From: Melioribacteraceae bacterium
GTDB lineage: Bacteria; Bacteroidota; Ignavibacteria; Ignavibacteriales; Melioribacteraceae
Assembly: GCA_022181065.1 (NCBI GenBank)
Contig: BQMY01000088.1
Location: forward strand, 1-64,000
Length of the DNA stretch: 64,000 nucleotides
Direction of reading: 5' to 3'
Shown here piece after piece: positions 1-64,000 of this stretch (the stretch's first letter is position 1; every line of letters begins with the position of its first letter). A model generated the notes under the pieces. The model searched no databases, was not told the DNA's origin, and worked only from the letters and a program-made list of their open reading frames with translations. The position numbers and the translations under genes were made by a program.

Positions 1-302
1 AATTCACGGTAATCGTTGAAGTTTTTTTCTGTTCGGTCGGTTATGAAAGATAAATTAATATTTCCCTCGTCGTGGTAAACTGTTCCCCCACCCGATATTC
101 TTCTAGCCAACGGTATTTCCGACTGAAGAAGACAGGATATATTTGCTTCCTTCCACGGATTCTGGTTTCTACCTATTATTACGGAGGGTGCATTTACATA
201 TATGAAAATTATTGTACCGCCTTCGGCAAAAGATTTAACAAAATATTCTTCCGAGGCAATATTGAAGAAAGGATTGTTTGAGGGGCTGATATATAGCTTC
301 AT
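1..302 (-). CDS. lplA: Lipoate-protein ligase A, 3' end cut by window edge
   Basis: Attaches lipoate (through lipoyl-AMP) to lipoyl domains of 2-oxoacid dehydrogenases and the glycine cleavage H protein, in the cytoplasm. I translated the minus strand by hand. About 100 residues are visible, starting MKLYISPSNNPFFNIASEEY, then PSVIIGRNQNPWKEAN and the family hallmark RRISGGGTVYHDEGN, the lipoyl-AMP-binding loop. The C-terminal two thirds lie outside the window. The ATG follows the TGA of ytxJ directly with no spacer, so the two are almost certainly translationally coupled. The identification is firm from the motifs. Whether the missing part includes the accessory C-terminal domain cannot be seen. 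Confidence 0.9.
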   Translation of the reverse strand, partial: MKLYISPSNNPFFNIASEEYFVKSFAEGGTIIFIYVNAPSVIIGRNQNPWKEANISCLLQSEIPLARRISGGGTVYHDEGNINLSFITDRTEKNFNDYRE

Positions 303-644
303 TCAGCTTGTAGCCTCATCCAGGTAGCTTCTTGTAATTGAATAATGACTGGTATCCGAAAGAACATTATTATTTTCGTCAAGCACTAAAATCTGGGGGG
401 AAGCATGAACCACACCGGTTTTAACCGCGATGATACTACTTAGTTCTTTTCCAAATATTACATCAACAACGGCTGCGATAACATTTTCACCGGAAAAGTG
501 CTCTTTCCACATTTCGAATTCGCGTTCGGCATTGTGACTTATCCCGCAAATGGGGCTGTACTTAAAAATTATTTTTTTCGCGGATTTATCTTCAAAAAAT
601 TTAGTCAAGTCCTCTTTGGAGGTTAGTTCAACAAATTTTAACAT
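303..644 (-). CDS. ytxJ: Bacillithiol-system redox-active protein YtxJ (monothiol thioredoxin-like)
   Basis: A 113-residue thioredoxin-fold protein of the YtxJ/DUF2847 type, proposed to act as a monothiol bacilliredoxin that removes bacillithiol from protein thiols. The visible active-site stretch is FKYSPICGISHNAEREF. It has a single cysteine followed by G-I-S, not a CXXC pair, which fits the family. No signal peptide is seen, so it should be cytoplasmic. It lies 10 bases after a small unknown gene and abuts lplA (TGA then ATG), so the three form an operon. Bacillithiol synthesis genes (bshA/B/C) are not in the window. Their presence elsewhere in the genome is expected but unseen. Confidence 0.8.
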   Translation of the reverse strand: MLKFVELTSKEDLTKFFEDKSAKKIIFKYSPICGISHNAEREFEMWKEHFSGENVIAAVVDVIFGKELSSIIAVKTGVVHASPQILVLDENNNVLSDTSHYSITRSYLDEATS

Positions 645-654
645 AAAATATTAA

Positions 655-924
655 TTACACTCCATACATTTTTTTCATTTTAAGCAGATTTACCGCGTCA
701 TCAAATGAGAAGCGCGTCCTTGTAAGAAATCGTTCATCCCGTTTGGCAAGTGGCAACTCCTCTTCCCATTCCATATTTGAGTTGAAAACCTGCTGCGTAG
801 ATGTATTTACAATGGCCCAGCTGCTTGTACCGTTTTTCCTTGCTTTCATGACTAACTGAATATCACCTTCCACCGCAAATTTCAGAGCGGCATCAAACCA
901 TTTGGCTTTTTCCTCAACTGTCAT
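655..924 (-). CDS. Small conserved-looking protein of unknown function (89 aa)
   Basis: I do not recognise this protein. It is soluble, with no signal peptide and no cysteine, and carries a charged N-terminal helix (TVEEKAKWFDAALKF), a central beta-rich part and a C-terminal FLTRTRFSFDDAVNLLKMKK stretch. A GAGG ribosome-binding site lies about six bases before the ATG, and the gene is 10 bases upstream of ytxJ, so it is probably transcribed with ytxJ and lplA. Coding is supported by the RBS, the tight spacing and balanced residue composition. The context suggests thiol or lipoyl metabolism, but that is only guilt by association. Confidence 0.6.
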   Translation of the reverse strand: MTVEEKAKWFDAALKFAVEGDIQLVMKARKNGTSSWAIVNTSTQQVFNSNMEWEEELPLAKRDERFLTRTRFSFDDAVNLLKMKKMYGV

Positions 925-1001
925 ATTATCCTCAAAATTTAATTCACTATGTTATTATCGGGTAAGATGATAGTTTTTAAACTTATTATTTTGTCCAAGT
1001 T

Positions 1002-2486
1002 TTATTTCTTCCCATTTTCCGAGAAATCGGCGAGCAATTCACAAACTTTGTCGGTAATAATTTCAGTATCCCGACTTGATCGGAGATGAGCGTTAACAAG
1101 AAATGAGAAAATATAATCATTTCCATCTTTGTCTGTAACATATCCCGACAAACCTCTCACATTGCTGATAGTGCCAGTCTTTGCTCTGACATTTCCCTCG
1201 GCTGATGTATTTTTCATTCTTCGTCTTAATGTACCGTCAACACCGGCTATTGGTTGAATATCAAGCCAGATATCTTTTAATTCAGAATCATACATCCCTT
1301 TAAGTATTTTCACCAGATGATTCGGACTAACATAATTATACCTTGACAGCCCCGAACCATCCATAAATCTGTAACTTCCCTTTTCCAAACCAAATTCGGC
1401 AAGATTGTCATACACTATATTTCTTGCGGTTCTCATATTCCCCAAACCTGTTCTGTACCAGGCGGTTACGCGGGCAAAAGTTTCCGCGTACAGATTCTGA
1501 CTTCTTTTCATCAATCCACTGGCAATTTCACGCAGCGCGGGGGATTCGTACAAAACCAGATTTTTTCGTGGTTCGTATAAATCATACTCTCTGATATCAA
1601 ACATTCCACCTTCAAGTGAAATTCCATGTTCAAGAAGTGTTTCTCTAAAAAGTGAGAGATAGAAAAGTGTCGGGTCATTGACTGTCGGCGAAATCTCGAA
1701 CGATCTGCTTCCGGCCTTCAACTCTCCACTAAACAATATTTCATTATTACATTGTGATTTATTATAGTTGAACGGGTGATACACAGAATCTACAGTTGTT
1801 ATATTATTGATATAGTTGAAATAATCAGAATTTACATTGGGGAAAAGCGTTACAGGATCACCTGCATTTTTACCGGGCGTTACTATTATATCAACATAAT
1901 TTTCATTTACCTGCAGAGCTCCGTATGGCGCGGAATACCAATACGGCAGTCCATCGTAAGCCCATCCGTACCCGAGATGTTCATCTTCGAAGGCTGTATC
2001 GTCACCCACAATATTGCCATTAATACGTCTGATACCCAATTCAGACAAAGCGTTCGCATAAATCTTGAACAAGTGCAGAGGTGAATCAAAAAATCTGGTG
2101 TACAAAGTTGGATCACCATTTGAATACAATATCAGATCACCGGTTAAAATTCCATTTTCAATTTTACCCGAGTAATCCATTTTAGAAAGAAATCTGAATT
2201 CCGGACCAAGTATTCTCAAAGCGGCTGAAGTTGTGATAATTTTTTCATTGGAAGCCGGCATGAATAGTTTATCAGCGTTTCTTTGGTATAGCACTTCACC
2301 ATCAGCCGCGGTAACTACTTTCGCACCCCAAAAAGCATGAGAGAACATATCGTCACTAAAAACTGAATCGATGCTTGAAATGAGTTCCACCTTATTTTCA
2401 CTCATTCCTGTGGAAATAAGTTCGGTTTGTGAAGCACAGGCCGAAAACAAAAGTGAGAAAAGTATTACCAGTATAATTTTTTTCAT
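1002..2486 (-). CDS. dacB: D-alanyl-D-alanine carboxypeptidase/endopeptidase (PBP4 type, S13), lipoprotein
   Basis: Periplasmic penicillin-binding protein that trims or opens peptidoglycan cross-links. The N-terminus is a lipoprotein signal (hydrophobic run then LLFSACAS), so the mature protein should be lipid-anchored at the cysteine. The three active-site motifs are present in order: SxxK as SNEK (Ser79/Lys82), SxN as SRYN near residue 380, and KTG near 437 (VRAKTGTISNVRG). The length of 494 aa is normal for the family. Downstream, 77 bases separate it from the small ytxJ-operon gene with no clear terminator, so read-through is possible. A second paralogue lies at 19427-20881. Confidence 0.92.
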   Translation of the reverse strand: MKKIILVILFSLLFSACASQTELISTGMSENKVELISSIDSVFSDDMFSHAFWGAKVVTAADGEVLYQRNADKLFMPASNEKIITTSAALRILGPEFRFLSKMDYSGKIENGILTGDLILYSNGDPTLYTRFFDSPLHLFKIYANALSELGIRRINGNIVGDDTAFEDEHLGYGWAYDGLPYWYSAPYGALQVNENYVDIIVTPGKNAGDPVTLFPNVNSDYFNYINNITTVDSVYHPFNYNKSQCNNEILFSGELKAGSRSFEISPTVNDPTLFYLSLFRETLLEHGISLEGGMFDIREYDLYEPRKNLVLYESPALREIASGLMKRSQNLYAETFARVTAWYRTGLGNMRTARNIVYDNLAEFGLEKGSYRFMDGSGLSRYNYVSPNHLVKILKGMYDSELKDIWLDIQPIAGVDGTLRRRMKNTSAEGNVRAKTGTISNVRGLSGYVTDKDGNDYIFSFLVNAHLRSSRDTEIITDKVCELLADFSENGKK

Positions 2487-2810
2487 TCCCGTTACCCAAA
2501 TTTGCTAAATAAGTAGGTAAAAATTACGATTAATAATATTGAGATGGAATACATCTTATTATTCTTTTTTAAAGATACAAATTTTCATTTACTTTTATTT
2601 TTATTTGTGTTATCTTGCTTTGATATTTATTTGTGGGTCGATCAAAATAAAAACAATCTGTCATACATTAATTTTTACCTTTCTGAAAAGGAACAATTTT
2701 CACCCGCAAGTTGTAATCATTATAAAGGAATATTAGACAATATTTCCGGGAAACTTATTGTTTAAAAGTGAATATTTTTATGATCAGTTAAACAAAGGAG
2801 AATTGGTTAA
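2487..2810. other. AT-rich divergent intergenic region between dacB and rpoD
   Basis: No credible gene was found here. Two overlapping short open frames on the plus strand consist mostly of Phe, Leu and Tyr runs, as expected from random AT-rich DNA. The region must carry promoters for both divergent genes. A TTATCTTGCTTTG stretch around 2607 resembles TTATCTTG upstream of glmM (near 31246) and could be a -7-like element, but I cannot assign it with confidence. Confidence 0.4.
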
Positions 2811-2813
2811 TTG
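2795..2813 (+). promoter_or_regulatory. Ribosome-binding site and TTG start of the sigma factor gene
   Basis: AAGGAG at 2795-2800 lies 10 bases before a TTG. The codon just before the TTG is an in-frame TAA (2808-2810), so no upstream start is possible. The protein from the TTG (MKITKQ) matches the usual N-terminus of Bacteroidota RpoD proteins. The TTG is therefore the start. Confidence 0.85.
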
Positions 2814-3671
2814 AAAATCACGAAACAGTATACGAACAGAGAAAGTCAATCTTTAGACAAATATTTGCAGGAAATAGGTAAAGTTGACTTGATCACCGCC
2901 GACGAAGAAATTGAACTTGCAGAGAAAATTAGAGAAGGTGATCAGGTTGCTCTTGAAAAATTGACTAAAGCTAATCTCCGATTTGTTGTTAGTGTTGCAA
3001 AACAGTACCAGAACAAAGGTCTTAGCCTTGGTGACCTTATCAATGAAGGTAACCTGGGATTGATAAAAGCCGCTAAAAGATTTGATGAAACTCGCGGGTT
3101 TAAGTTTATTTCATACGCGGTATGGTGGATCCGCCAGTCGATTATGCAGGCGATTGCTGACCAGTCAAGATTGGTAAGACTTCCACTTAACAGAGTTGGC
3201 GCGCTTACAAAGATTTCAAAGGCATTCAACATCCTCGAACAGGAATTTGAAAGAAAACCTAGCGCGGCTGAAATTGCCAAGGAACTTGAAATGGAAGTGG
3301 AAGAAGTTGATTTTGCTCTTAGACTCTCTGGAAAGCACCTTTCAATGGATGCGCCAATTAAACAGGGTGAAGATAGCAAAAACAGCTTACTTGATATTAT
3401 GTCAAGTGATGACCAGCCGGAACCGGATAAAGTTCTAATGGAAGATTCATTAAGAAGAGATATCGAAAACGCACTCTCTACGCTTACTGAAAGAGAAGCT
3501 ACTGTCATTCGTCTTTATTTCGGACTTGAATCTGAACATTCAGCAACATTGGAAGAAATTGGTGAAATGCTTAATCTTACTCGTGAAAGAGTTCGTCAGA
3601 TTAAGGAAAAAGCCTTGTTGAGATTGCGTCATGCATCACGCAGTAAAAACCTGAAGGTTTATTTAGGATAA
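2811..3671 (+). CDS. rpoD: RNA polymerase primary-type sigma factor (RpoD/SigA, short Bacteroidota form)
   Basis: Sigma-70 family protein of 286 residues, most likely the housekeeping sigma. It has region 1.2 ([16 protein letters not shown]), region 2 with [32 protein letters not shown] and the -10-melting helix [12 protein letters not shown], region 3, and region 4 with the helix-turn-helix [20 protein letters not shown]. Region 1.1 is absent, as is usual in Bacteroidota, where the primary sigma is about 287 aa. The start is a TTG set by an upstream in-frame stop. The gene is monocistronic with a good terminator directly after it. It could formally be a group 2 sigma, but the near-consensus core argues for the primary factor. 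Confidence 0.92.
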
Positions 3672-3696
3672 AGTTCATCGAATTATTAGTTTTTTG

Positions 3697-3725
3697 AATC
3701 CCGTCATTTTGGCGGGATTTTTTTA
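3697..3725 (+). terminator. Rho-independent terminator of rpoD
   Basis: The 7-bp stem AATCCCG/CGGGATT (3697-3703 with 3713-3719), with a 9-base loop, runs directly into a T tract about 26 bases after the rpoD stop codon. Confidence 0.85.
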
Positions 3726-3733
3726 TCCTTTAA

Positions 3734-3763
3734 AACAAAAAAACCGCCTGAAAATTCAGGCGG
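3734..3763 (-). terminator. Terminator of the first TonB/PorV operon
   Basis: The hairpin CCGCCTGA/TCAGGCGG (3744-3763) reads on the minus strand into a T-rich tract (AAAACAAAAAAA on the plus strand). It lies 55 bases after the stop of the PorV-like gene. Together with the rpoD terminator it forms a back-to-back pair between convergent genes. Confidence 0.85.
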
Positions 3764-3818
3764 CTCTTAGGGGAGAAAACACCTTATAAATATTTATAAG
3801 GGATTCTCAACTTTTTTT

Positions 3819-4850
3819 CTAGAAACCAAGTGATACCTGGAAAATATGGTTTGCGTCGAAATATTCCACATCTCTGAATGCGTAATCTACTTTTAATGCC
3901 ATACCTTCAACGTCATAATTTAGACCAACACCGGCGGTAAGACCGTAGATGAAATCTTCACTGTCAATATTCGCGCCGTAAGTATAACCGCCACGAACAA
4001 AGAAAAGATTATCATACACATATTCAGCACCAAACTTATATTCGTCAGCCGAGAAGTTATTGTTCTGGAAAGAAGTCTGGAGATTCAGAGCATTAACATC
4101 ATCGAACTGAGGTGTATAAGCAAACCCGATTTCGAAAGTAGATGGAAGTTCGAACGGAGCTGAATCAGCTTTGTAATACTGTGGAGGACGATTCTGGTCA
4201 GACACTGAAGCTTCGTAGAATAAGCCTGAACCGTCATACTGCATCTGAGGACCGATGTTTTTCATCGCTACACCAAATGCCAAACCATTTATACTACCAA
4301 GATTACGGTAAATAACACCCGCGTCAAAAGAGACACCGGTTGCGCTTACCTGATCCAAAGTTTCAGTAATAAGGTTACCTGTTACACCCACAGAAATGTT
4401 TTCGGTTAGAGCACGGGAAAAAGTAATACCCGCGGTCATCATCTGTGGTGAGAAGGTAGCGCCTGTTCCATCAGGATTACTTGTGGTAGTTACAGGTATT
4501 TCACCTATTGAAAGATTTTTGATGGCAAGGGCAAATGTACCCAGACCTTCAATTTTAGCTGCAACCGCGCCATATTCAACGCCGATATCAGCAATATAAT
4601 TCATGTGTGAAAATGTAACATCAACATTATGATTAGAAATTGCCACACCAGCCGGGTTCCAGTAAAGCGCGTCAATCCCCGTAGTTCCGGCTAGGTTAGC
4701 ACCACCAAGAGCAATACCCCTGGCACCAACCGGAATTAGAAGTTGAGCGGCACCGCCCGTACCGGTACGGTTTCCACCTGCTGCAAATACATCGAATGTA
4801 ACGAAGAGCAGGAGAAAAATCGCTATAACTAATTTATTCAATTTTTTCAT
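3819..4850 (-). CDS. PorV/PorQ-family outer-membrane protein (cassette 1)
   Basis: A 343-aa outer-membrane beta-barrel of the PorV/PorQ family, relatives of the T9SS shuttle protein that carries cargo from the translocon to the attachment complex. It has a signal peptide (MKKLNKLVIAIFLLLFVTF...FA) and the family's N-terminal signature AAQLLIPVGARGIALGGA, followed by DALYWNPAGVA. It ends in aromatic beta strands (HIFQVSLGF). AAGGAG precedes the ATG. It is the last gene of a three-gene operon after a TonB receptor and a huge secreted protein, with a 32-base gap and then a terminator. Its place suggests a cargo-specific partner, not the general PorV. That role is inferred. Confidence 0.85.
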   Translation of the reverse strand: MKKLNKLVIAIFLLLFVTFDVFAAGGNRTGTGGAAQLLIPVGARGIALGGANLAGTTGIDALYWNPAGVAISNHNVDVTFSHMNYIADIGVEYGAVAAKIEGLGTFALAIKNLSIGEIPVTTTSNPDGTGATFSPQMMTAGITFSRALTENISVGVTGNLITETLDQVSATGVSFDAGVIYRNLGSINGLAFGVAMKNIGPQMQYDGSGLFYEASVSDQNRPPQYYKADSAPFELPSTFEIGFAYTPQFDDVNALNLQTSFQNNNFSADEYKFGAEYVYDNLFFVRGGYTYGANIDSEDFIYGLTAGVGLNYDVEGMALKVDYAFRDVEYFDANHIFQVSLGF

Positions 4851-4882
4851 TTTTACTCCTTTGAGTTTAACTACAAACTTGA

Positions 4883-7800
4883 TTAAAATCTATCCAAAAT
4901 CTGCTGCTCCTGAATTATAGCCAGTTTGAGAATCTTCGTCTCACCCAGGTCAGGTAATTCAATGTAAGCGATATACAAACCGCTCGCTACAGGCAGACCG
5001 TTTTCGTTTGCAAGATCCCAACGCTGGAACTGTGAATTATCATCTTTTTCAATTGTTCTCACCATAACACCGGCAAGGTTGAAAATTCTGATGGTTGCTT
5101 TTTCAGGCAAATGAGTAAATGTTACAAAACGATTGTATTTGTTTATCTCTTCTGTGTTAACCGCGTAATACGGGTTAGGATAAACATTCATCATTTCAAT
5201 ATCATTTTTCGCCAATGCAGCATCGTAACTTGGAGCCTTGGTTGAGAATGAGAACTTGTCAGTTCCAAATACGATTGGGTTGTCGTACTGAATTGTAAGT
5301 ACGTCACCGGTAACGAAATTTGTTTCCCAGAATACGAGGTTCCAGGTAAGATTATCCATTTCGGCGCCGTTTACATCAGCGACAGTTTCTTGATAAGGAG
5401 TATTTAAGATTTCCGCGTAAACCCTTCCCTCGTTATTCCATACGTACCATGGATCAGTTACAGGAAGTTCATTTTCGCGATCGTAAAAGATTATATTAAC
5501 CTGTTGATCATCATCAATATTCCAAATTTCAAAAGGAATACGAACTGTAAATGCATCTGTACTACCCGGATTCGGATTAAGCGGATGCTGTGCGAAGTCA
5601 TATAATCTTGAATCATAAATGGTTGCAACAGAACCTGTTCCATCCTTGATTCTTTTAACACCGGGATTATTAGGATCATCTTCCCATTCACCGGTGAAAC
5701 GTAGTTCATAGTCTTTCTGGAGTTCAACAAGATCAGTTGTTCCCTGACCATAAGCGTCAACTGATTTAGCAGTAGCTGCCCAGCCGTTAGCACCGTAACT
5801 GTCAATATCATAGGTACCGGTACCATCAACAGAAAGTGTTGTGAAGTCAACCGGAGCCGCATAGTTAACACTTACATTTATCTGGAAACCATCTACAGTT
5901 GGTGAAGCACTTACCCCAAGGTCCACAGCTTCAGCCTGACCATTTGGAGCAATTAGCTCACTACCATAAATCTGAACGCCGCCTAATAAAGTCTGGTTTG
6001 CGAGTTTGGTTTCGTTTGCTGTTACGTCAACAAGATTCCAAATGTTTTCAGTTTTGAAATCGTTGGCAATTGTTGCAGGAACATTAACGTTACCAACTGC
6101 ATGCACGATACCATTACCTAATGTATCATATGGGTTACCATAACCGGTTGCCCAGCCATCATCCCAAACAGTAAATCCAACATTGAATGCTGCACTATAT
6201 TTATCGACCTGTACCGAGAATATTTCACCACCGGCGTAATTTCCATCCTCGGATGTATCTGGAGCACCCCAGGTAACAACCTGACCATCAATGTCAGGAG
6301 TCATGGTACCATGAGTTCCTTCGTTATTACCCGCGCCATTAATTTTAACTCCGGCAGGGAAAGTAAGCTGTACACCATCTGAGTAATCATAGTCAGGAGA
6401 AACCAGATCAAGTGTAAAGTGAATATTTACTGTTCCGGTTGGACCCCATACAGGAGCTGCTGTAAGCGAAGTACCTGTCAGGTCTTCCGGATCTTCCGGA
6501 CCATGTATTGTGGAAGTAACTACCTGCCATTCACCGTCAGCGCCACGGGTATAACTCGCATCACCAAATGTGATTTCGTAATCATGACCTGTAAGTGCTG
6601 TAGGGTCAACAACAACTACTTCAATGTTGCCATCGGCAAGACCTGAAGTATGTTCAACCTCATACTCAATACCTGTATCCTCAATCCTGACTCCCGGATT
6701 TTCAGAACTTGGTACAACTGTAAGAACTGTCAGGGGGTTTTCAAGATTATTTGGCACAGGATCATTTGAGTTGTAACTGTAAGCAGTTACCGCGAAATAA
6801 TATCTGTTACCATTAACCAGTGGAATACCACCATTTATGTCATCATTTTTAATACTGATAAAACGTTTAATACCTGTATCATTACCAAACTGAATAACAC
6901 CTTTGGCTACTACACCTGTATTAGGATCGAAGAATTCATCTTCAATTTTACCAAAACCATCATTAAGGTCGTATGTAGCAACGCGTTTTGCTTCAGAGAT
7001 AGAAGCAGATGCTGATGGAAGCTGGTAAACATTATAACCCTGGAATTTAAATCCTTTCTGATCAGAAGATTCAGTCGCTCTAATCGCGTCAACATTCTGT
7101 GACCAGTCAAGAACGATTTCCTGATCAAGTTCAATGGCTTTAACTTCCGGTGCAGGAGGAGGAACTGGAAGATCAAAGAAGTTATCATATGCTAACTGAG
7201 CTTGTTTGTCATAGAATTTCAATAGACCAACCGCGGCAAGACGATCAACACCGGGCTGTGCACCGGCTACGATTTCCGCTACCACAACTTCCTGTGTATC
7301 TCCGGGTGCCATATCAAAAGGACCGGAAGCCATACCGATACGACGGTCACCGGCAGGAAGAAGCTGACCATCAGTCCAGCCTGTACGAGTCTGAGGATCA
7401 CCTGATAGCGCGTAAGTGGTCTGAGAACCTGTGTTAGGATCGACAAATGTTTCACCTGAAAGACCAATTTTACCCTGGAAGAAACGGTAGAACTGTGTTG
7501 AACCTTGAGGGTCACCCTGTGTCGGGTCAGTTACAGCCGCGTCACCACGAGCAAAATAGTAAAATGCGGTCATAGGCAAGTTAACCTTACCAGGTAATTT
7601 TTGTCCATTAAAAATTGCTTCATCAACAGCGTCATCAACACCGTTATGGTTAATATCCTGTCCTGCGACACCATCAACAACCGGACCCTGGAAAAAGTCG
7701 AAACCGGCAGCTGGAGGAGGAAGCGGATTGTATGTTGGATCATTTGCGGTAGCGTTGTAAGCATAACCAAGAGAAAGGTCAGTATCGCAACCGGCAAAGT

Positions 7801-8686
7801 CATCCACCGAGTTACCAACGTCAGGATCAGAGAACATAGAAACGTACATATCTTTGAAAGTCTGATCTGATTTATTGATCAAAGTATATTTTCTGAAGAA
7901 CATGTTACCAAGCGCGCCCTGCTGAGCATATGCCCAGAAAGTAGCCTGCATTTCAACACCAAGTGGATCAGTACCATAAAGGAAGTTTGCCTGATCTTTG
8001 TCAAGATCGTTGGCAACATACCAGATAGTCTGGTCAGAACCGGGAAAACCGGGTATATCAACTGAAGGAGAATAAGAACCGTCACCATCAACGTCTTCGT
8101 AAGGAGCGCCATCTGTTGCGGGCCATTCATTCCAGTCAGTGTAATATTGTGCTAAAATAGCGTCAGCGCTGTTATTTTCTTCAAGAGCGAAAGAAGAAAG
8201 ATCAGGGTCTTTATATCCATCCTGGCGAGGTCCGCCTGTAGGAATAACGTCTGGTCTTACTCTGTAAATTCTGTTTTTATCCAAATCAGGGTCTTCAGCA
8301 GACCAGTTACCGGGACCGCCAACAATCTTACCGGGTTTCAAACCGGTACGATAGGCTGAACCACCAACTCTTACCTGAGGATCGCCATCAATTCTGGCAC
8401 CCCAAAGAAGACCTGAAATATATATTGCCGCTTTACCGCTACCTCTCGGATAGACTAAACCGGAGTTAGCCTGGGCAGCGTCGATATCTGAGATACCGTC
8501 GTTTTTGATCAGAGTAGATATGTTGTTTATATTCAAGAACGCTCTGATCGGCTGTCCATTGGATTTATTTATTCCACTGGTTCCTTGCTCGCCGCCTGCT
8601 CCCTCGGCAAATGCCTGAGAGGCCGTCAATACCACCCCGAGCAGAAGCAATAGAAAGAACCTGATAGTTTTTGATTTCATAAACAT
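4883..8686 (-). CDS. Very large secreted T9SS cargo protein, fibronectin-like domain (cassette 1)
   Basis: A 1,267-aa exported protein of unknown activity. The signal peptide is MFMKSKTIRFFLLLLLGVVL followed by TASQAFA. The N-terminal ~500 residues are rich in Asp, Gly, Tyr and Trp, with an Asp-rich calcium-loop-like stretch (YEDVDGDGSYSPSVD). A fibronectin type III-like segment follows at about 510-670 (EIVLDWSQN...GYNVYQL...YYFAVTAYSYNSNDP). The last ~100 residues form a T9SS type A-like sorting domain: MNVYPNPYYAV, IRIFNLAGVMVRTIE, ASGLYIAYI. AGGAG sits 5 bases before the chosen ATG, which favours it over the Met two codons later. It lies between the TonB receptor and PorV genes with ~35-base gaps. 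A paralogue with the same layout occupies 24297-27920. Activity might be surface binding or substrate capture, but no catalytic motif is visible. Confidence 0.82.
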   Translation of the reverse strand: MFMKSKTIRFFLLLLLGVVLTASQAFAEGAGGEQGTSGINKSNGQPIRAFLNINNISTLIKNDGISDIDAAQANSGLVYPRGSGKAAIYISGLLWGARIDGDPQVRVGGSAYRTGLKPGKIVGGPGNWSAEDPDLDKNRIYRVRPDVIPTGGPRQDGYKDPDLSSFALEENNSADAILAQYYTDWNEWPATDGAPYEDVDGDGSYSPSVDIPGFPGSDQTIWYVANDLDKDQANFLYGTDPLGVEMQATFWAYAQQGALGNMFFRKYTLINKSDQTFKDMYVSMFSDPDVGNSVDDFAGCDTDLSLGYAYNATANDPTYNPLPPPAAGFDFFQGPVVDGVAGQDINHNGVDDAVDEAIFNGQKLPGKVNLPMTAFYYFARGDAAVTDPTQGDPQGSTQFYRFFQGKIGLSGETFVDPNTGSQTTYALSGDPQTRTGWTDGQLLPAGDRRIGMASGPFDMAPGDTQEVVVAEIVAGAQPGVDRLAAVGLLKFYDKQAQLAYDNFFDLPVPPPAPEVKAIELDQEIVLDWSQNVDAIRATESSDQKGFKFQGYNVYQLPSASASISEAKRVATYDLNDGFGKIEDEFFDPNTGVVAKGVIQFGNDTGIKRFISIKNDDINGGIPLVNGNRYYFAVTAYSYNSNDPVPNNLENPLTVLTVVPSSENPGVRIEDTGIEYEVEHTSGLADGNIEVVVVDPTALTGHDYEITFGDASYTRGADGEWQVVTSTIHGPEDPEDLTGTSLTAAPVWGPTGTVNIHFTLDLVSPDYDYSDGVQLTFPAGVKINGAGNNEGTHGTMTPDIDGQVVTWGAPDTSEDGNYAGGEIFSVQVDKYSAAFNVGFTVWDDGWATGYGNPYDTLGNGIVHAVGNVNVPATIANDFKTENIWNLVDVTANETKLANQTLLGGVQIYGSELIAPNGQAEAVDLGVSASPTVDGFQINVSVNYAAPVDFTTLSVDGTGTYDIDSYGANGWAATAKSVDAYGQGTTDLVELQKDYELRFTGEWEDDPNNPGVKRIKDGTGSVATIYDSRLYDFAQHPLNPNPGSTDAFTVRIPFEIWNIDDDQQVNIIFYDRENELPVTDPWYVWNNEGRVYAEILNTPYQETVADVNGAEMDNLTWNLVFWETNFVTGDVLTIQYDNPIVFGTDKFSFSTKAPSYDAALAKNDIEMMNVYPNPYYAVNTEEINKYNRFVTFTHLPEKATIRIFNLAGVMVRTIEKDDNSQFQRWDLANENGLPVASGLYIAYIELPDLGETKILKLAIIQEQQILDRF

Positions 8687-8721
8687 TTAAACTCCTATTT
8701 GTTATTCAGGTTAAACTAATA

Positions 8722-11685
8722 TTAGTACTCAAAACGGACACCAAGTCTGATCTGTCGAGGCGGACCGTAGAAATACGGACTAGTGGTATAAGGAGCACCA
8801 GTTACAGCGTACTGCCACTGCTCGTAATAATCAATATTGATGGCTTTGTACATTGCTTCATACTGAGGACCATAAGTTTCAATAAGTTTACCGCCAAGTG
8901 AAGGATCGCTTAAGTAACCGTCATCGTAAGTAGAACCGGTTCTTAAGAATACATTTTCAATATTCTTGGTATCAAATAGGTTAATTACGTACAAATAAAC
9001 ATTTGCGTCAATTACATCCATGATATTAAAGCTTTTATCAATCCTTAAATCAATCTGGAATGTAGCAGGAGTTCTTGAAGAGTTCAATGGTTCAAGAGGC
9101 TGTCTGTCGCGAGCATCGCCTTCAAGATCCGCACCACCTTTACCAGCTGTAAACGGGTGACCACTTGCGAAGGTCAACAACGCTGAAACGCCAAATTCTT
9201 CAAGGAAAGAAGGACCATCATTTTCACCAAATCTGTAATCAAGATTTACAGAACCGCTGAATGAACGGTTATATTCCAGTGGTGAAATATACTGAGGTCT
9301 GAATATTGTAACACCATCCAAAGGAGCGCCAACAATACCACGGTTACTGTTAGGGAATGAACCTGTACCCTGTGCATCCTGGAATGATACGTTTGCGTTC
9401 GCCTGGAATCTTTCAACTCTTCTCATGTTGAAAGAAAGCTCAAGACCTTTAGTTGTAGCAAAGTCACCATTTGTCAACACATTGTATGCGCCATAAGGTG
9501 AACCCTGCGCAACATCCTGCTGATCAAAAACAACCTGATCCTGAATGTCTTTATAGAAACCTGTGATATCGAAAGATGCGAAATCACCAACCTGCTGTGT
9601 GAAACCAACTTCATACTGAGTTGTTCTGGTAGGACGAATGTTAAATCCAACCGGAGCAGTAATCTGGAAACCACCGCGCAGGTTATAAGCAGTAGAGTAA
9701 ACACCCTGGTACGCGTCGCGAAGACGTGTCTGCTGAACAAACTTACCATACTGAGCGTGGAATACAGTCTGATCGGTTACCGCAAATGAGAAACCAAGAC
9801 GTGGAGAAAGCGCACTGAATGTTGGTACATCTGTCAAACCTGCTTCATCAATTTCACCTGAGTTAGGATTGATTGCAAGTTCAGGTCTTGAAGGATCAAG
9901 ATACATCTGGTTATCAATATCTATATAGTCGTAACGAAGACCAACATTTACAATAAGGTCTCTCCACTCTATTTTATCCTGTACATAACCTGAAAGGAAT
10001 ACAGGTTTTTTAGGTGCAGTCAGACCATCTTCGTCAGTTTTTTCACCGAAAAGATCATAACCGTAATTATTGATACCACGACCAATAATCGTAGTTTCTC
10101 TTTCTTCCTGTGTTGCGGCACCATCAAGCAAGCCTGAAATAGCCATAACAGCTTCATTTGACCATGAGTAATTACGGATTGTGTACTGCTGATATTCACC
10201 ACCAACTTTAATACTATGGTCTTTCAACTCCCAGGATAGAGCTGCGTTGAAATTAAGTTTGTCACGGTTAAAAATACCGTAACCACTCATTACATCACCA
10301 TAAGGGTTAAAAGCAAAACCATATACGTTTATACGTGTTGGTCTTTCAAACTGAGCGTTGAAGACATCATAACCGATAGCAGCATTCGCGGCACTATCAC
10401 CATACGCCAACCAGTTATCTTCAAGGAACGGGTCCATCTGTTCAACTTCACGGAAAGAATAACCCGCGCTCACTTCATAAAACATATCATTACTAAGTAT
10501 ATGAGTCATTTTTAGCGAGAAAGCGCCATTGGTTTCGGCTTCTTTCTGTACACGATCAAGGTTGAACATACTTGCGATGTTACCACCAACACGACCATTC
10601 CATGGATCCCATGTAGTCTGCTGTGTATAAGTACCAACCAAACGGAAGATAAGAGGATTAAAATCTAATGTTAAAGTACCAGTTCCGGTAAGAGCGTCGA
10701 GTGAGTTTCTGAGAACCGAACCGGCTGGATAAACTAAATTAACAGTATCAGCTGATGTTGGATCACCAACGATTCCGATATCAATACCCGGATATGGTTG
10801 AGGATTCGCGTCTGCCTGATAGTTGTAGTTAACCAAACCAAAAAGTTTGATTCGTTTATCAAAGATAGGACCACTGATTGTTCCGACGAATTCAGTATAG
10901 CCGTACCACATGGTACCCAATCTGTCTTCACCGTCATATCTTGAGTCTCTGCCTTTAAATGTAATGTTATCAGTAATATATTCAACACTGGCCTGCCAGT
11001 CAGGAGTACCTGATTTAATCTGGGTATAAACAATACCCGCGTTCGCGCCACCATATTCAGCAGTGTAACCACCGGACTGAATCTGGATTTCCTCGATAGC
11101 GTCCTGAGGAATATCAACAGCGCGACCACCAACTACAGGGTCAGTGATTGAGGCACCTTCAAGATAGAATCCTACTTCGTCCTGACGACCACCACGAACG
11201 AAAACCGTGTTATCCTGGAATGTAACACCAGGTGTTAACGCTAAAATATTGTTTACACCACGGACCGGAAGTGCGTCAATATCTTCGCCGGTAGTAATAC
11301 GGTTAGCGTTTGTAGCGCTTTTGTTTACCAACGGTTTCTGTGCTACGACAGAAATTTCGTCAACAGTAAAACCTTCACCAGCAAGCTGAAAATCGAGTGA
11401 AGTTGTCAAACCGGAGTTAATACGCACATTGGTTATCGTTTTTGCCTGATAACCTACATACGAAGATTTAACTTCGTAAACACCGGCTTCAAGGTTGGTG
11501 ATTGTGTATTCACCATTGATATCGGTGGCTGCACCAAAAGAAGTTCCAACAATTATGATGTTGGCTCCGATCAGCGGTTCACCGGTGCCTGCTTCAGTTA
11601 CTACACCTGACAATTTACCCGTCTGGGCAAATATTGCAGATGGAAGTAACAGCAAGAACAACAAATAAGTAAATTTTTTCTTCAT
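8722..11685 (-). CDS. TonB-dependent receptor with carboxypeptidase-regulatory-like N-domain (cassette 1)
   Basis: A 987-aa outer-membrane receptor. After a signal peptide (MKKKFTYLLFLLLLPSAIFA) comes a CarboxypepD_reg-like domain at about 22-105 (GKLSGVVTEAGTGEPLIGAN ... DINGEYTI), as in SusC-type proteins. The plug domain spans about 120-230 (ALPVRGVNNILALTPGV, FVRGGRQDEVGFYLEG, IQIQSGGYTAEYGG) and a ~750-residue barrel ends in RQIRLGVRFEY. A strong AGGAGAGG site precedes the ATG, and it is the first gene of the cassette. No SusD gene follows. The position a SusD lipoprotein would take is filled by the giant T9SS cargo gene. The ligand is unknown. Confidence 0.9.
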   Translation of the reverse strand: MKKKFTYLLFLLLLPSAIFAQTGKLSGVVTEAGTGEPLIGANIIIVGTSFGAATDINGEYTITNLEAGVYEVKSSYVGYQAKTITNVRINSGLTTSLDFQLAGEGFTVDEISVVAQKPLVNKSATNANRITTGEDIDALPVRGVNNILALTPGVTFQDNTVFVRGGRQDEVGFYLEGASITDPVVGGRAVDIPQDAIEEIQIQSGGYTAEYGGANAGIVYTQIKSGTPDWQASVEYITDNITFKGRDSRYDGEDRLGTMWYGYTEFVGTISGPIFDKRIKLFGLVNYNYQADANPQPYPGIDIGIVGDPTSADTVNLVYPAGSVLRNSLDALTGTGTLTLDFNPLIFRLVGTYTQQTTWDPWNGRVGGNIASMFNLDRVQKEAETNGAFSLKMTHILSNDMFYEVSAGYSFREVEQMDPFLEDNWLAYGDSAANAAIGYDVFNAQFERPTRINVYGFAFNPYGDVMSGYGIFNRDKLNFNAALSWELKDHSIKVGGEYQQYTIRNYSWSNEAVMAISGLLDGAATQEERETTIIGRGINNYGYDLFGEKTDEDGLTAPKKPVFLSGYVQDKIEWRDLIVNVGLRYDYIDIDNQMYLDPSRPELAINPNSGEIDEAGLTDVPTFSALSPRLGFSFAVTDQTVFHAQYGKFVQQTRLRDAYQGVYSTAYNLRGGFQITAPVGFNIRPTRTTQYEVGFTQQVGDFASFDITGFYKDIQDQVVFDQQDVAQGSPYGAYNVLTNGDFATTKGLELSFNMRRVERFQANANVSFQDAQGTGSFPNSNRGIVGAPLDGVTIFRPQYISPLEYNRSFSGSVNLDYRFGENDGPSFLEEFGVSALLTFASGHPFTAGKGGADLEGDARDRQPLEPLNSSRTPATFQIDLRIDKSFNIMDVIDANVYLYVINLFDTKNIENVFLRTGSTYDDGYLSDPSLGGKLIETYGPQYEAMYKAINIDYYEQWQYAVTGAPYTTSPYFYGPPRQIRLGVRFEY

Positions 11686-12372
11686 ATTACCTCTCCTATT
11701 GTGGTAAAAGATATAATAAGGCTAATTAATTGGGTAAAACTTTAAATAGACAGATTTTATTTTCGATAAGAACTCTCTAATTAGTAAATAAATTGTTATT
11801 TAATATATAAACTTGAATGGGTGGATTTCATCACCCGGGTTATTATCTCTGGAAATTCTGGGAGGGGTTCAGACCAACAGGTTTTCATTAATTTCTTACC
11901 AAAAAGTGATTAAAAATATAAAAAAATCTCAAAATCAATTACTACCCTATCGTGTTTATCAAATTGCAAGAAGACATCAACATTAATTCAACCCGTAAAA
12001 ATTAAATTGTAAAACTTCATCTCAATTCTTAACACATTTTTAACTTAACAAAATGTTAATTAGGTTGCAACTATTTGAACAACCAAATGTATAATCATTT
12101 CCGATTAAAACTTATTCTTAAGACTTTTGTTGAACAACCGAATAAAAATTCATGGAAAACTTTTTACCTTCCATATAAATTTTTACTCAAACTACTAAAT
12201 AAATCTCCAAAATCAAACATATTTAATGAAGTTAAGTGTTAAAGAAATTTCTTTTTCCGCTTTATATTCATAAAATGCATTCTTTTTAGGTTAATTACAC
12301 AAGAATATCTTATTAAAGATTTTGGAAATATATATTTCTACACACTTTTTAAATATTTATCCTTTTTAGGAT
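11686..12372. other. Long AT-rich leader/promoter region upstream of cassette 1
   Basis: Almost 690 bases without a credible gene. It should hold the promoter and a long 5' leader of the TonB receptor operon. The only structured part I see is a GC-richer island at about 11817-11880: a small hairpin GGGTG/CACCC (11819-11836), then CCCGGG and GGAGGGG. It does not match a cobalamin or other riboswitch I know, and the rest is low-complexity AT sequence. Confidence 0.4.
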
Positions 12373-12408
12373 GTAAAAAAGAAAACCGCTGCAATAAAGC
12401 AACGGCTT
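12373..12408 (-). terminator. Terminator of the DUF2911 gene
   Basis: The stem CCGCTGC/GCAACGG (12386-12392 with 12399-12405, one G-U pair when read on the minus strand) is extended by AA/TT. It is followed on the minus strand by a T-rich tract (AAAAAAGAAAA on the plus strand) just after the stop codon. Confidence 0.8.
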
Positions 12409-12416
12409 CCAAAATA

Positions 12417-13454
12417 TTAATTCGCGCCTTCATAACGGGTTAAGATACCATTGATTCTTCCTTTCTGATTTTCGGGCGCCATTTCGAGGGCTTTTTTATA
12501 ATTCTTTTCAGCGTTAACTATGTCCCCTTTTTTATCAAGCGCTTCTGCGTAACTGTCATATACATTCCAGCTTTCGGGGTGATTTTTTACATTCATTTTA
12601 AATACCCTCAAGGCTTCATCAAGCTCGCCCGCGCCCATTCTCTGGTAACCATATGCGTTGAGTTGTGCCTCCGTAGCTATATCAAAAGCTTCGGCTTTTA
12701 TTTTTATCGCTTCTTCCTCTTTCCCTTCAAGTTCAAGAAATGCAGATTTTGTGCTCAGGTTACTGAAATTACGATTAAGCGTAATTGACCTTTCCAGCCA
12801 TGTTTTTGCTTCTTCAAGATTTGTATTATTATTTATACAATAATTCGCAGCCTGCCATGGACCGGTCCAATTGTACCATGCTAATGATACTAGCTCTGAG
12901 CGAAAACTTTCGACAGTAACCGCCTTATCGTCATACACTACCGAAAAAGACGCGCGTTTTCCTGCCCAGTCAAGATATGCCGTTACTTTTGAAGTTGAAA
13001 TATTATCGAAATAGTATGCAAGGTTTTCTCTGTGTGGTGCTTCTTCAGTTTTCACTCTTACGCGGAGTACATCTTTCGATTGATCATAGAAAAAACTGCC
13101 CCAGGCACTATTGACGCTATTAAATATCAGGGTCCACTCATTCTCGTTGGGTATAACATGAAACCCGTAACTTCCTGCCGCGATTTTTTTCCCTTCAACT
13201 TTAGCGTCATGCGAAAAAGTTACAACCGTGTTGTCATTTGCTCCCGCGCGCCAGATTGAACCATAAGGCACCAGTTCACCCCAAACTTTTCTCCCGTTGG
13301 CAGCAGGTGAATGATATGTTATACCAACATAAGCCAGACCAACTCCCTGTTTAACTTCTGCCGGCGGACTTACTCTCGGTGTTGTCACCGTTTGAGCGAA
13401 AAGGGCAACACTGAAAAAAACTAAAAAGGATATCACTTTTGGAAAGAATTTCAT
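12417..13454 (-). CDS. Secreted DUF2911 protein with C-terminal TPR repeats
   Basis: A 345-aa exported protein of unknown function. The signal peptide is MKFFPKVISFLVFFSVALFA. Residues ~25-180 carry the DUF2911 domain: PRVSPPAEVKQ, VGITYHSPAANGRKVWGELV, PYGSIWRAGANDNTVV, AAGSYGFHVIP. The C-terminal ~120 residues are tetratricopeptide helices (ESWNVYDSYAEALDKKGD, AEKNYKKALEMAPEN). A GGAG site lies before the ATG. The domain is common in Bacteroidota and typically sits with extracytoplasmic proteins, but its activity is unknown. A similar TPR tail closes the esterase at 48871-50001. Confidence 0.85.
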   Translation of the reverse strand: MKFFPKVISFLVFFSVALFAQTVTTPRVSPPAEVKQGVGLAYVGITYHSPAANGRKVWGELVPYGSIWRAGANDNTVVTFSHDAKVEGKKIAAGSYGFHVIPNENEWTLIFNSVNSAWGSFFYDQSKDVLRVRVKTEEAPHRENLAYYFDNISTSKVTAYLDWAGKRASFSVVYDDKAVTVESFRSELVSLAWYNWTGPWQAANYCINNNTNLEEAKTWLERSITLNRNFSNLSTKSAFLELEGKEEEAIKIKAEAFDIATEAQLNAYGYQRMGAGELDEALRVFKMNVKNHPESWNVYDSYAEALDKKGDIVNAEKNYKKALEMAPENQKGRINGILTRYEGAN

Positions 13455-13516
13455 ACACGAACTCCGGTTTTATGATGAAATAGAATATAAGACGTGCTAT
13501 CCTTAATAAAGTTTTA

Positions 13517-13918
13517 TTATTCTTTGTCCGGGTTAAATTTGAGGGAGACTGAATTGATACAAAATCTTTTGCCGGTAGGGTCGGGACCGTCATCAAACAC
13601 ATGACCAAGATGCGATCCGCAGTTGGAACATACAACTTCTGTTCTGCTCATCATGTGGCTGTAGTCGGGAACTACATCAACTGTGTCGGGTGATGCAGGC
13701 TCATAAAAACTTGGCCATCCCGAGCCTGAATCATACTTGGTTTGGGAAGTAAAAAGCTTTTCACCACAGGCGGCACAAAGGTATTCACCTGTTTCTTTAT
13801 TATTATAATACTTTCCTGTAAATGCCCTCTCAGTGCCTTTTTCGCGCAAAACTCTGAACTCATCAGCCGAGAGATGCTTCCGCCATTCTTCTTCGGTTTT
13901 GATAATTTTGTAACCCAT
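13517..13918 (-). CDS. msrB: Peptide-methionine (R)-S-oxide reductase
   Basis: Repairs oxidised methionine (R epimer) in proteins using thioredoxin. At 133 aa it is a stand-alone MsrB with no MsrA fusion and no signal peptide. Two zinc-binding CXXC pairs (Cys48/51 in CAAC, Cys97/100 in CSNC) and the catalytic cysteine in [11 protein letters not shown] (Cys120) are visible, plus the SGWPSF and [12 protein letters not shown] signatures. The usual second, resolving cysteine near residue 60 is not obvious. AGGAG lies before the ATG. It lies downstream of a SPOR-domain gene on the same strand, 62 bases away. Confidence 0.95.
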
Positions 13919-13980
13919 GTAAACTCCTGTTTATTGTTATACTTGAGAATACGCAAAAATCAATCAAAATGTTCAAAATA

Positions 13981-14931
13981 TTACTTGCTCGAACGCTGAC
14001 TCGCCAATGCTTCATCGAGAGTATCGAAATACCCAACCCTGACTCTGTACCAGGTGCCTCTTCCCGGAATAGTAGCTTCCATAATAAAAGCTTCAAATCC
14101 CCGGTCAATCAGTTTTTGAGTTTCCTGTTCGGCGACATTTTTCTTTTTCCATGAACTAACCTGATAACAAAACAGACTACCATCAGTAAAAACGGTGCCT
14201 CTTACTGCTCGTTCATTATCAGAGTTATATTCCCTGGCAACTTCTTCTACAGGGGCTTCTTCAGGTTGAGTTTCCTCAGCGGGTATTTCAACCGGAGGGG
14301 TTTCTATTACAGGTGGTGGTGTGATTTCCGGTTGAGCGTTTAATTCTTCCGCAGATGAAGAATCTTCTTCCTGAGTAATTTCGATCGGGGAAGTATCTGC
14401 AGGTTCCTCTTCAACTTCCGCAACAAGTGAACTATCCTGCATGGGGAGTTCATTATTTTCTTTCTTCGCCGCCAGGTATTCGCTCGGATCCGCCTCGATA
14501 TTTCCGGTAAGATCATAAACATTTGCTTTATCGAAGATCGTCCTGATACCGGTTCCATCCTCAATATCGAGGTAGGCTTCACCATTACCGCCGGTTAACA
14601 GTGGTATCTCTGTATCTGTGATTAATCTTCCGGTTGCGTCGTAGAATATTGTTCCAATAACGGTAAATGATTCAGATGAAGTATTAAACAAATATTTAGT
14701 CTTTACTTTTTTTACATCTTTTTCTACCGTAACGCTGAAAACCGGCTCACGATAATCCACCATACTCCATACCGATAAAAGATTATCGGTCTTTTTAACA
14801 CTGGAAGTATCAATAAAGATGATTTTGTCTTCAGCATCTTCAACTATATACCATTTATTTCCGCTGAATTGCGCAAAACTTGTTGTAGCAACAAGAAAAA
14901 GGACAGTTATAAAAAGGATAAAAGTTCTCAT
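13981..14931 (-). CDS. Exported SPOR-domain protein
   Basis: A 316-aa periplasmic protein predicted to bind septal (denuded) peptidoglycan through its C-terminal SPOR domain (about 245-316: LFCYQVSSWKKKNVAEQET, RGTWYRVRVGYFDTLDEA). The start is set at the ATG opening a clean signal peptide (MRTFILFITVLFLVATTSFA). A longer frame upstream would overlap the divergent cydA and has no signal peptide in front. Residues 35-150 form an unknown beta-rich domain (WYIVEDAEDKIIFIDTSSV), and 165-230 is a Pro/Glu-rich linker likely crossing the periplasm. A role in division or cell-wall organisation is inferred from SPOR only. Confidence 0.8.
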   Translation of the reverse strand: MRTFILFITVLFLVATTSFAQFSGNKWYIVEDAEDKIIFIDTSSVKKTDNLLSVWSMVDYREPVFSVTVEKDVKKVKTKYLFNTSSESFTVIGTIFYDATGRLITDTEIPLLTGGNGEAYLDIEDGTGIRTIFDKANVYDLTGNIEADPSEYLAAKKENNELPMQDSSLVAEVEEEPADTSPIEITQEEDSSSAEELNAQPEITPPPVIETPPVEIPAEETQPEEAPVEEVAREYNSDNERAVRGTVFTDGSLFCYQVSSWKKKNVAEQETQKLIDRGFEAFIMEATIPGRGTWYRVRVGYFDTLDEALASQRSSK

Positions 14932-15042
14932 AATCTCTGTTAAATTTTCATTCGAAAAGGCGTTTGAAAAATAACTCTTTGTCATTAAGAAACCAAATTT
15001 ATTAAGTTGCAATAATTCTTCAGAACAAATACGGGATGAATT

Positions 15043-16416
15043 ATGGATGCTGAAATTCTGGCACGTATTCAATTCGCCTTCACTATCGCATTTCACTATA
15101 TTTTTCCTCCGCTGAGCATCGGACTTGGAGTCATATTAGTGATAATGGAAGGCACTTATCTTAAAACAAAAAATCCGATTTATGAAAGAATGACAAAATT
15201 CTGGGTGAAAGTTTTCGCGCTTACTTTCGCTGTTGGGGTTGCGTCGGGTATAGTAATGGAATTCGAATTTGGAACCAACTGGGCTACTTACTCAAGATAT
15301 GTTGGTGATGTTTTCGGTTCAGCTCTGGCTGCCGAAGGAATTTTCGCGTTCTTCCTCGAATCCGGATTTCTCGCTATTCTGGTCTTCGGCTGGGATAAAG
15401 TAAGCCCTAAAATGCATTTCTTTTCAACTATTATGGTTTCATTCGGCTCAATGTTTTCGGCTGTATGGATTGTTGTCGCCAATTCCTGGCAGCAAACTCC
15501 CGCCGGGTATCATATTGTTGGCGAAGGAATGGCAGCACGGGCAGAAATTACCGATTTCTGGGCTATGGTCTTTAACCCTTCTTCTGTTGACAGACTATCA
15601 CATACTCTTTCAGGCGCATGGCTTGCCGGTGCTTTTTTGGTTATTAGTATCAGCGCATGGTATTTACTTAAAGGACGCCATATTGATTTCGCCAAACGTT
15701 CAATGAAAATCGGGCTTTCATTAGCGATATTTGCCTCTTTATTTCAATTATTCACAGGGCATAGCAGCGCGGTTGGTGTTAGTGAAAATCAACCAGCGAA
15801 ACTGGCGGCTTTTGAAGCGCAATATGAAACGGAAAGTAACGCCCCGCTTTATCTTTTCGGCTGGGTTGACGACGATAATCAGGAAGTTCGCTTTGGTATT
15901 GCTCTGCCTGGTATGCTAAGTTATTTAATTGCAGGTGACACCGAACATGTAGTTACGGGACTTAATGAATTCAAGAAAGAAGACAGACCTCCTGTAAATG
16001 TTGTCTTTCAACTTTACCACTTGATGGTTGCTATCGGATTTGGTTTAATAGGGATAAGTTTGCTGGGAGCATTCTTCTGGTGGCGAGGTAAACTATTCGA
16101 GACAAAATGGCTTCTATGGGCATTTGTTTTCGCTGTATTAGGTCCGCAAATCGCGAATCAGGTTGGTTGGTTTGCCGCCGAAATAGGAAGGCAACCCTGG
16201 ATTGTTTACAATCTGCTGAGAACCTCCGATGCTTTATCGCAGGCAGTCAGTTCCGGACAGATTATATTTTCGCTTATTCTTTTCATAGTGATATACTCAC
16301 TCCTGTTTGTACTTTTTATCTATTTGTTAAACGAAAAAATCAAACATGGTCCAGAAGACCCCGATTCTCTCGATTCGGAATATAAGTCTCAGGAACCATT
16401 GGTTGGAAAGGTATAG
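15043..16416 (+). CDS. cydA: Cytochrome bd-type quinol oxidase subunit I (short Q-loop form)
   Basis: Haem-bearing subunit of the high-affinity bd oxidase, which oxidises quinol and reduces O2 to water in the inner membrane. The canonical N-terminus [20 protein letters not shown] carries the haem b595/d-site histidine (His18). His187 in [13 protein letters not shown] matches the b558 ligand, and [13 protein letters not shown] is the typical late motif. The length of 457 aa indicates a short Q-loop, as in Gram-positive and CIO-type enzymes, not the long E. coli form. The start agrees with the family N-terminus, with a weak GGGA upstream. It is followed 9 bases later by cydB. No cydX or cydDC is seen nearby. 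Confidence 0.95.
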
Positions 16417-16425
16417 GAGGGGATA

Positions 16426-17454
16426 ATGGAATTTACATTTGATCTAAATACAATCTGGTTTATTCTCATTGGGGTCCTTCTCGCCGGTTACGCAATTCTG
16501 GATGGTTTTGACCTTGGTGTTGGCGCTCTTCATCTTTTTGTTAAAGGGGATACAAACCGAAGGATTATGTTAAACTCAATCGGTCCTGTTTGGGATGGAA
16601 ACGAAGTATGGTTAGTAACAGGTGGTGGAGCCCTTTTTGCCGCGTTCCCCGATGTTTACGCTACAGTTTTTTCAGGTTTTTACAACGCTATGATGCTTTT
16701 ACTTGCTGTATTGATTTTCCGGGCTACCGCGATTGAATTCCGCAGTAAGCAGGCAAGCACTAAATGGAGAGAATCATGGGACCGAGCGTTTAGTATTTCC
16801 AGTATATTTATAGCTTTTCTCATGGGTGTCGCACTTGGAAACATTGTAACAGGCGTCCCTGTTGGAGCTGATAAAGAATTCGCCGGAACTTTTCTCGGTC
16901 TTCTAAATCCATACGCGATAATGGTTGGGATTACAACAGTGGCTCTTTTCATGATGCATGGTTCTATTTACGCGGTAATGAAAACAGAGGGAGAACTTCA
17001 GAGTAAATTGAGAAGCTGGGTGAACAATACAATCATCTTTTTCACGATCTCCTATGTTGGAACAACAATGACTACTCTGGTTTATTACCCGCATATGGCG
17101 GAACCATTCAAGCAGAATCCCGCACTGTATGTCGTGGCGCTTCTTAATATGCTGGCTGTCGCGAATATTCCGAGAGAAATACACCATGGCAGGGATTTCC
17201 GCGCGTTTTTATCTTCATGCGCGTCAATTGTTGCTTTACTGGCTCTATTCGCAATTGGTTTGTTTCCAAACCTTGTACTCTCAAACCCGAATCCGGAGTA
17301 CAGTCTTACAATTTACAATGCGGCTTCTTCCCAGAAAACACTTGAGACAATGCTGATAATCGCTATTATCGGTATTCCTTTTGTTTTAGCTTATACAATT
17401 TCGATATACTGGGTTTTCCGCGGTAAAGTAAAACTGAATAAAATGAGCTATTAA
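16426..17454 (+). CDS. cydB: Cytochrome bd-type quinol oxidase subunit II
   Basis: Integral membrane partner of CydA, 342 aa. It begins with the hallmark WFILIGVLLAGYAILDGFDLG and contains NSIGPVWDGNEVWLVTGGGA and FPDVYATVFSGFYNAMML, the conserved CydB stretches, with about eight membrane segments. An AGGAGGGG ribosome-binding site is placed ideally. It is co-transcribed with cydA. A long inverted repeat follows before the next gene and may end or modulate the transcript. Confidence 0.95.
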   Translation: MEFTFDLNTIWFILIGVLLAGYAILDGFDLGVGALHLFVKGDTNRRIMLNSIGPVWDGNEVWLVTGGGALFAAFPDVYATVFSGFYNAMMLLLAVLIFRATAIEFRSKQASTKWRESWDRAFSISSIFIAFLMGVALGNIVTGVPVGADKEFAGTFLGLLNPYAIMVGITTVALFMMHGSIYAVMKTEGELQSKLRSWVNNTIIFFTISYVGTTMTTLVYYPHMAEPFKQNPALYVVALLNMLAVANIPREIHHGRDFRAFLSSCASIVALLALFAIGLFPNLVLSNPNPEYSLTIYNAASSQKTLETMLIIAIIGIPFVLAYTISIYWVFRGKVKLNKMSY

Positions 17455-17469
17455 TATATTTTTGGCATA

Positions 17470-17509
17470 CCCGGTTAATTTTTTTAGTTTAGCTGAAAAG
17501 TTAACCGGG
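17470..17509 (+). promoter_or_regulatory. Hairpin masking the RBS of the DUF2156 gene
   Basis: A perfect 9-bp inverted repeat CCCGGTTAA/TTAACCGGG (17470-17478 with 17501-17509) has a 22-base T-rich loop. The right arm contains the only Shine-Dalgarno-like bases (GGGA) before the ATG at 17515. It could terminate the cydAB transcript, but there is no T tract after the right arm. It may instead occlude translation of the downstream gene. Confidence 0.5.
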
Positions 17510-17514
17510 ATGTT

Positions 17515-18408
17515 ATGAAATTCAACTCTTTACCACTCAGCTGGACATTATCAGATACAATTCCCGCCATTCGGTTAACACTCAAATTGCCATTCAGCAA
17601 AAGCAAGTGGGCTTATTATTCCAATTTTCAAAATGAACCAGAGGCTTCATCTTATCTTGCAAATTCGTCAATCAGTCTGTTCTTTAGAGGATTATCCGGA
17701 CAACATCTAACAGACCTGCAAAAACATGAATCTCTGTACATCGGAAAAGAAGCGGTCTTAAAGCTAAACTCGACACATTTCGAAAAAAAATCACTAAAGG
17801 AGCTTGTCAGAAGGGGAAAACGAAATGGATTTACCGAAGAAATAGAATACTCCCCCGAAGGAATAAATTTACTGGATCAGATAAAAAAATCATGCTCGCA
17901 TTCCAAAGAGCCACAACTTCGTTATTTGTTTTCTGATAATTTCAGCAAAAATGAACGTTTTTTTGTATTCAGAAATAAAAATACCATCTGGGGAGCGGTT
18001 GTTACATCAGTAAATGGAAAAAACAAAGTTCACACAGAACTGCTGCTCCGCAGGGAAGATGCGCCAGTTGGAATCATGGAAGCGTTGATTCATGATACAT
18101 ATACTATTCTTTCAAGTGAAGGACAATTCAAGTATCTCAGTCTGGGCGAGGTACCCTTCATATACAGCTCAAATAGACTTGGATTAAAAAACCGACTCCT
18201 TCTCAAATTGGGAAGGTTTTTGAAATTCATTTATAACTATGAGGGATTATACCTGTTCAAGAACAAATTTAATCCCGATTGGCATGATCTCTATATCGCA
18301 GAAACCAACAGAATAAAAATAACAACTCTTTTCGGTATTGTGGTAAAATCAAACTTACTAAAGCTAACTCTCTTCAAATTAAAACGGCTGCTGCTAATCA
18401 GAAGCTAA
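17515..18408 (+). CDS. DUF2156 / MprF C-terminal-like acyltransferase-fold protein
   Basis: A 297-aa soluble protein resembling the cytoplasmic catalytic half of MprF (phosphatidylglycerol lysyltransferase), built from GNAT-like folds. Visible family features are KKSLKELVRRGKRNGF, APVGIMEALIHDTYTIL, the conserved end of the second GNAT (FKYLSLGEVPF) and LYLFKNKFNPDWHDLYIA near the C-terminus. There is no membrane part. In classical MprF this domain is fused to a flippase-like membrane domain, and a stand-alone membrane protein of that class lies 20 kb away at 37464. The true acyl donor and acceptor are unknown. Its stop codon overlaps the convergent URO-D gene's stop by three bases. Confidence 0.75.
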   Translation: MKFNSLPLSWTLSDTIPAIRLTLKLPFSKSKWAYYSNFQNEPEASSYLANSSISLFFRGLSGQHLTDLQKHESLYIGKEAVLKLNSTHFEKKSLKELVRRGKRNGFTEEIEYSPEGINLLDQIKKSCSHSKEPQLRYLFSDNFSKNERFFVFRNKNTIWGAVVTSVNGKNKVHTELLLRREDAPVGIMEALIHDTYTILSSEGQFKYLSLGEVPFIYSSNRLGLKNRLLLKLGRFLKFIYNYEGLYLFKNKFNPDWHDLYIAETNRIKITTLFGIVVKSNLLKLTLFKLKRLLLIRS

Positions 18409-19424
18409 TAATCTCCATTTTCTATAATGGTTTGTACCATAGTTATATAATTTTCGACCGGAACATAATCTGGCACTGAATTGGAAGATCCCGCACACCA
18501 GCCACCTTCCGGCATTGCTTTTTCCATAAATGAAAGTGTAAGTCTTCTCACATCTTCAGTGCTTCCCCGAGCCAAAATATCGACATCAATTCCACCACAA
18601 AATGATATTCTGTCACTATATTGGGTTTTTAACTCAGATATATCCATAGCTTTCGGTTCAATTGGATGTAATGCATTCACTCCGCTGCCGATTATATCTT
18701 CCATCACTTCGAATAGTAGTCCGTCGGTGTGATAGATAAAAGGTTTCTGATGTTCAGCAGCCAACTTCCCTATTTTAGCCAGCATCGGGAAAAATAATTC
18801 GCGGTAAAAATCGGGACTCATCATTAAACCTGTTGAGTATGCTATATCGTCACTGTACCAAAGCACGCCAACATTATCCATCTGAGCCATTGATTCGAAC
18901 ATTGATAGTATCACTTCCTCTACTTTAGTAAACACATCCTTCACCAGTTCGGGATCGGTAAAAGATGCCATCGCGAAATTTTCAAATCCCATCAGTTCCC
19001 ACGCGAGCGTGAAGATATCACCATACTGACCTATAATCCCCATGCCTTCCGGTAGGTCTGAAACCTGTTCAAATCTTGAATAGTCAACATCCTCTATTTT
19101 AAGCCATCTGTAATTTTCAAAATCTTCTCTGCTTGCGATAACTCCGCCCTGTTCCGGAGCCCAAGCCCTGTCAACCTGCTGATTCCCCGATGCCGCCCCA
19201 AAGTTTATATCATAATTGATGATTGGCTGAATTTTAACAAAATCATACCCCATCATATCCATAAACTTTACATCATCATTGACTGAATTTATTTTGTGTC
19301 CCAATAACGCTTCTTTAACTATGGGATGGATTCCCAACTCAATCAACGGCACACAATCAGTTTTACCACCCCTTAATGTGTTGACAAGTCTTCCGAAATC
19401 TCTCTTCCTTTTATCTCTGAACAT
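18405..19424 (-). CDS. Uroporphyrinogen decarboxylase (URO-D) family protein
   Basis: A 339-aa TIM-barrel protein of the URO-D superfamily, more like the corrinoid/coenzyme-M methyltransferase branch than true HemE. It shows the family path PDFYRELFFPMLAKIGKLA, PFIYHTDGLLFEVMEDIIGSG, NALHPIEPKAMDISELK and FCGGIDVDILARGSTEDV. The N-terminus lacks the HemE substrate-binding pattern (RPVWxMRQAG). It starts two bases after the stop of the second DD-peptidase, so it is in that operon. The substrate is unknown. Haem synthesis is unlikely. Confidence 0.8.
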   Translation of the reverse strand: MFRDKRKRDFGRLVNTLRGGKTDCVPLIELGIHPIVKEALLGHKINSVNDDVKFMDMMGYDFVKIQPIINYDINFGAASGNQQVDRAWAPEQGGVIASREDFENYRWLKIEDVDYSRFEQVSDLPEGMGIIGQYGDIFTLAWELMGFENFAMASFTDPELVKDVFTKVEEVILSMFESMAQMDNVGVLWYSDDIAYSTGLMMSPDFYRELFFPMLAKIGKLAAEHQKPFIYHTDGLLFEVMEDIIGSGVNALHPIEPKAMDISELKTQYSDRISFCGGIDVDILARGSTEDVRRLTLSFMEKAMPEGGWCAGSSNSVPDYVPVENYITMVQTIIENGDY

Positions 19425-19426
19425 CG

Positions 19427-20881
19427 TTATTCTGTCTCCGCAAGTTTTAACATTATTTGGGTATGCAGTTTATCAACAGCCCTTCTACTGCCGGAATAAT
19501 TATTCGCGATAAAGGAAAAAGCAATCAGTTCACCCGATTTATTATTCAGATACCCGGTGAAACTGCGTACACGCTCAATTAAACCTGACTTAATACGCGC
19601 GTTTTTTTCGAGAAGAGTTCCGAGTCCCATACGTGAATAATACCCTATGTCATCGGGATCGCCAACAACCGCAAGGGATTTGTTAAAAACCTCGTAATTC
19701 TTTGATTTCGACATATATCCCAGCAACTCACACATCATTTTGGTGGTCACCATGTTGGAACGCGAAAGTCCACAGCCATCATATAATTCAACACCCGACA
19801 CATCAATGTTATTTTTTTGGAGAAAATCTTTTATCAATTTTGTTCCTTCACTATTGGTAGGAGCATCCCCTTTCTCAAGCGCGATAGTTCTCAACAGATG
19901 CTCGGTATAGAGGTTCCACGAAATCTTATTGATGTAGTAAACAATATCAGCAATATACGGTGAAACATGCGTATAAATCACCTTATTAATTTCTGGTCTG
20001 GAGGAAGTGACTATACCCTTCCCTGAGACCTCAATCCCTTTCTCTTTGAGTGAAGATACCATATAATCTGCTGCAAACAATCCGGGATCGGGCATTGAAC
20101 CTTTTATTTTGAATTCATCAACGCCTGCCGGGATTGTTCCTCTTACGACAGCGTTATTCTGGATCGGGGCATTATAAATATAGGCGTTATCCCCGGAACC
20201 AACTTTACCTGTAGTTACGTAATTATCAAATGAGAGCAGAGGTATCGGTGGTTCTGTTCTAGCTATCGTTGTTATATCACCAACTTTTTCGCCCGGCTCA
20301 AACACCAAATAATAAAGGTTATCATTAATAGTTAATCCGCTGGGATATGCTCCATAATAGTTACCCATATCTACCCAGAACCAGTTATCCGGGATTGTCT
20401 CTGTTCCTAATAATCCGGAATACCCGATAACATTTCCTTTTATTTTTTTTATACCGGCAGATTTAATTTTTTCTATAAAGATTGAATAGAGTTCATCCAG
20501 ATTAAGCGAACCTTCTACTCTGTCGGAACCAAGCGTCGGATCACCACCACCAAGTAAAATCAGATCACCTTCGAGAGTGCCGGAGTTATCAATCTTACCA
20601 CTGAACGCTATTTCAGTTTTATACTTGTAATCAGCTCCTAATATCTCCAATGCAGCTGAGGTAGTCACTACTTTTAATCCCGAAGCAGGCGCGAGTCCGA
20701 AGTTTTCGTTTTTATTAAAAAGTACCTCGCCTGAAGATAAATTTATAGCGTAACCGCTCCATTGAGCGTTTTCTAGTTCATCAATATCAATTGTGGAATT
20801 AAGTGAAGAAGTTAAATTTTGAGCAGGCAGATTTGCTATTGCGAAAATAATAAAGCAAAACAGAATTAAAAGTCGGCGCAT
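19427..20881 (-). CDS. dacB: D-alanyl-D-alanine carboxypeptidase/endopeptidase (PBP4 type), second copy
   Basis: Periplasmic S13 peptidase of 484 aa with a normal signal peptide (MRRLLILFCFIIFAIANLPA) in place of the lipobox seen in the 1002-2486 copy. Motifs are SxxK as SGLK (Ser67/Lys70), SxN as SRSN within GCGLSRSNMVTT, and KSG in place of KTG near residue 430 (ARIKSGLIERVRSFTGYL). The KSG variant is compatible with activity in S13 enzymes. A GGAG site precedes the ATG. It is followed with a two-base gap by the URO-D family gene. The two paralogues differ in anchoring, which suggests different locations or substrates. Confidence 0.9.
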   Translation of the reverse strand: MRRLLILFCFIIFAIANLPAQNLTSSLNSTIDIDELENAQWSGYAINLSSGEVLFNKNENFGLAPASGLKVVTTSAALEILGADYKYKTEIAFSGKIDNSGTLEGDLILLGGGDPTLGSDRVEGSLNLDELYSIFIEKIKSAGIKKIKGNVIGYSGLLGTETIPDNWFWVDMGNYYGAYPSGLTINDNLYYLVFEPGEKVGDITTIARTEPPIPLLSFDNYVTTGKVGSGDNAYIYNAPIQNNAVVRGTIPAGVDEFKIKGSMPDPGLFAADYMVSSLKEKGIEVSGKGIVTSSRPEINKVIYTHVSPYIADIVYYINKISWNLYTEHLLRTIALEKGDAPTNSEGTKLIKDFLQKNNIDVSGVELYDGCGLSRSNMVTTKMMCELLGYMSKSKNYEVFNKSLAVVGDPDDIGYYSRMGLGTLLEKNARIKSGLIERVRSFTGYLNNKSGELIAFSFIANNYSGSRRAVDKLHTQIMLKLAETE

Positions 20882-20896
20882 TATTTCTCCAAAAAT

Positions 20897-21145
20897 TTGA
20901 GGGTCGGTGGACCCTGAGATTGTTGAAAAACCTAGTAGTTGATTTTCACGTCCCCCTCACGCCTGAGGCGCACAAGTCCGAAGGGGGAAATCACTCCGCC
21001 AACGGCGGATTTTGTGATGGGGGATGACCAAAAGTCACAAAAAATGTAATAAATCATCCTCCGTCTTCCGACATTCGTCGGAATCCACCTCCTTCAAAGG
21101 AGGAATTTGTAACGAAATGACATTTACAACAGATTGAGGGTCGGT
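20897..21145. repeat. Palindrome-rich spacer bounded by a 12-bp direct repeat
   Basis: TTGAGGGTCGGT occurs at 20897-20908 and again at 21134-21145, 237 bases apart. Each copy is the left part of a small hairpin (GAGGGTC..GACCCT on the left, TTGAGGGT..ACCCTCAA on the right). Between them lie CCCCCT..AGGGGG, ATCACTCCGCC/GGCGGATTTTGTGAT arms and one copy of an ~87-bp structured element. No gene is present between the second DD-peptidase and the esterase. Confidence 0.7.
21018..21104 (-). repeat. Structured intergenic element, copy 1
   Basis: On the minus strand this ~87-bp segment starts TCCTCCTTTGAAGGAGG, then TTCCGAC-GAAT-GTCGGAA, GACGGAGGATGA, and ends GACTTTTGGTCATCCCCC. A second copy (32925-33010) keeps both stems, and the second stem carries a compensatory change (CG to TA). 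It is non-coding. Confidence 0.8.
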
Positions 21146-21189
21146 CAACCCTCAAATATATAAAAATGAAAGGAGACTTACATCCGTTA

Positions 21190-22119
21190 TTACTTTAACA
21201 AGTGATTTTTTATGAAGTCACACAACTGCTTCATTGCGGAAGTCGCTTCCGGAAATATAGGTGAACATACCGGATAGCAATGGAATAATCCTTCACCAAT
21301 TGTAAGATTAACATCAACTCCGGCACTTTTAGCTTTCTCCGCGTATCTTATAGAGTCATCCCTCAATAATTCATCTGAGCCAACAAATATCTGCATCGGT
21401 GGCAAACCGGATAGTTCACCGTATAGTGGTGATATATATGGGTTTTCAGCATCTTCATCCTTTCTGTAATAATCGCTGAAAACAGTCCATGACTCACGCC
21501 ATGTCAGGTAATCTACATCTTCATTGGATGTTAAAGATTCACCCGTATTTTTTAAGTCGGTCCAGGGTGAAAGCGCGACTACACAAGCTGGTAGCTCACT
21601 CTTCTCATCTTTCAGTTTGTTCAGGGTTGACAGCGCAAGACCTCCTCCTGCCGAATCTCCCATAAAAGCAATATCCTCACCTCGATATCCATTATTGAGC
21701 AAATGCTTATAAACTTCCATTGCGTCATTTAATCCCTTGGGAAACGGGTCTTCTGGTGCGAGTCCATAATTAAATGTAAGAGCGGTGATATTGGTTCCGC
21801 TTACTACCTTTGAGACGTGGATCCTGTGACTTTGAGCTGATCCAAGGACATACCCCCCACCGTGAAAATACATTACTATTTTTCCCGGCTGAGGAGTTTC
21901 CGGTGAGAGATACTCTGCATATATCCCTGGAATTTCAGCCTGTCTGATTTTTAATCCTTCAGGTAGTTTTCCAAAAAGGCTTGTTGGTTTTTCCGTTTTT
22001 GCACGAAGCGCCACGATATCGGTATCGGCGGTAATCTCCGGTTTTAACTTTAACTTGAATTGCAGTAAATTTCTGTTCCTCAGCGCAAACTGGAACATTC
22101 TGCTTCTAATACTTGACAT
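21190..22119 (-). CDS. Alpha/beta-hydrolase esterase of the HSL family
   Basis: A 309-aa cytoplasmic carboxylesterase/lipase-like enzyme. The HSL oxyanion motif HGGG is in MYFHGGGYVLGS. The nucleophile is in GDSAGGG (Ser near 155), the acid is the Asp in VGSDELLRDDS near 247, and the His is in GLFHCYPV near 279, giving a full catalytic triad. Short-chain acyl esters are the usual substrates, and the physiological one is unknown. It starts 12 bases after the stop of a TetR regulator and is surely in its operon, so its expression is probably controlled by that repressor. Confidence 0.9.
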   Translation of the reverse strand: MSSIRSRMFQFALRNRNLLQFKLKLKPEITADTDIVALRAKTEKPTSLFGKLPEGLKIRQAEIPGIYAEYLSPETPQPGKIVMYFHGGGYVLGSAQSHRIHVSKVVSGTNITALTFNYGLAPEDPFPKGLNDAMEVYKHLLNNGYRGEDIAFMGDSAGGGLALSTLNKLKDEKSELPACVVALSPWTDLKNTGESLTSNEDVDYLTWRESWTVFSDYYRKDEDAENPYISPLYGELSGLPPMQIFVGSDELLRDDSIRYAEKAKSAGVDVNLTIGEGLFHCYPVCSPIFPEATSAMKQLCDFIKNHLLK

Positions 22120-22131
22120 TTTATTACTCTG

Positions 22132-22734
22132 CTATTTTATAAACATTCTCAAAATTAAATCTACTTCTGGTGGATCGAAATTCTCTTGATGATTCGTTTT
22201 GTATATTGCCAGACCGTTTATCACCGACCAAAACAATAACGCCAATTCATCGGGATCACCATCTTTAATTGTTCCACTATTCTGCCCAGCAGTCATAATT
22301 TCTGCGATTATTTCGTAAGGTTTCCTGTAGTTATTCTCAAGAAACTCTTTAAGTTCATCTGATGAATTTTCTTCAGTGAATGCAAGGGTAACGAGATAAT
22401 GAAACCTGGAATGGTTACCCGAAGTAGTCATCCCCTCGAGTATTTTTTCGAAAGCAAGTTTGATCTTCTCTTCCGGTGGTATTGGCATTTTCATCAGACT
22501 TTCGGAAGCCCCAATCAATCGCTCAAACGCGATTTTAACCAACTCGGTAAAAATTTCTTCTTTCGACTTGTAATAGTGATACATCAAACCGTGCGACATA
22601 CCGGCTTCTTTTGCAATATCGCTTATTTTTGTCGCGCCTAATCCTTTTTGGGTGAATAATTTCAGCGCCGCCGAGTGGATTGTCTCCATCCTTGCTTCAC
22701 GCATCTGATCATTAAGTTCTTTATTTCTAGCCAT
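22132..22734 (-). CDS. TetR/AcrR-family transcriptional regulator
   Basis: A 200-aa one-component repressor. The N-terminal helix-turn-helix spans residues ~20-65 (TIHSAALKLFTQKGLGATKI, SDIAKEAGMSHGLMYHYYKS, KEEIFTELV), followed by an all-helical ligand domain. It is the first gene of a two-gene operon with an HSL esterase, which suggests that an ester or its hydrolysis product is the inducer. An inverted repeat just upstream of the ATG is a likely autoregulatory operator. Confidence 0.9.
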   Translation of the reverse strand: MARNKELNDQMREARMETIHSAALKLFTQKGLGATKISDIAKEAGMSHGLMYHYYKSKEEIFTELVKIAFERLIGASESLMKMPIPPEEKIKLAFEKILEGMTTSGNHSRFHYLVTLAFTEENSSDELKEFLENNYRKPYEIIAEIMTAGQNSGTIKDGDPDELALLFWSVINGLAIYKTNHQENFDPPEVDLILRMFIK

Positions 22735-22745
22735 GCTTCACTCAT

Positions 22746-22763
22746 TGATTGATTTTTCAGTCA
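22746..22763. promoter_or_regulatory. Candidate TetR-family operator
   Basis: The inverted repeat TGATTGA-tttt-TCAGTCA (six of seven pairs match) lies 12-29 bases upstream of the regulator's start codon, where a bound repressor would block transcription or translation initiation. The half-site TGAYTGA is typical of TetR/AcrR operators. Confidence 0.5.
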
Positions 22764-22840
22764 GTTAATATAATCATGAATAAAATTAAATCAAAATAAA
22801 TTTTTGGTGAATTGGCGGGTGTTCTTCTTATCTCTTAAAT

Positions 22841-23160
22841 CCCACGGTTAAAACCATGGGTTAATGCAATCTACCACACCCTTTCGCCGCGGCGAACTCT
22901 CCTAATGATAGGAGAGTGTAACAGGCAGAATAAATGTGGACCTAATTAGTATATGAAACGACCAATAAAAGATGAATGTATGCCCCTTCTCTTGTTGATA
23001 GGAGAAGGGGTATGGGGTTGAGGTCAGGTAACACATGACGCCAGTACGAATCGGGGCTGACAAACTCTTAAGGTCCCTGAGTAACATCGAAGGGCCGGTC
23101 ATTTTACAAGCAGAGACTAATGCCGGTACTTCGACCCGCTCAGCAACCTTTTCCGACGAA
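22841..23160. repeat. Cluster of intergenic palindromes
   Basis: A gene-free spacer made of several short hairpins: CCCACGGTT/AACCATGGG (22841-22860), the perfect 9-bp stem ACTCTCCTA/TAGGAGAGT (22896-22917), and CCCCTTCTC/GAGAAGGGG (22983-23010). GC-rich segments follow (TCGAAGGGCC, ACTTCGACCCGCTCAGCAA). They look like several different repeat families nested at one site. No transposase is present. Confidence 0.65.
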
Positions 23161-23196
23161 ATAAAAAAGCCGGATACTCAATAAAGAATACCCGGC
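23161..23196 (-). terminator. Terminator of the second TonB/PorV operon
   Basis: The stem GCCGGATACTC/GAATACCCGGC (23169-23179 with 23186-23196), with G-U pairs, reads on the minus strand into TTTTTTAT. It is 24 bases after the PorV-like stop codon, mirroring the terminator of cassette 1. Confidence 0.85.
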
Positions 23197-23219
23197 TTCG
23201 CATAAAAATAATATATATC

Positions 23220-24254
23220 CTAGAAGATCAAACCAACATCAAAAAACTGAACGTTTTCCAATCTTCCGAAATCAGCGTAACTGTAGTTAATAAAGACTCT
23301 CAGGTTATCGGCGAATTTATATTTAACACCGCCACCAAGAGTAAGTCCTTCTTCACTATCCTGTTTGAATAATGATTTGTAACCTGCGCGGATGAAGAAC
23401 ATTTCATCGTATGCGAGTTCCAGACCGCTGTTAACGTACTCTGTATTGTCGTTTGGATGAACAGCGTCAACCGCCGCGGTTGCTCTGAAGAAACGATTCT
23501 TGAACACATTCATCGACAGACCGATACGGAAAGTTAGCGGTATATCGTAACTATCCATTTCGTACAACGCGGGTACATTATTTGGACCTGTATCTTCATT
23601 ATTGTTAGGGTCGTAGTTGAACTGTACGTCACGTCCATTCATCTGCATTTTAGATCCAAAGTTAGAGATAGCGGCACCGATCATAAGATCGTTGAATGGA
23701 GTTCTGTAAAGCGTACCGACATCAATTCCGAAACCGGATGCGGCGCTGTTCCAGATTGCTTCGCGAATGTATTTGAAATGAAAACCAAGAGAGAAGCGAT
23801 CTGTTAACATTTTTGCGAAACCGACACCGAGAGAAAGAGAGCTTGCGTCCCAAACCCGTCCGTCACCTTCAGGGTTATCGAAAGTTCTAACTTTGTCTTC
23901 CGGTACTGAAAAGTTGGTAAATGTAAGGAACATCGTTCCAAGATTACCAAGCTGCATTGAACCGGCAGCAAAATCATAATCCATATCAACCAGCCAGTCC
24001 GCATGGTTAAAAGTAACCTGCATATTGCTGGTTGTATTCGCGACACCTGCCGGATTGTAGTAAACATTATAGATGTCCCCGGGTATTGACGTATAAGCGC
24101 CTCCCATACCTATGGCACGGGCACCGGGACCAATTTTTAGAAACTGAGCGGCGGTAGTACCTACTTTCGAAGTACCACCTTCCGGTTGAGCGGAGAGTAT
24201 TGTTACACTCGCCGCCAACATAATAATAAGCAATATTCTATTTGCAATTTTCAT
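23220..24254 (-). CDS. PorV/PorQ-family outer-membrane protein (cassette 2)
   Basis: A 344-aa outer-membrane beta-barrel, paralogue of the 3819-4850 protein. I chose the ATG giving MKIANRILLIIMLAASVTI because GGAGG lies eight bases upstream and the signal peptide starts there. A frame nine codons longer lacks both. The family signature is AAQFLKIGPGARAIGMGGA, then YNVYYNPAGVANT. The barrel ends in VQFFDVGLIF. It is the final gene of the second receptor/cargo/PorV operon, followed by a terminator. Its role as a cargo-dedicated T9SS shuttle is inferred from position. Confidence 0.85.
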   Translation of the reverse strand: MKIANRILLIIMLAASVTILSAQPEGGTSKVGTTAAQFLKIGPGARAIGMGGAYTSIPGDIYNVYYNPAGVANTTSNMQVTFNHADWLVDMDYDFAAGSMQLGNLGTMFLTFTNFSVPEDKVRTFDNPEGDGRVWDASSLSLGVGFAKMLTDRFSLGFHFKYIREAIWNSAASGFGIDVGTLYRTPFNDLMIGAAISNFGSKMQMNGRDVQFNYDPNNNEDTGPNNVPALYEMDSYDIPLTFRIGLSMNVFKNRFFRATAAVDAVHPNDNTEYVNSGLELAYDEMFFIRAGYKSLFKQDSEEGLTLGGGVKYKFADNLRVFINYSYADFGRLENVQFFDVGLIF

Positions 24255-24296
24255 AAATTTTTCCTCCGTCGTAGTAATCATTTATACACGGTATTA

Positions 24297-27200
24297 TTAT
24301 TTAATTACTGCGAATCTGCCAAGTTTTTCACCAACACCCGGTACATCCACATGATAGATATAAACACCATAAGCTATTCTCTGACCTTCAAATGAAAGAA
24401 GATCCCAGGTAGCGATTGATGTCATATCATCTTTTTCAATGGTCTCAACAAGATCACCAGTGATAGTGTAGATCCGGATGGTACATGTTTGCGGCAAATT
24501 CCTGAACTGTAATTGTCTGTCACCTCTCTTATCGGCTGTTCTGCCCGGTTCTTCAGCCGGAGAGTATGCCACATAAGGATTAGGTACGACGAATATTTCA
24601 TTTAATTCAGGTGCTGCAACCTCAACTTTGAATTCGGCTGCCTGAGTAGTGAACTCATATCTGTCACCGGCTTCAAATGGTTTTGAGGTTTTAACTGTAT
24701 AAATGTCACCGTCAGACGGGAAGACCAAATCAGCTGCCGGAACAACAGAATCTGCCGGGATCGCGAAGATCACTTCGTAAGCAGTGTTAAATCCAGTTTC
24801 GCCGGTCGGCTGGAGAAGAATTGATTCACCCCAGTCCCATCTACCGTTATTTTTCTTGCTTGGTAAAGTTTCAACTATTCTGTAAGTAGCTTTTTTCTCA
24901 TCAAGTCCGGTTTTCGACGCACTCAACTCAAGCGCGTAAACTTCAAATGGGCAAGCTGATAATTGACCTGTTGTGTTAAAAACAGAATCGCCTATATTTT
25001 CCCAGCTACCATCAGCGAGAGTATCAACATCTTTCCATCTGATTTCCCAATCGGCTCTGTAATCAGCGAAATTACCGATTGTAGCTTCTCTTGTACTCGT
25101 CTTGACATTGATATCAGGGTTACTGAACTCTGAGTTAGGCTCATCTATTCCTAGAATATCATTGGCAAGATATATTTTCATACCATCAAATGACGGATTT
25201 GAATCGAGTAGTTCAAATTTGTCACTTCCCCTAACAGGATAGTAACTGTATGTAACTGTGAATACCTCATCGCGTGGTAATGAACCAGAAGCACTACCTT
25301 TTATTCTGCCGGCTTCATAGTTAACAACATAGTTCGAGGAATTAACAACCGTTCCCCCGGCCGTTTTTACAACAACCGAGCCATCCTTAATGTTAAGATT
25401 ACCCAACGCGACATAAACAGTATCATCAGAAACAATTGTTTCGGTTACACCGGTTGAGTCAAGTACATCATACATTGTATCACCTGTAAACTGAACAACA
25501 TATGTTTTTTCATCCTGAACTTTCAGATCATCCATGACTTTAATTAAAACATCGCCTGTAGAATTACCCAATACCTGATCAGGCACACCGGCAGCTCCAA
25601 CTTCAGCGGGGATAACACCTGCAGCGTATGTTCCCGGAACAACTTCAGCTGTATTTGTATCGAATGTCAATTCACCTGTAATAGGATCGCGAAGGATTAC
25701 TGATTGAGTTTCTGATGGAGGAAGCTCACTACCGGGAACGATAGACCCGCCATCATAAGCAACAACTGCATAATAATATTTAATTCCGTTTGTTACTGAC
25801 GAATCTACCCATTCATGTACGAGTCCGCCTTCATCATCAGGCTCACCGATATAATATTTAACAGCGCGCCCCTGATATTCAACAGGATGGAACCCATTAA
25901 CGTATGAAGCACGATCAGCTTCAGGAATTACGATATGCCACTGCGCTCTTTCACCAGTTTGAGGATTTGTGTATGCATCACCGAGAAACGCGTTTCCACG
26001 TCCGTCTGTGATAGTTACTACATCACTAAATGTATAATCTCTACTTCTGTAAATTTTGTATCCCATAAAGTCTTTTTCACCGGTAAGCGGATCAATTGAT
26101 TCTTCCGCGCGTGAATCCCAGTAAAGAGTAACTTTACCGTCACCCGGTACAACTTCAACAATTGGTTTTGCCGGAGGCTGAGCAAAACGATAATCAGCTT
26201 CAAGAATTTTCGTTGAAGTTTCGGCGTTAAGGATCAGGTCCTGAATGTTGTTACCAAAAAGGATACACATTGAGAAACGCTGAGTTTCTCCAATTTCAAG
26301 CCTTGTTGGACCGGTACCAAAGTTAAAAACATTGTCACCGGCTGTGAGTAGAAGTTCCTGACCGGCGGTATCAATCTTGCCAGCGGATAACCATTCCCAC
26401 ATCAACGGATCATTCAACGGTACGTTGGGAAGTGAGTTTGTGTACTGAGCAGCGTGGAATGATGTAAGACCTATCTGATCAGACTCGGAGATATCTCTCA
26501 AGCCGAATTGAGGTTCGGAACCAGCCCATTTGTAACCGGCAATTCTATCTTCACTGAATGCTTCACCCAGATCATAAATGTTATTATCATCGGCATCAAG
26601 ATACCAACCCTGTGATGGTTTGCCGTCGCCTTCACCAAAATCGGGACCGGGATAGTTTGGAGAATCAGGACCGATACCATCTATACCAAGGTCATCACGA
26701 TCCGGATCCCAGTCACCATCTTCATCACCTTCGTAACGAATTTTAGGAGCACCGAAAATTGCTGTATATTTAACTACATCCGTAATACCTGTTGTAAGTG
26801 GAAGTGTTACACCGTCAATATATCTTCCTGCGGCATTATCAGGTGTTTCATCTGTTATACCATCATCATCGTTATCCTGACCGTCGTTAGCTTCGGAAGG
26901 AGATTCAAGAAACTTCCAGCCAAAATAACCTGTTTTTCTGTCACCGATACCACTCTGGTCTCTATCCCAGGCATAAACCATATTTCTGGCGCGCTGTGGG
27001 AAATCGATCGGCTGAAGTGTAAAACCTTCAGCGTCAACAAAACCGGCAAGGTCGTCTGCGTAGTCGGATGTACCACCAACATGAGGATCGCCATGCATAC
27101 CAAAGTAAACTTCATTGAGCGGCTTTTCACTTGAATTGGTTACAGAATAAACGAGGAACATAATATCTTCAGCTAACGGGTTGTTAAACTGAATGATACG

Positions 27201-27920
27201 GGCTTCCATATCAAGACCCAAACCACGTTTAAGTGAATCAGTAGCAAACGGAAAATAATTAAATTCTGCATTGCTGTAATCGTCAACAACGAAATAGACT
27301 TCTTCGTCAGGAGCAGTTGCCTGATCACCCAAAAACGCGGGCCAAACATATTTTCCCGCACCTGCTGAATACCATCTGTCCGGCCATGAATCAGGTTTAC
27401 CATCACCATTATCATCAGGTGCGTTCAATCTTGCGATCTCACCCTGATCAGGATCAGCGTAACCTGTCTTTGGTAACCAACCCCATTTTACACCCGCCGG
27501 AGAATAATCACCCTGCGCGCTTCGTATAAAGGAGTCGGAAACAATTTGTAATACCTGTCCGGAATCGTTCACAACCTCAGCGGCTGCAAGCGGACCGAAC
27601 TCGAAACCGTAACCAAGACCATTCCAGACAAGGTCAGCAATCTGACCCAAACGGTTTGGTTCACAAATACTACCGTAGTTAAAAACGATAGAAACAATTT
27701 TATTACCTGAAATAATAGATTCTTTTATATCGGCGGAAGAACCCAATGCTTTCAAAACTTTTGGGGCGTACATATCACCAAAAATCCTCTGGGCATCCGC
27801 TTCAGTTAATCTTTTAAGATCAATATTACCATCTTCATCCAGTGGCACATTTGTTTGTGCTGAAAGGCTGATTGAAAGCAGCAACATTGAAATAAACACT
27901 AATATTTTCTGAAATTTCAT
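24297..27920 (-). CDS. Very large secreted T9SS cargo protein, fibronectin-like domain (cassette 2)
   Basis: A 1,207-aa exported protein of unknown activity, with signal peptide MKFQKILVFISMLLLSISLS. The N-terminal half has several Asp-rich calcium-loop-like stretches (DDNGDGKPDSWPD, DGQDNDDDGITDE, DEDGDWDPDRDD, DADDNNIYDLGE). A fibronectin type III-like segment lies at about 580-770 (GKVTLYWDS, GYKIYRSRDY, IKYYYAVVAYDGG). The C-terminal ~100 residues form a T9SS sorting-like domain (VVPNPYVAYSPAE, IRIYTITGDLVETIE, AYGVYIYHVDV). It has the same architecture and position as the cassette 1 protein but diverged sequence and many more Asp loops. No catalytic motif was recognised. Surface binding of ligand or metal is possible. 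Confidence 0.8.
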   Translation of the reverse strand: MKFQKILVFISMLLLSISLSAQTNVPLDEDGNIDLKRLTEADAQRIFGDMYAPKVLKALGSSADIKESIISGNKIVSIVFNYGSICEPNRLGQIADLVWNGLGYGFEFGPLAAAEVVNDSGQVLQIVSDSFIRSAQGDYSPAGVKWGWLPKTGYADPDQGEIARLNAPDDNGDGKPDSWPDRWYSAGAGKYVWPAFLGDQATAPDEEVYFVVDDYSNAEFNYFPFATDSLKRGLGLDMEARIIQFNNPLAEDIMFLVYSVTNSSEKPLNEVYFGMHGDPHVGGTSDYADDLAGFVDAEGFTLQPIDFPQRARNMVYAWDRDQSGIGDRKTGYFGWKFLESPSEANDGQDNDDDGITDETPDNAAGRYIDGVTLPLTTGITDVVKYTAIFGAPKIRYEGDEDGDWDPDRDDLGIDGIGPDSPNYPGPDFGEGDGKPSQGWYLDADDNNIYDLGEAFSEDRIAGYKWAGSEPQFGLRDISESDQIGLTSFHAAQYTNSLPNVPLNDPLMWEWLSAGKIDTAGQELLLTAGDNVFNFGTGPTRLEIGETQRFSMCILFGNNIQDLILNAETSTKILEADYRFAQPPAKPIVEVVPGDGKVTLYWDSRAEESIDPLTGEKDFMGYKIYRSRDYTFSDVVTITDGRGNAFLGDAYTNPQTGERAQWHIVIPEADRASYVNGFHPVEYQGRAVKYYIGEPDDEGGLVHEWVDSSVTNGIKYYYAVVAYDGGSIVPGSELPPSETQSVILRDPITGELTFDTNTAEVVPGTYAAGVIPAEVGAAGVPDQVLGNSTGDVLIKVMDDLKVQDEKTYVVQFTGDTMYDVLDSTGVTETIVSDDTVYVALGNLNIKDGSVVVKTAGGTVVNSSNYVVNYEAGRIKGSASGSLPRDEVFTVTYSYYPVRGSDKFELLDSNPSFDGMKIYLANDILGIDEPNSEFSNPDINVKTSTREATIGNFADYRADWEIRWKDVDTLADGSWENIGDSVFNTTGQLSACPFEVYALELSASKTGLDEKKATYRIVETLPSKKNNGRWDWGESILLQPTGETGFNTAYEVIFAIPADSVVPAADLVFPSDGDIYTVKTSKPFEAGDRYEFTTQAAEFKVEVAAPELNEIFVVPNPYVAYSPAEEPGRTADKRGDRQLQFRNLPQTCTIRIYTITGDLVETIEKDDMTSIATWDLLSFEGQRIAYGVYIYHVDVPGVGEKLGRFAVIK

Positions 27921-27945
27921 ATTCTAATACCCTTAGTTTTTATCA

Positions 27946-30801
27946 TTAGTTGAAAATGATTGAAAATCCAAGTCTTATTTCACGAGGAGCATTTAACCAA
28001 TCAACACGTTTATAATAATCATCAAGCTGTTCTTCATCAATTAATCCCGCGTCTCCTCTTTCAATTCTGTTTCTAAGATCATTGAAAACATTTGCGTTGA
28101 TACTTTCTTCAACACTTGAAAGAGCACGACCACTGGAGCTCCATACATAAGTTTCATTCTCAACATCAAAGAGGTTTTCTACATGAACGAAAACTGAATA
28201 TTTCAGATCGCCAAATGTGAAATATTTCTCAAATTTAAGATCGAGATTATACTGAATCGGACGAGCTGCCGAGTTCTGTTCGTATGTGATCGCAGAAAGC
28301 TGAGCAGGAAGTGAAGGGGTATAGGGAGTACCGGTTTGCAGATAACCAACCAGACCTAATGACCAGTTATTTGGATCGATAAGGTTGACAGTTGCGTTGA
28401 TAATATGAGCACGATCAAAACTTAAAGGAACCAAATATGTTTCACTGCTTTTGCCTGATGCTTCTGAATAGAAAAGATCTTCAGATGGTTCTGTTCTGTT
28501 ACCTTCAGCAATCTGGAATGTATAATCAAGACCCATCTGGAACATGCTTTCCGCACCGCGGCGTTTGAATAATGAAAGAGTTACACCTCTAACGTTCGAA
28601 TAAGCAAGGTTTGTAAGTAACCTGAACTCTTTACCTTGTTCGGTGAAAATAGTTGAAGTATATATATAATCTGTTACGTCTTTATAATAACCTGTAAATT
28701 CTAATCTCAAATCTTCGGTAAGTCCCTGAAGAAGACCCATCTCATACTGAATTGATTTCTGTGGTTCAACATCCGGGTTACCAAAAGAAGGAGAAGAACT
28801 ACCGAGAGAAGCATAGAAATTCGGGTTTCTGTATAGAGAAGCAAGAGAACCATTCTGATAGAAGTGACCATAAGAGAAACGAATGATACCTTGATCAGTG
28901 ATAGGATAAGAAACACTGAATCGTGGAGAGATCATATGTTTTACCGAGGCTTCTTTTAGGTTCTGTGTAAATTCACCTTCTTTTTGTTCCTGATACTCTG
29001 TTGAAATATTGTCATTATATAAGGCGTTAGGATCAAAATATTCGTAACGGATACCGGCATTAAGGATAAGTGATTTATGAAGCTCGATTTTATCTCTTAA
29101 ATAAACCGCGAATGTGGTTGGTTCACGTTCGTAATATGTGTACAGGTTTGGAGTAGAAGGAATACGTCTGATTATCTGAGTATTAGGATCAAACATATCA
29201 GAAACGTTAAGTGTACCAAAGTTATCAGGTGAGTTAGCATCAAATTTACCAAACTCGATAGAATAACTTTCTACATTCATTTTGAAAGTTCTTGCTTCAA
29301 AACCAAGTTTTATTTCATGGGAATTCCACAACTGCGCAACCATATCACCTTTCAGACCCATCGCTTTGGTTTCTCTGTTAAAACGATAGTTATCAGTACC
29401 ACCGGTCAGGAATGAGGTGTTTGATAAAGTTCTGCCTGCGTAAAGACCCGGCAAATATCCCGGATCATTAAAATCTTCAAAGAGATAGTATTTACCTTCG
29501 TTAATAGTGTAAGAACCTTTTAAAGTATAAAACACATTCTGGCTGACAGTATGAGTAAATTCAAGCGCGTTGTGAATACCTGTGGAGTAGCTTTTACCAC
29601 GTCCGTCAGGATTATACTTCGATTCAAAGTATCCCCAGTTTCCGCCACCATCTGATTCACCCTGATTGAAAACGGCTTCATATTTTAATTTGAGAGTAGG
29701 TGTAAATCTGTAGGAAATATTACCCTGCAAGTTAAAATTTTCGCTAGTATTCATCGCGACATATTCACCATCTCCTGTTGGGAGACCATTACTGTTTGGA
29801 TCATAAGGGTTGAAGTAATAAGGCTCGGTTGAAGAACCCAATCTTGCATCATCGGGGTCAAATTCATTTGCGAGAATGTATGAGTCGGTAGGACTGTAAA
29901 TTCGTCTTCCGTATCTCAAACCGCCATAGTTCTCATAAACACCTGAAAAGAACATATTAAGACCACGCAGCAGCGGAAAAGGTCCACCAAAAGTAAATTC
30001 ACCGCGTGTTCTGTTCAACGGATCAATATCATCAATATTTTCGAATAAATCGGTTCTGCTGGTAATGTAATCACCACCATAACCGCGAATACTAAAAGTA
30101 TAATCGTCATCACCCTCGCGAGTAATGTAGTTCACTACTCCTGAAAGCGCGTTACCATACTCAGCGGAGAAAGTACCGGTTGATACCGAAACTTCCTGTA
30201 CCGCGTTTGTAGCCAACCCGATTGATCTGTTGTTACCATAAGGGTCGTTCAAACTTACACCATTGAGCGTGTAGGCAACTTCATTGCCATAACCGCCACG
30301 AAAGTGAAGCTGCCCGTCGTTACCTACAGCAACACCCGCCTGCATGCGGATAACATCACTGATCTGGTCAACAGGAAGTTCATCTATTGTTTCGCCTGTA
30401 ATAGCAACAGTAGGGTTTGTTAAATCCTGACGAATAAGAGGATTTCTTTCACCCTGAACAATAACGGCTTCCATTTCAATCGAACCTGTGGTAAGTTCAA
30501 ATTCAAGTCGGGTAGTAAAATCGGAGTTAACGCGGGTATCTGTAATAGTTTGTTTCTGAAAACCCACAATAGAAGCGGTAACTGAATATACGCCCGGTTT
30601 AACATTAAGAATAGTAAAGTTACCTTCGAGATCAGTAGCGGCACCAAGAGAAGTACCGTCAATGAGCACGTTCGCGAAAGGTAAACCTTCACCTGTTTCA
30701 CCGTCGATAACGGTTCCCGCTATTTTACCCGTTTGGGCAAAGAGGGATCCGGCAAACAGCACCGCGAGTAGAATTGATAAGCATAGTCGGTCAAATTTCA
30801 T
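27946..30801 (-). CDS. TonB-dependent receptor with carboxypeptidase-regulatory-like N-domain (cassette 2)
   Basis: A 951-aa outer-membrane receptor. The ATG giving MKFDRLCLSILLAVLFA was preferred to a GTG three codons upstream, because the GGGTGG in front then serves as the ribosome-binding site. The CarboxypepD_reg-like domain (GKIAGTVIDGETGEGLPFAN, DLEGNFTILNV) is followed by a plug (ELPVDQISDVIRMQAGV, FRGGYGNEVAYTLNG, VSTGTFSAEYGNALSG) and a barrel ending APREIRLGFSIIFN. It opens the second cassette. As in cassette 1, no SusD-like gene is present and the giant T9SS cargo gene follows after 25 bases. Confidence 0.9.
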   Translation of the reverse strand: MKFDRLCLSILLAVLFAGSLFAQTGKIAGTVIDGETGEGLPFANVLIDGTSLGAATDLEGNFTILNVKPGVYSVTASIVGFQKQTITDTRVNSDFTTRLEFELTTGSIEMEAVIVQGERNPLIRQDLTNPTVAITGETIDELPVDQISDVIRMQAGVAVGNDGQLHFRGGYGNEVAYTLNGVSLNDPYGNNRSIGLATNAVQEVSVSTGTFSAEYGNALSGVVNYITREGDDDYTFSIRGYGGDYITSRTDLFENIDDIDPLNRTRGEFTFGGPFPLLRGLNMFFSGVYENYGGLRYGRRIYSPTDSYILANEFDPDDARLGSSTEPYYFNPYDPNSNGLPTGDGEYVAMNTSENFNLQGNISYRFTPTLKLKYEAVFNQGESDGGGNWGYFESKYNPDGRGKSYSTGIHNALEFTHTVSQNVFYTLKGSYTINEGKYYLFEDFNDPGYLPGLYAGRTLSNTSFLTGGTDNYRFNRETKAMGLKGDMVAQLWNSHEIKLGFEARTFKMNVESYSIEFGKFDANSPDNFGTLNVSDMFDPNTQIIRRIPSTPNLYTYYEREPTTFAVYLRDKIELHKSLILNAGIRYEYFDPNALYNDNISTEYQEQKEGEFTQNLKEASVKHMISPRFSVSYPITDQGIIRFSYGHFYQNGSLASLYRNPNFYASLGSSSPSFGNPDVEPQKSIQYEMGLLQGLTEDLRLEFTGYYKDVTDYIYTSTIFTEQGKEFRLLTNLAYSNVRGVTLSLFKRRGAESMFQMGLDYTFQIAEGNRTEPSEDLFYSEASGKSSETYLVPLSFDRAHIINATVNLIDPNNWSLGLVGYLQTGTPYTPSLPAQLSAITYEQNSAARPIQYNLDLKFEKYFTFGDLKYSVFVHVENLFDVENETYVWSSSGRALSSVEESINANVFNDLRNRIERGDAGLIDEEQLDDYYKRVDWLNAPREIRLGFSIIFN

Positions 30802-31283
30802 ACTAACCACCCATTTTTTTTAATAAGTTATAAAAATTTTTGTAAGGAAAATCAGGATTAGTAAGGGAGTAAATTACAAAATCAAATTAACCTCCTGAGT
30901 CTGTTAATTTTACGGTTGGTATAATAATCCTGGTATTCCGCAAACAATATTGTTCGGGAGAACATGGATTCTTTTCAATTATTTCAAAATAGTATCGCAC
31001 TAGTCGGTCTTATTATAGTTGCTTTACATAATTTTGGCGTTCGTTAATCTAATAAAATTTTGCTTAAGAGGTAAATAGAATGTAAAAAAAATACCATTTT
31101 TCTTGCCTAAAACCTAAAATGATTACAATTCAAAATTCAATAAATTAAAGACCCTGTTTTTATAATATTTAATCATACAACTTACAGCTTGATCATAATT
31201 ATAGAATATTTAATACAAGTATATTCAGGGTTTAACCTATTTTTATTATCTTGTGTTAGATTATAGTAAACTATGGAGGATAA
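30802..31283. other. Divergent AT-rich promoter region between cassette 2 and glmM
   Basis: No credible gene in ~480 bases. It must hold the promoters for the second TonB operon and for glmM. TTATTATCTTGTGTTAG at about 31244-31260, some 25 bases before the glmM ribosome-binding site, shares TTATCTTG with the region upstream of rpoD and may be part of a -7-type element. No structured leader like the one before cassette 1 was seen. Confidence 0.35.
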
Positions 31284-32636
31284 ATGCCAACTTTAATGGT
31301 AAGTGTTTCCGGAGTTCGCGGGATTGTAGGTGACGGTCTCGAACCGGAAGTATTGGTAAAATATATAAATGCATACGCCGATTTTATTGGTTCCAAAGGT
31401 AAAGTTGTTCTTGGAAGTGACGGAAGGATAAGCGGAGGTTACGTAAGGAATATTGTAACAGGGACTCTACAGGCAAAAGGTTTCGATGTTATTGATATTG
31501 GTATCTGCCCCACTCCTACCGTATTGTATGCTGTAAGGAAACTTGGCGCTGACGGCGGGATTCAACTTTCCGCGAGTCATAACCCGAATGAATGGAACGC
31601 CCTCAAGCTGCTTAATGACGAAGGTGAATTTATGACACCGGAACAGAATAAAGTTATGCTTGAGAAAATTGAAAATCCGCTGCCATATAAACCGTGGGAT
31701 AAGCTGGGCAAGGTTGAGTTTTATTCAGAAGCAATACGAGAGCATAAAGAGGATGTACTAAAACTCCCTCATATCAATATTGACGCGATAAAAGAGAGAA
31801 AATTTAAGGTTCTTCTCGATTGTGTAAATGGCGCCGGTTCTTACATCATGCCCGAATTGCTGAAGGATTTCGGATGTGAAGTTATTGAACTCAATTGTGA
31901 AAAAACCGGTATTTTCCCACGATTACCTGAACCAATCCCGGAAAACCTTACAGAAGCTATGGCTGCGGTGAAGGAACATGGTGCGGATCTCGGTGTTATA
32001 GTTGACCCGGATGTTGACCGACTTGTACTGATTACAGATAGAGGTGAGCCGTTCGTCGAAGAAAACACAATTTCAAGCGCGGTTAGATTTGTTCTTTCAA
32101 AAAACCCGGGGAATGTGGTCGTTAATCTTTCAACTACAAGAGCAGTAGATGATATTGCATCAGAACTTGGCGGAAAAGTTTTCCGTTCACCAGTTGGTGA
32201 AGCAAATGTAGTGAAGTTAATGAAAGAAGTTGACGCGGTTATTGGTGGTGAAGGAAGCGGTGGAGTTATCTATCCTGCGCTTCATTACGGGCGCGATGCG
32301 CTTGTTGGCACTGTGTTAATCTTGCAGAGTCTTCTCGATTTTGGTGGTACCATGACAGAACTAAAAGCAGCGATACCCGAATACCATATCACCAAGAAAA
32401 AAGTAAATATCGCAGGTAAAAACCCTGATGATGTTCTTGCGAAGATGGTAGAGAAATATAAAGACGAAAAAATTAATACAGATGATGGTGTACGAATTGA
32501 TTTTGACGATCATTGGGTACATTTCAGGAAATCGAATACCGAGCCAATAGTGAGATGTATCGCGGAAGCCAAATCTCCTGAAAAATCAGAAGCGGCAGCA
32601 AACAAATATCTTGAAGAGATTAAAGCATTGTTATAG
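31284..32636 (+). CDS. glmM: Phosphoglucosamine mutase / phosphohexomutase
   Basis: Alpha-D-phosphohexomutase of 450 aa that interconverts hexosamine (or hexose) 6- and 1-phosphates, feeding UDP-GlcNAc for cell wall and LPS. The four family motifs are present: phosphoserine loop SASHNP (Ser98), metal-binding DPDVDR (Asp241/243/245), sugar-binding GEGSGG, and phosphate-binding RKSNTEPI near the C-terminus. The N-terminal SVSGVRGIVGDGL fits the GlmM/archaeal-type branch. A strong TGGAGG site lies before the ATG. Phosphomannomutase activity cannot be ruled out from sequence alone. Confidence 0.87.
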   Translation: MPTLMVSVSGVRGIVGDGLEPEVLVKYINAYADFIGSKGKVVLGSDGRISGGYVRNIVTGTLQAKGFDVIDIGICPTPTVLYAVRKLGADGGIQLSASHNPNEWNALKLLNDEGEFMTPEQNKVMLEKIENPLPYKPWDKLGKVEFYSEAIREHKEDVLKLPHINIDAIKERKFKVLLDCVNGAGSYIMPELLKDFGCEVIELNCEKTGIFPRLPEPIPENLTEAMAAVKEHGADLGVIVDPDVDRLVLITDRGEPFVEENTISSAVRFVLSKNPGNVVVNLSTTRAVDDIASELGGKVFRSPVGEANVVKLMKEVDAVIGGEGSGGVIYPALHYGRDALVGTVLILQSLLDFGGTMTELKAAIPEYHITKKKVNIAGKNPDDVLAKMVEKYKDEKINTDDGVRIDFDDHWVHFRKSNTEPIVRCIAEAKSPEKSEAAANKYLEEIKALL

Positions 32637-32924
32637 TTTAATATGTAAAAGGGACTCAGCCCCTTAGAAAAACATCTATGTCATTGTCCCCCAGTAAAAT
32701 CGGGAGGCATCCAGTTTTTGTTTTTCACTTAAAATTTACAATCATAGATTAACGACCATAATAGGTGGGTGAGCCCTTCGGCGAACTCAGGGCAACATCT
32801 CTCGCTTGTCCCGTAAGGAGGGAAACCCCGGAAAAAGCATGATATTAAACGAACCCATCCTAAATCCTTCCCTTTAATAAAGGGAAGGACTTTTGACCGT
32901 TGGCAAATCTGCTATTTTTAAAAG
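32637..32924. repeat. Palindrome-rich spacer after glmM
   Basis: This non-coding stretch holds AAGGG..CCCTT (32649-32665), a GAGCCCT..AGGGC hairpin near 32772-32793, and a perfect 11-bp stem with a 3-base loop, TCCTTCCCTTT/AAAGGGAAGGA (32865-32889). The last lies just before copy 2 of the structured ~87-bp element. No gene and no obvious terminator with a T tract was found. Confidence 0.6.
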
Positions 32925-33010
32925 TCCTCCTTTGAAGGAGGTGGATTTCGACGATAGTCGAAAGACGGAGGATGATTCATTGGGTATTTAGACTTTTTGG
33001 TCATCCCCCC
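32925..33010 (+). repeat. Structured intergenic element, copy 2
   Basis: TCCTCCTTTGAAGGAGG, then TTTCGAC-GATA-GTCGAAA, GACGGAGGATGATT and TTTTTGGTCATCCCCC: the same order, spacing and mostly the same sequence as the minus-strand copy at 21018-21104. It lies 15 bases from the stop codon of the AbgT-type gene, so it may form the 3' end of that transcript. Confidence 0.8.
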
Positions 33011-33025
33011 TACAATATTTCTTCT

Positions 33026-34543
33026 TTAATTTATATACATTGGCGCACCGGGACCGATTGGTAAATCGAGTACCATCCAAATTACAAGCATTATACTCCA
33101 TGCAATGAGGAATAAAATTGAATAAGGCAGCATGGTAGCGATTATTGTTCCGATACCCGCTTTTTTATCATACTTCTGGAAAAAAGCAACAATCAGGGCA
33201 AAGTAAGACATCATTGGCGCAATTATGTTAGTTGTACTATCACCGATTCTGTATGCCAACTGGGTAAATTCGGGAGAATAACCAAGAAGCATAAACATGG
33301 GGATAAAAACAGGAGCCATGATCGCCCACTTTGCGCTTGCACTTCCCATAACGAGATTAACAATTGCGCTAACAATTATAAAACTGAGCATCAAAGGAAT
33401 CGCACCCATGCCGGACGCTTTTAATAATTCGGCGCCTTCGATCGCGAAAATTAATCCCAGGTTGGTCCAGTTAAAATATGCAACGAATTGGGCCGCGAAG
33501 AAGACGAGCACAATATATATACCCAATGTCTCCATTGCTTTCCCCATTCCTTTAATAACATCAACGTCATTTTTAAGAGTTTTCGCTCCCACTCCATAAG
33601 CTATACCGGCAACACCGCCACCAAGAAATATAAATGCCACAATACCTGACATAAACGGTGATCTTAACACAGAATCAGTAATCGGATCTCTTAAGTACCC
33701 TCCTGACGGAATGATACCACCAAGCAGAATTGCGGTAAATATCGCGGAGGCAATTCCTGCGTAAACAAGACCGCGTTTTTCATCAGAGTTAAGTTTTTTG
33801 ATCTCTTCGGCTTTTTCATCACCGTCGTAAACACCGAGACGCGGAATAACAATTTTTTCGGTTACCCACGTACCGAGTGCAGCGAGGAAAAATGTTGAAA
33901 CAAACATAAAATAGTAATTAGCGGCAGGATTGACCATATATTCCGGATCAATGATGTGCGCGGCTTCTTCCGATAAACCCGCAAGCAATGGGTCAATTGT
34001 GCCGAGTAGCAGATTAGCGCTATATCCTGCTGATACAGCAGCGAACGCAGCTGCCATACCCGCAATCGGGTGCCGTCCAACAGATAAAAAGATTATAGCA
34101 GAAAGAGGAACCAATAGAACATATCCTACTTCACTGGCTGTATTTGATAAAATCCCCGCAAAAACAATAACAAATGTGAGTAATTTTTTTGGCGCGCTTA
34201 TCACCATTAATCTCAATAGAGTTCCAATTAAGCCGCTTCCCTCAGCAATTCCAATACCGAGTAAAGATACCAATACCGTTCCAAGCGGGGCAAAAGAAGT
34301 AAAGTTATCGACCATTTCAGTAAGTATCCGGTGCAATCCAGCAACAGAAAACAGGTTGACCACAGTAACTATTTCACCTGTCCCCGGGTGAGTTACCGAC
34401 AGATCAAACATACTTACAAAACCGGAAATGATAACCACAAGCAGTGCGAGTAACGCGAACAGGGTTGCCGGATCAGGCAACGCGTTTCCTACTTTTTCAA
34501 TTGTTCCGAGAAATCTCGAGAGAATGCTGTTGTTTTTTCCCAT
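33026..34543 (-). CDS. AbgT-family transporter
   Basis: Inner-membrane transporter of 505 aa with about 11-12 hydrophobic segments. The AbgT signatures are [18 protein letters not shown] near the N-terminus, [38 protein letters not shown], and the second-half motif [20 protein letters not shown], followed by [18 protein letters not shown]. Family members import p-aminobenzoyl-glutamate or export sulfonamide-type antimetabolites. Which applies here is unknown, and no aminobenzoyl-glutamate hydrolase (abgAB) is nearby. AAAGGA lies before the ATG. Confidence 0.9.
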
Positions 34544-34726
34544 TTTATCCTTTCGTTTAGTTATTAAAAGAAATTCTTATTTCCAGACTTAAAGTAATTT
34601 TATCCCTAAATTTTTAATGATTACGTTGAACTAAAACGAAACTTTTGCGTCTAATCACTTAGAAACAATATAAGATGTTAAATAATTTCTTTTTTTAGAA
34701 AAAAAATTGCCGTTACCGGAGTGACT

Positions 34727-36427
34727 ATGAAAAAACGGTTGATATATGTCCAGTTTCTGCTGATGATTATTACCGGGATTACTTTTTCTCAGGAAAATAG
34801 TGTACAAACAGATGATATATACCCCGGAGAAATATCCATAAAAGGTTTTTCTCTTTCTCAAAGTACCGATGTTACAATCGAAGGTACTTTCGCCATGTAC
34901 GATTCGTGGGAACACAACACCTTTTTTTATGCGTGGATTATAAGATCGGATAACAGAAAAGTTGTTTGGCACCTGCTAAACGATTATGACCCGGATGATG
35001 AAGGTGAACATGAAATTAAAACAACTGTCGGGTTACGTGAAGGCGATTACGAACTCTATTACGCCGGCTCATATGATTATGGTACAGAAATAAATAATCT
35101 GGGTGACCTGCTTGATAAAATATTTTCCGGTAAATCCGAAAAAAGACGACGCGCAAGACGTGACTACCATATCAAGGTTTACGCTCCAGGTAAAATCCTG
35201 GCAGAACGAGACCCTTACGAACTTGTTGATAATTATACCAAAGACGCGCTTATAGCTGTTAATCGAGTAGGAAACTATGAAAATATTGAAAAACGTTTCT
35301 CGCTCAGCCGCGAAACTGATGTACGAATTTACGGACTTGGCGAGGGGAGAGGTAATTCAATTTTTGATTATGCATGGATCTATAATCCGGTTACAAATGA
35401 AAAAGTTTGGCAAATGGATCCCCGTCGCGGACGTTACGCAGGCGGTGGTGAAAAAAATCTTTACTACGACGATGAAATCACGCTTCCAAAGGGTAACTAT
35501 ATATTAACTTATGTAACAGACGATAGCCACGCATTCGGCAACTGGAATGTTATGCCACCGGAAGACCCGCAATTTTGGGGAGTTACTCTCTTTCCTGTAA
35601 ATCCGGCAGATAAGAAGAATCTGGAAGAATTTGATGAAGAAATTATTCCCAACCCGGTTATATCTATAAATAAAGTATGGGATAATGAATATATATCACA
35701 AGGTTTTGAGCTGGAAGAAAGTATGGATATCCGCATTCTCGCGTTAGGTGAGGGCGATGATGGCAGACTCGCGGATTACGGCTGGATCATCAACGCGGAA
35801 ACTCGCGAAACAATTTGGGATATGAACAGAGAAAAGACTGAATTCGCCGGTGGCGCGACAAAAAATAGAATGGTTGATGAAACAATCCGCCTTGAAGAAG
35901 GCAAGTATATTGTTTTTTATAAAACTGATGGTTCCCACTCATTTGAAGAGTGGAATTCTACTCCTCCCTTCCTGAAAGATAAATGGGGTATTACAATCTG
36001 GACCGCCGATAAAAATGATGAAGACAGGGTAACTCTCTTTTCAGAACGCGATTACAAAAACGAAAATGTTCTCGCTCAAATTACCAGAGTAAGAGATGAT
36101 GAAGATATTGAAAGATTATTCAGTCTTAATGGTGATACAAGACTTAGAATAATTGCCGTTGGCGAAGGTGACCGGCAGGGTATGTTTGATTTTGGCTGGA
36201 TTAAAAATGAAGTTAGCGGTAGAATTGTCTGGGATATGACTTACAGAAAAACCACTCATGCCGGGGGAGCCAAGAAAAACCGCCTGTTCAACGATGTGAT
36301 TATTCTTCCCGCCGGTGAATATAGTCTTCACTACAAAACCGATGACTCTCATTCATACAGGGATTGGAACTCAAGTCCGCCTGATGATGAAGAAATGTAT
36401 GGTATTACTATTTTTTATGAAAAATAA
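34727..36427 (+). CDS. Secreted protein with four tandem ~115-residue repeats, unknown family
   Basis: A 566-aa exported protein (signal MKKRLIYVQFLLMIITGIT..S). I do not recognise the family. The ATG was chosen over a GTG two codons upstream because CCGGAG lies just before it. Residues ~25-140 form a degenerate first repeat, and about 174-291, 310-426 and 448-566 are three clear ones. Each runs: a start like ENIEKRFSLSRETDVRIY, then GEG, DYAWI (or DYGWI/DFGWI), VWDM, AGG..KN, a Gly-anchored strand (LPAGEYSLHYKTDDSHS), WNSSPP and WGITI (or YGITI). The pattern suggests a beta-sandwich domain with a shared ligand site built from Asp-Asp-Ser-His and Trp-Asn. It is monocistronic with its own terminator. 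Surface or periplasmic binding is possible, with no catalytic evidence. Confidence 0.8.
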   Translation: MKKRLIYVQFLLMIITGITFSQENSVQTDDIYPGEISIKGFSLSQSTDVTIEGTFAMYDSWEHNTFFYAWIIRSDNRKVVWHLLNDYDPDDEGEHEIKTTVGLREGDYELYYAGSYDYGTEINNLGDLLDKIFSGKSEKRRRARRDYHIKVYAPGKILAERDPYELVDNYTKDALIAVNRVGNYENIEKRFSLSRETDVRIYGLGEGRGNSIFDYAWIYNPVTNEKVWQMDPRRGRYAGGGEKNLYYDDEITLPKGNYILTYVTDDSHAFGNWNVMPPEDPQFWGVTLFPVNPADKKNLEEFDEEIIPNPVISINKVWDNEYISQGFELEESMDIRILALGEGDDGRLADYGWIINAETRETIWDMNREKTEFAGGATKNRMVDETIRLEEGKYIVFYKTDGSHSFEEWNSTPPFLKDKWGITIWTADKNDEDRVTLFSERDYKNENVLAQITRVRDDEDIERLFSLNGDTRLRIIAVGEGDRQGMFDFGWIKNEVSGRIVWDMTYRKTTHAGGAKKNRLFNDVIILPAGEYSLHYKTDDSHSYRDWNSSPPDDEEMYGITIFYEK

Positions 36428-36460
36428 ATCCTTCCTTATTTATAAAATGTGATTCGTTTG

Positions 36461-36485
36461 CCCCTCTCCGGAGGGGTATTTTTTT
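36461..36485 (+). terminator. Terminator of the four-repeat protein gene
   Basis: The stem CCCCTC/GAGGGG (36461-36466 with 36471-36476) with a TCCG tetraloop is followed by TATTTTTTT, 34 bases after the stop codon. Confidence 0.88.
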
Positions 36486-36625
36486 GATAAAAATGAGTAG
36501 ATACTCTACCGGTCTAATCTTTATGACAAAATTAGTTATTCAAATGTTTTCTGTTATTTGGATTATTATCGGGAGATTTGTAAATAACAGAGGCTTTTTC
36601 ACTTAATCTATAACTTGAGGTCCTA

Positions 36626-37408
36626 ATGAAAAAAATAAACGGAATTTCAGTTTATACTTATGGAAATGAGAATAATCAGGCGGTCATTTTTGTTCACGGT
36701 TTTCCGTTTGATAACTCGATGTGGAAAGACCAGGTAAACGCGCTGAAGGAAAACTACTTCGTGATAACATATGATATCAGAGGATTCAACAAAAGTGACG
36801 TTGGAGATGGTCAATATACAATGGAGATGTTTGCGGATGACCTCCAAATGCTGATCGAAAATATGAACCTTAACAACCCCGTAATATGCGGTCTCTCGAT
36901 GGGTGGATACATCGCCTTACGCCATGCGGAAAAATATGGAGGAATAAAAGCTCTGATTCTTGCGGATACCAAATCTCAATCAGATCCCGACGCGGCAAAA
37001 ATCAATCGCGCAAACGGGATCAGGCGCATTAATGAAGAGGGTGTTGGGCCATTTGTTTCTGATTTTATTCCCAACACACTGTCGGCAAAAAACAAACTTG
37101 ATAACCACATTGTTGACAGATTGGTAATTGAAGCAAAAAGTTTATCACCAAAAACACTTAAAGGTGCGTTACTGGCAATGGCGGCAAGAACCGATACTTC
37201 CGCTTATCTTGAAAAAATTGATTTTCCGGTTATGTTTGTTTGCGGTAAGGAAGACAATCTTACTCCACCATCACTCATGAAAGAGTTGGCTGACAAAGTG
37301 AAAAACTCCATTTTTGAAATCATTGATGACGCGGGACACTTACCACCTGGTGAATCACCGGAAAAATTCAATTCCCTACTTCACAATTTTTTAGGTGGTT
37401 TGGAATAG
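36626..37408 (+). CDS. Alpha/beta-fold hydrolase (enol-lactonase/BioH-like)
   Basis: A 260-aa cytoplasmic hydrolase. The oxyanion segment is VIFVHGFPFDNSMW, the nucleophile elbow GLSMGG (Ser near residue 92), the acid CGKEDNLTP and the histidine DAGHLPPGESP, a complete triad. The overall pattern resembles 3-oxoadipate enol-lactonase-like and haloperoxidase-like enzymes, but no beta-ketoadipate genes are nearby, so the substrate is open. It precedes the flippase-like membrane gene by 55 bases and may share its transcript. Confidence 0.87.
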   Translation: MKKINGISVYTYGNENNQAVIFVHGFPFDNSMWKDQVNALKENYFVITYDIRGFNKSDVGDGQYTMEMFADDLQMLIENMNLNNPVICGLSMGGYIALRHAEKYGGIKALILADTKSQSDPDAAKINRANGIRRINEEGVGPFVSDFIPNTLSAKNKLDNHIVDRLVIEAKSLSPKTLKGALLAMAARTDTSAYLEKIDFPVMFVCGKEDNLTPPSLMKELADKVKNSIFEIIDDAGHLPPGESPEKFNSLLHNFLGGLE

Positions 37409-37463
37409 AGCGATATTGCTATATTTCATTCATAATTTTTTTAGGCAATAAGATTCGATATTG

Positions 37464-38501
37464 ATGAGTAAAAAAAGAAAATTAACGAGCGGGATATTAC
37501 TTGGACTGGGCTTTTCAGTTTTGATCTTCCTGCTCTATGATTTTGGTTTCGACAATATTTACAAAAATATATTAAGAATCAGCTGGTGGTTCATACCCAT
37601 TATCGGTATTTATTTTCTGGTCTATCTGCAAAACGCATGGGTATGGTATATAATTCTGGATGACAAGGCGAAGAAAATACCCTTCCGGAAAATTCTTTCC
37701 GTAACCCTCAGCGGAATGGCGATAAATGACATAACTCCGGTAGTCAATCTGGGTGGGGAACCATATAAAATATACGCAATCAAAGAACATATCGGAACTG
37801 AAGACGCAGTTTCTTCTGTAATTCTTTACACAATGATTCACTGGCTCTCCCACTTTTTCATCTGGATAACAGGTATCCTTCTTATATCTATTACCGCTGA
37901 TCTCTCTGATATAGTAAGATATTTTCTAATCGCTTCATTTGTTGCGATCTTTCTGCTGATCCTCTTCTTTTACAGACGCCATCGAAAAGGGATTTTTATC
38001 TCCCTGATTGATAAAATCTCCAAAGTACCTTTCCTGAAAGGACTTGCGGAAAAGCTTTCCCAAAAAGAGGAAACCTTTGTAGCGATTGATGAACAAATCA
38101 AAAACCTTTATAATAATCGTCCAAGCGATTTTTATCTCTCCATTTTCCTCGATTATCTTGGTAGAATTATATCTTCATTCGAATTTTATTTTATAATGCT
38201 TGCAATAAACTTCCATATTTCTCTTCTCGACGCGTTTTTCATTTATGCAGGCTACACCCTACTTGTGAACATCATGTTTTTTATGCCCCTTCAGCTCGGT
38301 ACGCGCGAAGGTAGTCTGGTACTTGTAATGGAAGCGCTAAAAATAGCTACCGGAATGGGTGTATTTGTATCGCTAATTATGCGGATCAGGGAGTTCTTCT
38401 GGATCGGACTTGGATTAAGTTTGATTCGTTTTGCCCGGTTCAGGAAAAAATCGGATAAAAAAGTGAGCGACTTCCTGAAATTCGAATCGGATGATAAATA
38501 A
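37464..38501 (+). CDS. Lysylphosphatidylglycerol synthase TM-like (UPF0104/YbhN-type) membrane protein
   Basis: A 345-aa inner-membrane protein with about eight hydrophobic segments. It belongs to the LPG_synthase_TM class, the flippase-like membrane half of MprF. Visible hallmarks are SGMAINDITPVVNLGGEPYK in the first half and FFMPLQLGTREGSLVLVMEA in the second, which match the family's conserved GG/E and P..G..E patterns. An ATG just after a TTG was taken as the start, and no strong ribosome-binding site is visible. It lacks the soluble synthase domain, which exists separately at 17515-18408. Lipid export is the family-level guess. Confidence 0.82.
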   Translation: MSKKRKLTSGILLGLGFSVLIFLLYDFGFDNIYKNILRISWWFIPIIGIYFLVYLQNAWVWYIILDDKAKKIPFRKILSVTLSGMAINDITPVVNLGGEPYKIYAIKEHIGTEDAVSSVILYTMIHWLSHFFIWITGILLISITADLSDIVRYFLIASFVAIFLLILFFYRRHRKGIFISLIDKISKVPFLKGLAEKLSQKEETFVAIDEQIKNLYNNRPSDFYLSIFLDYLGRIISSFEFYFIMLAINFHISLLDAFFIYAGYTLLVNIMFFMPLQLGTREGSLVLVMEALKIATGMGVFVSLIMRIREFFWIGLGLSLIRFARFRKKSDKKVSDFLKFESDDK

Positions 38502-38591
38502 AAATCATATTTAAGAAATAATAATTTCCAAACTTAAACAGTTTATCTTCGTCTAAAGTTTATCCTCAAATTAATTCAAACAGGAGAAACA

Positions 38592-40481
38592 ATGCCCCCT
38601 CTAAAATTGTTAAAATACTTTTCAATATTCCTAATTTTATGTGGAACACTTATGGCACAAGATGCTACGATGACCAGAGATAACATTGAAGATAAATACA
38701 AATGGGATTTATCGGATATTTACCAAAACTGGGATGAATGGGAAGCCGGTCTGGAAAATCTCGGCAAAAAAATGGATGAAATCGCCGCGCTTAAAGGCAC
38801 AATCAACTCAGGTGACAATCTGCTGAAAATTTTCCTTCTTCAGGATGATATGAATCAGCTTGCTTATAAAGTTTATCGTTATCCCCAGCTTATGAGAGAT
38901 ACAGATACACGTAATCAGGAAGTTGCCGGAAAAATGCAGCGTGTAATGATCATGTTCTCTCGTTTTTCTACCGCAACATCATGGATTTCACCCGAAGTAC
39001 TTGAAACCCCCTGGGAAACAATGGAAAAATGGCTTGCCAATACCGATGGGATTGAACCTTACAGATTTCAGGTAGAAGATTTATACCGCCAGCAAAAACA
39101 TGTTCTCGATGAAGAGAAGGAAAAACTGCTATCTTATTTCAGCAGCTTCAATGGTACACCTTCTCAGGTATATACCGAACTTTCAACCTCTGATATTGAT
39201 TTCCCGGAAATTGAATTAAGTAACGGCGAAACATTCAAGGTTACATCGGGTAATTATAGCAAAACTCTTGCGACTAACAGAAATCAGGAAGACCGTAAAA
39301 AAGCTTTCGAAGCCCATTATGGTGTTTACAACGATAGCAAAAACACTTACGCTCAGATTTACAACGCTGTATGTCAGCGTGATTGGGCTCAGGCTCAGGC
39401 AAGAAATTACAACTCTACTCTGGAAGCCGCGCTTGACGGAAATAATATTCCGGTAGAAGTTTACGAAAACCTGATCAAAACGGTTAAAGAAAATACTGAT
39501 CCTCTCAAAAAATATGTGAAATTGAGAAAAGAAGTACTTGGTCTTGAAGAATATCACAGCTATGACGGTTCAATCAATCTTATCGATTTTGACAAGACCT
39601 ACGAGTACGACGACGCAATGGGTATGGTCATGGAATCGATCAAACCGCTTGGCGATGAATATACTTCGAAATATGAGAAAGCCCTGAATGATGGCTGGAT
39701 TGATGTGATGGAAAACGAAGGTAAACGTCCCGGAGCTTATTCCGCGAATGTTTATGGTGTACATCCATACATGCTGTTAAACTATAACGGTACACTTGAC
39801 TATGTATTTACACTCGGTCATGAAATGGGTCATACCATGCATACCCTTTTGGCAAATGAAAATCAACCGTTTGCGACAGCATCCTACACAATTTTCGTTG
39901 CGGAAGTTGCCTCAACATTCAACGAAGCGCTATTGCTCGATCACCTTCTTGAAAAAACAGACGATCCAAAAGAAAGAATCGCGTTGTTAACACAGTCTAT
40001 CAGAAATATTACAGGTACATTTTTCTTCCAGACTTTACTTGCCGACTATGAACTACAGGTGCACAAACTAGTGGAACAAGGTTCACCGGTCACTGCGGAT
40101 GTTCTTGACAATATAATGCGTGATCTCTTTTCAGCTTATTACGGTGACGCTCAGATTAGTGATGAATTGTTGAATACAGTATGGGCGAGAATCGGGCACT
40201 TTTATCGTTCACCATATTATGTATTCCAGTATGCAACCTGTTTTGCTTCATCAGCAAAATTGTACAATGATTTTGAAGCAGCAAGCACTGACGGGCAAAA
40301 AGAGGAATTCCTTAACAGATATCTCGGATTGTTAAAATCTGGGGGTAACGATTATCCAATGGAACAGCTAAGACGCGCCGGTGTTGACCTCACACAGCCT
40401 GAACCTGTAATGGCAGTTATCAAACAGCTTGATGAACTCGTAAACCAGCTTGAAGTTGAATTGAAGAAAGTAAAATCATAG
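38592..40481 (+). CDS. pepF: Oligoendopeptidase F (M3 family), exported
   Basis: Zinc metallopeptidase of 629 aa that cleaves oligopeptides. The active-site helix is TLGHEMGHTMH (His410, Glu411, His414), and the third ligand is probably Glu438 in FVAEVASTFNEAL. Residues ~35-110 show the PepF N-terminal pattern (YKWDLSDIYQNWDEWE), and the C-terminal part has FATCF-like YVFQYATCFASSAKLYN. Unlike classical cytoplasmic PepF it opens with a signal peptide (LKYFSIFLILCGTLMA), so it should act in the periplasm or outside. CAGGAG lies before the ATG and a strong terminator follows. Confidence 0.93.
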   Translation: MPPLKLLKYFSIFLILCGTLMAQDATMTRDNIEDKYKWDLSDIYQNWDEWEAGLENLGKKMDEIAALKGTINSGDNLLKIFLLQDDMNQLAYKVYRYPQLMRDTDTRNQEVAGKMQRVMIMFSRFSTATSWISPEVLETPWETMEKWLANTDGIEPYRFQVEDLYRQQKHVLDEEKEKLLSYFSSFNGTPSQVYTELSTSDIDFPEIELSNGETFKVTSGNYSKTLATNRNQEDRKKAFEAHYGVYNDSKNTYAQIYNAVCQRDWAQAQARNYNSTLEAALDGNNIPVEVYENLIKTVKENTDPLKKYVKLRKEVLGLEEYHSYDGSINLIDFDKTYEYDDAMGMVMESIKPLGDEYTSKYEKALNDGWIDVMENEGKRPGAYSANVYGVHPYMLLNYNGTLDYVFTLGHEMGHTMHTLLANENQPFATASYTIFVAEVASTFNEALLLDHLLEKTDDPKERIALLTQSIRNITGTFFFQTLLADYELQVHKLVEQGSPVTADVLDNIMRDLFSAYYGDAQISDELLNTVWARIGHFYRSPYYVFQYATCFASSAKLYNDFEAASTDGQKEEFLNRYLGLLKSGGNDYPMEQLRRAGVDLTQPEPVMAVIKQLDELVNQLEVELKKVKS

Positions 40482-40509
40482 AGAAGATATATAATTACGA
40501 CACTTGCAG

Positions 40510-40535
40510 GGGAGGGTCATTGACCCTCCCTTTTT
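40510..40535 (+). terminator. Terminator of pepF
   Basis: GGGAGGGTC and GACCCTCCC form a 9-bp stem with a 3-base loop, ending in TTTTT, about 30 bases after the stop codon. Confidence 0.9.
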
Positions 40536-40880
40536 ATATCACAAAGAAATTATTTATAAAAACTTACCTCATCCCTGGATCCCTTCTGATTTGATCGGGA
40601 GGAATAACAAACTACTGCAACATTATCATACTCGCGAAAGCGGGATTCCAGCTTATAATCTTTTGACTAATGATACTCGACTATCCCTCGGCTCTTCGAG
40701 TGGCCTCAGGGATCTGTCAAGGTACAATTCACTTCAAACTCGGGACTCAAACAAAGCCAACCTAAATCCTCCACTTTAAAAAATGGGAGGATTTATAAAA
40801 ACACAACAGCTTTTTTTGCCCCTCCATTTATTAAAGGGAAGGTCTGACGCGTCAGAGGGGTGGGTTCTATCGCGACAGCA
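40536..40880. repeat. Intergenic palindrome cluster after pepF
   Basis: The spacer is built from short inverted repeats: GGATCCCTTCTGATTTGATCGGGAGG (~40580-40606), ACTCGCGAAAGCGGGATTCCAG, TCCCTCGGCTCTTCGAGTGG, and the perfect 9-bp stem AAATCCTCC/GGAGGATTT (40764-40794). A CCCCTCC..GACGCGTC..GAGGGG structure lies near 40819-40860. An open frame across it (40504-40779) follows the palindromes and is not a gene. Confidence 0.6.
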
Positions 40881-41542
40881 ACTGCATTAACCTTCCACAC
40901 GAGTAGATAAATTTCATCTAAATGACACCCTCATTTTTTCTTATAAATAATAAACCTAAAAACATTTTGGGAAATTTAATTTCTCTATCACTACTAAGAT
41001 TTTTTTGGCAATTACAAACAGATCAGTTTCATTAATTTGGCAGTAAATCAATAATAGATAATTAAGTTATCCCGTTATCAACTTTCGACAAAATAGTTCG
41101 GCATAAAAACGTTTGGGACTAATATCCTCAAAAGATCGCTCTCTTTTTTCACGTTTATTCACCTTGAAAAACATCCTTACTTTGGTGCTTATTTCCCTTA
41201 GTCTATTATATTTCCTGATAAAACCACCTGGAACGGAACTTGTTACAAATATTTAAAGAATTATTAACATTAGATTTGTTCTTTTTTCCGTTTTTACTTG
41301 CGAAATATCGGATGGTAAAGTAATTTTTAAGCCATACGTAAAACAAGTTCCCGGCAATAGCAGGAGAAGCAATTGTGCAAGGATCGATGTTTATACGATA
41401 ATACACATTTTTCTTTGAAGTTTAATAAACTCGATCATTTACAAAGTAGTATTGGATGTTAAAATCCGTTAAACATTAATATTTTTCATTACGCCGGTAC
41501 ATTTTTGTACAGCGAAAAGAGTTATATAACCATGAGGATGCT
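40881..41542. other. AT-rich upstream region of gdhA
   Basis: About 660 bases with no supported gene. It presumably carries the gdhA promoter and leader. TACATTTTTGTAC at about 41498-41510, 30-odd bases before the start, is an inverted repeat and loosely resembles a Bacteroidota -7 element (TAnnTTTG), but the match is inexact. A 30-codon frame with a TTG start near 41164 encodes one hydrophobic helix and has no ribosome-binding site. I do not call it. Confidence 0.35.
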
Positions 41543-42883
41543 ATGTTAGATTACGTTCAAAATGTGCTTGAAGAAGTTAAAGCCAAAAACCCGAGTGAAC
41601 CCGAATTTCATCAGGCGGTTGAAGAAGTTGCCGAATCACTTGATATTGTTTTTCAGAGACATCCCGAATATGTTTCTGCTGATATTCTTAGAAGAATGGT
41701 TGAACCCGAACGTGTAATTATGTTCCGTGTTCCCTGGATGGATGATCAGGGTGATGTACACGTTAACCGTGGTTTCAGAATAGAGATGAACAGCGCTATC
41801 GGTCCGTACAAGGGCGGATTAAGATTTCACCCTTCTGTTAACCTTGGTATTTTAAAATTTCTCGCTTTTGAGCAAGTATTCAAAAACAGCCTTACAACAT
41901 TGCCTATGGGCGGTGGTAAAGGTGGTTCCGATTTCGACCCGAAAGGTAAAAGTGATAACGAAGTTATGCGTTTCAGCCAAAGTTTTATGACCGAACTTTC
42001 ACGCCACGTTGGTCCGAATACTGACGTTCCTGCCGGTGATATCGGTGTTGGCGCACGTGAAATAGGATATTTGTTTGGTCAGTATAAAAGAATCAGGAAC
42101 GAATTCACCGGTGTACTTACAGGTAAAGGTATCAACTGGGGTGGTTCATTAATTCGTCCGGAAGCTACAGGTTTTGGTTGTGTTTATTTCGCGGAAGAGA
42201 TGCTTAAAACCAGAAATACTTCATTTGATGGTAAAGTAGTAGCTGTGTCAGGTTTCGGTAACGTTGCCTGGGGTGCGGTTCAGAAAGTTAATGAACTTGG
42301 CGGTAAAGTAGTCACCCTGTCAGGTCCTGACGGTTTCGTTTATGATCCTGATGGTATTACCGGCGAAAAAGTTGACTATATGCTTAAACTAAGAGCAAGC
42401 AACAAAGACGCAGTTGAAGATTACGCTAAAGAATTCAAGGTTGAATTCCATCCGGGTAAAAAACCATGGGGTATAAAGGTTGACGTTGCTCTTCCTTGTG
42501 CGACACAAAACGAAATTTATCCTGAAGACGCTAAAGAATTGTTGAAAAACGGATGTATGGCAATTTGTGAAGGCGCGAACATGCCAACCACACTTGAAGC
42601 TTATCATATTATTGATGAAGCCGGTATTCTCTACGCTCCGGGCAAAGCTTCCAATGCAGGTGGTGTTGCAACTTCCGGACTTGAAATGTCACAGAACAGT
42701 ATGCGCCTGCCATGGTCAAGAGAAGAAGTGGACAATCGTTTACATGAAATTATGATCCGTATCCATGAAACATGTCTTACAACTTCCGAAAGATTCGGAA
42801 CTCCTGGAAATTATGTTAATGGAGCAAACATTGCAGGCTTCCTTAAAGTTGCCGACGCTATGTTAGACCAGGGTCTGGTTTAA
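41543..42883 (+). CDS. gdhA: Glutamate dehydrogenase, hexameric GdhA type
   Basis: Catalyses reversible amination of 2-oxoglutarate to glutamate, the ammonium entry point. At 446 aa it is a small-subunit hexameric type I enzyme. The N-terminal part has NRGFRIEMNSAIGPYKGGLR, the substrate/catalytic lysine loop LPMGGGKGGSDFDPKG, and VPAGDIGVGAREIGYL. The Rossmann motif is VSGFGNVAWGA, and LPCATQNEI lies further on. The architecture matches NADP-dependent biosynthetic GdhA, though cofactor choice cannot be proved here. AGGATG precedes the ATG. The next gene starts 67 bases downstream after a strong hairpin. Confidence 0.95.
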   Translation: MLDYVQNVLEEVKAKNPSEPEFHQAVEEVAESLDIVFQRHPEYVSADILRRMVEPERVIMFRVPWMDDQGDVHVNRGFRIEMNSAIGPYKGGLRFHPSVNLGILKFLAFEQVFKNSLTTLPMGGGKGGSDFDPKGKSDNEVMRFSQSFMTELSRHVGPNTDVPAGDIGVGAREIGYLFGQYKRIRNEFTGVLTGKGINWGGSLIRPEATGFGCVYFAEEMLKTRNTSFDGKVVAVSGFGNVAWGAVQKVNELGGKVVTLSGPDGFVYDPDGITGEKVDYMLKLRASNKDAVEDYAKEFKVEFHPGKKPWGIKVDVALPCATQNEIYPEDAKELLKNGCMAICEGANMPTTLEAYHIIDEAGILYAPGKASNAGGVATSGLEMSQNSMRLPWSREEVDNRLHEIMIRIHETCLTTSERFGTPGNYVNGANIAGFLKVADAMLDQGLV

Positions 42884-42903
42884 TTTTTAACTAAGGAGAT
42901 TAT

Positions 42904-42941
42904 AAAGCCGGTGCATCGGGGTTACCCTGTGCCCCGGCTTT
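42904..42941 (+). promoter_or_regulatory. Strong hairpin between gdhA and the receiver/ATP-grasp gene
   Basis: AAAGCCGG (42904-42911) pairs with CCGGCTTT (42934-42941). Inner pairs are GCA/TGC and GGG/CCC around a short loop. It ends nine bases before the ATG at 42951. No T tract follows, so it is a poor intrinsic terminator. An AAGGAG (42893-42898) lies before the hairpin and the downstream gene has only a weak GGTG. It may stabilise the gdhA mRNA or gate translation of the next gene. Confidence 0.6.
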
Positions 42942-42950
42942 GGTGTATAT

Positions 42951-45929
42951 ATGAAGCTGCAAGAAAAACCACTCGAAGCCGATATTTTCGGTAGTCGCGT
43001 AAAGCGATTTCAAAAATTGATGCGATTCAAGATTCGTGATATTCTTCTCGTATCCAGTTTATACGACAGCTATTTATTTGAAGAAGATGGCAGGTTATAC
43101 GAGCTTATCCGTGAAGAATACCAGACTTTGAACCTCTCGCACGCTCCCGAGATCACTCACGTTACAACCGGTAGTGAAGCGATAGAACTCGCAAAACAGG
43201 AAAACAGATTCGATCTGATAATAACCACAATGCACATTGAAGATATGCATGTTTCCCGATTTTCGAAACTGGTAAGGGATGAGGGTCTCAAACAACCGAT
43301 GATCCTTCTCGCCTACGATAATCAGGAAAGAAAGGATATCATCAATAACTACAATGCAGAAATTTTTGAACGAATTTTTATCTGGCAAGGTGATTACCGA
43401 CTCCTCATCGGTATAATCAAATATGTAGAAGATCGCCTTAATGTTGAATGCGATACCGAATCTGTAGGTGTGCAGGTTATTATTCTTATTGAAGATAACG
43501 TTAAATTTTACTCCTCCTATCTGCCGCTTATCTACACCGAAATTTTCAAACAATCGCAGCGTCTTATCTCTGAAGGGGTTAACGTTACCCACAGATTTCT
43601 GAGGATGCGAGCGCGTCCAAAAATTCTTTTATGTACCACTTACGATGAAGCGTGGGATTATTTCCTCAAATACCGTGAGTATATTCTTGGAATAATATCG
43701 GATATAAATTTCAAACGTGGTGGAGTAAAAGACCCTGAAGCGGGTATAAATTTCGCCGTTGAAGTTAAAAAAATGCAGGAAGATATTCCGATACTTCTGC
43801 AATCAAGCAATTTTGAATTCGAACAGCGCGCATTTGAAATTGGCGCTTCATTTTTGCTCAAAGACTCTCCATGGCTACTACGGCAACTGCGCGAATTTAT
43901 GATCAGTAACTTCAGTTTCGGCGATTTTATCTTTAAGCTTGAAGATAGCAGACAAGTTGGCAGAGCTGAAAACCTCGCTTCTCTTGTTGATGCGCTGAAG
44001 ACCGTACCCGATGAAAGTTTGATCTACCATTCGGAAAGGAACCACTTCTCCAACTGGTTAAAAGCAAGAACCGAATTCTGGCTCGCAAATAAACTTCGAC
44101 CAAAAAAAGTAGTTGATTTCACTGATACAAAAGAACTTAGAGAAAATCTGATCAACACAATCCAGTTATACCTTGAGATGCGTCAAAGAGGAACAATTAC
44201 CGAGTTCAGGAGAGATTCTTACGATCCCCGCAACAGTTTCGCGCGGATCGGCGGAGGTTCTCTCGGTGGTAAGGCTCGCGGTTTAGGATTCATAAATACA
44301 CTAATAAGTCATTATGGAATAAGAGAGAAATTCAAGGGAGTTGAAGTTTACGTACCATCAGCGGTAGTTCTCGCGACGGATGTTTTCGACCAGTTCATGG
44401 AAGAGAACAATCTCTTTAATTTCGCGATGAATGAAACGGATGATGCATCAATACTCAACCGCTTCCTTAACGCGGTATTTTTCCCGGAAGAAATCATAGA
44501 AAAACTTAAAGAATTTCTTGATATAACTCACGAACCCCTTGCCATACGCTCTTCCTCACTGCTTGAAGATTCGCAATTTCAGCCTTTCGCGGGTGTATAT
44601 GAAACCTTCATGATACCCAATAATGATCCCGATCCTGATGTGCGCCTGAATGAACTGCTGCAATGTATCAAGGGTGTTTATGCCTCAACATTCTCGCGTT
44701 CAGCAAAAGATTATCTTAAAGCTACATCCTACAGACTCGAAGAAGAAAAAATGGCTGTTATAATCCAAAGCCTTGTCGGTTCGAAACGAGGTTCACGATT
44801 TTACCCTGATTTTGCGGGTGTTGCCAAGTCATATAACTTCTACCCTATTCCTCCGCAAAAGGCTACCGATGGGATAGCGCTTGTTGCGCTCGGATTAGGC
44901 AAGACAGTTGTTGATGGAGGTAATAATGTTCGATTCTGCCCGAAGTTCCCTAAACATCTGGTACAATTTTTCTCAACAAAAGAAACACTAAAAAATGCGC
45001 AGCAAAACTTTTTCGCGCTTGATTACGATGGTCATCTTGAAAAAGATGCCACCCGTCCGCCCGATATGCTTGTGAAAAACTATAAACTGGAACAAGCCGA
45101 AAAAGATGGGACACTCTTTTATGTCGGGTCAACATACTCCCCCGAAAATGATGCTGTTTATGATGGCATTTCGAGAGAAGGTAATCGTGTAGTAACATTT
45201 GCACCGATTCTGAAACACAAGATTTTCCCGCTACCCGAAATATTGAGTCTGCTCCTTGATATTGGCTCATGGGGAATGGGAACGCATGTTGAAATTGAAT
45301 TTGCGGTGAACACCGCGGTTCGAGGGAAAACACCAAAAGAGTTTGCTATGCTGCAGATGCGACCAATGGTTCTTAATCGCGAGAGTGAGGATATTGATTT
45401 CAACTCACTTGATAAAGAAAAACTGGTTTGTTACAGTAAGCAGGTACTTGGAAATGGTGTTATAAATGAAATTTATGACATGGTTGTTGTTGATATGGAG
45501 AACTATGACCGCGGTAAAAGTAAACAGGTCGCATTGGAAGTTGCCCATTTAAACAAAAAACTTGTCGAAGAAAAGAAGCCCTACATACTTATCGGCGTTG
45601 GCAGATGGGGCAGTCTCGATCCATGGCTGGGAATTCCCGTAAGCTGGGATCAGATATCTGGCGCCAGTGTAATCATTGAATCAGGATTTAAAGACTTCAA
45701 AGTAACCCCCTCTCAAGGTTCTCACTTTTTTCAGAATATAACTTCCTTCCGAATTGCTTATTTTACAGTTAACAGTGAACATCAGGATGGGAAAATTGAT
45801 TGGGGCTGGCTTTCTGAACAACCGGCGGAAGAGGAAAAAACTTTTACCAGGCATCTAAGGTTTAATCAACAAATTATTACTAAAGTAAGTGGCTCACAAA
45901 ACATCGGAATAATCTATAAACCAGAATAG
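42951..45929 (+). CDS. Double receiver domain / PEP-synthase-like ATP-grasp protein
   Basis: A 992-aa cytoplasmic multidomain protein. Residues ~27-160 form a receiver-like domain with a Thr where the phospho-acceptor Asp should be (FDLIITTMHIEDM). Residues ~165-325 form a second receiver with acidic pocket ILIEDN, acceptor Asp in GIISDINFKRGG and lysine in ASFLLKDS. From ~430 comes a PEP/pyruvate-binding (PPDK/PEP synthase N-terminal) ATP-grasp domain: GGGSLGGKARGLGFI, LAIRSSSLLEDS, PFAGVYETF. The C-terminal ~150 residues contain GRWGSLDPWLGIP. I see no phosphohistidine swivel motif and no PEP-binding TIM barrel, so it is not a complete PEP synthase. It sits between gdhA and a kinase/regulator pair. 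A signal-controlled phosphotransfer or ligase role is plausible but inferred. Confidence 0.75.
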   Translation: MKLQEKPLEADIFGSRVKRFQKLMRFKIRDILLVSSLYDSYLFEEDGRLYELIREEYQTLNLSHAPEITHVTTGSEAIELAKQENRFDLIITTMHIEDMHVSRFSKLVRDEGLKQPMILLAYDNQERKDIINNYNAEIFERIFIWQGDYRLLIGIIKYVEDRLNVECDTESVGVQVIILIEDNVKFYSSYLPLIYTEIFKQSQRLISEGVNVTHRFLRMRARPKILLCTTYDEAWDYFLKYREYILGIISDINFKRGGVKDPEAGINFAVEVKKMQEDIPILLQSSNFEFEQRAFEIGASFLLKDSPWLLRQLREFMISNFSFGDFIFKLEDSRQVGRAENLASLVDALKTVPDESLIYHSERNHFSNWLKARTEFWLANKLRPKKVVDFTDTKELRENLINTIQLYLEMRQRGTITEFRRDSYDPRNSFARIGGGSLGGKARGLGFINTLISHYGIREKFKGVEVYVPSAVVLATDVFDQFMEENNLFNFAMNETDDASILNRFLNAVFFPEEIIEKLKEFLDITHEPLAIRSSSLLEDSQFQPFAGVYETFMIPNNDPDPDVRLNELLQCIKGVYASTFSRSAKDYLKATSYRLEEEKMAVIIQSLVGSKRGSRFYPDFAGVAKSYNFYPIPPQKATDGIALVALGLGKTVVDGGNNVRFCPKFPKHLVQFFSTKETLKNAQQNFFALDYDGHLEKDATRPPDMLVKNYKLEQAEKDGTLFYVGSTYSPENDAVYDGISREGNRVVTFAPILKHKIFPLPEILSLLLDIGSWGMGTHVEIEFAVNTAVRGKTPKEFAMLQMRPMVLNRESEDIDFNSLDKEKLVCYSKQVLGNGVINEIYDMVVVDMENYDRGKSKQVALEVAHLNKKLVEEKKPYILIGVGRWGSLDPWLGIPVSWDQISGASVIIESGFKDFKVTPSQGSHFFQNITSFRIAYFTVNSEHQDGKIDWGWLSEQPAEEEKTFTRHLRFNQQIITKVSGSQNIGIIYKPE

Positions 45930-45951
45930 TTCTAAACAAGGCGATATATAA

Positions 45952-48249
45952 ATGATTCGGAATATGAAAATAACGAACAAACTCTTGCTGGTGGCAATGG
46001 GTTTTCTTATTCCGATCGCCCTTTTATTCCAACTCCTTATTTCAGAAAAAAACATTGCCATCGAATTTGCCCAAAAGGAACTGGTCGGAACTCAATTTTT
46101 AGTTCCACTTTACTCTATTTCGAGTTACACACCTATTCATTACCTTATTGCCGATAATATTCTGGTTGAGGATACACCCTCTCAAACCCGTCTTGCGGAA
46201 ATTCAACAGATCATTGACAGAAACCTCGACGAAATCAAATCATTAAAAAACGACTTATCTAATCCCGGTCTCACTTTAGGCAGATTGAACGCATTTGAAA
46301 ACCAATGGAAGAAGTTGAAGGTTTCTACGGAGAAGGGAACACATGCATCATTATTGAACATGCATGAATCTTTCCGTTACGATATTAAAAATATAATAAG
46401 TCATATCGGGGATGAGTCAAACCTGAAGCTCGATCCCGATTTGGATAGTTATTATCTGATGATTTCTGTAATGGAAACTATCCCTGAACATTCAGATAAT
46501 ATTTACAAAATCCTCAAATTATTAAATCTTGCCAATAATTCTGACAAAGTGCTTCTCCCGAAAGTATTAGATATCGAGAAACAAAAGTTGTTAAACAGTA
46601 TCACTGATCTTAGAGCCGGTTTCGAGGCGGTATATAATAAAAATGGTGATGGTACCATAAAAAACACACTTGATATCCATCTCGTTGAACAAGAAGTATT
46701 GAGCGAGAACCTTATTTCTATGCTGGATCGATATTCTGTAGTGAATAACTGGTTCGAAAAAAACAAAATTATCGAATATGGCATCGAAGTCGCGGAAGCC
46801 AATTATCTCTTCTGGAAAATATCAAATAATTCGCTACAAAATTTGTTGAAGGATCGGATTGCGGGATTTAATGAAAGAAAACTTGTCACTTTATCTCTTG
46901 TTTCATTTGTGATATTTCTTACCCTCGCGCTGTTCCTTTTTATTATGCGAAACATTACCCGCTCGGTTAAAACTCTCGATAATGCCGCCAACAGGGTAAT
47001 TCAGGGTGCGCTTAATGTGGAAGTACCTGTCAAGTCCAAAGATGAGCTTGGCAATCTCGGTTCAAATTTTAATAAAATGATAAAATTTATCGGAAGGAAT
47101 ATCCGGGAAAAAACCGAAAAACTCGTCGAAACCGAACATGCGCTTCACGATGAGAGGATTAAACACAATCAGGCTGAGGAAGCCTTATCCAAGTCAGAGA
47201 TGCTGTTCAGTAAGGTATGGGGGATTTCCGCTGATGGTATGCGTCTTACCAATGCAGAGGGTAGTATTGTTACGGTGAATGACGCGTATTGTAAAATTGT
47301 TGGACTGACCAAAAGTGAACTGGAAGGCTCAAATTTTTCTATTGTATATAAAGAGGAAAACAGACATACTTTTCAGGCTATGTACACTGCCGATCTGAAA
47401 CACAATAAGATAAAACCTCATTTCGAACGCGAGTCAGCATTGTGGAATGGTAAAAAGATATGGTTCTCATTTTCAAATTCTTACCTGAGGTTATCGAGCG
47501 GTGTTTTGGTACTGAGTATAATAAAGGATATTACTGAGCGTAAAAAAGCTGAATTTGAGCTCAAGGAATCAACAATGCAATTACGTAATCTGGCTTCTCA
47601 CTTGCAATCCATCAGAGAGGAAGAACGCCGGATGATAGCAAGGGAAATTCACGATGAACTTGGTCAGGTACTAACGGTCCTGAAAATTCAGATTTCCCTG
47701 CTCTCCAACAAATTGAGGAAAGATCAGACAGAAATTAAGGAGAAAATCTATTCTGTCTCCGAAGTTATTGATCAAACAGTTGAAACAGTACAGCGAATAA
47801 CTTCAAAACTTCGTCCGGGAATTCTTGATGATCTCGGACTCGTGCCCGCGATTGAATGGCAGGCACAGGATTTTGAATCGAAAACCGGGATTATATGTGA
47901 TTGTGAACTTCCCCCTGACGATATCGAACTGGATCAGGAGAAGGTTACCGCTGTTTTCAGAATATTCCAGGAAGCGCTTACCAACGTTGCGCGTCACGCA
48001 AACGCTAACACAGTTCGTGTGCGATTAAAAACGGAAGGCGATGTGCTTATGGTTCGCATCACTGATAATGGTCGGGGCATTACTGAAAAAGAAATTGCTG
48101 ATAATAATTCTCTCGGTTTACTTGGAATGAAGGAACGAGCTATGCTTTTTAACGGTGAAGTTAAAATCACAGGTGAACCAAATAAGGGTTCATCAGTCAG
48201 CGTTTCTATACCATTGAACAAACTAAATACGGTTGAAAAAGATGATTAA
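45952..48249 (+). CDS. Membrane sensor histidine kinase, NarX/DegS-like (HisKA_3)
   Basis: A 765-aa inner-membrane kinase. A membrane helix at ~11-30, a ~270-residue periplasmic helical sensor region and a second membrane helix at ~308-330 are followed by HAMP (~332-385, KSKDELGNLGSNFNKMI). PAS (~415-525) comes next, then the HisKA_3 dimerisation domain with phospho-acceptor His567 in MIAREIHDELGQ. A HATPase_c domain follows, with NVARHANANTV, ITDNGRGI and SLGLLGMKERA. It overlaps the response regulator gene by 8 bases, so the two form a coupled pair. The periplasmic signal is unknown. Confidence 0.92.
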   Translation: MIRNMKITNKLLLVAMGFLIPIALLFQLLISEKNIAIEFAQKELVGTQFLVPLYSISSYTPIHYLIADNILVEDTPSQTRLAEIQQIIDRNLDEIKSLKNDLSNPGLTLGRLNAFENQWKKLKVSTEKGTHASLLNMHESFRYDIKNIISHIGDESNLKLDPDLDSYYLMISVMETIPEHSDNIYKILKLLNLANNSDKVLLPKVLDIEKQKLLNSITDLRAGFEAVYNKNGDGTIKNTLDIHLVEQEVLSENLISMLDRYSVVNNWFEKNKIIEYGIEVAEANYLFWKISNNSLQNLLKDRIAGFNERKLVTLSLVSFVIFLTLALFLFIMRNITRSVKTLDNAANRVIQGALNVEVPVKSKDELGNLGSNFNKMIKFIGRNIREKTEKLVETEHALHDERIKHNQAEEALSKSEMLFSKVWGISADGMRLTNAEGSIVTVNDAYCKIVGLTKSELEGSNFSIVYKEENRHTFQAMYTADLKHNKIKPHFERESALWNGKKIWFSFSNSYLRLSSGVLVLSIIKDITERKKAEFELKESTMQLRNLASHLQSIREEERRMIAREIHDELGQVLTVLKIQISLLSNKLRKDQTEIKEKIYSVSEVIDQTVETVQRITSKLRPGILDDLGLVPAIEWQAQDFESKTGIICDCELPPDDIELDQEKVTAVFRIFQEALTNVARHANANTVRVRLKTEGDVLMVRITDNGRGITEKEIADNNSLGLLGMKERAMLFNGEVKITGEPNKGSSVSVSIPLNKLNTVEKDD

Positions 48250-48874
48250 CATTCTTATTGCTGATGATCACGCTATTGTACGTGAAGGTTTGAAACAAAT
48301 TTTATCCGAGGATGATATTCTCGTTACGGGCGAGGCTGGTGATGCCGCGGAACTATTTCAGCTTCTTCAGAATAATTCTTACGATATGATTGTGCTTGAT
48401 ATAAATATGCCCGGTAAAACCGGTCTGGAAGCTTTAAAGGAAATCAAGATGATGCATCATGGAATTCCTGTACTTATTCTCAGCATGTATAGCGAAGACC
48501 AGTATGGACTGCGAGCAATCAAAGCTGGAGCTTCCGGATATCTGAAAAAAGTTAGCGCTCCTGATGAGTTGGTGAAAGCTATCAAGAAAATTATCAGCGG
48601 TGGCAAATACATCAGCGCCTCACTAGCTGAAAACCTGGCTGATAACTTTGGAATGGACTATCATTCTTCGCCGCATGAAACGCTTTCTGACAGGGAGTAT
48701 GAAATTTTATGTAAAATAGCTGCCGGACAAACGGCAGATTCTATTGCGGAAGAGCTATCAATTTCGGTACATACTGTTTACTCTTACCGCAACAGAATCC
48801 TCGAAAAAATGAATATGAAATCGAATGTTGAGCTTACACGCTATGCTATAAAAAACAAACTTATGGAAGTTTAA
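48242..48874 (+). CDS. NarL/FixJ-family response regulator
   Basis: A 210-aa DNA-binding regulator paired with the kinase before it. The start is the ATG within ATGATTAA, where it overlaps the kinase stop. A TTG three codons earlier is possible but less likely. The receiver domain spans 1-120 with acidic residues in IADDHAIV, the acceptor Asp53 in MIVLDINMPGKTG and Lys in ASGYLKK. The LuxR-type helix-turn-helix at ~148-205 has LSDREYEILCKIAAGQT and AEELSISVHTVYSYRNRIL. Its stop codon overlaps the convergent esterase gene's stop within TTAA. Confidence 0.93.
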   Translation: MINILIADDHAIVREGLKQILSEDDILVTGEAGDAAELFQLLQNNSYDMIVLDINMPGKTGLEALKEIKMMHHGIPVLILSMYSEDQYGLRAIKAGASGYLKKVSAPDELVKAIKKIISGGKYISASLAENLADNFGMDYHSSPHETLSDREYEILCKIAAGQTADSIAEELSISVHTVYSYRNRILEKMNMKSNVELTRYAIKNKLMEV

Positions 48875-50001
48875 TCTTCAGAAACCCGCTTGAGGTTTCT
48901 TTCATAAATAGCCAGATTGGGATCGTTAAGTTCTTTACCATTTTTAACTGCCATTAAATAGTTTTCGCGGGCTTTTTCCTTTTCGCCACGGTTTTCGTAA
49001 AACTCACCGAAGCTATCCCAGACATTTGCTGACTGCGAATATAATTCTGTGTTGTATTTGAATATTGCTTCGGCTTTACCAAACTCTTCACTTCGCATAA
49101 ATCCATAACCAAGAATATTAAGATCGGCTTCCCCCGGCAAAATTTCCGAGTTATATTTTTCTGATAGTTTTTTGTAATGCGAAACTATATCAGCTACAGG
49201 ATCATCACCCGGTTTTTCAGGTATTTTCCATTCTCTGAAAATAAATTCCAGACCATTATAGTAGCTTAGAAGAGGTGTTTTCCCATGATTATAATTTTCA
49301 AAGTTCCGGAATTCCCATGTTAGCATCTCACCCGCGTTTTTATAAATCGCTTTCAGCTTATCGAGATGTTCAAAATAATCAGTTTCTGTACTGCCAATTG
49401 AAAAATATATCGTGCGGCTCTCTTCCTTAAGTTGGTCGTCCGTATCTGATATATTTTGAGCAAGCCAATCATCCATATATTGAACATAGGGACTCGCGGC
49501 AACCGCTGCCTGGAATTGTTCGGGATAATTGTGGACCAGATACATCGAATACATACCGGTTAATGAGTGCCCTAATACAATAGTAAAATCGATGGTTCTG
49601 AAATTATCTTTCAGATACGGCAGTAATTCTTCTGACAGAAATTCATAAAATTTAACACCCCCTCCGGAGTTTTGACGAGCCGGGTTTGGAACTGGTGTAA
49701 AATCTCTCGTTCTGTCGGTATTATGAACAGATACTAATATAAAATCACGGATCATTCCGTTGCGAGAAAGAAAATGTCTAACGCCCGGTAAATACATCTC
49801 ATGATTACCTCCATCAAAAGATAACACAAGAGGATACCGAGCATTGTTTCTCTGATAATTCTCGGGAAAATAGATATTGATATTTCGGTCTTCACTCAAA
49901 ATTTCGGAATTTATCACCACATTTTCCATCCGAAAGTTTTGCGCTGATAAATCTGCTGCTAAAAGAATGATTAAAATCGATAAAAGTCTTAAAATTCCCA
50001 T
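48871..50001 (-). CDS. Exported esterase (EstD/IroE-like alpha/beta hydrolase) with TPR tail
   Basis: A 376-aa periplasmic or secreted protein. The signal peptide is MGILRLLSILIILLAADLSA. Residues ~25-260 resemble the putative esterase / enterochelin-esterase-like fold: INIYFPENYQ, YPLVLSFDGGNHE, and nucleophile motif GHSLTGMYSMYL. The acid is probably in GSTETDYFEHLD and the histidine in NYNHGKTPL. The last ~100 residues are TPR helices (SANVWDSFGEFYENRGEKEK). No siderophore genes are present, so a general esterase role is preferred. Confidence 0.8.
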   Translation of the reverse strand: MGILRLLSILIILLAADLSAQNFRMENVVINSEILSEDRNINIYFPENYQRNNARYPLVLSFDGGNHEMYLPGVRHFLSRNGMIRDFILVSVHNTDRTRDFTPVPNPARQNSGGGVKFYEFLSEELLPYLKDNFRTIDFTIVLGHSLTGMYSMYLVHNYPEQFQAAVAASPYVQYMDDWLAQNISDTDDQLKEESRTIYFSIGSTETDYFEHLDKLKAIYKNAGEMLTWEFRNFENYNHGKTPLLSYYNGLEFIFREWKIPEKPGDDPVADIVSHYKKLSEKYNSEILPGEADLNILGYGFMRSEEFGKAEAIFKYNTELYSQSANVWDSFGEFYENRGEKEKARENYLMAVKNGKELNDPNLAIYERNLKRVSED

Positions 50002-50038
50002 TATTGTAACCTTGTCTGTTAAAATGAATTAGACGAAG

Positions 50039-50617
50039 TCAGGAAACACTTGTTTCAGTAATTTCAGGCAATAATTTTTCTCTCAGTTTATAATAGAATG
50101 TTCGGTAGTGTTCGGAATAATCAAGCAGGTCTCCGGCTGTAATTTTAATAACCCATACATTATCGAGGGGAATTAACACAGGTCTTTTCATTGTAATTGA
50201 TTTCAGGATACACAATTCGATGTAGTTAAGCATAAACAGGAAAGATTCGAAAAAATTCATACGACGTGCACTAAACCCGAATCTCTTAATACTTTTTTTC
50301 TTCAGATAAAAAGTATTACCATAGAAAATGGTATTTTTAGGGATATTACCCTTTTCGATTTCATCGGAAATTTTCATAAGTCCTTCCGCAAGATAGAGCA
50401 GGATGATCTTGTTATTGATCTGTTTCAGTTTGAGAAAATCGTAACTGGTACCAAGATGGAAATCGAGTGTTCTCCCGAAAGATGGCATAATCATGAATAG
50501 AGGCGAATAATACTTGTAGAAGCCGAGTTGTTTCAATAAAGGTGTGGAAATATATCTGATTAATCTCCAGATAAAAATAGTTCCGAGTAAATATATCAGA
50601 TAATTTAACGCGCTCAT
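50039..50617 (-). CDS. Membrane-anchored protein of unknown function
   Basis: A 192-aa protein that I do not recognise. The ATG giving MSALNYLIYLLGTIFIWRLI was preferred to a TTG eight codons upstream, because a CGGGA site precedes it and the signal anchor starts there. A single N-terminal membrane helix is followed by a basic, aromatic-rich region (KQLGFYKYYSPLFMIMPSFG, KKKSIKRFGFSARRMNFFES) and a second hydrophobic stretch (SFLFMLNYIELCILKSI). It has no cysteine motifs and no known catalytic signature. It lies 37 bases upstream of the esterase-TPR gene on the same strand and may be co-transcribed with it. Confidence 0.6.
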   Translation of the reverse strand: MSALNYLIYLLGTIFIWRLIRYISTPLLKQLGFYKYYSPLFMIMPSFGRTLDFHLGTSYDFLKLKQINNKIILLYLAEGLMKISDEIEKGNIPKNTIFYGNTFYLKKKSIKRFGFSARRMNFFESFLFMLNYIELCILKSITMKRPVLIPLDNVWVIKITAGDLLDYSEHYRTFYYKLREKLLPEITETSVS

Positions 50618-50686
50618 ATATCCCGCATGGATATCAAACAATTGAAAATGATCAACTATTTTACTTTATTAACCCAGATATTATTA

Positions 50687-50710
50687 CCGACCTCCCGTGA
50701 GAGAGGTCGG
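50687..50710. repeat. Intergenic palindrome
   Basis: CCGACCTC/GAGGTCGG is a perfect 8-bp stem with an 8-base loop in the divergent spacer between the unknown membrane gene and the CHAD gene. A related AGAGGTCGAA lies further on near 50780. It belongs to the same style of spacer palindromes seen elsewhere in the window. Confidence 0.6.
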
Positions 50711-50867
50711 CTTGCAGGACTTTCTCATCCTGACCGTTCGCCGTCTATTCCCGGATTACCAGCTAAGGTTTGACCGGAAGAGGTCGAAATTTTTATTCCA
50801 TGCGTGGAAATTATTCATAATTGTTCAATATTTTTGTTAAGTATAAATTAATTTTAAGTTTAATGCC

Positions 50868-51842
50868 ATGATAAACAAAATAGGTCACGAATATATAAAG
50901 GGTCAAATAAGAAAAATCCGGGCCAACAAGAAGGGCGTTGCTGAAAATAAAGATATAGAATACCTGCACAAAGTAAGAGTATCCTCACGCAAAATTTTGA
51001 GTGCCATCTATCTGTTCAGGGAATATTTCAAGAAGGATGGTTTTTTGACATGGGAAAAAATGGTTTTACAGCTTGCAAAATCATTGGGAAAACCGCGTGA
51101 CCTCGATGTTCATATCGAGTTTCTGGAAAAATTTATGAAGGAACATCCCAAACAGGATGTAGCGGCAGGTGTAAATCGCATCAAAGTAAGAATGCGGCAA
51201 AAGCGAGAAAAATATGGTGAAGCAACTATTGGGTCAATAAATGAGTTCCTTGCCGCGACAAAAAGTAACCCGCTCGAAAAAGTATTCGAAACCAAATTCT
51301 CTACTGAACCTAACGTAAAAGAAGAAATAACCGGTTTAATAGAAATTAAACTGAGTCGGATAAAAATGTACGAACCATATATTTATAACATTCACAATAT
51401 TGAAGAACTCCATGAACTTCGCAAAGCAAACAAATTGCTTCGATACGCGCTTGAGGTCTTCAATCCCTATTACGAAAATAAACTTTTACCATTTATCAAT
51501 GAGATCACGCATGTTCAGGATAAAGTTGGATTGATACACGATTGTGACATATGGTTTGAAATTCTGCCCGATTTTATCGCGGAAGAAAAAAATAAAACGA
51601 TCAAGTTCTATGGAGAGGTGTCCCCTTTTTATGATATTGAGCCAGGGATTAGATATTTTGAAGACACATTAAAACAGATAAGAGAGGAGATGTACCATAC
51701 TTTTATAAAAGAGTGGAACGAACTCAACGCTAGAAACTTTGTGCCAGATTTACTGGCAATCTTGCGAGGAGAAGAAAAAGAAGAAATAAGTAAGGAAGAA
51801 AACAACCTTTTAGATGGTAACAATTCCTTTCTTTCAGTATAA
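50868..51842 (+). CDS. CHAD-domain protein
   Basis: A 324-aa all-helical protein made of a CHAD domain, whose conserved histidines bind inorganic polyphosphate. Both halves of the repeat are visible: EYLHKVRVSSRKILSAIYLF with LGKPRDLDVHIEFLE in the first, and EELHELRKANKLLRYALEVF with IHDCDIWFEIL in the second. The CYTH triphosphatase domain, a frequent partner, is absent, and no polyphosphate kinase gene is nearby. No Shine-Dalgarno sequence is visible before the ATG. The CPBP protease gene starts three bases after its stop, so they share a transcript. Confidence 0.88.
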   Translation: MINKIGHEYIKGQIRKIRANKKGVAENKDIEYLHKVRVSSRKILSAIYLFREYFKKDGFLTWEKMVLQLAKSLGKPRDLDVHIEFLEKFMKEHPKQDVAAGVNRIKVRMRQKREKYGEATIGSINEFLAATKSNPLEKVFETKFSTEPNVKEEITGLIEIKLSRIKMYEPYIYNIHNIEELHELRKANKLLRYALEVFNPYYENKLLPFINEITHVQDKVGLIHDCDIWFEILPDFIAEEKNKTIKFYGEVSPFYDIEPGIRYFEDTLKQIREEMYHTFIKEWNELNARNFVPDLLAILRGEEKEEISKEENNLLDGNNSFLSV

Positions 51843-51845
51843 ATT

Positions 51846-52505
51846 ATGAAAACAATACTCCTGAAAATTTATCTCTTACTTGAAGCGTTTACCGTATTTT
51901 GGGGATTACCGGTATATGTTTATTTTTTTCCTGACAACATTAAAAAAATACCCACACTTCTTGGCATAACCATTCTGGCATTTTTAATATTAGTTTTCAA
52001 CAAAAAGTACAAACTCAAAAATCTGATATCATTTGATGGAGTGAAATAATACATGCCCGTTATACTGAAAAGAGCTTTAATTGTATTTTTATTCCTTTTG
52101 ATGCTAACATTTTTTATTGTTCCGGAAAGATTATTCGAGTTCCCATCTTCCAGCCCCATACTCTGGCTTTTGGTAATGTTTCTTTATCCTGTTCTTTCAG
52201 CCTATCCACAAGAACTTTTATACAGGACATTTATTTTTGAGAGGTACAAGAAAGCAATAACCTCCCCATTCCGGCTTGGGCTTTTTTCAACATTCAGCTT
52301 CATGTTCCTTCATATTATTTATGGAAATTTCCTGGCTCCGGTTCTACCATTGGGGGGCGGAATTTTATTCACAAATACATATAAAAAGACAAACTCGCTG
52401 ATGGCTGTAGCAATTGAACTTGCAATATACGGGTGTATCGTTTTTACAATTGGTTTAGGGCGATTTTTCTATGAGATGGCTCACTCAAACACTCTGCCAA
52501 AATAG
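51846..52505 (+). pseudogene. CPBP-family intramembrane protease interrupted by one in-frame TAA
   Basis: The two reading segments (67 and 150 codons) are in the same frame, separated only by TAA at 52047-52049 and one Tyr codon. Together they equal a normal ~218-aa CPBP protease. The first part has two membrane helices (LLKIYLLLEAFTVFWGLPVY, IPTLLGITILAFLILVF). The second carries the catalytic motifs PQELLYRTFIFERY (EExxxR-like, with Gln-Glu) and FMFLHIIYGN (FxxxH), plus the typical end YGCIVFTIGLGRFFYE. There is a possible restart at ATG 52053, but no ribosome-binding site before it. The options are a fresh nonsense mutation, a sequencing error, or functional reinitiation. The catalytic part itself shows no decay. 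Confidence 0.75.
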
Positions 52506-53314
52506 GTGACAATAAACTGAACTAAATAAATTGCGCACGCAATAATGATAAAATACACGAAATCCCGGCGAGTTCTTATAAATCGTCTCTCAAGATCTAA
52601 CAAAGTAGTTTCTATCCGGCGCGAAATTTCTGCCGGATCGCTCATCTGCACGCCACCAAAAACTCCTGTACGATAATTTTTGATTTTATCCTTTACCTTA
52701 AAAAACAGAGCGGAGTTCAGATTCAGTTCGGCTTCGTTTTTAGTTTCGCTGTAAAAAAAATCATTCTCAGCTAACTCTCTGGAATCGGTAAACCTTGCGT
52801 CACGCATAGCCTTTTTAACCTGTGTAGGTGTAAGTGAAAAAGTTTTATTCCACTTATAAAACAGATTATACGTCTTATTAACCGGCGCAATTAATAATCC
52901 CGTAAAAAACATAAGTACTGAAAAGGTAATCGGGAGAAATGACTGGTTTGCGGGATCCAATTCAAAAAAGATGTTTACAAAATGCATCCCCATAAAACCA
53001 AATAAAAAAAGATTGAAAATAAACTTGGGAGCAATCATTACAACAAAAACACCGGCGGTAAAAGCAGCGGCAAAAAGAAACATTTTGGGTCTGGGGTAAA
53101 GATAGTATGCATGCATCACACCCAGAATGATTGAATAAATTATCGTTCTCGGGACAAGATCTACCGCACTATATTCTTTCCCCGGTTTTTTAGCGGATTC
53201 CTTTACCTTATCATCATACCGATGTAATACATTAATGAGAATAGGAATTACAATTGGTAAAATCACAAAAGACGCAATCATCAAGATGATTAAGGTGCGT
53301 TGAAAATGACTCAT
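52481..53314 (-). CDS. Polytopic membrane protein of unknown function
   Basis: A 277-aa protein that I do not recognise. It has about five hydrophobic segments in the first 135 residues (ILMIASFVILPIVIPILINV, TIIYSIILGVMHAYYLYP, MFLFAAAFTAGVFVVMI, FIFNLFLFGFMGMHFVNIFF, SFLPITFSVLMFFTGLLIAP). A charged cytoplasmic stretch of ~100 residues follows and then a C-terminal helix. AAAGG lies before the ATG. Its 3' end overlaps the convergent CPBP gene by 25 bases. No catalytic motif is seen. Confidence 0.7.
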   Translation of the reverse strand: MSHFQRTLIILMIASFVILPIVIPILINVLHRYDDKVKESAKKPGKEYSAVDLVPRTIIYSIILGVMHAYYLYPRPKMFLFAAAFTAGVFVVMIAPKFIFNLFLFGFMGMHFVNIFFELDPANQSFLPITFSVLMFFTGLLIAPVNKTYNLFYKWNKTFSLTPTQVKKAMRDARFTDSRELAENDFFYSETKNEAELNLNSALFFKVKDKIKNYRTGVFGGVQMSDPAEISRRIETTLLDLERRFIRTRRDFVYFIIIACAIYLVQFIVTYFGRVFE

Positions 53315-53469
53315 CTATATTTAACCTTTCAGAAAGTAAAAAAACTTATCTATAAAACCTCAATTTAATTTCACAAAGCAAATTTATTCCCGAATGAACA
53401 ATTTTAAGATAAAACAATTTTCAATGATATGGAATAAAAAAAACATAAATAGATATCCCAAGTAGAGAT

Positions 53470-54738
53470 TTATTCAGACTTTATGTATTTTTTAATATCT
53501 TTTATACGTACAGGTCTCTCATCATCAATAATATCAACAACCACAAGATATCCATTTGTACTACCAGTTGAAATAAAGGCATTAAACAGTTTTGCCTGAT
53601 CACTCTCTGTTGCTTTACCTGTTTCTTCATCCCACAATTCTTTCGTTACAAGACATCCTTTTGTTGGTGTTAACGGATAATAAGGTTTGTCTTTATAAAA
53701 AGACAAGTCATCCACACTACCATGCATAACTATCAATCCCCTCCCCATTTTTCCGCAAAAATACGACTGGTACATTGGTTCATAATCTTTCCACGACTCG
53801 GGAAGCAAATTGCTGTAATCACTTATGTGCCAGGTTTTGTATTTGTTGTTTTTGTGAAAAAAAGTTGATGGTGGTTTTTCGAATGGTATTCTTGTCAATA
53901 CACACGGGGTCGGACCTATTTCATCTGTTGGGCTCACGTACCATCCCACAATGCTGAAGATACCCTGCGGTGTATTCCCTCCTCGCACATACGCCGGCAG
54001 ATTTGATACAGAAACCCCCATCTGCCGCACATGAAAGATTTCTCCACTTTCATCTCTTACAAAACTTCCGTCGGGAGATTTAATCACTGAAAGACCAGGG
54101 AATTCCCTGTTTTTATTAAGAAATGTGTAAATGATAGTAGCGTTTTTTTCGAAGTGATGACCAAGTATAATTTCCGGGGATGGAAGAACTTCATGCAACT
54201 TTTTACCCGAAGTTTCAATATCATATGCTAATTGACGCAATACATTATCACTTTTATATTCCGGGAATCTTTTCTCGAGTTCCACAATTGCGGATTCGAT
54301 TTTATAATCTTTTTCCTGATACTTCCTGATGTTCACCGAATACGCAAAAAGCATCGGATCAGTTGTACTGCTGTAAATTTCATTGATATAATTATTGAAT
54401 TTATCGGGATAAAGTGTAAATGCCGTTTCCATGAGTGCTCGTCTGAAAATTATTCCACGCTGCTCAAATGATTCATATCCTCTTGCAAGAGCTGAAAGAA
54501 CAGTGCTATCTCTCCAATAAGCCAGAGAAATATCCTTGAATACTGAAATCCAGGCTTTTTCTACCGAGGATTGTAATTTCCCGCCGAGAATATTATTGAT
54601 CCTCTCCTGGAGTTCTCTCTTGAATTCAACACGAGATTTTTTCAGTGCGAAATTACTATGTAACTCTTCAAGCGCAACAGGGTTTTGGGCAATTATGGGA
54701 GTAACAAGAAAGAGTAAAACTAAAATAGCGCGTATCAT
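53470..54738 (-). CDS. Exported L,D-transpeptidase-like (YkuD-type) protein, divergent
   Basis: A 422-aa exported protein. The ATG giving MIRAILVLLFLVTPIIA was preferred to a GTG nine codons upstream because the signal peptide starts there. The first ~200 residues are helical. The C-terminal half has the layout of a YkuD catalytic domain: GNTPQGIFSIVGW, then LIVMHGSVDD (His near 337) and LTPTKGCLVT (Cys near 361), with the S/T-x-G-C motif. The His-Cys spacing (23 residues) is longer than in typical YkuD enzymes, so the assignment is tentative. If right, it makes 3-3 cross-links or attaches proteins to peptidoglycan. Confidence 0.55.
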   Translation of the reverse strand: MIRAILVLLFLVTPIIAQNPVALEELHSNFALKKSRVEFKRELQERINNILGGKLQSSVEKAWISVFKDISLAYWRDSTVLSALARGYESFEQRGIIFRRALMETAFTLYPDKFNNYINEIYSSTTDPMLFAYSVNIRKYQEKDYKIESAIVELEKRFPEYKSDNVLRQLAYDIETSGKKLHEVLPSPEIILGHHFEKNATIIYTFLNKNREFPGLSVIKSPDGSFVRDESGEIFHVRQMGVSVSNLPAYVRGGNTPQGIFSIVGWYVSPTDEIGPTPCVLTRIPFEKPPSTFFHKNNKYKTWHISDYSNLLPESWKDYEPMYQSYFCGKMGRGLIVMHGSVDDLSFYKDKPYYPLTPTKGCLVTKELWDEETGKATESDQAKLFNAFISTGSTNGYLVVVDIIDDERPVRIKDIKKYIKSE

Positions 54739-54784
54739 AAGTATCCATAATTTGAGAAATAACACTACAAATTATAGCTAATTA

Positions 54785-54838
54785 GACGGGAAGAAAAAAA
54801 TGAAATGGGGGGGGAGGAAATAAATTCTGTCCTCCCCT
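54785..54838 (-). terminator. Terminator of the cytochrome/porin operon
   Basis: The stem GGGGAGGA/TCCTCCCC (54811-54818 with 54830-54837) reads on the minus strand into CCCCATTTCATTTTTTT, directly after the porin gene. Confidence 0.8.
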
Positions 54839-54844
54839 GAAAAA

Positions 54845-56026
54845 TTAGAATGCTGAGACCACACCTATTGAGGCAATACCAAACTCGTTTAACAAATCAT
54901 ATCTGTATTCACCTACCAGACGAATATTTCTTCTAAGCATATAGCCAAGATGACCGGAAACCGATTTGTAATCAGCTGCGTCATAATCCGAATCTATCCA
55001 GTTCGCGAGGGCAACCGCGTACCATTTACTGTAATCACCATCAGGCATGTAAATAAATTCCATCATCATCGATTCTGTTTTAACATCCTGCACTGAATTA
55101 ACAGATGAAGTACTGTAAAAGAGATCGCTATCAGTTCTGTTAAGATATTGCGCGTTAATTTCGAATACATCGTTGAAGTTAAGTGTAATATCCGGACCGA
55201 AATATGTAATCTTGTCATCCGCGACCAAACCGAAGTTATTACCCAGCTTTTCTTCTCCGTAATAGACAAATCCGCCAATTCTCAAATTGTCGCCGATATC
55301 CTGCGATACTCTTCCAACAAGGTTTTTGAACTGATTATTATCGAATCTGTGATCACCATCAGCTTCTCTGAGTCCGTTACCATTTATTATTTCCACGATC
55401 ACGTCTGTACCGGTATCAAAACCGTATGTAAGCATTATCCCTCTGTCATAGGCAAGATTGGCATTGGCAATACCTATTCTTTGTTTATACAGAAGATAAT
55501 CTTCCAGCGTAAGTCTTAATTCACGTTTGAAAAGCGGGTCTGAAACCTGAAACTGTCCGAGATAAATATCGAGTTCAGTACCGAATAAATTATTGTACAT
55601 TAAATATGCGTCCTCAACACCGGCAACACCGCCGCGTTCATTCATATAGAAATAAAAATAGTATGCGATATTATCTGAAAGCGCGCCACCTGAAAGCAAT
55701 TTAACGAGATACGGTGTACCAAAATCACCTTGTGCGGGGTCATCGTCACGGTATGTAACATGCGCATCCATTCTGACAGCTAAAGGGAAATCGCGAATAA
55801 GTGATAATTCGTCATCACCTGTATCAGTAAAATAGCGGGGCGCGTCCTGATCGTTAAGTACAAACCCGTTTCCGGCAAATTCATCACCATAAGCCTTCAA
55901 ACGAGGAATCGGGGCGTGACAAGTTTGACAACTCATATTATATTTGCGCGCAAAAGCAGGGATTGCATAAGATGCATCGGCAATAAAAAACATTACAATA
56001 ATTAAGAATAAGACAATTTTTTTCAT
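54845..56026 (-). CDS. Monohaem cytochrome c / outer-membrane porin-like fusion
   Basis: A 393-aa exported protein. A signal peptide (MKKIVLFLIIVMFFIADASY) is followed by one c-haem site in RKYNMSCQTCHAPIPRLKAY and DEFAGNGF. The remaining ~330 residues look like an outer-membrane beta-barrel (alternating strands such as YYFYFYMNERG, DIYLGQFQVSDPLF, RIGGFVYYGEE, RNIRLVGEYRYDL, final aromatic VVSAF). The haem would sit at the periplasmic mouth or inside the barrel. AGGAG precedes the ATG, nine bases after a multihaem cytochrome gene. Joint work in electron transfer across the outer membrane is inferred. Confidence 0.75.
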   Translation of the reverse strand: MKKIVLFLIIVMFFIADASYAIPAFARKYNMSCQTCHAPIPRLKAYGDEFAGNGFVLNDQDAPRYFTDTGDDELSLIRDFPLAVRMDAHVTYRDDDPAQGDFGTPYLVKLLSGGALSDNIAYYFYFYMNERGGVAGVEDAYLMYNNLFGTELDIYLGQFQVSDPLFKRELRLTLEDYLLYKQRIGIANANLAYDRGIMLTYGFDTGTDVIVEIINGNGLREADGDHRFDNNQFKNLVGRVSQDIGDNLRIGGFVYYGEEKLGNNFGLVADDKITYFGPDITLNFNDVFEINAQYLNRTDSDLFYSTSSVNSVQDVKTESMMMEFIYMPDGDYSKWYAVALANWIDSDYDAADYKSVSGHLGYMLRRNIRLVGEYRYDLLNEFGIASIGVVSAF

Positions 56027-56035
56027 GATTAACTC

Positions 56036-57373
56036 CTAATCAAAAATTTCTACTTCAGTAAAATGTGAATTTACAAGAACCGGTTCGCTTTCTTCCGCGG
56101 GGACTTCGAGGAAATCTGCCACCGGTTTAACAAGTTTTGAATAATAAAGATCTGCTTTGACTTTCATTTTTCCGGGAGCAGCTTCAAACGGGACAGGGAA
56201 TGTGAAAGTTTCAACTTTTGTCTCTCTGGGACCTATGCGATAATCAACACCAAGTGATGCTGTATTCCACTGCTGAATGGTCATAATACCATCTTTTGTA
56301 AAATAGGGCATCCTGAAAATCCTGTCCCCTATTGGTACACCATCTCTCTGCACACCTTCAAAATTCGGGTCATCGAGTGGTACACCCATATCCTGATATG
56401 CAAGAACTTCGGCGGCAATTGTATATTCTTCACCATCAAATCCTTTTGGGTCAACTTTCAGATGAAAAGTTTTACCTGAAGCATCAGTTGCTTCAACATG
56501 AAGCCATACAATACGGTCTTCAACAGATCCGGTTGGAAATTTATGTCCTGTTTTCTGATTAAACAGAGCAACCGTAAACTTGACTGTTTCACCCGGTTCA
56601 GCTCCCCTGATATCCGGATGGATGCGCAATTCAACAGTTCCTTTCACTTTACCCGGATCGTGCGCACCGTGGAAAAGATGGAGTTTGGTATCCTTGTAAG
56701 TCGCGCCCATTGCAGCGGATTTTGTGTCAGCCTTTGTCATATGACAATCCTGACACTGAACTCCTTCCGCTGCGTAAGGACCTTCTTTCCATTCCAGATG
56801 AGTTGATTTCACCCAAACATCGTAAGGAGATTTTTCATTGTGGCAGATACCGCAAAACTCCCCTTTTGAATGGAGTTCGCTCTTCACAATGTCGTGACTT
56901 GGAGAGGTGATTTCACCTTTTCTCGATGAATATTTTGTTCTTCCCGGTTTCATTATATAATTAAAATTATAAGGTGTGTCACCTTCATAGCCCGCAATCG
57001 AATGGCAAACATCGCAAGATACACTTTCGTTTGCACGACTGTTTTCTTCAGGTCGAGGCGGCGGTACATCACCCGCTAAAAAAGCAATCGGGGCATGGCA
57101 ACCGTTACAGCCTGCCTTAACCTCGGCAACTTTTGGATCTCTATCAGCATGGGGCACTGCAAGTTTGAAATACTCTATCTCATCCCAATGGTGTGTGTAA
57201 GCCTGAGACATCATCGACTGTTCCCACTGCCTGTAAAAATCAGTATGGCATGCCGCGCCGCAGAACTTTGGTTTTTGAAAGTCGGAATATTTAAAGTCTC
57301 CTTCTGTGCTCGCTTTTTGAGCGAAAGAGAATCCCGCTAAAAGAAATAAAAAAACAATTATTTTGCTACCCAT
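56036..57373 (-). CDS. Multihaem cytochrome c (four CXXCH plus one CX3CH)
   Basis: A 445-aa exported electron carrier. After a signal peptide (MGSKIIVFLFLLAGFSFA) come five haem-attachment motifs: CGAACH (Cys38-Cys42, three residues between cysteines), CNGCH (89-93), CDVCH (120-124), CGICH (174-178) and CQDCH (207-211). Extra histidines (THHW, LHLFHGAHDP) can serve as distal ligands. The C-terminal ~200 residues are beta-rich with KTGHKFPTGSVEDRIVWLHV. It resembles the cytochrome c554-like multihaem group. An excellent GGAGGAAGT site lies before the ATG. It is the first gene of a two-gene operon with the monohaem-porin protein. Confidence 0.9.
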   Translation of the reverse strand: MGSKIIVFLFLLAGFSFAQKASTEGDFKYSDFQKPKFCGAACHTDFYRQWEQSMMSQAYTHHWDEIEYFKLAVPHADRDPKVAEVKAGCNGCHAPIAFLAGDVPPPRPEENSRANESVSCDVCHSIAGYEGDTPYNFNYIMKPGRTKYSSRKGEITSPSHDIVKSELHSKGEFCGICHNEKSPYDVWVKSTHLEWKEGPYAAEGVQCQDCHMTKADTKSAAMGATYKDTKLHLFHGAHDPGKVKGTVELRIHPDIRGAEPGETVKFTVALFNQKTGHKFPTGSVEDRIVWLHVEATDASGKTFHLKVDPKGFDGEEYTIAAEVLAYQDMGVPLDDPNFEGVQRDGVPIGDRIFRMPYFTKDGIMTIQQWNTASLGVDYRIGPRETKVETFTFPVPFEAAPGKMKVKADLYYSKLVKPVADFLEVPAEESEPVLVNSHFTEVEIFD

Positions 57374-57569
57374 ACTTCCTCCGATATCATTGTCGGATTT
57401 AATATAACAAAAGAGGAGTTCAACATCAATTTATAAGGTAAGAATTTAAAAGAATTCTGTTTATATTTATAAAAAATATCACTCATGATAATTCAGCCTG
57501 AGTGTGAGTTTCTATTTCCTTTGTTAAAGAAACATCGTATATTTGATTCAAAGGGCTAAAGGGACGAAT

Positions 57570-60215
57570 ATGTGTAAACGAATTATTACCATAATCTCAT
57601 TACTAATTATTTTGGTTATTCAGGTTACAGCGCAGATTGATTCACTATTCCTTCTTCCGGAAGGGAACGAACAATTCCTGCAATTACCCGAAACAACCTC
57701 GGGTCCCCAATTAAACAACTCCATAGCTACGGATGGTGAAACAAATTTTGCTTACTCCTGCTACCTTCCCGAATACAGCAAGGTTTATTTCCTGCTAAAG
57801 GATATTGATGGCAACATAATTACTGAAAAACTTTATGCCGTCAATAGTAACATGACAGCGGTACCTTCGGTAAAAATGAACGATGGCGGCAACGGGATAC
57901 TACTAATCATCGAAACAAATACTTACAACTCAAAAGTTAGAGTTTATCAATTTCATAAATCCGGCTACATTGATCCAATCCCGAAAGAGATGCCTTTCAA
58001 CCTCAACGGCCCCGGGTTAGTCGGGACAGATATCTCAAATGAGAATTTAATCGCCTTTTCCTGGTTAAAAAAAACCGGAGGCACAAGCAAAGATTCAATA
58101 TTCACGCAGTTTTATGATTTCGATATGCTACCAAAATCTGACAAGATTTTAGTGAACGGATGGGTTTTGAATCTCAACCAGCTGGAAGTTCGTCATGAGT
58201 TTAGAGAGGATGGTACATACATGGTATTTTTACTTCTTGGTGAACCGGGATCTTTTTTCACACCACGAAGGATTGAAAAAGTTTATTATAAAAACTTCAG
58301 CTCAGTCTTTATTCCGGAAACCTCTTTCAGACAATATAATTTTCATTCTACAACCGGTTCGGATATATTCCCCGGCGATACAGGGGAGTTCTATACCGTT
58401 TCTGCGAATCAACAGGAATCCGGGTCTATAGAATCTTATTTAACTTTGAAACGGTATAATGTTGATGGGACCAAAATTGGGGAACGGCAACTGGAAACAA
58501 TGATGATTGAGGATATATCAACAAAATATATAAATGAAACATTATATATCCATTTTTCATACATAACAGATAATTTTCCTTATGGTAACAGTACTGTAAG
58601 AGCGTTTACCCAAGAACTTGCGGACAAATTCGGTGCCTACACGCCAATTTCCAACATACGGGATTGTAAATCTACGCTGTTTGATGCTAACTATGCAGGA
58701 AATTACTACGCGGGAGTTACAATGGGTCCGAAATTCTCGGGGGTTGAACACCAAAGGTTTGAATATATTCAGTATAGTGGCGACTTTCAGGATATTGTTC
58801 ACCCCCACCCCGGAATAACCCGCCCCAGACAGAATATTTATGCGGCCACAAATTCTGTTTCCGGTTTGGTCAGTGCTATTTGGACAGATGGGCTATTTGG
58901 AGAGATTCAACCACATTTCATTTACATTAATGATTTGCCCCCGAATAATCATATCTATAATTTCAATTTTAGTGCAATTTTTAATTATTGCGCACGACTT
59001 GATCTTTCATATAACGACAATGACCGCTTTATTGGAGGGTTATATAATAAGGGATATAGCACCGGAATATTTTCATACGACAGGACTGCCGATATTTTGA
59101 AGTACCGTTCGATTCAGGCGGGGAATGTTTTCGATATGGAACTTATACCTTCCGGGGGAAATAGCTATACTGCATTATTCGTTTCCGACAGGAATGGTTG
59201 GGATCTTTCTTCAACAATTTCATTCGTTAAATTTGATGCATACGCAACCCCTATCAGTCCCATCATAGAAGTTGAAAACAGCCTGGTTGACTCTGCTCAC
59301 TTTTCCGATCATCCGGTTTGGGCGATTAATCATGAAGATTCACTCTTGATGACGTGGAGTTTTACCGATTATTACCACGAAAAGCAAAAAATTATGTTTC
59401 GCTGGTTTACCAAAAATTTTGAGCTACTGGATTCAACCTTGTACGAGCTGGATTACTTCTCCCAAAATTTTATTAAACCGTTAAAATTATATTTTGATAA
59501 TACCGGTAAGACACAACTACTCGTAAAACTTACTGACGACTGGATATCATGGGAAGGTGAGCTCCAAAAGTGGGAAATCGGATTTAATGGCAACGGATTC
59601 GATCTACTGAATATTTCACAAATAAATGGATTTTCGAATGATAAAATTACCGGAATCAAGCCAATTGACGACAACAATTATATGTTTACATTGACGGATC
59701 TTGACAATGATGAAAAAAGCCTGATCGTTTATAACAAGTCGGGTGAGATAGTTTCTGAAAGGTACTCAATTTCAGAATTGGTCGAACAACCGGTTGTAAA
59801 GAATATAGCATACACCTTCTTTGAAAATGAAATGACACTTTATTTCGAAGGGATGTATGAGCAGGATGGAATTGAAAGTCAGGTGGTATATCAGCAAAAA
59901 ATTATAATTGAAAATCCGACTTTGTCCGTTGACAACAACAATATTATCGCTTCAGATTTTATTATCCACCGTAACTACCCTAATCCGTTTAATCCATCAA
60001 CAAATATCTCATTTTTAATTCCGGAAGCCGGGAATGTAAAAATCGAGGTGTTTAATTCGCTTGGTCAATTGGTAGAGGTCTTAATAAGTGGATTTTTTAC
60101 CGCAGGTGAGCATAACATAAGATTCAATGCCCTAAATTTTGGATCGGGAGTTTATTATTATACTGTAAGTTATAACAATGAAACAAAATCGGGCAAGATG
60201 CTATTGTTAAAATAA
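57570..60215 (+). CDS. Large secreted T9SS cargo protein, unknown N-terminal domain
   Basis: An 881-aa exported protein. I set the start at the ATG opening MCKRIITIISLLIILVI, with AGGG just upstream. A frame starting nine codons earlier at a TTG lacks a signal. The ~780-residue body is rich in aromatic beta-strand segments and may be a propeller. No catalytic motif was recognised. The last ~85 residues are a classical T9SS type A sorting domain (HRNYPNPFNPSTNISFLIPE, VKIEVFNSLGQLV, SGVYYYTVSYNN, GKMLLLK). It is paralogous to the truncated gene at 61651-64000 (for example ISNENLIAFSWLKK against ISNDKTIAISWIKN). Confidence 0.82.
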   Translation: MCKRIITIISLLIILVIQVTAQIDSLFLLPEGNEQFLQLPETTSGPQLNNSIATDGETNFAYSCYLPEYSKVYFLLKDIDGNIITEKLYAVNSNMTAVPSVKMNDGGNGILLIIETNTYNSKVRVYQFHKSGYIDPIPKEMPFNLNGPGLVGTDISNENLIAFSWLKKTGGTSKDSIFTQFYDFDMLPKSDKILVNGWVLNLNQLEVRHEFREDGTYMVFLLLGEPGSFFTPRRIEKVYYKNFSSVFIPETSFRQYNFHSTTGSDIFPGDTGEFYTVSANQQESGSIESYLTLKRYNVDGTKIGERQLETMMIEDISTKYINETLYIHFSYITDNFPYGNSTVRAFTQELADKFGAYTPISNIRDCKSTLFDANYAGNYYAGVTMGPKFSGVEHQRFEYIQYSGDFQDIVHPHPGITRPRQNIYAATNSVSGLVSAIWTDGLFGEIQPHFIYINDLPPNNHIYNFNFSAIFNYCARLDLSYNDNDRFIGGLYNKGYSTGIFSYDRTADILKYRSIQAGNVFDMELIPSGGNSYTALFVSDRNGWDLSSTISFVKFDAYATPISPIIEVENSLVDSAHFSDHPVWAINHEDSLLMTWSFTDYYHEKQKIMFRWFTKNFELLDSTLYELDYFSQNFIKPLKLYFDNTGKTQLLVKLTDDWISWEGELQKWEIGFNGNGFDLLNISQINGFSNDKITGIKPIDDNNYMFTLTDLDNDEKSLIVYNKSGEIVSERYSISELVEQPVVKNIAYTFFENEMTLYFEGMYEQDGIESQVVYQQKIIIENPTLSVDNNNIIASDFIIHRNYPNPFNPSTNISFLIPEAGNVKIEVFNSLGQLVEVLISGFFTAGEHNIRFNALNFGSGVYYYTVSYNNETKSGKMLLLK

Positions 60216-60235
60216 CAGGTTGCCCGAATTAAAAT

Positions 60236-61558
60236 TTACTCTGTGCTTTTCTGTTTACCCGGAAAATTGCCAAATAATGTGGCGTACATAAATTTGTAGA
60301 TTTCGGTGTTGTCAATTGTGCCTTTCACCAAATCAGAATTTAACCCTGCCCCTTTTGCCAGCACCGCGCCCGAAACATCGTGCAAAGTTGACCATGAAAT
60401 CAGAAATGGAAGTTCATTCCCGAAGTTATCGGGTAACGCAATGAACGGCTTTGAACCCGGTCCATCAACGCCATCAGCAGGAGCGCCATTCTCCATCTTG
60501 AGCGGCAACTCTTTTTCCGGATCCATCAAATGTTTAGGAAGACCCATAATTTCAAATCCGCCTGCTTCACTATCCGCGGCCATAATAAGCATTGTTAGTG
60601 GATTTGTACCGATATAATCACGCGCTACTTTGATCGCGTCATCAGATCTTTTTAATGCTTCAATAGTACCCGGCGCGTTATTGTTATTAGCGAAATTATC
60701 CGTAGCTTCTTCCTCGGCAACAAGGAAAAATCGTCTGCCCTTTGCGTCGAAAAATCTGAGAGCCGCATCCATCATTTCAGCTATTGTCGGAGTACCTTCT
60801 TTGTAGAGGGGTTTATTTTCAATCAGTAATTCTTCTTCAGTTTGATCGTTGAAGGTATTATGTTCACAAAAAACACCCAAAACTTTCTCTTCACTGCCAT
60901 CGATTGCAAGTAGTTCATCTCGGGTATAGATTACGTTATATCCTTCTGCTTTAGCCCATTCGATAAGATTTTCACCATCTGTCCTTTTCCCGACAGAAAA
61001 TCGTCCTTGTACACCTTCGGGCAGCATCCATTCTTCCCCGCCGGAAAGCATAAAATCCACCCCCGATTTGACTATTTTTTCTGTAATCTCCTCATAATTT
61101 CTGCGTGCTTCACTGCTAGCTACAAAACAACCTGTACCGGGTTCAATCACGCTACCTGTGTTTACGAGACCGGTAAGCAATCCTTCTTCCATCGCTTCTT
61201 CCATAATGCTCATTTTTTTGCCGGAAGCAGCAGTAATTTCGGTTGTGCCATCAAGTCCGTAGGAATCCCGAATGACTTTAACGCCGTAAGCATGAATAGT
61301 CGCTCCACCGTGAGAGGATGAAGTAAGTGAGTTTTTTGTATGCCCGAGATACACCGCGGTATTGGGCAGCCTGTCCCAGTTGGAAAGTTTATCAGGACCA
61401 TATTTGAGCATACGCATGGCATGCCAGTTAGTCAGACTTGTACCATCCGGATGAAAAAATATAACACTACCTTTTTTGAACTTTTCGCTTGTGTCGTAAG
61501 CGGGTTTTGTGCAGGCTGAAAGAAATATCAATAATAACAATAATGGAATATATCGCAT
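60236..61558 (-). CDS. Alkaline phosphatase-family lipoprotein, altered metal-site subfamily
   Basis: A 440-aa exported phosphatase-superfamily protein. The ATG was preferred to a TTG one codon earlier. The lipobox FLSAC puts the anchor at Cys16. The metal Asp is in FFHPDGTS (Asp38) and the nucleophile Ser82 in TSSSHGGATIHAYGVK, where the usual Asp-Ser-Ala is Ser-Ser-His. Later motifs are AEEEATDNFANNN (Glu and Asp kept, the usual His replaced by Asn) and MAADSEAGG (Asp kept, the usual His replaced by Ser), and LHDVSGAVLAKG keeps the last His. This set resembles a distinct alkaline phosphatase subfamily, not random decay. GAGGAG lies upstream. The gene is convergent with the T9SS cargo gene before it. 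Confidence 0.85.
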   Translation of the reverse strand: MRYIPLLLLLIFLSACTKPAYDTSEKFKKGSVIFFHPDGTSLTNWHAMRMLKYGPDKLSNWDRLPNTAVYLGHTKNSLTSSSHGGATIHAYGVKVIRDSYGLDGTTEITAASGKKMSIMEEAMEEGLLTGLVNTGSVIEPGTGCFVASSEARRNYEEITEKIVKSGVDFMLSGGEEWMLPEGVQGRFSVGKRTDGENLIEWAKAEGYNVIYTRDELLAIDGSEEKVLGVFCEHNTFNDQTEEELLIENKPLYKEGTPTIAEMMDAALRFFDAKGRRFFLVAEEEATDNFANNNNAPGTIEALKRSDDAIKVARDYIGTNPLTMLIMAADSEAGGFEIMGLPKHLMDPEKELPLKMENGAPADGVDGPGSKPFIALPDNFGNELPFLISWSTLHDVSGAVLAKGAGLNSDLVKGTIDNTEIYKFMYATLFGNFPGKQKSTE

Positions 61559-61650
61559 CAAATTTGTCTCCTCTTCTTCAAATTTATACTGTTACCAAAA
61601 TAAGCATAGTTGGGGAAACATTAAATTACGATATAATTAAATATTGTATC

Positions 61651-64000
61651 TTATTTCAAAAGAAGCATTTTGCCGGCGTAATGTTCCCCCATGAATGTAA
61701 CCCGGTAATAGTAAACACCCGATGGGAAATTATCCCCGTTAAAAGGAAGGATATGTTTCCCTTCCATATAAAGCTTTTGTTCAGAAGGTGTCACAATCTC
61801 TCCGAGTGAGTTAAATACTTCAAATTTCACATAACCCGGATTAGGGATGGATATTTCAATTTTAGTCGATGGATTAAAAGGATTGGGGTAGTTGCCGGAA
61901 ATCTCAAATTTTTCAGGAATTTGCCCGCTTTCTGCATCATCATTTTTTTTGTCATCGTCATCCTTATCATCGTAACCGGGTGAAACGACAACATGTTTCG
62001 GATAAAATGTCTGTTGAAATAATGCCCGACTTTTAACATCATTCTCATTCAACTCAGCTTCATACACCATAAATATTTCATCGCCATATTGTTCGGTGGA
62101 AAACTTACCCATATTTTGGTATGCAGATAACGCGGCAACATCGTATTTCTTAACTTCACCAGTTTCAGTGTCAACGAGATCGAAGATATCAGTCCCCCAT
62201 TCATCTTTATATGAAAATAAAACGAGGTTGTTTTCAAAAAACCATAGATTATCGAAAGTGGAAATTTCATCTTCTGATTTGAACAATTCTTCATATCCCC
62301 ACAGTGTGTCCGAGGTATCAAGCATTCGCCATAAAGCAAATTCTCCATGCAGATCAGCGTACCCCGAAAGCAGCTGCACAGCGAGATAGAGTTCACCTTC
62401 TTGATTCGTTAGCTTTAGGGGTTTTGTTATTTTCGAACCAGTGTAATCGACCTGAGCAACTACAGAATCTGGTAAAGCCGGACCTTGTCTTATCTTCCTG
62501 CTCAGTAATTTATGATTTGATCTTAACGAATCGCTCCATAGCCACACTACCTGAAATTTATCGTTGTATTTACACACTTGATAATTATTAGAAAAATGCA
62601 CTCCAAACTGGTAATCAGACTCGATGTTAAAAAATTCCTGAATAGTGTTTCCATCCTTATCAAATTCGGCGGAAATAATGGTGCTGGTAGAATCAGAATC
62701 ACGCTGCTTTTGCAAAAACACGATAAAATCTTCTTCCCCGGAAGGTAAAACGCTCGCATCTGATACTTTATATCCGCCGCTAAAAAGTTGCTCCGATGAG
62801 TTAAGTGCTGTTGTGCCTAAATTCCTGGTACGGATATAATAGATGTATGAATCTGTTGTCCACGAAAAAAAGAGACTGCTTAAATGTTTATTGAAAGAAT
62901 GTTCAATATTATCTTTCATGTAGTCGCTGTAATAGATATTCTTATACTCCGTTCCGTCATCCAGGTATAAATATTGTGGTCTCCGGATTTGAAAATAAAC
63001 TGAGTGATCAATATGATAATCTGAATCCCAAATTGTGCAATGTTTGGTTTCGAGGTATTTTTCGGTTCCTATCAGATTGATATTTGATCGTTTTAATATT
63101 GCCTCCGGTTTGAAAATTTCAGTCAGCGGATTATTTTCGAAATCAAATCTTTGGAGATGCAGGCTTTCATAAGGATTACCATTAATATATTCGCGACCGT
63201 TACTAACAAAAAGATATTCATCCGAATCATTCAGAATGGTTTGAATCATAATCGGATTTGGGAAATCTTCCGATATCAGGCTCCAGTAAGTTAGAACATC
63301 CAGTGTAGCACTCAGAACACTTAACCCGAATCCCGTGTGGTATCGGAAGAATATATAAAGTTTATTATCTCTGAATTTAATACGAGGTATTTCAAATGCG
63401 GCTTCGAGTGTATTTGAGGCTACTTGCACTCCATAGCGGCTCCATCTTTTGATATACATAGGACCTTCGCTATAGTGTGTCGTTACGTGCCAAGCCTCAA
63501 CGGTGTAGAAATATCCGGGAGGACCAATCGTAATATCACTCCCCCGTACACCATCGAACAGGTTCATTGTATAAAAATCGGAATCAGGATTAAAATTGCT
63601 GTCGAAACTTCTCCATCCAGCGCAATCAAATTTATTATACTGATTTCCTTCGGGAAATACGCTGTAATATATAAACGCCATGGAGCTATTATCATCCCGA
63701 AACTCGTGCTTGATGTTTAGCAAATCCGTGGTATCAATGTCGGTATCTGAAACAATAATATCAGATTTTGGGGAGAGATCATAATTATAAAATCGGGTCA
63801 TTAATGTTGCTGTGGTGTCATCATTTTTATTTTTTATCCAGGAGATAGCAATGGTTTTATCATTTGAAATTGCGATATTGAAAAAAAGTGATCCGTTTAA
63901 TTCGATAGGAAGCTGCTCAAACTCACCCCCGATCTCGCCATTTGTGTTAAATCTGGCGATTTTTATCGATGAGGTAAGTTGATTTTTTTCTCCGATCAGG
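61651..64000 (-). CDS. Large secreted T9SS cargo protein, 5' end cut by window edge
   Basis: At least 783 residues are visible. Translating from the right edge gives an open frame through LIGEKNQLTSSIKIARFNTN to ISNDKTIAISWIKN and beyond, matching the paralogue at 57570-60215, so an internal Met at 63801 is not the start. The body is beta-rich and unrecognised. The end is a T9SS type A sorting domain (GNYPNPFNPSTKIEISIPNP, VKFEVFNSLGEIV, SGVYYYRVTFMG, GKMLLLK), preceded by an Asp/Lys-rich linker (KDDDDKKNDD). Signal peptide and start lie outside the window. Confidence 0.85.
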   Translation of the reverse strand, partial: LIGEKNQLTSSIKIARFNTNGEIGGEFEQLPIELNGSLFFNIAISNDKTIAISWIKNKNDDTTATLMTRFYNYDLSPKSDIIVSDTDIDTTDLLNIKHEFRDDNSSMAFIYYSVFPEGNQYNKFDCAGWRSFDSNFNPDSDFYTMNLFDGVRGSDITIGPPGYFYTVEAWHVTTHYSEGPMYIKRWSRYGVQVASNTLEAAFEIPRIKFRDNKLYIFFRYHTGFGLSVLSATLDVLTYWSLISEDFPNPIMIQTILNDSDEYLFVSNGREYINGNPYESLHLQRFDFENNPLTEIFKPEAILKRSNINLIGTEKYLETKHCTIWDSDYHIDHSVYFQIRRPQYLYLDDGTEYKNIYYSDYMKDNIEHSFNKHLSSLFFSWTTDSYIYYIRTRNLGTTALNSSEQLFSGGYKVSDASVLPSGEEDFIVFLQKQRDSDSTSTIISAEFDKDGNTIQEFFNIESDYQFGVHFSNNYQVCKYNDKFQVVWLWSDSLRSNHKLLSRKIRQGPALPDSVVAQVDYTGSKITKPLKLTNQEGELYLAVQLLSGYADLHGEFALWRMLDTSDTLWGYEELFKSEDEISTFDNLWFFENNLVLFSYKDEWGTDIFDLVDTETGEVKKYDVAALSAYQNMGKFSTEQYGDEIFMVYEAELNENDVKSRALFQQTFYPKHVVVSPGYDDKDDDDKKNDDAESGQIPEKFEISGNYPNPFNPSTKIEISIPNPGYVKFEVFNSLGEIVTPSEQKLYMEGKHILPFNGDNFPSGVYYYRVTFMGEHYAGKMLLLK

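Follow-up and report, generated by a model that had tools for sequence, protein, structure and literature searches.

We analysed a window of 64,000 nucleotides from a Melioribacteraceae bacterium (assembly GCA_022181065.1, contig BQMY01000088.1, positions 1 to 64,000), in which positions 42951-45929 of the plus strand form a real and intact ORF for a 992-aa chain. This gene lies between that of a glutamate dehydrogenase (GDH) and a two-component pair. The features of the locus are the following, with the evidence for each given in brackets:

41543..42883, plus strand: glutamate dehydrogenase gdh446, the immediate upstream partner (Pfam PF00208/PF02812; conserved adjacency)
42951..45929, plus strand: 992-aa protein, composed of receiver 1, receiver 2, a DUF5752-like linker, a PPDK_N ATP-grasp domain and a predicted swivel-fold C-terminal domain (ORF; Pfam; AlphaFold2 model)
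43032..43445, plus strand: receiver 1, degenerate, residues 28-165 (Pfam Response_reg match at 58-139; conservation)
43467..43925, plus strand: receiver 2, intact, residues 173-325, with E181, D182, D251 and K304 (VIA-align; conservation)
43962..44186, plus strand: DUF5752-like stretch, residues 338-412 (Pfam PF19027, 26.5 bits, cut-off 23)
44259..45389, plus strand: PPDK_N ATP-grasp domain, residues 437-813 (Pfam; superposition; conservation)
45408..45926, plus strand: predicted C-terminal swivel-fold domain, residues 820-992 (domain model; VIA-align)
45723..45725, plus strand: codon of H925, candidate phosphohistidine (invariance; position in a helix of the model)
45952..48249, plus strand: sensor histidine kinase (HAMP-PAS-HisKA_3-HATPase), 22 bp downstream of the 992-aa gene (Pfam)
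48233..48874, plus strand: LuxR/NarL-type response regulator, the kinase's pair (Pfam Response_reg and GerE; gene cluster c3 of the relatives)

The AlphaFold2 model of the 992-aa chain, built from 61 relatives, has a mean pLDDT of 82 and a pTM of 0.64. The whole architecture is kept in more than 90 genomes, and such conservation exceeds chance by far. An initial annotation of this DNA had proposed a degenerate receiver, an intact receiver and a PPDK N-terminal ATP-grasp domain within one chain, a picture on which Pfam, the model and conservation agree. PADLOC returned no match.

The two receivers differ in their state of preservation. In receiver 1, the Pfam match at residues 58-139 scores 25.1 bits, below the cut-off of 30.2, while a paralogue from the same genome clears this cut-off with 35.2 bits. 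The phospho-acceptor aspartate is absent according to the motif alignment, T93 standing where it is expected; we take this placement from an alignment of motifs with CheY-type receivers. The motifs TT[ML]HIEDMH and IFIWQGD are conserved here. Receiver 2 escapes the Pfam HMM in the 992-aa protein; however, the model of residues 173-325 superposes on solved receivers of the Spo0F type with Z 14.5 and an rmsd of 1.9-2.2 A (VIA-align), and all 61 sequences share the acidic pair E181/D182, D251 and K304. Receiver 2, which has an insertion between beta1 and beta3, shows the fold, the acidic pair, the phospho-aspartate and the conserved lysine of response regulator receivers. The DUF5752-like stretch that follows carries the strongly conserved motif HxERNHFSNWLKARTEF. 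Fusions of a receiver to an enzyme are also known in Bacteroidota from the PorX type, to which the receiver part matches with Z 13.4. Unlike the 992-aa protein, PorX has a single receiver and another enzyme domain, which is PglZ phosphatase-like.

The PPDK_N domain is recognised with confidence (PF01326, 122 bits against a cut-off of 27, E 4e-35), and the model of this part superposes on RPH, PEPS and PPDK with Z 18-27, the best match being RPH (Z 26.7). The 61 close relatives all share K441, R533, E539, D540, E781, E783, Q802 and R804; in 26-27 of the 27 divergent members, the same positions hold K, R, E, D, E/D (781), E, Q and R, with a single K at 804. By motif, we take this set to match Lys22, Arg92, Asp321, Glu323, Gln335 and Arg337 of PPDK. 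PPDK mutants K22A and R337A are among the structural matches, as judged from PDB titles. In RPH, Lys22 is essential (PMC4844700). The nucleotide site, whose destruction would have spoken against the initial annotation, is therefore intact, its residues being invariant among the 61 relatives.

The C-terminal region required more caution. Modelled alone, residues 812-992 fold confidently (pLDDT 90.7, pTM 0.89). After re-alignment of Foldseek's top 1000 chains for this domain (VIA-align), rows 1-9 are all phosphohistidine-type swivel domains, with Z 7.4-5.9 and covering most of the model, whereas the best Foldseek E is 0.09. The matches include PPDK 5jvj (Z 7.4, a value in the range reachable by unrelated folds; rmsd 3.5, 123 aligned), RPH 5fbu (Z 7.3, rmsd 3.2, 112 aligned), 2fm4, an NMR structure of the isolated PPDK phosphocarrier domain (Z 7.2, rmsd 4.0, 116 aligned), and 2e28, a pyruvate kinase C-domain (Z 7.0), the rest being more PPDKs and EI-Ntr (5.9). 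Other swivel-fold families come next, with Z 5-5.7. These lower rows include chaperonin apical domains, aconitase X, the CPS small subunit and LD-carboxypeptidase, all of which we take to share the swivelling beta/beta/alpha fold of SCOP. The whole model superposes on PEPS 2ols (418..992 on 4..467, Z 26.5) and on PPDK 1dik (429..992 on 7..511, Z 18.5); as both superpositions run to residue 992, they cover the ATP-grasp and the central domain in the same order.

At the level of sequence, no such kinship is visible. PF00391, the canonical histidine-domain HMM, has no match in the 992-aa protein even at E 10 in a whole-genome search, and the canonical GGxTSHAA motif is absent from the C-terminal domain. 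The hhalign comparisons of this domain and of the whole core with PEP-utilizer, PEPS and PPDK profiles gave no support for the C-terminal part, which stayed unaligned while the ATP-grasp of the same core aligned with PEPS at 99%. A profile search of the domain against PDB sequences returned chance matches only, and Foldseek against PDB and viral structures found nothing significant; the absence of other phosphotransferase families from the Foldseek list is no evidence against them. Since both the canonical motif and a sequence-level match are lacking, the swivel assignment is made at the level of the fold, at moderate Z.

The domain is nevertheless strongly conserved, with the motifs GxGRWGSxDPWLGIPV and PSQG[S/T]HFFQN. 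All 61 close relatives and all 27 divergent ones have H925. Within G923-[S/T]924-H925-F-F, which is invariant in every subfamily, it is the second residue of a helix (924-932) that directly follows strand 905-911 in the model. The T-S-H of PPDK occupies the same place, at the start of a helix after a strand. We equate H925 with the catalytic histidine by topology and position rather than by a residue-level structural alignment. Given the fold matches and the placement of the invariant G-[S/T]-H, we therefore read the C-terminal region as a probable divergent phosphohistidine swivel domain. The initial annotation had considered both the swivel part and the PEP barrel to be missing. The latter holds, as PF02896 has no match in the 992-aa chain; the former is not confirmed, as the best-ranked structural matches to residues 812-992 are phosphohistidine swivel domains. 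In other words, of the two domains whose discovery at the C-terminus would have overturned that annotation, the phosphohistidine domain is indicated, at fold level only, and the PEP barrel is absent.

Overall, the 992-aa protein shares with PEPS and PPDK an ATP-grasp domain with equal catalytic residues, with a predicted swivel-fold domain coming directly after it, as in those enzymes. It differs from them in having two receivers in front, no PEP/pyruvate barrel and a swivel domain unrecognisable by sequence, with G-[S/T]-H-F-F instead of GGxTSHAA. As it lacks two defining features, a PF00391-type domain and the PF02896 barrel, it falls outside PEPS/PPDK. In the window's own genome, PF02896 and PF00391 match only a 915-aa protein on contig 82 (C82) and a PTS EI-like protein (C122). 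The former is ordinary and PPDK-like, with all three PPDK parts, so that pyruvate chemistry is covered elsewhere in the genome.

Conservation of the neighbourhood with gdhA, which the initial annotation had suggested as a check, proved very strong. We retrieved 76 relatives from species genomes, Ignavibacteria wherever a group was named. Their gene order, full or partial, is gdh(446)-P1-[histidine kinase-regulator]-gdh(453)-P2-gdh(415), P1 and P2 being paralogues of the 992-aa protein family (P), and several relatives have the sensor histidine kinase (cluster c4) in this position too. GDH is found within 1 kb of 66 of the 92 copies with enough flank (median gap 115 bp; same strand in 62 of the 66), the other 26 having no GDH within this distance; the neighbours of copies without GDH are varied and show no shared theme. 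Among copies having an upstream GDH, the partner is gdh446 in 46 of 46 cases for P1 and gdh453 in 27 of 27 for P2, and the downstream partners are gdh453 and gdh415. The pairing is thus specific to the paralogue. In the genome of the window, the paralogue on contig 81 is 61% identical to the 992-aa protein, and the second copy, off the contig of the window, has its own gdh453 and gdh415. No conserved gene for a separate carrier was found in the relatives' gene clusters, nor does a dedicated downstream enzyme recur at GDH-linked loci.

Across 73 genomes of the class, the long form is present in 36 of the 37 genomes with this GDH type and in none of the 36 without it (Fisher 4e-20, a value that ignores phylogeny), and the GDH type and the long form are jointly absent inside three families (f1, f2, f10). 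The only genome of the class with GDH and without P (G152) has no P remnant on its GDH contig. Flavobacterial-type genomes, which lie outside the class, have retained a GDH of the 446 type but have no P; the GDH therefore does not need P everywhere, and the dependence is lineage-specific. The few residues that separate P-linked from P-less GDHs (S286, D289 and some others) were confounded by phylogeny and were not used.

The family extends beyond Ignavibacteria. In Bacteroidales, an order that includes major gut bacteria, the homologue usually occurs alongside GDH in the same genome (P-family matches in 87 of 99 genomes, GDH in 91 of 99); its RefSeq product name is 'PEP/pyruvate-binding domain-containing protein'. 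Most Bacteroidales copies are not near GDH. However, a GDH is found 3 kb or less from 20 of 72 copies of P and from 19 of 47 copies of P', a paralogue of ~1150 aa that frequently forms a tandem with P; for a random gene, the expectation is ~0.3%. Parabacteroides and Phocaeicola have the gene in divergent orientation to gdhA and a second gdh close by. Besides the long form of ~1000 aa, distant subfamilies are also found next to GDH. A short form of 580 aa consists of the ATP-grasp and C-terminal domains only, has no receivers and has GDH as a neighbour. Another form, of ~1060 aa, which adjoins a different GDH (428 aa), begins with a different N-terminal part and mostly ends in a Polbeta-type nucleotidyltransferase. 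A calcineurin-like phosphoesterase family (Pfam) is confined to 11 of 296 genomes; in all of them it shares a contig with the 580-aa or ~1060-aa forms and lies, by coordinates, ~5 kb or less from them. The genome of the window has neither this family nor the ~1060-aa form. Common to the subfamilies is a core of the ATP-grasp and the predicted swivel-fold domain, always lacking the PEP barrel.

What might such a core do? In known ATP-grasp and swivel enzymes without the barrel, the beta-phosphate of ATP passes via the swivel histidine to a non-pyruvate acceptor (PMC4844700, PMC12167813). RPH (PMC4844700) resembles our protein, as we read it, in combining an ATP-grasp with a phosphohistidine swivel domain, without a PEP barrel and with an acceptor other than pyruvate, but it has a large drug-binding domain in between, a histidine domain recognisable by sequence and no receivers. 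In PpsAB phenylphosphate synthase and HpeHI (PMC12167813), dikinase chemistry is likewise uncoupled from PEP, and the ATP-grasp piece of HpeI (9goj) is among our top structural matches (Z 19.5); these systems, however, comprise two chains with a substrate-binding domain and act on aromatic substrates. The acceptor-binding domain of RPH and the phenolic dikinases is absent from the 992-aa chain, where PPDK_N runs to 813 and the predicted swivel-fold domain follows from ~820.

Taken together, a dikinase-type core seems likely to us, and we lean slightly towards a direct functional link to GDH. To the full reading, that of a dikinase-type phosphotransferase which is controlled by receivers, acts on GDH or on its behalf and represents a GDH-linked, uncharacterised branch of the PEPS/PPDK-type dikinases, we would give an even chance. 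The ATP-grasp domain would bind ATP and pass the beta-phosphate to H925 on the swivel domain, yielding AMP and Pi; the swivel domain might then take the phosphate to a non-pyruvate acceptor, most likely the neighbouring GDH or a ligand bound to it, a transfer that would act as a switch on ammonia assimilation or on glutamate catabolism. Control by signalling is suggested by the receivers and by the sensor kinase next to the gene: the activity may be gated via D251 of receiver 2, probably by the downstream histidine kinase, which is the candidate input to it. That GDH is the target or beneficiary is suggested by its paralogue-specific pairing and by the partners seen in relatives, a nucleotidyltransferase and a phosphoesterase. 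The earlier idea of an enzyme under phosphorylation control, whose ATP-grasp site is intact and whose substrate is not pyruvate, is supported.

The main rival to GDH as acceptor, which we hold to be unlikely, is that the dikinase transfers phosphate to a small molecule that GDH makes or uses, be it glutamate, 2-oxoglutarate or a derivative, GDH being the supplier and the receivers only tuning flux. The nearest characterised relatives, RPH (PMC4844700) and HpeHI/phenylphosphate synthase (PMC12167813), do phosphorylate small molecules; however, unlike in RPH, no small-molecule binding domain separates the ATP-grasp from the swivel, the linkage spans several GDH subfamilies (446, 453, 415 and 428 aa), and no dedicated enzyme recurs downstream. 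The initial annotation saw instead an ATP-grasp kinase or ligase devoid of its own phosphocarrier, which would use a separate carrier protein or ligate directly. Split systems are indeed known, as HpeI plus HpeH (PMC12167813), and the failure of PF00391, hhalign and GGxTSHAA is what such an enzyme would give, but we find it improbable: the divergent swivel-fold C-terminal domain with its G-[S/T]-H-F-F, invariant in every subfamily, indicates that the carrier is probably built into the 992-aa chain, the neighbourhood holds no conserved carrier gene, and PF00391 is confined in this genome to C82 and C122.

Two further readings were weighed. With candidate histidine and aspartate phospho-sites in one protein and an intact receiver 2, H925~P might pass its phosphate to D251 in an internal phosphorelay, making the protein a 'histidine kinase' powered by its ATP-grasp domain, with a signalling state as output and GDH bound allosterically. 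The 580-aa form has the same core and a GDH neighbour without any receiver, and we regard this relay as decidedly improbable. Finally, the loss of the canonical histidine motif would suit a catalytically silent scaffold that keeps the fold without using ATP turnover, GDH co-location reflecting shared transcription only. This strikes us as very improbable, given that the nucleotide-site residues and H925 are invariant across deeply divergent subfamilies and that the paralogue pairing survives rearrangement, as in the second copy on its other contig.

While its parts are of known kinds, we did not find this type of protein, its domain combination, its degenerate swivel domain or its GDH linkage described in the open-access papers searched, which likewise contained nothing on DUF5752 and nothing relevant linking GDH with PEP synthase, PPDK, phosphohistidine or a PEP/pyruvate-binding domain. 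BT1971 turned out to be a catalase. If control of GDH proves true, it would show how Bacteroidales switch ammonia assimilation, and the dikinase superfamily would gain a variant with a non-PEP acceptor and receiver gating.

It is tempting to suppose, though we do so tentatively and with more doubt than belief, that ATP-grasp/swivel dikinases throughout Bacteroidota, either under receiver control or carrying a nucleotidyltransferase domain, and with a dedicated phosphoesterase as partner, reversibly modify GDHs as an unrecognised counterpart of GlnE/GlnD. GlnE and GlnD are dedicated covalent-modification enzymes controlling glutamine synthetase and PII. The likeness is one of analogy only: both would be modifiers of nitrogen assimilation, and some GDH-linked relatives carry a Polbeta-type nucleotidyltransferase, but the catalytic domains differ, the target here would be GDH, and we claim no homology. 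One Bacteroidales genome (L182) has gdh, P', a nucleotidyltransferase standing alone, the phosphoesterase, P and gdh next to one another.

In the Ignavibacteria, the ~1060-aa relative of P, the family of receiver, PPDK_N ATP-grasp and swivel-fold proteins, is, in most members, fused at its C-terminus to a Polbeta-type nucleotidyltransferase. In one Bacteroidales genome, such a nucleotidyltransferase is encoded by a separate gene adjoining P’, the ~1150-aa Bacteroidales paralogue of P. A calcineurin-like phosphoesterase, family A5, is present in only 11 of the 296 genomes. In every case, a P relative of the short form or one that carries the nucleotidyltransferase is encoded no more than about 5 kb away; the phosphoesterase is probably a dedicated partner of these relatives.

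L107, 6374-9562, and similar: ~1060-aa relative with C-terminal Polbeta-type nucleotidyltransferase
L182, 5697-6545: stand-alone Polbeta-type nucleotidyltransferase beside P’
L107, L108, L110, L118, L119, L106 and L182 (relatives): A5 phosphoesterase

Downstream of P, the loci L027, L046 and L060 each have four genes whose sizes are similar from locus to locus (~282, ~1060-1120, ~230 and ~360 aa). Judged by eye, the gene starts at L046 resemble those of NuoE/NuoF-like flavin and ferredoxin subunits of an NADH-linked enzyme.

The second cluster of the genome that contains the window has no adjacent histidine kinase. Its glutamate dehydrogenase (GDH) paralogue, gdh453, is preceded by a single-domain receiver-like protein, which shares 33% identity with the LuxR/NarL-type response regulator at 48233 of the window and may represent the input to this cluster.

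L120 (contig 81), 10654-11064: 137-aa receiver-like protein

Within residues 286-291 of the window GDH, S286 and D289 are near-universal among the P1-linked GDHs compared, which are those of Ignavibacteria plus five sequences from Bacteroidales. GDHs without P rarely have these residues or lack them altogether, a contrast that is confounded by phylogeny.

Two PLSDB ‘plasmids’, L122 (NZ_OY725790.1) and L124 (OY726056.1), carry ruvC, gdhA, rapZ and further core genes, and look like chromosomal contigs under a wrong label. Finally, window positions 34721-36427 encode a 568-aa protein in which about four imperfect repeats of the pattern [DY]xxWI..........W.M.......GG were recognized by eye.
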